In this document: positions 1 through 22,602 of the stretch, piece after piece
Numbering within the stretch: position 1 is the first letter of the stretch
How the letters are laid out: every line of letters begins with the position of its first letter
From: a virus
Length of the DNA stretch: 22,602 bases
Virus record (IMG/VR): IMGVR_UViG_3300042889_000546
Location: 1 to 22,602 of that record
Strand: one strand, 5' to 3'
Position numbers and translations under genes: made by a program
Notes under the pieces: generated by a model
Databases searched by the model: none
Told to the model about the DNA's origin: nothing
Seen by the model: the letters and a program-made list of their open reading frames with translations, nothing else

Positions 1-2
1 CG

Positions 3-1784
3 TTATTAAATTCACAAGGTTTATATGGTGAAGATACGGTTCCAACTCAATTTGCAGTTAAAGGATATGTTGATATTAGAGATGGTAGACTAAATAATTT
101 AGAAACAACATCTGCAAGTTTGAATGTTTCAATATCTTCATTAAACACATATACTGCTTCATTAAAAACGGCAATCGATGTAACGGGTGGTAATACTAGA
201 ATATTAGGAAACTTAATTGTAGATGGTACACAAACATCATTAAATACAACCGAAACTTTTATTGAAGATAAATCAATTACATTGGCAAGTGGGTCTACTT
301 CATCTGGAATTGCAGATGGTGCAGGATTTAATATTGCAGGAGCAAATGTATCAATGAGTTGGGAAGACTCCAATCAAAGATTATATTTTAATACAAATAT
401 AGCAGCTTTGGGTTCAATAAGTTCTTCTACAATTATTGGTTTAAATGGTGTAAGTGTAACAACATATTCAACATCGGTAGATAGTAGATTATCAAATTTA
501 CAATCTAAATCGGCAAGTGTAGATATTTCTATATCAACTTTAAATACATTTACTTCAAGTAATGAAAATACATCATTAAACTTATATACTGCATCTGCAA
601 ATATATGGAGTGGAAGTATTGATACTAAATTTATAACATTAGGAAGTTATACTGCAAGTGTTAATCAAACAACATCTTCATTAAATGAATTTAGTGCAAG
701 TGTAACATCTTCATTGTTATCAATATATCAAACAACATCTTCATTAAATCAAACTACTGCAAGTTTAAATTCATTTAGTGGAAATATTAATACAAGATTT
801 GATAATTTACAAACTTATACAACATCGGTAGATACTAGATTTGCAACATTGGGTACTTATACAGGAAGTGTTAACCAAACGACATCTAGTTTAAATTCAT
901 TTAGTGCATCCGTTTCTCAAAGTATTAGAAATTTAAATATTTTCTCAAGTTCTTATTATATTGATAGTGCAAGTTTTGATTATAGAATATCAATTTTAGA
1001 CCCAAGTAATTTAGATAATGTATTATTAGGATTAAATGCATTTACTCAATCTGCAAATGCAAGATTTACCGAAATTGGAATAGTAACGGGTTCTTTGATA
1101 AATTCTGCTTCAAATGCTTCAACTAGATTGACTGCATTAGAAACTGAAACATCTAATTTAGAATTATATACACAATCGGTAGAAAATAGATTTACAAATT
1201 TAGCTTCATATACAGGAAGTACAAACACTTCAATAACATCATTAAATTCATTTACTCAATCTGCAAATGTTAGATTAAATAATATTGAATCATTTACATC
1301 TTCTATTAATACAACGATTAAATCTAAATTAGATACGGATGGTGTAATTAGCGGTTCTTTACAAATTTTAGGTAATTCTACAATTCATAGTGGTTCAATT
1401 GGTAATTATCAATTTAACTCAATAGGTGTAGGAACAGCAGCATCTACCATTACCGGAGAAATTATAGCAACCGGTGATATTGTAGCATTTTATTCATCTG
1501 ATGAACGATTAAAAGAAAATATTCAACCAATTCAAAATGCATTAACAAAAGTTGAAGCAATAAGTGGTAACACATATGATTGGAAAGAAGGATTTGAAGA
1601 AATACATTCACACACAGGACATGATTTGGGAGTAATTGCACAAGAAATAGAAAAAGTTCTTCCAGAAGTTGTTATAAATAGAGAAAATGGATATAAGGCA
1701 GTTGATTATGAAAAAATAGTTCCATTATTAATTGAAGCTATAAAAGAATTATCTGCAAAAGTAAAGGAATTGGAAAACAAATAG
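3..1784 (+). CDS. Tail fibre protein with C-terminal S74 chaperone domain (5' partial)
   Basis: The reading frame is open to the left edge, so the N-terminus is missing; the TTG at 120 is not a credible start. About 593 residues are visible. The first residues include VPTQFAVKGYVD, a motif common in T4-like marine phage fibres. A segment around nt 210-420 (VDGTQTSLNTTETFIEDKSI) resembles a repeated fibre-shaft unit. The middle (about nt 480-1320) is a long degenerate Ser/Thr/Asn repeat built on phrases such as TTSSLNSFSASV and YTGSVNQTTSS, with regular hydrophobic positions typical of trimeric fibre shafts. The last 100 residues are an intramolecular chaperone (Peptidase_S74 type): SSDERLKEN at nt 1494-1520, then SGNTYDWK, GVIAQEIEKVLPEVV and a C-terminal helix. 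In this family the chaperone trimerises the fibre and then cuts itself off near the Ser-Asp/Lys motif. Likely role: receptor-binding fibre on the virion. The family call is confident; which fibre it is remains unknown. Confidence 0.88.
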   Translation, partial: LLNSQGLYGEDTVPTQFAVKGYVDIRDGRLNNLETTSASLNVSISSLNTYTASLKTAIDVTGGNTRILGNLIVDGTQTSLNTTETFIEDKSITLASGSTSSGIADGAGFNIAGANVSMSWEDSNQRLYFNTNIAALGSISSSTIIGLNGVSVTTYSTSVDSRLSNLQSKSASVDISISTLNTFTSSNENTSLNLYTASANIWSGSIDTKFITLGSYTASVNQTTSSLNEFSASVTSSLLSIYQTTSSLNQTTASLNSFSGNINTRFDNLQTYTTSVDTRFATLGTYTGSVNQTTSSLNSFSASVSQSIRNLNIFSSSYYIDSASFDYRISILDPSNLDNVLLGLNAFTQSANARFTEIGIVTGSLINSASNASTRLTALETETSNLELYTQSVENRFTNLASYTGSTNTSITSLNSFTQSANVRLNNIESFTSSINTTIKSKLDTDGVISGSLQILGNSTIHSGSIGNYQFNSIGVGTAASTITGEIIATGDIVAFYSSDERLKENIQPIQNALTKVEAISGNTYDWKEGFEEIHSHTGHDLGVIAQEIEKVLPEVVINRENGYKAVDYEKIVPLLIEAIKELSAKVKELENK

Positions 1785-1785
1785 A

Positions 1786-1793
1786 TATTTATA
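1786..1793 (+). promoter_or_regulatory. TATTTATA motif, candidate late promoter of the second fibre gene
   Basis: TATTTATA begins directly after the stop of the upstream fibre gene and ends 50 nt before the ATG at 1844. It is the same 8-mer seen ahead of six other structural or unknown gene blocks here. The promoter role is inferred from position only. Confidence 0.35.
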
Positions 1794-1796
1794 ATG

Positions 1797-1816
1797 GTAT
1801 AATGAATTTATTATAC
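1797..1816 (+). terminator. Weak AT-rich hairpin between the two fibre genes
   Basis: GTATAAT (1797-1803) and ATTATAC (1810-1816) form a perfect 7-bp inverted repeat around a 6-nt loop. It lies between the stop of the first fibre gene and the start of the second. No long U-run follows directly (TTTAACT), and an AT-only stem is weak, so termination is uncertain. It could instead be a processing site or chance in AT-rich DNA. Confidence 0.25.
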
Positions 1817-1843
1817 TTTAACTAAAAAAAAGAGTAAACTAAA

Positions 1844-3145
1844 ATGGGACTTAAATTTAGACGCGGTAGTACCGCCCAACAATCCGGTTCATTAGCATTC
1901 GGAGAACCATATGTGAATACCACATTGGGAACATTAGTAGTCGGTGGAGCATCAGGTGACATCGTATTATCATCAGCAGGTACAGGAAGTACCGGAAACT
2001 TTGGAGCAATTTCAGGTTCTGGTTTAGATATTACCGGAAATGCAAACATTGCAGGTAATTTAACATTAGGTGGAGCAATCACTATTGGTGATGCAACTGC
2101 AGATACTGTAAATGTTGTAGCATCTTTAAGTTCTTCACTTATTCCTCAAACAACAAACGCATTTGACTTAGGTTCTGCAACTAAAATTTGGAAAGATTTA
2201 TATATCTCAACAGGTTCTATTAAGTTTGTAGCAGGAACTACAGTTGTAAAAGAACTTAGTTTAGCAACATTAACTTCATTAGAAGCTGCAACAGGTTCGT
2301 CAAATGTATCAATAACAAATTTAAACACAACAACTGCAAGTTTAAATACTTCGGTTTCTAATTTAAACACAACAACTGCAAGTTTAAATACTTCGGTTTC
2401 TAATTTAAACACAACAACTGCAAGTTTATTAATTGAAACGGCTAATTTGGAAACATTTAGTTCATCAGCATTAACTAGACTAGATAATTTAGAAGGTAAA
2501 GATATCTCAATCACTTTAACAGGTGATGTGACTGGTACGGGAACTATTACTAATTTAGCAAACGTTTCATTTGCAACTACAATAGCTGCAAATTCAGTAG
2601 CATTAGGAACTGATACAACCGGTGATTATGTAGGAACAATTACAGGTGGAACCGGTGTAACTTCAACAGGAGCAACATCGGGTGAAGGTATCTCACATAC
2701 AATTTCAATCGGCCAAGCAGTAGCAACTTCATCAAATGTTCAATTTAATTCATTGGGTATTGGTATGGCTGCATCAGCAACTGCAGGTAGAATTGACGCA
2801 ACAAATGATGTAGTTGCATTCTCATCTTCGGATATTCGTTTCAAAGAAAATATCGTTCCAATTGAAAATGCATTGGATAAGATTTCTAAGATTAGTGGTA
2901 ACACTTATGATTGGAAAGCTGAAAACAAAGTTGAACACGGATATGAAGGAAACGATGTGGGTGTAATTGCACAAGAAATTGAAGCAGTATTACCTCAATT
3001 AGTTCAAACAAGAGAAAGTGGTTTTAAGGCAGTTAAATATGATAAATTGGTAGCATTATTAATTGAAGGTATTAAAGAGCAACAACAAAATATAGATAAT
3101 TTAACAATTCAGGTAGAAGAGTTAAAGAAGCAAAAAGGTTTATAA
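1844..3145 (+). CDS. Second tail fibre / virion fibre protein with S74 chaperone domain
   Basis: A complete 433-residue protein. The N-terminus (MGLKFRRGSTAQQSGSLAFG) is the kind of attachment segment seen at the start of phage fibre proteins. A beta-rich Gly/Thr segment and a NAFDLGSATKIWKDLYIST unit, common in phage fibre shafts, follow. At nt 2318-2428 a 14-residue unit (NLNTTTASLNTSVS) is repeated in tandem. The C-terminus carries an S74-type chaperone: SSDIRFKEN at nt 2825-2851, SGNTYDWK, GVIAQEIEAVLPQLV and a final coiled-coil-like helix. This end is clearly paralogous to that of the upstream fibre, including a shared stretch before the motif (QFNSxGxGxAAS). Either this gene and its neighbour encode two separate fibres, or one is a fibre and the other a collar/whisker-like appendage. 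The A-rich leader has no Shine-Dalgarno sequence. Confidence 0.85.
   Translation: MGLKFRRGSTAQQSGSLAFGEPYVNTTLGTLVVGGASGDIVLSSAGTGSTGNFGAISGSGLDITGNANIAGNLTLGGAITIGDATADTVNVVASLSSSLIPQTTNAFDLGSATKIWKDLYISTGSIKFVAGTTVVKELSLATLTSLEAATGSSNVSITNLNTTTASLNTSVSNLNTTTASLNTSVSNLNTTTASLLIETANLETFSSSALTRLDNLEGKDISITLTGDVTGTGTITNLANVSFATTIAANSVALGTDTTGDYVGTITGGTGVTSTGATSGEGISHTISIGQAVATSSNVQFNSLGIGMAASATAGRIDATNDVVAFSSSDIRFKENIVPIENALDKISKISGNTYDWKAENKVEHGYEGNDVGVIAQEIEAVLPQLVQTRESGFKAVKYDKLVALLIEGIKEQQQNIDNLTIQVEELKKQKGL
2318..2428 (+). repeat. 42-bp in-frame tandem repeat, 2.6 copies
   Basis: Two identical 42-bp units lie at 2318-2359 and 2360-2401, followed by the first 27 bp of a third copy at 2402-2428. 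The unit encodes NLNTTTASLNTSVS. Identity at DNA level, not only protein level, points to recent duplication or ongoing slippage. A change in copy number would lengthen or shorten the fibre shaft in 14-residue steps without breaking the frame. Confidence 0.95.
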
Positions 3146-3149
3146 TTTA

Positions 3150-4145
3150 ATGTATGATGTTTACTACACCACCGCTGGAGGACCTTGGTTTAACAGTGGT
3201 GCTGATATATGGGTAACTGAATGGATAAAAGAAGTGGCACCACACTTAGAGGTGAAGCCACTTCTTCTTTTCCATAGAAAGAAACCTGTTAATTACGAAG
3301 AATTTCCAATTGATATTGAGCATATTTGGGAAACCAATGAAGCAGAAATTGATAGAATCTTAAAGGGTGCTAGAAAAATACATATACTTCATGGTCATTA
3401 CACACCTACGACCGCTATTCATAATAATTTAGAAAGAATTGATTCAATCGTTTTTCACAATTTAACAAAAGTGTCTTTAATGGCACAAATGGAAAAGAGT
3501 GAATACTTACATTGGTACGGTAATTGGGAATATGAAAATGAATTAATTAATAAAATAAAAAATAAAATTTGGGTAGGTTTATATCATTTTCCATATGAAA
3601 CGGAAAATTTACATCATATTGCAAATTGTTATGAGTTTATAGAAAATAAACAATTAATAGATTCGTTTAATGTAGGATTTGCAGCAAGAGCAGAAGGTAG
3701 AAAAAATCCAGAATATATGGATAGTTTACCTAGTTTTATTTCTACGAATTCAGAAACATTTAACAAATATTATAAAAAAAAATACGGATATAAATTTGAA
3801 AAATCAAAAATATATAAATTTGATTTCAAATTCAAAAATAGATTTTATGGACTTGATTGGGGGATATCTCATTCTTGTTTTGAATATGAACCATTTGGAT
3901 ATGGAATATTTGAAGCAGTGGATTGGGGTAAACTTCCGATACTACATGAAAAATGGCACGTTCCTCTTGATTACAAATATAAAGCAGATAGTGCCGAATC
4001 ATTTAAACAAACATACGAAACAATTTGTAAAGATGATTATGAAACCCGTAAAAACGAATTCAATAAATTAAAAAATTGGATGATAACCAATTTTTCTAAT
4101 AAAGAAATGTGGAAACAAAAACTTTTAAATATTTATAACATATAA
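3150..4145 (+). CDS. GT-B fold glycosyltransferase-like protein
   Basis: 331 residues, starting 4 nt after the fibre gene stop, so probably co-transcribed with it. The C-terminal half has features of a GT-B (GT4-like) nucleotide-sugar domain: GFAARAEGRKNPEYM at residues 176-190 at the junction of the two lobes, with basic residues that usually hold the sugar-nucleotide phosphates, and an E-x7-E motif (E247 and E255, in EPFGYGIFEAVDWGKLPI) with the usual Gly and Pro after it. The N-terminal half (HILHGHYTPTTAIHNN, then IVFHN) fits the acceptor lobe. The predicted reaction is transfer of a sugar from a nucleotide sugar; donor and acceptor cannot be read from the sequence. Its place between fibre and lectin genes suggests it glycosylates a virion protein, but host surface polysaccharide or DNA are possible acceptors. 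An overlapping ORF at 3679-4071 in another frame is a shadow. Confidence 0.72.
   Translation: MYDVYYTTAGGPWFNSGADIWVTEWIKEVAPHLEVKPLLLFHRKKPVNYEEFPIDIEHIWETNEAEIDRILKGARKIHILHGHYTPTTAIHNNLERIDSIVFHNLTKVSLMAQMEKSEYLHWYGNWEYENELINKIKNKIWVGLYHFPYETENLHHIANCYEFIENKQLIDSFNVGFAARAEGRKNPEYMDSLPSFISTNSETFNKYYKKKYGYKFEKSKIYKFDFKFKNRFYGLDWGISHSCFEYEPFGYGIFEAVDWGKLPILHEKWHVPLDYKYKADSAESFKQTYETICKDDYETRKNEFNKLKNWMITNFSNKEMWKQKLLNIYNI
4130..4137 (+). promoter_or_regulatory. TATTTATA motif ahead of the Hint/LamG gene
   Basis: This copy overlaps the last codons of the glycosyltransferase gene and ends 18 nt before the ATG at 4156. It implies that the Hint/LamG gene can be transcribed separately from the glycosyltransferase. 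Inferred from position and recurrence. Confidence 0.35.
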
Positions 4146-4155
4146 CAACAATATT

Positions 4156-5865
4156 ATGGCAAGAACAAATTTATCATTAGGAAATTTATTTAGAGCAGTT
4201 AGTGGTTCGGTGAGAACCGGTGCTGTTTCTTTAGGTGGATTAAATGGAGGCATATCCAACACAAATATGCAGGGATTTTCATTTGATTCAGTAACAGTAA
4301 CTCCACCAACTTTTACATATATTGTAGAAAGTACAAGCGAAAACGCATTCTTTTCATTTGGAACATCGGGTTCATTTGTAGCTACCAAAGTGGCAACACA
4401 AACAAATAACTTTACTTGTTCTTTTAATAATGCAAACTTTACAGTAGGTGCAGCAACTTTGGGAACATATCCAACTTTTCCAATTACTCCTGCAGCAATT
4501 AATGCATCTAACTATTCCGAAGCTCAATCTACATTGACAATGGGATATGCAGATGGTTTTAATTTAGCTGCAAGTAACTATGGTGTTGCAAGTACCAAAA
4601 TTTTATACGCAGTAGATGTTTATAATACAATTAACCAACCAGATTTTTGTTTATTATTTGGTACACAAATAGAATTGGCAAATGGTACAATGGTAAATGT
4701 TGAAGATTTGAATGTTGGTGATGAAATTAAATCTTGGGTGCCAGCAGGTTTACCAGATGAATCACAAGACCCGGAGAGTGACCAAGTTGAATGGAGATTT
4801 TATCATTCAGAAACTTTATCAGGTTCAGCACAAAACGTAACAGTTAGTGATTTAACTTTTAACTTTGCAGAAGGATATTTTTCTTTAAATGATGGTTTAA
4901 TAAAATCAACTGAAACTCACCCTCTATATGTTTGGGATAATGAGATTTCAAAATATAAATTTAAGAATGTAGGTGATATATTGCCTGGAGATAGATTGGT
5001 AATGGAAGATGAAACTGAAGTGGAAGTTACTAATATTGAAATTGTAAAAGCAGATGTTGAGATTGTAACTGTAAATGTGGAAAATGCCGATGTATATATT
5101 TCAAATGGTTTAATTTCACATAATAAAGGTACAACAACTCAACCATCGATTCCTGCAAGTGGATTAAGATTATATACCGACCCATCTAAGGCATCATCAA
5201 CAAATGGTACAGCAACAACGGATTGGTTAGATTTAAGTGGATATGGAACGGGTGTTAGACCAGCTGGTGTTACAAATGCAGCAGGTATTACAGGTGGTAA
5301 CCCATCATACAATTCCGGAGTAAGAAAACAAACATCTTGGTCTTTAAATGGTACAAATCAATTCTGGTATAAAGATACTACTACAAATATAAATGGTGGT
5401 ATTTCTCAATTTAATACTAATACAGGTACTATTCATATGTGGATTAGACCTACAACCACTTTGGGTGTATCATCAAGACATATTTTTGATTACGCTGGTT
5501 TTTATGGTTTAGCAATTGAATCAACTGATAGTTCTACTTTAAATAGAGTAAAATTCTATGGTAGTACATTAGGTAATAGTGCACAATTAACAACATCATT
5601 ATCATCAAATGTTTGGTATATGATTTCAGCAACATTCCAACCATCAGGAACTGTAACGGTTTATGTAGATAAAACATCGGTAGGAACATTTACCGCAGCA
5701 GCATTTACGGCACCATCATCTACAAACTTTTTAACAATCGGTAGTAATAGTGCAAGAACAACATTTTGGAACGGACAAATTGGACCAGTATTATTCTACA
5801 ACACATTACAAAACGCAACATCAGTAGGACAAGTATATGATTATTTCTCACCAACATACAAATAA
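4156..5865 (+). CDS. Virion protein with internal Hint (intein-like) domain and C-terminal LamG-like lectin domain
   Basis: 569 residues in three parts. Residues 1-164 are a Ser/Thr/Gly-rich, beta-looking domain (start MARTNLSLGNLFRAVSG) that resembles virion proteins. Residues 165-323 form a Hint domain: Cys165 begins a block-A-like CLLFGTQIELANG with VEDLNVGDEI, T252-E-T-H255 gives the block-B TxxH, and the end reads VYISNGLISHN with His322-Asn323. No homing endonuclease lies between the blocks. The residue after Asn323 is Lys324, not Cys, Ser or Thr, which is the mark of bacterial intein-like (A-type BIL) domains rather than standard inteins. Residues about 335-565 look like a concanavalin A/LamG-type sandwich (WSLNGTNQFW, GTIHMWIRP, WYMISATFQ, TVYVDKTSVG, WNGQIGPVLFYN). 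Likely role: a displayed adhesin that processes itself. Whether it cleaves, splices or does neither is inference. Confidence 0.8.
   Translation: MARTNLSLGNLFRAVSGSVRTGAVSLGGLNGGISNTNMQGFSFDSVTVTPPTFTYIVESTSENAFFSFGTSGSFVATKVATQTNNFTCSFNNANFTVGAATLGTYPTFPITPAAINASNYSEAQSTLTMGYADGFNLAASNYGVASTKILYAVDVYNTINQPDFCLLFGTQIELANGTMVNVEDLNVGDEIKSWVPAGLPDESQDPESDQVEWRFYHSETLSGSAQNVTVSDLTFNFAEGYFSLNDGLIKSTETHPLYVWDNEISKYKFKNVGDILPGDRLVMEDETEVEVTNIEIVKADVEIVTVNVENADVYISNGLISHNKGTTTQPSIPASGLRLYTDPSKASSTNGTATTDWLDLSGYGTGVRPAGVTNAAGITGGNPSYNSGVRKQTSWSLNGTNQFWYKDTTTNINGGISQFNTNTGTIHMWIRPTTTLGVSSRHIFDYAGFYGLAIESTDSSTLNRVKFYGSTLGNSAQLTTSLSSNVWYMISATFQPSGTVTVYVDKTSVGTFTAAAFTAPSSTNFLTIGSNSARTTFWNGQIGPVLFYNTLQNATSVGQVYDYFSPTYK
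4648..5124 (+). other. Hint / bacterial intein-like domain within the virion protein
   Basis: The segment runs from Cys165 (TGT at 4648) to Asn323 (AAT at 5122), 159 residues. It has an N-terminal Cys, a TxxH motif and a terminal His-Asn. Chemistry expected from the family: an N-S acyl shift at Cys165 and Asn323 cyclisation that breaks the bond to Lys324. Lys at +1 cannot take part in the usual trans-esterification, so cleavage of one or both ends is more likely than efficient splicing. Confidence 0.78.
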
Positions 5866-5892
5866 GAATTGTTGTTTTGAGATAAAAGATTA

Positions 5893-5900
5893 TATTTATA
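5893..5900 (+). promoter_or_regulatory. TATTTATA motif ahead of the sheath gene
   Basis: Lies in the 70-nt gap before the sheath gene and ends 35 nt before its ATG at 5936. The sheath is normally a strongly expressed late gene, which fits a late promoter here. No other promoter-like signal was seen in the gap. Confidence 0.38.
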
Positions 5901-5935
5901 TTAAGAATTAATAAATTTAAATTAAAGCATATAAA

Positions 5936-8248
5936 ATGGCAGAAAAGATAGTATCACCAGGCGTATTTACAAGAGAAAACGACCTTTCATTTTTACAACA
6001 AGGTGTAGCTGACATCGGAGCAGCATTCATTGGCCCTTTCTTAGAAGGCCCATTGGTTCCAACAATCGTAAATTCACAAGCTGAATTCGAACAATTATTT
6101 GGAGCAGCTGATGGAACATATTATACTCCATTAGCAGTACAAAATTATTTAAGAGAAGCAGGAACTGCAACCATTTGTAGAGTAGCAGGAAAAACGGGTT
6201 ATACCGAAAAAGCTCCTTTATTATTAATAGCAGCATCAGGTTCACAATCGGGTGCATTGGGTATATTATTCAATACATCAGGAAGTGCAGTTGGATTCAC
6301 AGGAACAACAATTTCTGATTTAGATGGTAGTGGTGATTTTTCAATATCATTAAGTGGTAGTGGAATAACTCCAACTGGATATAGTGCGTCTTTAGAATTA
6401 TTAGATGATAATGATATTGAATCAGTATTTGGTACATCTGCATATGGTTCAAAAAGAGCTTATTCATATGCATTCTTTAAAGAAAACGGATTCTTATTCA
6501 ACACAGGTTCTTATACTTTATCTAATTCCGATGGATTAAATGTAGGAGCATATACAGCTTCATTTACAGCAAATGTAAGTGCTAGTGTTGTTGTATTAGG
6601 ACTTCAATCATTTAGTGGTTCATCTCAATTAGGTGAAGCATGTGAAGCACTAACACCAATTATTCAATCTCAATTAATTTCTGGTGATAGATATCCTTTG
6701 TTCCAAATTGAAACATTAGGTGCAGGAAACACAGCAAATACAAAAGTAAAAGTTGGTATTTCAAATGTAAAAGCAGCCGGTACAACAAACGGAACTGATT
6801 ATGGTACATTTACAGTTGTAGTAAGAGATTTTAATGATACTGATAAGAAAAAAAGTGTATTGGAAACTTATTCAAATGTAAACTTAGACCCTAACTCTCC
6901 AAATTTTATTAGTAGAGTAATTGGAGACAGAAAAAGAGAAATTGATTCAATAACAGGTAAAATAACTGAAAGTGGTGATTGGGTTAACAATTCAAAATAT
7001 ATTAGAATTTCATACTTAAATGTACAATCACCGGTTCAAGCAGTACCTTTTGGCCACGCTGCATATCAATTACCTGTAAACGCAGGAGCATACGCAAACT
7101 TTATTCCAAGAGTATCATTTACAACTGGTTCAGTAGTAGATTCTACAAAATATAGTGGTATTGATTTAGATAATAATGCAGATAACAAAATTTATATGAA
7201 ACCAATTCCTGTAAGTGCAGGAAACGGAGCAAACGCTGTATTCTCATTAGATACTATTTGTGGATTAACATTGAATCCATTAACACAAACATCAGCAGAT
7301 GTTGCAAAAAGACAATTTGTAGTAGCATTTCAAGAAGGTTTTGACGGATTCGCACCAAATACAAACGCAGCAGATATCGACCCAGCAACAACTGCAGGTA
7401 AATTAGCATACGGAAAACACATCGCAGCTTTATCTAACGCTGACGAATATGATATCAATATGGTAGTTGCACCACACGTTAATAGAGCAGACCATTCAGC
7501 TGTATTTACTTCAATTTTAGATATGGTTGAACAAAGAAATGATGCATTCTTTATTGCAGATGCAGGTAATGCAGATACAAAGATACCAGCAACTATAACA
7601 CAAGCACAAGCAGTAGATTCAAATATGGCAGCCGTTTATTATCCTTGGATTAAAACAATCGATGTAAACACAAACAAACTTATCACAGTTCCACCTTCAG
7701 TATTATTGCCTGGCGTATTCGCAGCAAACGATAGAGTAGCAGCAGAATGGTTCGCACCAGCAGGATTGAATAGAGGTGGATTAGTAGGAGCAGTAGCAGT
7801 ATTAGATAGATTAACACAATCTGAAAAAGATGATTTATATGAAAACAAAGTAAACCCAATCGTACAATTCCCAGGACAAGGTATTGTTGTATTCGGACAA
7901 AAAACTTTACAAGATAAACCATCTGCATTAGACAGAATTAATGTAAGAAGATTGTTATTATCTGTTAGAAAGTATATCGCATCTACTTCAAGATATTTAG
8001 TATTTGAACAAAACACATCTACAACAAGACAAGCATTCTTAAACATTGTGAATCCTTACTTAACAGGTATTCAACAAAACCAAGGTTTATACGCTTTTAG
8101 AGTTGTAATGGATGATAGTAATAATACTCCTGATGTAGTTGATAGAAACATTATGAAAGGAGCTATTTACTTACAACCAACTAAAACTGCTGAATTCATT
8201 CAAATTGATTTCAACATTTTACCAACTGGTGCAACTTTTGAAGGATAA
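5936..8248 (+). CDS. Contractile tail sheath protein (T4 gp18-like)
   Basis: 770 residues. The N-terminus (MAEKIVSPGVFTRENDLS, then IGAAFIGPFLEGPLVPTIV and a segment about an empty versus loaded position, EFEQLFG) is the standard opening of T4-like sheath proteins. The C-terminal part carries the conserved sheath core: NRGGLVGAVAVLDRLTQSE, NPIVQFPGQGIVVFGQKTL, RINVRRLLLSVRKYI and a last beta segment EFIQIDFNILPTGATFEG. The less conserved, Ser/Gly/Thr-rich middle (about residues 95-260) is probably a surface domain. The sheath contracts around the tube to drive it through the host envelope. The gene is followed directly by the tube gene, as in T4. The start is well supported: the ATG lies in an A-rich leader and the conserved N-terminus follows at once. 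Confidence 0.95.
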   Translation: MAEKIVSPGVFTRENDLSFLQQGVADIGAAFIGPFLEGPLVPTIVNSQAEFEQLFGAADGTYYTPLAVQNYLREAGTATICRVAGKTGYTEKAPLLLIAASGSQSGALGILFNTSGSAVGFTGTTISDLDGSGDFSISLSGSGITPTGYSASLELLDDNDIESVFGTSAYGSKRAYSYAFFKENGFLFNTGSYTLSNSDGLNVGAYTASFTANVSASVVVLGLQSFSGSSQLGEACEALTPIIQSQLISGDRYPLFQIETLGAGNTANTKVKVGISNVKAAGTTNGTDYGTFTVVVRDFNDTDKKKSVLETYSNVNLDPNSPNFISRVIGDRKREIDSITGKITESGDWVNNSKYIRISYLNVQSPVQAVPFGHAAYQLPVNAGAYANFIPRVSFTTGSVVDSTKYSGIDLDNNADNKIYMKPIPVSAGNGANAVFSLDTICGLTLNPLTQTSADVAKRQFVVAFQEGFDGFAPNTNAADIDPATTAGKLAYGKHIAALSNADEYDINMVVAPHVNRADHSAVFTSILDMVEQRNDAFFIADAGNADTKIPATITQAQAVDSNMAAVYYPWIKTIDVNTNKLITVPPSVLLPGVFAANDRVAAEWFAPAGLNRGGLVGAVAVLDRLTQSEKDDLYENKVNPIVQFPGQGIVVFGQKTLQDKPSALDRINVRRLLLSVRKYIASTSRYLVFEQNTSTTRQAFLNIVNPYLTGIQQNQGLYAFRVVMDDSNNTPDVVDRNIMKGAIYLQPTKTAEFIQIDFNILPTGATFEG

Positions 8249-8261
8249 TTTAAAAAACAAA

Positions 8262-8269
8262 TATTTATA
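8262..8269 (+). promoter_or_regulatory. TATTTATA motif ahead of the tail tube gene
   Basis: Sits in the 46-nt gap between the sheath stop and the tube ATG at 8295, ending 25 nt before the start codon. It would give the tube gene its own late transcript in addition to read-through from the sheath gene. Confidence 0.37.
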
Positions 8270-8294
8270 TAAAATAAATAAACAATAGAACAAA

Positions 8295-8792
8295 ATGCCA
8301 AACGTTTTAACATACAACGAAATTTTTTACAAACAGTGGGAACCGAAATTAGCCAATAGATTCTACATGGAATTTACTGGAACTAATATCCCTGCATATT
8401 TGGTAAAAACAGCAGCTAGACCTACTTTTACATCTGAAATTGTAGAATTAGACCATATCAATGTAAAAAGAAAAATTAAAGGAAAATCAAACTGGGATGA
8501 TATCACAGTAACATTATACGACCCAATTGTTCCATCAGGAGCACAAGCGGTAATGGATTGGATTAGATTATCACATGAGTCTATCACAGGTAGAGACGGA
8601 TATGCAGCATTTTATAAAAAGAACATTACTTTCTACTCTTTAGGACCAGTAGGTGATAAAGTTGAACAATGGACTTTGGAAGGTGCATTTATCTCTCAAG
8701 CAAATTTCGGTGAAATGGATTGGAGTAACGCAACTGACCCGGTTTCAATTGAATTAACTTTAACATTCGACCAAGCTATTTTAGAATACTAA
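8295..8792 (+). CDS. Tail tube protein (T4 gp19-like)
   Basis: 165 residues, the usual length of gp19-type tube proteins. It has the family pattern: an N-terminal NRFYMEFTGTNIPAYLVKTA, a central beta segment with the loop VKRKIKGKSNWDDITVTLYDP, then WIRLSHES, WTLEGAFISQANFGEMDW and a final SIELTLTFDQAILEY. It polymerises as stacked hexamers to make the inner tube, around the tape measure and inside the sheath. It sits immediately after the sheath gene as in T4, and a strong terminator follows, which suits a high-copy structural transcript ending here. Confidence 0.93.
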   Translation: MPNVLTYNEIFYKQWEPKLANRFYMEFTGTNIPAYLVKTAARPTFTSEIVELDHINVKRKIKGKSNWDDITVTLYDPIVPSGAQAVMDWIRLSHESITGRDGYAAFYKKNITFYSLGPVGDKVEQWTLEGAFISQANFGEMDWSNATDPVSIELTLTFDQAILEY

Positions 8793-8810
8793 TCGAAATA
8801 AAAGATATAA

Positions 8811-8852
8811 AAAGAAGGGGAAGCAGAAATGTTTCCCCTTTTTAATTTTTTT
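8811..8852 (+). terminator. Rho-independent terminator after the tube gene
   Basis: AAGGGGAA (8815-8822) pairs with TTCCCCTT (8833-8840) and the stem extends by a G-T and two A-T pairs. The loop is 10 nt. The right arm runs into a T-rich tract (TTTAATTTTTTTT). This is the strongest hairpin-plus-U-run I saw in the window and one of the few GC-rich stems in it. Confidence 0.85.
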
Positions 8853-8861
8853 AAAATAACA

Positions 8862-8869
8862 TATATATA
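8862..8869 (+). promoter_or_regulatory. TATATATA, variant of the recurrent upstream motif
   Basis: One base different from TATTTATA. It lies between the terminator and the ATG at 8890 (gap 20 nt), exactly where a new promoter is needed. Low sequence complexity makes this a weak call. Confidence 0.25.
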
Positions 8870-8889
8870 ATAAACAACAAAGTTATATT

Positions 8890-9705
8890 ATGAGTGAAAA
8901 TTTAGAACCACAATTATCTAGAGGCCTTGGACCAACGCAGACCTCTCAACAAAAATCTTTTCCATTTTCAACGGAAGTTATAAGTTTACCATCAAAAGGT
9001 TTATGTTATCCAGAAAGTCATCCATTAGCAAAAGGACAAATTACAATTAAATTAATGACAGCTAAAGAGGAAGATATTTTAACTTCTTCAAATTTAATTA
9101 GAAAAGGAATTCATATTGATAAATTATTAGAATCTATTGTAGTTGAACCTGGAGTTAAACCAGATGATTTATTATTGGGGGATAAAAATGCAATATTGAT
9201 TGCAAGTAGAATTTTAGCTTTTGGTGCCGAATATACTATTAGTATAAGAGATAAATATACGGGAGAAGATACTGAAGTAAAAGTTGATTTATCAAAAATA
9301 GAAATAAAAGATATAGAAGATTCTTTATTAAATAGAAACAATGAATATAATTTTAATTTGCCACAAACTAATACACCAATTAAATTTAAATTATTAACAC
9401 ATGGTGATGAATTGGCAATTAATAAAGATATCGAAGCAATGAATAAAATTTCACAATCAAGTTCAGAAATTACAGCTAGATACAGAAGAATTATTGTTGA
9501 AATAAATGGTAGTAGAGATTTATCAGTTATTTCGGATTTTGTTACTAATAAATTATTAGCAAAAGATTCTAGAGAATTAAGAAAATATATATCAAATATT
9601 ACTCCGGATTTAAATTTTACATTTAATTACACATATCCATCAAGTGGTGAAACGGAGGCACTTTCTATCCCATTTGGGATTGACTTTTTTTACCCTACCG
9701 AGTAA
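8890..9705 (+). CDS. T4 gp26-like baseplate hub / tail assembly protein
   Basis: 271 residues. It matches the T4 gp26-type baseplate family in its pattern: VISLPSKGLCYPESHPLAKG near the N-terminus, then the family signature ITIKLMTAKEEDILTSSNLI, IDKLLESIV, DDLLLGDKNAILIASRILAFGAEYTI, and a C-terminal IPFGIDFFYPTE. Where many relatives have a Cys-rich metal-binding-like turn after the YTI strand, this one has DKYTGEDTE and no cysteines there. In T4 the protein is named as a hub assembly component; its position ahead of the tape measure here would also suit a tail assembly chaperone. Its last 62 nt overlap the next ORF, which is in the +1 frame. Confidence 0.8.
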   Translation: MSENLEPQLSRGLGPTQTSQQKSFPFSTEVISLPSKGLCYPESHPLAKGQITIKLMTAKEEDILTSSNLIRKGIHIDKLLESIVVEPGVKPDDLLLGDKNAILIASRILAFGAEYTISIRDKYTGEDTEVKVDLSKIEIKDIEDSLLNRNNEYNFNLPQTNTPIKFKLLTHGDELAINKDIEAMNKISQSSSEITARYRRIIVEINGSRDLSVISDFVTNKLLAKDSRELRKYISNITPDLNFTFNYTYPSSGETEALSIPFGIDFFYPTE

Positions 9706-9919
9706 TTATTCCGTAGTTCTACATGAGAAAATATTTCAAATGATTTATTATTCAAATGGTGGATTTAATTGGAATGATGTATATTATATGCCTACCAAAT
9801 TAAGAGAGTTTTATTTTGCACAATTATTAAAAGCAAAAGATGATGAAACAAAGCATTATGAAAAGATAGGTAATGCTGCAAAAAATAAATCAACACCATC
9901 AAAAACTATTAGAAAGTAA
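9644..9919 (+). CDS. Small tail-assembly/baseplate-associated ORF overlapping the gp26-like gene; start uncertain
   Basis: The frame is open from 9614 and gives 91 residues from the GTG at 9644. Other non-ATG starts are GTG 9647, TTG 9674 and TTG 9680. The first ATG is at 9740 and would leave only 59 residues, cutting off NYSVVLHEKIFQ, which looks like part of the conserved block with MIYYSNGGFNWNDVYYMPTKLREFYF. Small ORFs of this type are known directly downstream of gp26-like genes in T4-like phages (sometimes labelled gp51-like; I am not sure of that name here). A GGAGG at 9654-9658 is the only strong Shine-Dalgarno-like string near a possible start, 15 nt before TTG 9674. A run of seven T (9685-9691) in the overlap makes a +1 frameshift fusion with the gp26-like protein another possibility. 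Confidence 0.6.
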   Translation: MVKRRHFLSHLGLTFFTLPSNYSVVLHEKIFQMIYYSNGGFNWNDVYYMPTKLREFYFAQLLKAKDDETKHYEKIGNAAKNKSTPSKTIRK

Positions 9920-9927
9920 TATTTATA
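9920..9927 (+). promoter_or_regulatory. TATTTATA motif ahead of the small gene and tape measure
   Basis: Begins one base after the stop codon of the overlapping small ORF and ends 14 nt before the ATG at 9942, the shortest motif-to-start gap in the window. It would drive the 82-residue gene and the coupled tape measure gene. Confidence 0.35.
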
Positions 9928-9941
9928 CATAAAGTATTATT

Positions 9942-10190
9942 ATGTCCAAAAAAAGATTAGTAGAATTATCAATGTTTGATAAAGTTTTTGATTTGTATTT
10001 AAAAGCAAAAGATAGAAATACACAACAAGACTTTATTAAAAATATGAAAAAAAGAGACCCACAATTAGGTGCAATGTATCAAAAGTGGGATAATTCGATA
10101 AATACTTCTTTGCGTCAAATGAAACACACATTGGGTAAACAAGGTATTGATACTAAAGATATCCAAAAAGTTCTTAAGAAGAAATACTAA
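9942..10190 (+). CDS. Small basic protein of unknown function upstream of the tape measure
   Basis: 82 residues, rich in Lys and Arg, predicted mostly helical (LVELSMFDKVFDLYLKAKD, then QQDFIKNMKKRDPQLGAMY). I do not recognise the family. Its stop codon overlaps the tape measure start by one base (TAATG at 10188-10192), so translation of the two is probably coupled. That, and its place, suggest a role in tape measure folding or tail initiation, but no motif proves it. Confidence 0.7.
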   Translation: MSKKRLVELSMFDKVFDLYLKAKDRNTQQDFIKNMKKRDPQLGAMYQKWDNSINTSLRQMKHTLGKQGIDTKDIQKVLKKKY

Positions 10191-13078
10191 TGGCAAATCA
10201 AACACCGAATTTTGGAAATAAACAAGAATTACAAGATTATATAAATAGTCTTAAAGAAATTGATTTCCAATACCAAAGTTTAAATAGACAAGCAAAAGAA
10301 CTTGCGTCAGTTCCTGGCAGTGCAAAAAATGAAGTATTAAAACAACTAAAAGCTTTAAGAGAACAATACGATACTCATAAAGAAATTATTGCTTCAATAA
10401 AAGCTGCAACAAAGGAATTAAGTATTTTAACAAAAGAATCAGAAAAAGCTGCAAAAGCATTAGACACACAGGCAAAAGCAGTAGATGATTTAAGTGATAA
10501 TTTTTCAGAATTAGATGGATTTCAAAGAAGTATTACAAGAAGATATGGTGAACAATCCGATGAAACCAGAAGAATAAATAAAAATGTAGATGCAATTAAA
10601 GCATCGGTTGGTGGTATAGGTAAATTTCTTGCAAAAAACACAGATTTAGAACAAGACCAAAGAGATGCATTGATGGAAGCTTCGGATTATGTTAAATCCA
10701 TGCCATCTTCTTTTGATAAATTGAATAGACAAATTGGTAAAGGAACTATTAATCAAAAGAAATATAATCAATATGTTTCGGAATTAAGTGAAAACTGGGA
10801 AGAAATTTTAGATAAAATTGATTCAAGTGATTCTCGATTGTCCGGTATGAAGAAGGCCTTAAAAGGATTGGCAAGTTCAATTGGGTTAGATTCGGAGATT
10901 GGTAAAAAACTTAATGAGCAAGAGCTTGCCAGAGCACAAAAAAATGTTGCAACAAGTTCTTTATTAAGTGGATTACCCGGAGGAGATGGATTGTCAGACT
11001 ATTTACAAGCAAGACAATTAGAAAAAGCAACTCCTGGAAGTAGTTCTGCTGCATTAAAAAGAACAGTAGCAGGTGCGGCATTTGGAGCGGGTATATCACA
11101 ACTTGCTATTGGTATGAGAGAATACATACCAATAATGAAAGATGCTTATTACTTTTTTGCAGATATATTTGCACCATTAATAGCAAAAGCAGAAGGTGAG
11201 GTAGCAGTACAACAAGCAATTTTTAATAGAAATTTTAAACTAGGAAAACAATTAGGTTCACAATATGCTAACCAAATGTTTTATGCAGCAGAAGCTTCAA
11301 AAAACTTTGGATTTGAAATGCAAAACTTAGGGGCTGAATTTAATGCAGCATCTAAAACTGCCTTTTTTGGTCATGGTATAGGTAGTATTGGTTATGGAGC
11401 AGATGCAATGCAATTAGCAGGTATTGGTGCAGAACAAGTTGCAGCAGCATTAACAGATATTGCATCTGGTGCAAACGTGAATTTCTTTGGAACTACATTG
11501 GGTGCACAAGCAGCCGTATTCTCTAAAGAAATGGGAATTAGTACACAATCTGTTGCAGAAATAATGGCTGCATTTAGAAGAATGGATGGTTCATCTGGAA
11601 AAACGGCATTAAATTTGACATATTCTGCAGCAAAATTAGCAGATATGAAAGGCCTCAACCCAGCTGTTATATTACAAGATATGGCCGACGCTTCGGAAAA
11701 ACTATTAAGTTATAATATACAAAATAAAGATGCATTTTTACAACAGGCTATTGCAATAAGACAAATGGGTGGAAGCCTTCCAAAATTTGCACAGGGTATA
11801 ACATCTAGTATATTGAATTTCCCAGAAGCAATGAAGGCTCAAATTTCATTGAGTAATATATTAAATCGTTCTGTTGATTTTTCAGTTGCACAATCATTAG
11901 CATATCAAGGTAAATATGCAGAAGCATTTGAAAATATTAAACAATCTGGAGTTTTAGAATCTGTTAGAAAAGCTGGGCCAATAGCATCTGATATGTTTTC
12001 AAAAATCTTTGGTTTGAGTATAGATGAATTTCAAGCGCGTGCAGAAGGTGGCAAAAGTGTTGGTTTATCTGATTCACTAAATGCAGAAAATAAATCATTT
12101 TTAGATAGAGTAGTAGGAGCACAAGGTGGTTTAAGAATAACACAAGCACGAATACAGGCTGATAAAGCAGTATTGGATGCCAAATTTGCACAAACTTTAG
12201 CTGAAGAATTGCAAAAAGATAAAGCATATAGAGATGCGTTTAAAACGGCTGACTCATTAAATGCAGCAGCTAGTACATTACAGGCTGTAGTCACCGGTCT
12301 TATTACAGGTGTGGGTGCATTTTTTGGTGCTAGATTATTAGGTGGTAAAGGATTCCTTGGTGGTAGTACATTGACAACTGGTGCTGGTATTGGTGGATTA
12401 TCACCAACATCGACTATTAAAGGTGCAGGAAACCCATTCGGATTTGTAGATAAAAATGGAAACCCTTTGACTATGCAACAATCTAATATGAAATTAACAA
12501 AAGGAGGAACTATTCCAATATCAGAAGGCCTTGCAGCCCAACAAGCTAAAATGGGTGGGGCTTTAAATAGTACATCTAAATCTCTTAAATATATAAAAGT
12601 TGGTGGTAAAATATTAGGAATTGCAGGTGTTGGATTAGATGCATATAGTAGAACACAAGAAGGACAATCCGCGGGTCAAATGGTAGCCGGAGTAGGTACT
12701 AGTATTGCTGCTAGTTATGCGGGTGCACAATTAGGTGCAGCAGCAGGTGCATTTGGTGGCCCTTTAGCACCTATAACTGTTCCAGTAGCTTCATTGATTG
12801 GAGCTATCGGAGGATATTTTTTAGGTGGTAAAGCTGCGGATTATGCAACAGGTGCTGATGAAGTTCAATCATCCACACCAAAATTATCCGGTGGTGGAGA
12901 TGTGTTAACAACTTTAAGAAATATTGAAATGTTGGTGGCAAGTATGGCCGGTACTGGAGATAAAGGTATTCAATTAATGTTGGATGGTAAAGATATAAGT
13001 AATTCATTAATTAGAAATGTTCAATTTGGTAAAGGAAACAATCTCAAATCAACTTTAAAACAAGTTTTGGGAAATTAG
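10190..13078 (+). CDS. Tail tape measure protein
   Basis: 962 residues, the largest complete protein in the window. Residues 1-250 are charged and helical with coiled-coil character (for example LKQLKALREQYDTHKEII). A hydrophobic segment lies at about 291-335, a second at about 692-719 (VVTGLITGVGAFFGARLLGG), and a Gly/Ala-rich hydrophobic region at about 803-880 (SYAGAQLGAAAGAFGG, VASLIGAIGGYFLGGKAA). Length, helical N-terminus and late membrane-like segments are the usual signs of a tape measure: it sets tail length inside the tube and leaves with the DNA, where the hydrophobic parts may help cross the inner membrane. No peptidoglycan hydrolase motif was seen. The start is fixed by the TAATG overlap with the preceding gene. 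T4 gp29 is the functional counterpart but is shorter; similarity was judged by architecture only. Confidence 0.85.
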   Translation: MANQTPNFGNKQELQDYINSLKEIDFQYQSLNRQAKELASVPGSAKNEVLKQLKALREQYDTHKEIIASIKAATKELSILTKESEKAAKALDTQAKAVDDLSDNFSELDGFQRSITRRYGEQSDETRRINKNVDAIKASVGGIGKFLAKNTDLEQDQRDALMEASDYVKSMPSSFDKLNRQIGKGTINQKKYNQYVSELSENWEEILDKIDSSDSRLSGMKKALKGLASSIGLDSEIGKKLNEQELARAQKNVATSSLLSGLPGGDGLSDYLQARQLEKATPGSSSAALKRTVAGAAFGAGISQLAIGMREYIPIMKDAYYFFADIFAPLIAKAEGEVAVQQAIFNRNFKLGKQLGSQYANQMFYAAEASKNFGFEMQNLGAEFNAASKTAFFGHGIGSIGYGADAMQLAGIGAEQVAAALTDIASGANVNFFGTTLGAQAAVFSKEMGISTQSVAEIMAAFRRMDGSSGKTALNLTYSAAKLADMKGLNPAVILQDMADASEKLLSYNIQNKDAFLQQAIAIRQMGGSLPKFAQGITSSILNFPEAMKAQISLSNILNRSVDFSVAQSLAYQGKYAEAFENIKQSGVLESVRKAGPIASDMFSKIFGLSIDEFQARAEGGKSVGLSDSLNAENKSFLDRVVGAQGGLRITQARIQADKAVLDAKFAQTLAEELQKDKAYRDAFKTADSLNAAASTLQAVVTGLITGVGAFFGARLLGGKGFLGGSTLTTGAGIGGLSPTSTIKGAGNPFGFVDKNGNPLTMQQSNMKLTKGGTIPISEGLAAQQAKMGGALNSTSKSLKYIKVGGKILGIAGVGLDAYSRTQEGQSAGQMVAGVGTSIAASYAGAQLGAAAGAFGGPLAPITVPVASLIGAIGGYFLGGKAADYATGADEVQSSTPKLSGGGDVLTTLRNIEMLVASMAGTGDKGIQLMLDGKDISNSLIRNVQFGKGNNLKSTLKQVLGN

Positions 13079-13097
13079 TATAAATAATCAAATTGAA

Positions 13098-13105
13098 TAT
13101 TTATA
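13098..13105 (+). promoter_or_regulatory. TATTTATA motif ahead of the tube-initiator gene
   Basis: Ends 17 nt before the ATG at 13123. In the same short gap, TATAAATA (13079-13086), an exact match to the T4 late consensus in the sense direction, begins right after the tape measure stop codon. The two words are reverse complements of each other, so either could be the real promoter here. Confidence 0.35.
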
Positions 13106-13122
13106 TTAAATTCATTCATTAG

Positions 13123-14751
13123 ATGCCAAAATCCTTAAAAGATTTATTTTTAGATAAAGATTATAGAGTTCCTTTTGTAGAAAAACCTACAAAACAGGAA
13201 AATATTCTCAATTCCGAATTAAATAAAAATAGACCATTATTACAATTTGGAAAAAATCTTCCAAGAGTATATGGAACCGATTTGGTTAGAATTGAAAGTA
13301 GAGGTTCTATTGACCCTGCCAGAACAATGGCAGTCAACTCATCAAGACCAGCTGATGGAACAGGAGGTGGGTTTGGAAGACTATTATCAAATTTATTAGG
13401 ACAACAAGGTGCATATAGACCATCTGATACTATTTTTAAAAATAAAACAAGTGCTCCTGTATCAAAAGGGACACAACCTGTAAATGGTGACCATACTGCA
13501 TTAAAATATGCAGTAGAAGAAGATGAGAATTATATTATATCTCAACATCCAGCAAAATCTAATCAACTTAATAATGCATTAAATGGCCTACTAAAAGGAA
13601 ACAATGCACAAGAAATAGCTCAACAAGTAGTTGGTAAAACTATTGGTGCGGCACAAGATTTAATTACAAGAGGTATAAATTCTGCATTAACTGGCAATAG
13701 AAAAAAAGTTAAACCAAAAAAAGATAAACCAAAAAATGATTATGATAATCAAACCAAATCATCGGAATATATAAAAATACCTGTAATGGAAGGTGAGTAT
13801 AAAGTTCCAGGGTCTGAATTATTGGAAAAAAGAAGTGAAATGGGAATAACTTCTCTTAATGAAAAAATAGATACATTATTAGATGATGAATATTTAGATG
13901 ATATGGAATTAAAAGAATTAATATCCAAACATTCTAAATCTGGAATTACTAATTTAGAATTTAAATTAGATGGAAAAAGTATCGTTTTACCTGCCGCTTT
14001 GAGTGGTGAAGTTGTAGAATTAGTAAATGCAGAATGGAATAAATTTCAATATGTAGGTTCACCTTTTAAAAATTATAGATTTAATAATGTTGAAAGACAA
14101 ATAAGAGTTGTATTTAAAGTTTATTGGTTAAATACTACACAACAATCTTATATGAGAGCTAAACTATCACATTTAAGAGCTCTTGCATTTCCTAGTAGAA
14201 ATTTATTAAATATAAAAATAGGTCAAAATAAATACGCACCATTAGTATTTACACCAAATATTGTAAAATTTAGTTTGGGTAATTATTATAGAAATATGAA
14301 TGTTATTGTTAATAGTGTTCAAATTGGTATACCACAAAATATTTCTTGGGCCAGTACCAATTCTGAATTTATAGATGATAAAAGTATTATATATCCTACA
14401 TCGGTAGATGTTAGTATGGATATGACCATAGTAGAAACACATATACTAAACAAAGATAATACAATTACATATCAAATGGATGAAGTAATTGACCAACCTG
14501 ATGATGTATATGTACCGGAACCACAGGAAGAAAAACCACCACCTGCAGCAAAACCGATAGAGACACCAAAAGAAAAACCAAAAAAACGACCAAGAAAGAA
14601 AAAGAAACCATCACCAGAACCAGAACCTGAACCATTGAAGGTAAATTTTGAAATGCCAAAAATGATTCAAGATAATACGGATAAATATAGACCTAAAATC
14701 CGTACCGATGGTAGTATATATTATGGTGGAAGAGGTTCAAGTACTGGATAA
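13123..14751 (+). CDS. Baseplate tail-tube initiator/cap protein (T4 gp48/gp54-like)
   Basis: 542 residues. About residues 300-440 have the pattern of the tube-like baseplate proteins: FQYVGSPFKNYRFNNVERQ (a loop followed by an amphipathic strand), IRVVFKVYWLNTTQQSYMRA, KLSHLRALAFPSRN, then PLVFTPNIVKFSLG and VDVSMDMTIVETHIL. In T4, gp48 and gp54 sit on the hub and start tube polymerisation. The N-terminal 270 residues are less typical, with a Lys-rich linker (KKVKPKKDKPK) near residues 195-205. The C-terminus, from about residue 465, is Pro/Glu/Lys-rich and probably disordered (KKRPRKKKKPSPEPEPEP), an unusual tail for this family. The tape measure precedes it and the LysM wedge gene follows, which fits a baseplate role. 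The exact counterpart (48 versus 54) cannot be decided. Confidence 0.65.
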   Translation: MPKSLKDLFLDKDYRVPFVEKPTKQENILNSELNKNRPLLQFGKNLPRVYGTDLVRIESRGSIDPARTMAVNSSRPADGTGGGFGRLLSNLLGQQGAYRPSDTIFKNKTSAPVSKGTQPVNGDHTALKYAVEEDENYIISQHPAKSNQLNNALNGLLKGNNAQEIAQQVVGKTIGAAQDLITRGINSALTGNRKKVKPKKDKPKNDYDNQTKSSEYIKIPVMEGEYKVPGSELLEKRSEMGITSLNEKIDTLLDDEYLDDMELKELISKHSKSGITNLEFKLDGKSIVLPAALSGEVVELVNAEWNKFQYVGSPFKNYRFNNVERQIRVVFKVYWLNTTQQSYMRAKLSHLRALAFPSRNLLNIKIGQNKYAPLVFTPNIVKFSLGNYYRNMNVIVNSVQIGIPQNISWASTNSEFIDDKSIIYPTSVDVSMDMTIVETHILNKDNTITYQMDEVIDQPDDVYVPEPQEEKPPPAAKPIETPKEKPKKRPRKKKKPSPEPEPEPLKVNFEMPKMIQDNTDKYRPKIRTDGSIYYGGRGSSTG

Positions 14752-14770
14752 ATTTATAAAATAAAAAATA

Positions 14771-15073
14771 ATGGCAAGTAGATATTCTTATAGTAAAACA
14801 TTAACAACTAATGAAACCAAAAAACAATATTTGGAATCAACAATGTATCCCCAAATAAAAGCAACGGATGGTGATATATATGTTATTTCGACTGCAAGTG
14901 ATAGATTGGACTTATTAGCGAGTGAATATTATGGTGATAAAAATTTATGGTGGATTATTGCTGTTGCTAATAATTTAAATGATGCAACTTTATATGTTGA
15001 ACCAGGAACACAATTAAGAATACCTGGAAGTGTTTCATCCATAATTGCAAATTTGGAAAAAATAAATAAATAA
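14771..15073 (+). CDS. LysM-domain baseplate wedge protein (T4 gp53-like)
   Basis: 100 residues. After a short N-terminal stretch the protein is a single LysM-like module: DIYVISTASDRLDLLASEYY, then GDKNLWWIIAVANNLNDATL and VEPGTQLRIPG. Small LysM proteins of this form are the gp53-like wedge subunits of T4-type baseplates and the gpX-like proteins of P2-type phages; there the domain joins baseplate parts and does not necessarily bind peptidoglycan. It lies 19 nt after the tube-initiator gene and 5 nt before the next gene, so it is in one operon with both. Confidence 0.8.
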   Translation: MASRYSYSKTLTTNETKKQYLESTMYPQIKATDGDIYVISTASDRLDLLASEYYGDKNLWWIIAVANNLNDATLYVEPGTQLRIPGSVSSIIANLEKINK

Positions 15074-15078
15074 GTTAT

Positions 15079-17322
15079 ATGAATTATAGATATCCATTAA
15101 AATCTTGGATGGTTGAAATTTTTAGGCAAAGGCAATCAGATAGAAATAAAATGAATTCTAAAATGCCTTTTATAATAATATCTTCTGCCGCAAAAATTGT
15201 TCAATCCGAACCAAAGGCAACTAAAAAGGAAATATTAGACCAAGTTTCTAATATATTAAAAAATCCAAATATAAAACCAAAATATAAAGGATGTATAATA
15301 ACAAATCATATTAATCCAACAATAAATTATAATGTAGGAAAAACAATAGTTGGTTACGATTTTACAGGAAAACCAATAGAATGTGAAAACGAAACAGGAA
15401 GAAAAATATCTCCCGTTATAATAGAAGGTGTTGATATTAAAGTTGAAGGTACTGCTGCATTTAGTAAAATGGCAACTGTAAAAATGAGATGTTTTTCATT
15501 ACAACAATTAGAATTGGTAGAACAATTTTTTTTACAAATGGGAATGCATGTATTGATAGAATTTGGTGATAATTCTAATGCAAGTGAATTAATCAATAAT
15601 AAAATTTTAGCAAATAAAACAAATTATAACGAATTTGTAAAAGATTATTTAAAATACCAAATACCAACAATAAAGGAATTTAGAGAATATTTAGAAGATT
15701 GTAAAAAATCAAAGGGAACATATGATAGATATGCTGGTATATTATATGATTATACTTATAAAATAGAACAAGATGGAACTTTTTTAGTACAAGCATCATA
15801 TATTCAAGGTAATGAAATAAACTACGCAATGCCATTAACATATAACACAGGATTTGGTATGTTAAATGTTCCAACGACACCAAAAATATCATTATTTAAA
15901 GAAATAATACACAATATAGCAAATGATACTGGAATGAATTTGGAACCATTATTACAATTAGATGAAAAAAAATGGAAAAATGAATTTTTTAATTGGAAAA
16001 AACCAACAGATACTATTGCCGATAAGACAATATCATCTACACCATATGTATCTTTAAGATTTATAGTAGAAGTGATGTTAAATAATATAATTGCTTCCGG
16101 TGGCCAGAATCCTGATTTTACAATGGTTGTCCCAAACTCTAATGGTGAACAAGTTTTTAAAATAGGAAATGGTAATTACGATAAAATAATACCTATAAAA
16201 ATTCATAAATATATTACCGCACAAGATGGTACAGTATTATTTCCAAATAAGACATTTTTAACATATGGTGTAGATGACAAAGGTCAATTAACCATAAGTG
16301 GGCCAATTATTGATGCATCTATCAATGGATATTCCGTTGTTTTAAATGATGTAGTTGAATTTATTCATCCAAACGGAAATGAAAAAATAAATTTATCAGA
16401 CCCATTTGTTATTGGTAATGCATTAAATATTTTTATTGATTATAATGAAGTGCTTACCATATTTAGAAAATCATATAATAGAATAGATTTTTTAGCACAA
16501 ATATTACAATTAATAAATGATAGAAGTTTTGGTTTTTTTAGATTGGGATATGGTAATTTAATTGAAAACAAATTAGGAACAATAGTTGATTTTAAATTAT
16601 ATAATGAATTAAGAAATCCAGCTACTGAAAAAGACCCAGCTAGAATTGATTATAGATTTAATCCATTACATTATCAATCTATTATAAGGCAATTTGATTA
16701 CACATTTACTATGGATGTCATTATGGCTTCAACTGCAATTAGAAATGCAAATGATTTTGTTGCTGAAAATAAATATGTAAATGATAAACTAAAAGCAAAT
16801 ACATCGGAATATCAAGATAGAATAATGGGATTAAGTAGTTATGCAAATCACACAACCGTTGATGGTTTGTATTCTATAAATCAAATACAATATGAAAAAC
16901 TTACACCACCTGCCAGTGGATTTACACAATATAAATCTGCAACCAATGCTTCGGATGTACAAGAAATTGATTTAACGGTTTCACAAATAACTACATTAAT
17001 AAAATACAAATTAAACCCAAACGATGATAATAGTATTGTAACATTAGCAGTTGCAAATCCAAATTTTTTATACACAATTCTTACAGGAAATTCAGACCGC
17101 CAAGATACAAGCACTCAGGTACTTAGTAATATTTCAATACAGTTTACATTGGATGGTATTTCTGGATTTAATATTGGTGAAACTTTTAAAATAGATGGTG
17201 TTCCTGAAATGAGAAATAAAGTTGGAGAATTTAGAATTAGTAATATAGAACACAATGTTGATGTAACTAATGGTTGGACAACAACTATACATGCAGATTG
17301 GGTATACACATATATAATATAA
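15079..17322 (+). CDS. Large baseplate hub-like structural protein
   Basis: 747 residues. Two parts are telling. VIIEGVDIKVEGTAAFSKMA followed by VKMRCFSLQQLELVEQFFLQ and GMHVLIEFGDNS (residues about 115-170) looks like a hub beta domain. The C-terminal 65 residues, with FTLDGISGFNIGETFKIDGV, RISNIEHNVDVTNGWTTTI and a final strand, match a segment common at the end of hub or central-spike-associated proteins in large T4-like phages. In T4 the hub is gp27 with gp5; overall similarity to gp27 could not be shown by eye, and no lysozyme domain is visible. It is the most AT-rich of the large genes here (9 G/C in the 60 bases at 15601-15660). Adjacent to the gp53-like gene with a 5-nt gap. I am confident of a virion baseplate role, less of the exact name. 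Confidence 0.6.
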   Translation: MNYRYPLKSWMVEIFRQRQSDRNKMNSKMPFIIISSAAKIVQSEPKATKKEILDQVSNILKNPNIKPKYKGCIITNHINPTINYNVGKTIVGYDFTGKPIECENETGRKISPVIIEGVDIKVEGTAAFSKMATVKMRCFSLQQLELVEQFFLQMGMHVLIEFGDNSNASELINNKILANKTNYNEFVKDYLKYQIPTIKEFREYLEDCKKSKGTYDRYAGILYDYTYKIEQDGTFLVQASYIQGNEINYAMPLTYNTGFGMLNVPTTPKISLFKEIIHNIANDTGMNLEPLLQLDEKKWKNEFFNWKKPTDTIADKTISSTPYVSLRFIVEVMLNNIIASGGQNPDFTMVVPNSNGEQVFKIGNGNYDKIIPIKIHKYITAQDGTVLFPNKTFLTYGVDDKGQLTISGPIIDASINGYSVVLNDVVEFIHPNGNEKINLSDPFVIGNALNIFIDYNEVLTIFRKSYNRIDFLAQILQLINDRSFGFFRLGYGNLIENKLGTIVDFKLYNELRNPATEKDPARIDYRFNPLHYQSIIRQFDYTFTMDVIMASTAIRNANDFVAENKYVNDKLKANTSEYQDRIMGLSSYANHTTVDGLYSINQIQYEKLTPPASGFTQYKSATNASDVQEIDLTVSQITTLIKYKLNPNDDNSIVTLAVANPNFLYTILTGNSDRQDTSTQVLSNISIQFTLDGISGFNIGETFKIDGVPEMRNKVGEFRISNIEHNVDVTNGWTTTIHADWVYTYII

Positions 17323-17328
17323 ACACTT

Positions 17329-17706
17329 ATGTACAAAGATGTAGCAAATAATTTAAATTTATTTAATATAAAATTACCAAATACTATTGTACCATTACCT
17401 AGTATTGATGATTATAATTTAGGATTTATAATGCGTTATTTTATTCAAAAAGCTAATGATGAAAATGCACATATATATGAAATAAATGAAAACGAATTTG
17501 AAAAATATAAAGAAAATGTTTTTTGGATAGTTGCACAAATAAAATGGAGAATTCGTGGCCCATTAAATATGGTTTATAAATTAGATGGTAATATAGATGA
17601 TGTTGGGGTTGTTAATGCAAATAAATCGGCTATTGCAAGAGCATCACATACTTTAAAAAATGTTGGATTGTATTTACCAAATTTATTACAATTTCATAAA
17701 AATTGA
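17329..17706 (+). CDS. Conserved-looking small structural protein of unknown function
   Basis: 125 residues, 6 nt after the hub-like gene. The middle reads FIMRYFIQKANDENAHIYEI, then WIVAQIKWRIRGPLN with MVYKLDGNIDDVGVVNANKS and a C-terminal LYLPNLLQFHKN. I recall similar short proteins (an RYF start, an xxIKWKIxGP core, a GVxxxN turn and an xLxxLLxF end) in T4-like phage structural clusters, but none has a function I can name. Its place at the end of the baseplate operon suggests a virion or baseplate accessory role. No terminator is visible after it; the next 70 nt hold a promoter-like element. Confidence 0.7.
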   Translation: MYKDVANNLNLFNIKLPNTIVPLPSIDDYNLGFIMRYFIQKANDENAHIYEINENEFEKYKENVFWIVAQIKWRIRGPLNMVYKLDGNIDDVGVVNANKSAIARASHTLKNVGLYLPNLLQFHKN

Positions 17707-17720
17707 TAAAAATCATATAA

Positions 17721-17755
17721 AAATTTGGTAATTAAAATAATTTTCACTATATTTA
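17721..17755 (+). promoter_or_regulatory. Promoter-like element ahead of the dioxygenase gene (copy A)
   Basis: A 35-nt stretch that matches the stretch at 18552-18586 at 26 of 35 positions. It has TTGG/TTG near the start and TATATTTA at its end (17748-17755), about 20 nt apart, resembling the Bacteroidota pattern TTTG ... TAnnTTTG. If the end is the -7 box, transcription would begin about 15 nt before the ATG at 17777. Confidence 0.4.
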
Positions 17756-17776
17756 ATTATATAAAACAAATTAGTT

Positions 17777-18553
17777 ATGAAAGAATACAAACACTTATCC
17801 TTTGAGGAAAGACAGCAAATGACCTTTGATTGGAGATATAGAGGTTGGACAGTTTTAGAATTATTAACCGAACAAGAGGTTGATGAATTAAACGAAGAAT
17901 TAGATAGATTAAGATTGGAAAGAAATGCAAACGAACCTGAAAAATGGCAAGAGTTTGAACCAATCATGCACCCACACAAAGTTTCTGAAAAAGTTGAAAA
18001 AATGTTTTCACATCCAAAAATTGTGGAAGCTTGTGAATTTCTAATGGAAGGTAATATAGTCGGAATGCAAACTTGGGGTTATTACAAACCAAAAGGTGAA
18101 TTAGGTAGAGACCAACATCAAAACGCATTTTATACAGGATGTGGACATAATGAAATTATTAACACTGCATTAGCATTAGATAATCACGACCCTGAAAATG
18201 GAGCAGTTTGGAATTATGAAGGTTCACATAGATTACCTATATTACCAATTGAAGATAATGAGGAAAGAAAGAAAACAAATACAGGTAACTGGAGAAGTGA
18301 GAGAGGTAAGAGTTGTGTAATGCCAGAAGGACATGATTTCAAAAAGATTGAAGGATATTTAAGAAAAGGACAAGTTGCATTATTACACTCACATGTAGTA
18401 CATGGTAGTGAACCAAATAGAGATACAACAAGAATGAGAAGAAATTTCTTATGTGGTTATTTAAAGAAGGGTGCATATTTCAATCCAGGTAACCAAATGA
18501 AAAGAGAACCAATTGACATTTACGAATTACGTGAAAAACATTGGGGAGAATAA
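17777..18553 (+). CDS. PhyH-type Fe(II)/2-oxoglutarate-dependent dioxygenase
   Basis: 258 residues, the normal size for the phytanoyl-CoA dioxygenase superfamily. The core is the double-stranded beta helix: GYYKPKGELGRDQHQNAFYT (first metal-ligand strand, His114), INTALALDNHDPENGAVW with NYEGSHRLPI (the usual family signature), and LLHSHVVHGSEPNRD with RMRRNF (distal ligand His209 and a likely 2-oxoglutarate-binding Arg at 219-222). The expected reaction is Fe(II)-dependent hydroxylation with 2-oxoglutarate and O2; the substrate is unknown. The first ligand pair reads His-Gln-Asn where the family normally has His-x-Asp. Such genes are frequent in marine T4-like phages. It sits between structural genes with its own promoter-like element. 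The first 80 residues are helical, with a TEQEVDELNEELDRLR start typical of the family. Confidence 0.85.
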   Translation: MKEYKHLSFEERQQMTFDWRYRGWTVLELLTEQEVDELNEELDRLRLERNANEPEKWQEFEPIMHPHKVSEKVEKMFSHPKIVEACEFLMEGNIVGMQTWGYYKPKGELGRDQHQNAFYTGCGHNEIINTALALDNHDPENGAVWNYEGSHRLPILPIEDNEERKKTNTGNWRSERGKSCVMPEGHDFKKIEGYLRKGQVALLHSHVVHGSEPNRDTTRMRRNFLCGYLKKGAYFNPGNQMKREPIDIYELREKHWGE

Positions 18554-18586
18554 ATTTTGTAAATCAAAATATTTTTAGTATATTAG
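18552..18586 (+). promoter_or_regulatory. Promoter-like element ahead of the polymerase gene (copy B)
   Basis: Partner of the element at 17721-17755. TTTTG (18555-18559) and TATATTA (18579-18585) are its -33 and -7 candidates. The end of the element is only 6 nt before the ATG at 18593, so a transcript made from it would be nearly leaderless. Confidence 0.4.
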
Positions 18587-18624
18587 TAGGGTATGAATCT
18601 AATTGAAGATAAACATACCCTACT
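18585..18624 (+). promoter_or_regulatory. Perfect 11-bp hairpin that covers the polymerase start codon
   Basis: AGTAGGGTATG (18585-18595) and CATACCCTACT (18614-18624) are exact inverted repeats around an 18-nt loop; the ATG at 18593-18595 is inside the left arm. Such a hairpin could hold the start codon closed and serve as a translational operator. A T-rich stretch (TTTTGTTTTT) follows the right arm, so a terminator or attenuator reading is also possible. Confidence 0.6.
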
Positions 18625-19864
18625 TTTGTTTTTAAAGGGTAATGTAAATATTGACCTTATAGTTCCTGTGTGGAGTTCTCATAGAGCACATCCATTAGGA
18701 AATCGTTTATCGTTTATTTATTATAGACAAAGTGACGGAAGTGATGGAATAATTAATTTCAATCACATAGATGCAAAAAAGTTAGACAAGTTTGACATAT
18801 CCAAAATAGTTCATGTCAATACATTAGTTTTAGACAATAGGTATTTAAACACCATAGGATTGGATTATGAGTGGGTATACTTTGAAGAGAATGGGAAACC
18901 ATTTATCTTTAGTGAGGTCGTAGAATCGGTTTATAGAGGGTATAGAAACGACTTTAAAGAGTTGAATGATTGTGTACCTTTAATGAAGTGGTACGAAACC
19001 CTAAAAACAATCCCAAATATCAGTACAAGAGAAGATTGGTATAGAAAATATACATCAGCAATCAATACATTGGGAAGGTTGGAAGGGGCTGGGGTAAAAG
19101 TCGTTGAGGAAAAATTTATTGATAGTTTTGCATTCAATCCGCAATACATCAAGCGAAACGGAATTGTGTTTACACAATACAATCCATACACCACAACGGG
19201 TAGACCATCCAATAGACATCTTAACGTCAACTACTCTGCGTTAAACAAATCCGATGGTACAAGAGAAATGTTTATTAGTCGTCATCCACACGGAACCTTA
19301 ATTCAATTTGACTATGAGTCTTATCACATTCGTTTGATTGCAAAAATAGTTGGGTATGAGTTTCCGGAAGGTACTACTGCTCACCAACACCTTGCAAACC
19401 TTTACCGATGTGATTTGGAGACGGCAAAGAAAATAACCTTTACATACCTTTATGGGGGATTAGACGATAATGCAAGAGGGATAGAGTTTTTCCAATTAGT
19501 AGATAAGTACATCAAGGGATTATACCAAAAGTTCGTCATTTCGGGAAAACTTACGACACTCTTATATAAAAGAGAAATACCATTCCATAGAATAGAGAGT
19601 GCAAACGAACAAAAGGTATTCAACTATTTACTACAATCATTGGAGACTGAAATCAATTATATGAAGATTGGTGAAGTATTGGAGTATTTGAGTGGGAAAA
19701 TGTCAAAAATGATACTTTATACTTATGATGCCTTTCTTATAGACACTCATCCGATTGAAAGAGAAAATCTTTTAAACGACATTAAAGAAATAATGGAGAA
19801 GGGTGGTTTCCCAGTTAAAGTTGAAGAAGGTGAGAATTATAACAATTTAGAGGTTATAAGTTAA
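18593..19864 (+). CDS. Short family-A DNA polymerase (polymerase domain only)
   Basis: 423 residues. The polymerase domain is clear: YNPYTTTGRPSNRHLNVN (residues 196-213), motif A LIQFDYESYHIRLIAKI with catalytic Asp240, motif B TAKKITFTYLYGG with Lys279, Phe283 and Tyr287-Gly288, and motif C LYTYDAFLID with catalytic Asp379. Differences from bacterial Pol I: the O-helix Arg position is Leu275, and the His-Asp-Glu of motif C is Tyr-Asp-Ala. The first 140 residues show no recognisable 3'-5' or 5' exonuclease motifs, so proofreading would have to come from another protein or be absent. T4 itself uses a family-B polymerase. Base use differs from its neighbours (25 G/C in the 60 bases at 19381-19440), with Cys, Arg and Pro codons spelled more variably, which hints at separate origin. 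An alternative start downstream of the hairpin cannot be ruled out. Confidence 0.82.
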   Translation: MNLIEDKHTLLLFLKGNVNIDLIVPVWSSHRAHPLGNRLSFIYYRQSDGSDGIINFNHIDAKKLDKFDISKIVHVNTLVLDNRYLNTIGLDYEWVYFEENGKPFIFSEVVESVYRGYRNDFKELNDCVPLMKWYETLKTIPNISTREDWYRKYTSAINTLGRLEGAGVKVVEEKFIDSFAFNPQYIKRNGIVFTQYNPYTTTGRPSNRHLNVNYSALNKSDGTREMFISRHPHGTLIQFDYESYHIRLIAKIVGYEFPEGTTAHQHLANLYRCDLETAKKITFTYLYGGLDDNARGIEFFQLVDKYIKGLYQKFVISGKLTTLLYKREIPFHRIESANEQKVFNYLLQSLETEINYMKIGEVLEYLSGKMSKMILYTYDAFLIDTHPIERENLLNDIKEIMEKGGFPVKVEEGENYNNLEVIS

Positions 19865-19871
19865 AAATTTA

Positions 19872-19879
19872 TATTTATA
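19872..19879 (+). promoter_or_regulatory. TATTTATA motif ahead of the unknown gene pair
   Basis: Begins 7 nt after the polymerase stop codon and ends 33 nt before the ATG at 19913. Its presence groups the following two genes with the structural (late) genes rather than with the polymerase. Confidence 0.35.
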
Positions 19880-19912
19880 TCATATAATTATATCTAAACG
19901 AAAGACTATACA

Positions 19913-20650
19913 ATGAAATTAGTAGACTTAATGCCATTACAAGAAATCGACTTTCCAAACCAGAGAGCATTCGACCAATACAACAAAGTACATAAATTAA
20001 GACCTGACACAAAAGTAACTGTTGCAGGTAGAGTAACTACTGCAGGTAGAGCTTCATTAGATTCTAAAGATGTAAAGGGAACATCCGTTTTCCCTAATGC
20101 AAAAAAGAAACCAACTCCACAAGATAATGATGTTTTTGATGGTGGTGTAGATGTTTTGGATACAGTTTCGGATTTATTACCTCCGGGTACTGGATTTACC
20201 AACAAAAAGACTGGTGATAAAATTACTGTTCAAAGATACGATGATGATAGTATGTATGTTTCATATGACAAAGTTCCTGGAAAAGAATTAAAATGGCCAA
20301 TGAAACAATTCTTAAAAATGACAGCTAATAAAGAATTACAATTTACTCCAAAAGATAAATCAACTTCTAATCAACAACAATCATATAATCCTGCACAAGC
20401 TTTCAATACTAAGGTAAGTAAGATGACAGATGATAATCAACATTCTGCAGCCGCAGTTGAATTGGCAATTTATATGGATGATAGAGAATCTTTAGCTAAA
20501 TTACAACAAATTAAAAAGTATCACGATAATAGAGGGTATTTACAACCAGGTGAGGCAAAAGAAAGAAATGCAATAACATCTAATTTATTGGCAAAAGCTG
20601 AAAAAGAATTACCTAAAAAAGATTACGATTTAATTAGTTCTGCATTTTAA
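19913..20650 (+). CDS. Unknown protein, possibly virion- or head-associated
   Basis: 245 residues, not recognised. It begins MKLVDLMPLQEIDFPNQRAF, continues with DQYNKVHKLRPDTKVTVAGR, has an acidic patch (DVFDGGVDVLDTVSD), a beta-looking middle (GDKITVQRYDDDSMYVSYDK), and a helical C-terminal third (VELAIYMDDRESLAKLQQIK, then AITSNLLAKAEKEL) after a Gln/Ser-rich linker. It has no signal peptide or membrane segment. It ends 14 nt before the next gene, with which it probably forms a transcription unit. The TATTTATA motif upstream suggests late expression. Function is unknown. Confidence 0.75.
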   Translation: MKLVDLMPLQEIDFPNQRAFDQYNKVHKLRPDTKVTVAGRVTTAGRASLDSKDVKGTSVFPNAKKKPTPQDNDVFDGGVDVLDTVSDLLPPGTGFTNKKTGDKITVQRYDDDSMYVSYDKVPGKELKWPMKQFLKMTANKELQFTPKDKSTSNQQQSYNPAQAFNTKVSKMTDDNQHSAAAVELAIYMDDRESLAKLQQIKKYHDNRGYLQPGEAKERNAITSNLLAKAEKELPKKDYDLISSAF

Positions 20651-20664
20651 AAATAAAACAATAG

Positions 20665-22602
20665 ATGTCAATAAATTTCCAAGAAATCCTTAAAGAATTA
20701 GAATATCGTGTACAACATGGTATTATTGATTTGACAAAAGAGGAACAAGTTACAAAATTAGTAGAAATTCTAAGAGAAAATAGGGTATCTGATGCAAATG
20801 AAATTGCTCAAAAAGTAAGAGTATATTTTTCTTACTTAAATGAAGCAGGCCCTAAGAAAATGAATGCACCTAAAAAAGATGAACCAGAGGCAATCAAAGG
20901 TTCATTTCCTGCATATTCAAAGGATGCCGATAGAATTGTAGTATTCAAAAATAAGAAAAATTTTGATGATGCAATTCAATCTGGAAAATATTCAAAACCA
21001 ACCCCACAACAAGTTAAAGCTCAAGCTGAAAAAGATAAACTAGATGGTGGTGAGGATGAAAAAGAAACTCCAACAGGATTAACAGGAGAAAAACCAGAAC
21101 AACCCGCTTCAAATATTGCACCTGATGAGTTTAGAAATGGTGCCGAAACGAGAGCACAAAAAGAAAAAAATACTAATTCTAAATTAGACAAAAATGGCAA
21201 ATTTATTCATTTAGAAGATGATGATGCCGTTGATGTAGATGGTGAAGAGATGAGTGTTGTAGATGCAAGAGAATTAGATGACGATACTGTTTATTCTGCA
21301 TTGTTAAAAACCAAAGCTGAAAAAGCTGCAGAAGATGCAGAATCATCCGGAGAAAAGAAAGGTGTAGGTGCAGGTAGTCCTGAATCTAGAGCTGGTGAGT
21401 GTGCCGTTACACATGGTGGTAAACAAATAACTAAACTAATGCAAGATGGTGCAACATATGATGCAGCTAAGGCAAAAGTTATGAAAGAATTAAGAAAGGC
21501 CGTTGTAAAAAATGGTGATGATGATGATACATTTTTAACTGATGCATGGGTAGATTCGGCTGAATCGGTATTAGATTATATTGAAGATAGTATTGGATTT
21601 GAAAATATAAAAGAATTTGTATGGGATACCCCCGCAGGTAGAGCAATCGTTGATACCGAAGGTCATGGTACATCATCGGATTGTTTTGTTTTAACTAATG
21701 ATGGTCTCCGTGTTGGTATATCTCTTAAAAAAGATTTGAGTGTATTTGTATTTAATGGTGGTTTGGCCTCCATGATAGATGAATTGAAGAACGAAGGTAT
21801 GAAAATATCAGATGCATCTACTGGAGAACATTATAAAAACAGAAGAACTGAGGAGTTTAAAAAATTAGCTAATGCAATTACAAAAAACGAAAAAGTTAAA
21901 AAGGAATTTTGTAATGAATTTAATAAAACTAAAAAAGACCCATCTTCAACATTTGGTAAAAACGGAAATAGTAGAGCACAATCTATTATAAATGCAGTTT
22001 ACGAAAAACCAGGTAGAGGTGAAGTTGATAATAGACCAAACGTTAAAAAATCAGGAGCTTCAAAAGCTTTATCTGATGTAAATTGTAACGATGTAATCAA
22101 CCACGTTGTAAATGGTGAATTGAACGGTGATAATATGAAACTTATTGCAGATATGGCAAAGGTTTCAAATAGTGAAAAACTTAGAGGTGGATATGATGGA
22201 TTAAGAGGTTTGGATAGAGAGATGACAAATTCTATTACCGAAGACTTTTTAAATCCAAAAAATAGAGAATCTGTTATCAAATTAGTAAAAGGTGAAACAC
22301 ATATAGACGATATTTTATTTCCAGATAATCCTAAATTAGATGAACTTAAAGTAATATATGGTGAGTCTCCTGCAATTGAAATGAAAAAAGCAAACTTAGT
22401 TAGTTTGATAGGAATTAAAAAAGAATATGCAGAATGGGAAAATGCAAAAACTGCAGAGGATAAAACTAGATTAAGAAAAATATTAGACCAAAAAATAGAC
22501 GCAGCAATTCAAGTAACTGACAAGGGTGGTGTTATGTCAGTTGGTATCAATGTAGGTGATAATAATATTATTCCTGTATTTGATGCAAAAGTTAGAACAA
22601 GA
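20665..22602 (+). CDS. Large unknown protein with a possible PD-(D/E)xK-like nuclease motif (3' partial)
   Basis: The frame starts at ATG 20665 and stays open to the right edge: 646 codons, C-terminus missing. The N-terminus is helical (MSINFQEILKELEYRVQHGI), followed by YFSYLNEAGPKKMNAPKK, a basic segment and a long acidic, low-complexity linker (about residues 120-240, with EDDDAVDVDGEE). From residue about 245 a folded domain begins. It contains GRAIVDTEGHGTSSDCFVLT then NDGLRVGISLKKDLSVFVFN (residues about 325-365). An Asp (339) in a strand followed about 15 residues later by Ser-Leu-Lys-Lys (353-356) is the spacing seen in PD-(D/E)xK-type nuclease folds and in SLKK-containing phage proteins, but the usual acidic residue before the Lys is not present. 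The rest is helical and charged. I do not recognise the family and make no functional claim beyond this. Confidence 0.75.
   Translation, partial: MSINFQEILKELEYRVQHGIIDLTKEEQVTKLVEILRENRVSDANEIAQKVRVYFSYLNEAGPKKMNAPKKDEPEAIKGSFPAYSKDADRIVVFKNKKNFDDAIQSGKYSKPTPQQVKAQAEKDKLDGGEDEKETPTGLTGEKPEQPASNIAPDEFRNGAETRAQKEKNTNSKLDKNGKFIHLEDDDAVDVDGEEMSVVDARELDDDTVYSALLKTKAEKAAEDAESSGEKKGVGAGSPESRAGECAVTHGGKQITKLMQDGATYDAAKAKVMKELRKAVVKNGDDDDTFLTDAWVDSAESVLDYIEDSIGFENIKEFVWDTPAGRAIVDTEGHGTSSDCFVLTNDGLRVGISLKKDLSVFVFNGGLASMIDELKNEGMKISDASTGEHYKNRRTEEFKKLANAITKNEKVKKEFCNEFNKTKKDPSSTFGKNGNSRAQSIINAVYEKPGRGEVDNRPNVKKSGASKALSDVNCNDVINHVVNGELNGDNMKLIADMAKVSNSEKLRGGYDGLRGLDREMTNSITEDFLNPKNRESVIKLVKGETHIDDILFPDNPKLDELKVIYGESPAIEMKKANLVSLIGIKKEYAEWENAKTAEDKTRLRKILDQKIDAAIQVTDKGGVMSVGINVGDNNIIPVFDAKVRTR

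Follow-up and report, generated by a model that had tools for sequence, protein, structure and literature searches.

The window analyzed here is the whole of virus record IMGVR_UViG_3300042889_000546 (22,602 bases). Its tail block is T4-like according to Pfam and PHROGs, and beside the sheath gene it encodes a 569-aa protein in which a Hint domain lies between an N-terminal domain and a lectin-like domain. Positions of these features, and of related multi-Hint frames from other contigs, are given in Table 1. The C-terminal part, called LamG-like in the initial annotation, is indeed matched by Pfam Laminin_G_3 above the cut-off.

Table 1. Positions of features in the window and of triple-Hint frames in large related contigs.
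Feature	Position	Strand	Basis
569-aa protein: N-terminal domain, Hint (BIL-type) domain, LamG-like domain	4156-5865	+	Translation, Pfam
N-terminal domain, residues 1-164, putative particle anchor	4156-4647	+	Model, FN3-type homology
Hint domain, BIL-type, residues 165-323, no endonuclease	4648-5124	+	Foldseek, VIA-align 2, profile searches
Cys165 codon, putative N-S acyl shift residue	4648-4650	+	Cys in 73/73
Block B TxxH, Thr252 to His255	4909-4920	+	73/73; synonymous codon variation
C-terminal His322-Asn323, Asn cyclization motif	5119-5124	+	73/73; codon variation
Lys324-Gly325, first residues past the Hint domain	5125-5130	+	73/73
LamG-like (concanavalin A-like lectin/glucanase) domain, residues 417-556	5404-5823	+	Pfam PF13385, 1.8e-14
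331-aa upstream neighbor, no recognized family	3150-4145	+	Homologues at related loci
Tail sheath gene, directly downstream	5936-8248	+	PHROG phrog_23, 6.1e-70
Two fibre-like proteins with Peptidase_S74 ends	3-1784, 1844-3145		
Tail tube gene	8295-8792		
T4-type baseplate protein gene	8890-9705		
Triple-Hint frame	L236:318-2621	+	
Triple-Hint frame	L235:1668-3974	-	
Triple-Hint frame	L237:1148-3466	-	
Triple-Hint frame	L430:1225-3519	+	
Triple-Hint frame	L431:1457-3829	-	

The gene order around the protein recurs in its relatives. Judged by alignment ends, a sheath homologue begins 72-77 b 3' of the gene in 79 of 80 LamG-type relatives and 509 b 3' of it in the other. The 331-aa neighbor has a homologue in 76 of 80 LamG-type loci (the best 80 of 175 relatives) and another directly after the Hint-ending gene of LR756508, a 484-kb uncultured phage; it travels with Hint proteins of the LamG type, of the FN3 type described below, and in LR756508. 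A by-eye reading of it as a glycosyltransferase found support in no library searched. Elsewhere in the window, positions 17777-18553 encode a phytanoyl-CoA dioxygenase-like protein (PhyH, 1.3e-15), with a partial DNA_pol_A-like match (1e-9) just past it at 18593-19864.

Residues 1-164 gave no match in Pfam or PHROGs and none in phage records by tblastn, and a search of genome contigs with the N-terminal and Hint domains together returned 21 pattern matches, 0 of them confirmed. The N-terminal domain is mostly well predicted in an AlphaFold2 model of the two domains, and a homologous domain is present in FN3-type relatives; no match to its fold emerged from the 50 best rows of the fold list, which were filled by the Hint part. 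From the gene context beside the tail sheath gene, the 569-aa protein may be a component of the virion. An earlier description of the N-terminal part as virion-like is favored by that position, while Pfam, PHROGs and phage records offered no match in its support.

Identity of the Hint domain

Cys165, T252-H255, H322-N323, Lys324 as the next residue, and a domain length of 159 residues had been read from the translation in the initial annotation, and all are exactly as the translation gives them. As a Hint domain, the assignment is weak from one sequence and firm from the family. With the single sequence, Hint_2 (E = 0.02) and PT-HINT (0.063) fall below the Pfam cut-off, as does AXH (2.9e-4 on the Hint stretch), intein-containing NCBIfam models match only far below cut-off, and PHROGs and the PDB (phmmer) gave no match. 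Across 23 relatives, allowing E up to 0.1, Hint_2 matches all 23 (best 3.1e-4), Intein_splicing 21 (best 7.5e-4), and AXH again all 23 (best 1.6e-5). We read AXH (the Ataxin-1/HBP1 module) as cross-matching, as it stays below the cut-off and also matches undoubted multi-Hint proteins. A 66-sequence profile of the N-terminal and Hint domains matches the BIL domains 6y75 (7.5e-5) and 2lwy (0.0042) in the PDB, and within a small ORF set the multi-Hint protein of L236 matches the Hint profile of the window family at 6.6e-29, which ties the window's domain to undoubted Hints.

The fold comparison was made with the AlphaFold2 model of the N-terminal and Hint domains (66-sequence alignment, pLDDT 83.4, pTM 0.58); a model of the whole protein from 23 rows (pLDDT 45.4) was left out. 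The top VIA-align 2 match is Tetrahymena BIL2 (Z 18.8, 1.8 A, 141 residues, 23% identity), and the Clostridium BIL stands in the third row (Z 17.7, 1.7 A over 132 residues), tied with the DnaB intein (Z 17.2), as rows within one Z unit are counted as tied; further inteins and Hedgehog lie at 16.2-16.3. All 50 best rows are BIL, intein or Hedgehog structures (Z 13.5-18.8), and Foldseek ranks 1-5 are BIL domains. The earlier Hint call, sub-threshold when profile searches started from one sequence, is thus carried by the family profiles, the PDB matches to BIL domains and the fold comparison. No endonuclease was matched, and a 159-residue Hint leaves no space for one; the HN end agrees with the A-type description in the available text of PMC7765530. 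The domain is a conserved BIL-type Hint module, and for the loci examined a recent selfish intein is a very improbable reading.

Conservation of the junction and its relatives

The best 80 of 175 confirmed viral-contig relatives, together with the window, yielded 56 distinct LamG-type proteins (one without its first 24 residues), in which C165, T252, H255, H322, N323, K324, G325 and T326 do not vary. Another scan, made with the Hint of phage NCTB, returned 11 loci that have a homologous N-terminal domain and Hint but a fibronectin/Ig-like end. In Pfam the tail of one (L242) scores below cut-off with fn3 (0.0061) and Ig_Rha78A_N (1.5e-5), and that of another (L248) with neither. A sheath homologue (52-55% identity) lies downstream in all 11, and the 331-aa neighbor upstream in 10, the remaining locus being cut by the contig start. 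L242 has an extra 89-aa ORF (L242:5842-6111) between the Hint and sheath genes that the window is without.

A wider scan for this FN3 type (the best 80 of 177 confirmed relatives) covered 73 loci and 57 distinct proteins, all 57 of which carry the Hint and HNKG; seven further loci also have HNKG, their stop inside the match sitting upstream of the start codon. Over the N-terminal and Hint region these proteins share 30-37% identity with the window. The C-terminal module therefore differs by clade (LamG or FN3/Ig-like) while anchor, Hint and HN-Lys-Gly stay constant, which lends some support to the mixed adhesins suggested earlier. Module swapping within the LamG clade was also considered, as dS is 0.49 in the LamG part against 1.05-1.17; it was dropped because 4-fold divergence in a sliding analysis does not jump where the Hint ends, and because the neighboring genes proved equally variable.

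A set of 73 sequences (the window, 22 LamG-type and 50 of the 57 FN3-type proteins) was cut at HNKG in every sequence, none being reported without that motif; C165, T252, H255, P256, H322, N323, K324 and G325 are invariant throughout it. Among 66 sequences, codons change synonymously at T252, H255, H322 (CAT/CAC 26/40) and N323 (AAT/AAC 33/33), less so at K324 (AAA 62, AAG 4), and C165 is TGT in 66/66. Median dN/dS over 253 pairs of 23 LamG-type proteins is 0.30 for the N-terminal domain, 0.23 for the Hint and 0.20 for the LamG part. Invariance of five catalytic-type residues in 73/73 sequences, four of them with synonymous change, is not chance, and the invariant cutting residues with the lysine that follows suggest that self-cutting chemistry is in use. 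Because the constraint falls on the full residue set, we consider it probable that the domain acts as an autoprocessing element in nature. Position 305, which from a by-eye alignment to the intein motif we take to be the F-block Asp of inteins, is Ser or Thr in the 73-sequence set, and position 312 is Asp; with Ser/Thr in place of the F-block Asp, reaction rates may be low.

Such a set of invariant Cys, Thr, His, His and Asn (73/73) is not expected of a Hint fold that serves as a structural spacer and has no catalytic role. A spacer would fit one natural copy (L090), whose reading frame is interrupted by a stop codon immediately ahead of the terminal HN, and the activity of the domain is putative; we nevertheless consider this explanation improbable. 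L090, L087 and L125 had been candidates for natural splits at the Hint border and proved to hold one single in-frame stop and two frameshifts, and we do not count them as natural splits.

We also looked for alleles without the Hint. Among the loci within the best 80 per scan, 116 distinct ORFs cover some part of the protein, and 107 of these are N-Hint-LamG; the other nine are three that run off a contig end, five pieces of three copies broken by a stop or a frameshift, and one Erwinia protein. A scan with the LamG part only (best 80 of 216) added 69 new loci, 62 of them N-Hint-LamG and the remainder four Hint-LamG and three LamG ORFs that all begin at most 20 bases from a contig end. No Hint-less allele was present among the loci from six scans, each taken to its best 80 at most, a depth at which rare or distant ones may escape. 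Anchor, Hint and adhesive end thus appear to be inherited together among the loci examined. A selfish or degenerate intein kept in an adhesin by chance would have precedent in large phages, which have inteins in terminase and ribonucleotide reductase according to the available text of PMC3556154 and PMC7412058. The strong constraint, the lack of an endonuclease and of a +1 nucleophile, the failure to find an intein-free allele among loci from the best 80 per scan, and the position between two domains, the second of which differs by clade, make that origin very improbable.

The initial annotation had pointed to the missing Cys, Ser or Thr at +1, where the window has Lys324; all 56 LamG-type and all 57 FN3-type distinct proteins have Lys there as well, followed by Gly at +2, and from +3 to +14 no fixed linker is shared between the two types. 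The scan patterns lay in the N-terminal domain or were without the junction, so the HNKG count was not produced by the search. This Lys-Gly invariance, invisible in one sequence, argues against a freely varying +1. FN3-type tails have a median of two lysines; in the 20 of 57 tails that have the modal length of 104, no lysine but the one at +1 recurs in a majority of the sequences. In the LamG type, a majority of the 44 modal-length tails share each of seven further C-terminal lysines, so the argument from the +1 lysine is weaker there.

Other Hint proteins bear on the same residue. HN-Lys followed by 0 or 1-2 residues is found in LR756508, NCTB_135 and four multi-Hint proteins, so the lysine need not serve the joining of a C-terminal domain. 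Elsewhere among phage Hints the +1 position is taken by Thr, Val, Met or Ala. A lysine is present in the post-HN tail (1-29 residues) of 13 of 13 phage Hint-last proteins, a pattern noticed after the fact in a hand-picked set that includes several close relatives and leaves out the multi-Hint protein of G002 (L237), whose last Hint is without a terminal HN. For comparison, the ends of 54 other ORFs from the same loci have lysine at 9% per position and 17% at the last residue.

A further Hint protein was found in six of six searched contigs of at least 198 kb and in 0 of 12 shorter ones, with a third in G011. In five of the six, the same large contigs that carry LamG- and FN3-type proteins, it is a frame of 765-791 codons whose N-terminal stretch of some 300 residues precedes three tandem Hints; in the sixth (G012), the frame has 509 codons and a single Hint. 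The L235 protein matches PT-HINT (1.8e-17) and Intein_splicing (2e-14) above the Pfam cut-off. Four of the five triple-Hint proteins end exactly in His-Asn-Lys, and the L237 protein has no terminal HN. By eye, the first Hint of these proteins is without Cys1; an ATP-grasp-like reading of their N-terminal part, also by eye, had no library support.

Hint relatives without relatives of the N-terminal domain occur in 55 phage records (Erwinia 48, Dickeya 2, and one each of Yersinia, Alcaligenes, Salmonella, phage NCTB and an uncultured phage), and the Hint is last in the five of five proteins whose ends were read. All of the five but the Yersinia protein were compared with PHROGs: phrog_38766, "virion structural protein", matches two of them from end to end and one in its Hint part, and the NCTB protein matches another family. 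A viral scan with the LR756508 Hint gave 5 pattern matches, 0 confirmed. Microcystis phage Mel-JY01 and Flavobacterium phage immuto_2-6A, which are near by sheath, have no Hint beside the sheath by the Hint profile; nor was one found in their whole records, in a search that also missed the known Alcaligenes Hint.

Single frames of other kinds were seen as well. An 839-codon frame on a 276-kb FN3-type contig (L433:786-3302, +) closes with a Hint whose tail reads AKGGAPPG. In phage NCTB, L438:1450-2970 (-) ends in a Hint, and the next gene, L438:989-1471 (-), is little but Hint (161 codons, HNKVD end). An 832-codon frame of LR756508 (L439:628-3123), T4-type portal-like by eye, has several Hint-profile matches that are possibly inteins.

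Possible processing of the protein

Our best explanation is that a BIL-type Hint has been stably kept in an adhesin-like tail-region protein of a T4-like phage. On balance we favor active autoprocessing as a maturation step of this protein, a reading that draws on sequence constraint and the model. The reaction steps, with their timing and location, are proposed from the computed fold, residues, constraint, clade difference in the module and gene context. The fold would bring Phe164-Cys165 and Asn323-Lys324 close together, Cys165 would attack the preceding bond to form a thioester with the C-terminus of the anchor domain, and Asn323, aided by His322, would cyclize and free the C-terminal LamG or FN3 module. 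With no Cys, Ser or Thr at +1, the thioester would be resolved by an amine, most likely Lys324 (through its side chain or its new alpha-amine) or a lysine of a neighboring particle protein, or else by water. The Hint would then be removed, and the anchor re-linked to the adhesive module or another protein, or the parts separated. In the initial annotation, detachment of the LamG part, or attack by other nucleophiles on an activated N-terminal fragment, had been proposed, which is plausible; the observation behind it is confirmed, and the interpretation holds in part, namely for a constrained Hint/BIL domain with no +1 Cys/Ser/Thr in a block of structural genes.

Two outcomes that do not call on the lysine are sub-cases of active autoprocessing. 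In the first, the protein is cut at one or both ends, water resolves the thioester, and the LamG module either leaves or stays attached by non-covalent contacts. BILs with no +1 nucleophile give predominantly cleaved products in the available text of PMC7664689, and in that of PMC7765530 A-type BIL domains can undergo C-terminal cleavage and are unable to ligate their flanks, which counts against re-linking; the window has no +1 Cys/Ser/Thr. Cleavage of this kind would leave the invariant Lys-Gly at +1/+2 unexplained while the remaining linker differs by type, and we regard it as possible without expecting it. In the second, cyclization of Asn323 comes first, and the thioester is then attacked by the newly exposed N-terminus of the LamG part, so that the flanks are joined by a normal peptide bond and the Hint is released. 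This would make a nucleophilic side chain unnecessary, and the Clostridium BIL structure is among the closest folds (third VIA-align 2 row, Z 17.7). The lysine would presumably have no special need in such a reaction, Hint-ending proteins would seem to gain little from it, and the denial of ligation by A-type BILs in PMC7765530, as far as its available text goes, weighs against it too; splicing through the alpha-amine is in our judgment rather unlikely.

Within active autoprocessing, roughly half of the credit goes to resolution of the thioester by an amine instead of water. Invariance at the junction, with the analogy to BIL2, which is reported in the available text of PMC8616854 to make an isopeptide bond to lysine without ATP, suggests that the activated N-terminal part may be captured by an amine and makes a lysine acceptor a serious hypothesis, though that the resolving amine is a lysine side chain is doubtful when taken as a specific claim. 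More speculatively, phage Hints with HN-Lys might be conjugators that need neither ATP nor an enzyme, moving an anchor held as the Cys165 thioester to a lysine side chain. The target, just as tentatively, might be Lys324 or a lysine of a neighboring tail protein, giving isopeptide-linked adhesins or covalent tail decorations; such a reaction could be a viral counterpart of that of Tetrahymena BIL2. With at least two Hint proteins in the large contigs, and four of five tandem triple-Hint proteins ending in HN-Lys, this chemistry may serve assembly more generally.

Relation to known Hint systems

This kind of domain (BIL) is already known. Phage Hints or inteins are placed in terminases, ribonucleotide reductase or a putative helicase, or inteins are named generally, in the available text of PMC5259590, PMC3556154, PMC7412058, PMC13282480 and PMC8790156. 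Our searches of the open-access literature turned up no description of a Hint domain in a structural protein of a phage. Stable use of a BIL in phage adhesin-like proteins with differing C-terminal modules was likewise not found described in that literature, and neither were the fixed HN-Lys-Gly junction and the tandem-Hint proteins of the same genomes. Phage proteins built from such parts already stand in databases, under names such as "Hint domain containing protein" or "Fibronectin type III", and the sequences themselves are therefore no novelty.

The present family offers a strictly conserved and modular setting for asking what BIL domains do natively, with a constant anchor and Hint and a LamG or FN3-like end, and poses the question of whether intein chemistry serves phages in building or varying their adhesins. 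If the lysine is the acceptor, protein domains could be attached to each other on the virion with no enzyme involved, and the reaction would lend itself to protein ligation as a tool; if there is cleavage only, the result would be an adhesin-like protein next to the tail sheath that matures itself.

The Clostridium thermocellum BIL (PDB 2lwy), which we take to be A-type, shares with the window the Hint fold, Cys1, TxxH, the terminal His-Asn, and the lack of both a +1 Cys/Ser/Thr and an endonuclease. The window family differs from it in fixing +1/+2 as Lys-Gly, and in carrying the Hint within an adhesin-like protein beside tail genes, with a C-terminal domain that differs by phage clade. BIL2 of Tetrahymena thermophila (BUBL1 polyubiquitin locus; PDB 6y75, 6tmm) is the best fold match and is similarly placed, sitting between two independently folded domains according to the available text of PMC9200820. 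Its reported lysine isopeptide chemistry has a possible parallel in Lys324 as a candidate acceptor, whereas the ciliate flanks are ubiquitin-like and those of the window adhesin-like.

Among cultured phages, the Hint-ending proteins of Erwinia pEa_SNUABM_32, Yersinia fHe-Yen9-02 and Alcaligenes Afa-NA1 (phrog_38766) have a homologous Hint, matched by the 66-sequence Hint profile at 1.2e-16, 1.6e-11 and 1.8e-4, respectively, in a small ORF set, and they adjoin genes annotated as tail proteins. They differ from the window in a collagen-like N-terminal part (by eye and PHROGs), a Hint near the end, and a 10-12 residue tail after HN with Thr, Val or Met at +1. The Hedgehog C-terminal (Hog) domain is alike in fold (1at0, Z 16.2) and in that a Hint activates the part preceding it; in the available text of PMC7765530 and PMC7664689 it carries out the first step only and cholesterol is attached. 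Unlike Hog, the window's Hint has a terminal HN and is followed by a LamG-like domain instead of a sterol-recognition region, and unlike a class 1 intein it has Lys324 at +1 and not Cys, Ser or Thr.

Follow-up and report, generated by a model that had tools for sequence, protein, structure and literature searches.

Genes at the locus

The window (the whole stretch of DNA that was analysed, 22,602 nt, positions 1-22,602 of the IMG/VR virus record IMGVR_UViG_3300042889_000546) carries a gp26-like ORF whose end is overlapped by a second ORF in the +1 frame (Table 1). The gp26-like ORF ends in ATT GAC TTT TTT TAC CCT ACC GAG TAA, and we could confirm both the seven T in the register GAC TTT TTT TAC and the overlap of the two frames, as given in a preliminary description of this DNA. 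A TAA lies just 5' of position 9614, from which the +1 frame remains open to 9919, its stop being at 9917-9919. The earliest ATG of this frame is at 9740, preceded by two GTG (9644, 9647) and two TTG (9674, 9680). The preliminary description had argued that a start at 9740 would remove conserved-looking residues. This proved correct, since such a start would cost the extension 16 residues (TLPSNYSVVLHEKIFQ), including a conserved L-H pair and most of predicted helix 1.

Table 1. Positions of the features at the putative tail chaperone locus of the window
Feature	Position	Strand	Evidence or remark
Tail tube protein, upstream of the chaperone locus	8295..8792	+	phrog_4542, 3.5e-30
gp26-like ORF, 271 aa, short form (TAC-N)	8890..9705	+	PF12322, phrog_150, AlphaFold model
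GGG (Gly codon), candidate Shine-Dalgarno-like stimulator or stem arm	9676..9678	+	9-7 nt 5' of the T run
Slip site TTT TTT T	9685..9691	+	Preceding base (9684) is C, not T
C-terminal extension (TAC-C), +1 frame, 75 residues and stop	9692..9919	+	HMM, three-helix model, HHalign
Stop codon of the short form	9703..9705	+	4 codons past the shift site
82-aa ORF between chaperone and tape measure candidate	9942..10190	+	ORF list
Probable tail tape measure protein, 962 aa	10190..13078	+	Position and length only

The overlapping frames lie 5' of a probable tape measure gene identified by its position and length, and the shift site is near the end of the first frame, as in a programmed-frameshift chaperone pair. 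Direct adjacency to the tape measure, as had been proposed, did not hold: the locus is upstream of the likely tape measure gene, but an 82-aa ORF intervenes, for which we found no family match in Pfam or PHROG. The 962-aa ORF is likely to be the tape measure, as judged from its position and length. An ORF of at least 400 aa follows the chaperone locus in all 64 relatives with enough sequence, and in Flavobacterium phage immuto the ORF in this slot is annotated 'tail tape measure protein', although the sequence match between the candidate and the immuto protein was not significant. The tail tube gene and a gene assigned to the tail sheath by order and length lie 5' of the locus.

Other ORFs of the window were also evaluated. 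ORFs 3-1784 and 1844-3145 are tail-fibre-like, with LNTTTASLNTSVSN-type repeats. At the end of the former lies a Peptidase_S74 endosialidase chaperone domain (1.1e-17), and the C-terminus of the latter looks similar by eye. ORF 4156-5865 has a C-terminal Laminin_G_3 domain (1.8e-14), and its central segment (CLLFGTQIEL...LISHNKG) resembles by eye a Hint/intein-type domain; this segment gave no Pfam Hint match, and an overlapping AXH match was weak. Adjoining the phage structural genes is ORF 17777-18553, a Phytanoyl-CoA dioxygenase (PhyH, 1.3e-15), while the 423-aa ORF 18593-19864, which adjoins the tail genes, matches DNA polymerase family A (1e-9) and is short for a complete polymerase.

Family and predicted structure of the two protein parts

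The gp26-like ORF matched the Pfam family T4_baseplate (PF12322, E 2e-7, above the cut-off), a family matched by both T4 gp26 and T4 gp51, and also the baseplate hub family phrog_150 (3.6e-10). The short form and the extension were modelled separately. The AlphaFold model of the short form (pLDDT 87) gave 60 BFVD matches at E<=0.001 to T4-like baseplate-hub assembly proteins, including the SP-15 baseplate hub subunit, and by profile and fold together the short form matches the T4 gp26/gp51 (PF12322) family. Its top fold match in the PDB was 2ob9, the tail assembly chaperone of HK97; with an E of 0.66 this match is not significant, and as a hint at a chaperone it is suggestive only.

The extension was predicted to form three helices (pLDDT 84), for which Foldseek returned weak matches to small helical proteins only. 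In Leptospira phage LE4, two proteins with consecutive accessions match the short form (A0A343LED6) and, weakly, the extension (A0A343LED7). Using HHalign, we observed that the SP-15-type extension aligned to the window extension (probability 97%, E 1e-10), the window extension to the cyanophage extension (77%, E 2e-5), and the cyanophage extension to the C-terminus of gp51 (97%, E 5e-10, with none of 100 column shuffles coming near). The direct alignment of the window extension to gp51 was weak (E 0.02), though above all 100 shuffles. The link of the window extension to gp51 thus appears strong only through the intermediate cyanophage and SP-15 profiles.

Frame relation and slip site in relatives

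An IMG/VR scan yielded 80 relatives (44-80% identical), and two further scans with divergent queries gave 155 loci with enough sequence; with identical loci merged and the window included, the distinct loci numbered 197. The downstream ORF was in +1 in all 80 relatives of the first scan, of which 79 had T7 and one (L043) had TTCTTTT. In the wider set, the extension (detected by profile/HMM) was in +1 in 155/155 loci. The slip sequences of the 197 distinct loci were T7 in 187, TTT_CTT_T in 7, TTC_TTT_T in 2 and TTT_CTT_C in 1, and the sites other than T7 are all +1-slippable. The slip sequence and the frame relation are hence both conserved (T7 in 187/197, +1 in 155/155), which supports the +1 slip at T7 first proposed for the window, joining the gp26-like short form to the next ORF. 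We also looked in this clade for relatives that lack the T run and start the second ORF at an ATG of its own, and found none.

T7 by itself is unremarkable, since the + strand of the window holds four runs of at least seven T; it is the conservation that counts. The 0-frame stop lies 4-8 codons 3' of the shift among the relatives while the position of the T run is constant, so that the T run, and not the stop, is the fixed point. With the stop this far downstream, the site also differs from +1 sites of the RF2 type, where a stop codon occupies the A site. Nor is it a -1 heptamer (T_TTT_TTN in frame with a -1 extension): the extension is in +1, and T precedes T7 in only 1/187 loci, the base being C, G or A in the others.

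Homopolymers are error-prone in general, and one could suppose a single-ORF gene broken by a sequencing or assembly error. None of our results favors this, and the frame relation is uniform both in the 197 distinct loci, each from an assembly, and in isolates whose sequences were determined independently, which leaves this explanation a negligible chance. The +1 extension was kept in six more phage records, with the slip regions AGC TTT CTT TGG (Flavobacterium phage immuto), AAC TTT TTT TGG (Mel-JY01), TTT TTT CAC (Bacillus SP-15), TTT TTT AGT (Listeria LIS04), TTC TTT CGT (Streptococcus GXN1) and AAC TTT CTA (a 484-kb phage). In these records the extension is either absent or a separate 'hypothetical protein' with the identical stop.

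The divergent sites bear on two further explanations. On T7, a tRNA could also move back by two bases, giving the same frame and a long form with one extra Phe. TTC_TTT_T (L043), TTT_CTT_T (immuto), TTC_TTT_C (GXN1) and TTT_C (the 484-kb phage) permit matched re-pairing in +1 but not in -2, and we regard a -2 shift as improbable. A homopolymer of seven T could likewise make RNA polymerase slip, leaving some mRNAs one U short and so in the same frame as a +1 shift. Yet the run is short, exceeding seven in only one locus, and the +1 arrangement is kept in relatives with only three or four consecutive T. The conserved positions moreover reach beyond the run itself (see below), and transcriptional slippage seems to us slightly less probable even than the -2 shift. 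Several of the relatives' sites, which allow +1 and not a matched -2 and have no long T run, thus argue against both.

Silent-site constraint and absence of start codons

In 76 dereplicated loci we further compared the codons around the run with those used elsewhere in the gene; the binomial P values of this test are too small, since the loci were treated as independent and their relatedness was ignored, but the effect sizes are large. The two Phe codons were TTT in 75/76 and 76/76 (background 78%). The codon 5' of the run ended in C in all 47 cases of pyrimidine-ending codons (background 18%): GAC in 27/27 (13%), AAC in 11/11 (27%) and AGC in 5/5 (9%). After the run, Tyr was encoded by TAC in 43/46 (background 21%) and Pro by CCT in 71/76 (33%), while the Gly codon nine bases 5' of the run was GGG in 49/73 (3.3%). 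Silent sites are therefore constrained at -9, -3, 0, +3, +6 and +9, and their conservation around the T run is far beyond chance. The codons 3' of the run are read in two frames, so that part of the constraint there may reflect dual coding; the constraint 5' of the run cannot come from coding of the extension.

The amino acid sequences pointed to the same position. Residues of the +1 frame are poorly conserved, with frequent stops, 5' of the T run and conserved from the run onward, and conservation of the 0-frame protein ends just past it. We considered whether the extension could be a separate gene, translated from a GTG, TTG or ATG within the overlapping stretch or by ribosomes that reinitiate past the gp26 stop. 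The window has such codons, as do some other loci, and in phage Cygsa01 the extension is a separate ORF. Against this, the +1 frame is closed 3 nt 5' of the T run in 21/81 loci. ATG is missing from it in 144/187 loci, and in 51/187 none of ATG, GTG and TTG occurs upstream of extension residue 10, so that in those loci the extension cannot be an independent gene. The +1 residues upstream are not conserved, and a separate gene would leave the conservation of T7 unexplained. This explanation is very improbable, more so than either form of slippage above.

RNA signals around the slip site

We searched for a hairpin or pseudoknot downstream of the slip site and found no convincing structure (mean z -0.96) and no RNAalifold consensus. 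The sole pairing given by RNAalifold, between the GGG and CCC at +8..+10 across the run, was very weak. Covariation of -7 with +8 (50/72, against 34 when shuffled) is confounded by relatedness, and the 14-nt loop with the slip site would sit inside the ribosome; we therefore make no claim for this pairing. The GGG at -9 may act as a Shine-Dalgarno-like element.

The opposite frameshift direction in related phages

When we examined the cyanophage homologs, we observed that their gp26 genes end in AGT, TCT or GCT followed by TTT TTC, and that the extension is in -1 in all 57 distinct loci, 54 of them with the heptamer TTTTTTC. T_TTT_TTC with a -1 extension was also seen in Vibrio phage Bakedbeans, Agrobacterium phage Atu_ph07 and a 595-kb phage. 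In T4 there is no shift: the short and long forms are two genes, 26 and 51, and in gp51 the extension is fused in frame.

Two records differ. In S-SCSM1 (L090, 3687-3874) the extension follows TTT TTC in +1, unlike other cyanophages, with an ATG start annotated as gp51; the cause could be an indel or an error in sequencing, or the gene may truly be split. In Cygsa01 (L092, 3307-3482), the ATG of the separate extension ORF overlaps the gp26 stop (TAATG), which is a third way to express the extension domain.

A tree built from the short form placed the -1 sequences of Atu_ph07 and the 595-kb phage near the base of the +1 group, on long branches that make the placement unsure; the members of the +1 group could have one origin. 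Viral-contig scans with the gp26 of Bakedbeans, Atu_ph07 and SP-15 recovered only the queries themselves. The chaperone family may have reversed its frameshift direction: T_TTT_TTC with a -1 shift would have given way to C_TTT_TTT_T with a +1 shift, perhaps a single time and at the same Phe-Phe pair, after which the +1 clade would have fixed its own signal (GGG at -9, T7 without a T before it, and UAC/UGG and then CC after it). We consider the case for such a reversal to be evenly balanced.

Proposed mechanism

Sequence comparison established how the two frames relate, that the signal is conserved, which protein family is involved and how the genes are ordered. Together these findings make it very probable that programmed +1 frameshifting at T7 lets the locus encode two forms, short and long, of a T4-type tail assembly chaperone. 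Most ribosomes would reach the stop of the gp26-like ORF and yield the short form (TAC-N). In a minority, the tRNA-Phe paired with the second UUU of C_UUU_UUU_U would occupy the P site while UAC or UGG waits in the A site; this tRNA would move one base forward onto UUU, so that reading would continue in +1. The long form would gain a helical domain of 75 residues (TAC-C), with the junction ...IDFF|TLPSNYSVVLHEKIF... If the two forms work as lambda gpG and gpGT do, the tape measure protein would be bound by a large number of short copies and a few long ones, and these would recruit the subunits of the tail tube. The slippage itself, its rate, the ribosomal rather than transcriptional route and the chaperone role are inferred.

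About 200 natural homologs that fix one +1 signal, beside a -1 sister set of the same gene family, offer a comparative system for what determines the direction of a shift. Annotated genomes (immuto, SP-15, Mel-JY01 and others) are at present without the long chaperone, or have its end as a 'hypothetical protein'.

Comparison with known systems

Frameshifting is reportedly conserved in several T4-like groups, according to the abstract of Vladimirov et al. That study is reported to have identified T4-like tail chaperone genes (Vladimirov, Gautam & Davidson 2022, doi 10.1016/j.virol.2021.11.003; cited as ref 44 in PMC10885494 and ref 76 in PMC12846349). According to these later papers, some T4-like phages carry a long fused gene besides a short one (PMC10885494), and T4-like TAC genes have poly-T -1 sites (PMC12846349). 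A review of 2016 had described G-T frameshifting as conserved in long-tailed phages except T4 (PMC5009743). Frameshifted T4-like tail chaperones as such are thus known already, since poly-T -1 examples have been published, and the novelty lies in the +1 version. The features that appear to be new are the +1 polarity, the tightly fixed signal (186/187 loci have a base other than T ahead of the run) and the switch in shift direction among members of a single gene family. A +1 version with this signal and change of direction was not found in the literature searched; Vladimirov et al. 2022 might contain a +1 case. Signals for +1 slippage in bacteria are poorly defined, and according to the PRFect paper (PMC10885494) no general forward (+1) motif has been identified.

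The window resembles the T4-like tail chaperones in what is apparently the same family (gp26/gp51, PF12322), in a short form and a long form with a C-terminal domain, and in a slip site that lies close to the 3' end of the short gene and upstream of the tape measure. It differs from their sites as later papers describe them (poly-T -1, or two separate genes), the shift here being +1 with C, G or A before the run. With lambda gpG/gpGT (PMC5009743) it shares two chaperone forms encoded 5' of the tape measure, of which a frameshift yields the long one; the direction (-1 in lambda), the slip sequence and the protein sequence are different. The +1 shift at a UUU codon is also like that of influenza A PA-X (UCC_UUU_CGU, PMC3498833), and the relative GXN1 has UUC_UUU_CGU; gene and virus are unrelated, and the window clade mostly has UUU_U where PA-X has UUU_C. 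Also close are gp26 and the downstream 'gp51' ORF of Kyanoviridae cyanophages, with a homologous short form and extension and the same Phe-Phe position. Unlike the window, these phages shift -1 at T_TTT_TTC (57/57 loci), and of two of their records one (S-SCSM1) annotates the extension as a gp51 in its own right and the other (S-CAM8) leaves it unannotated.
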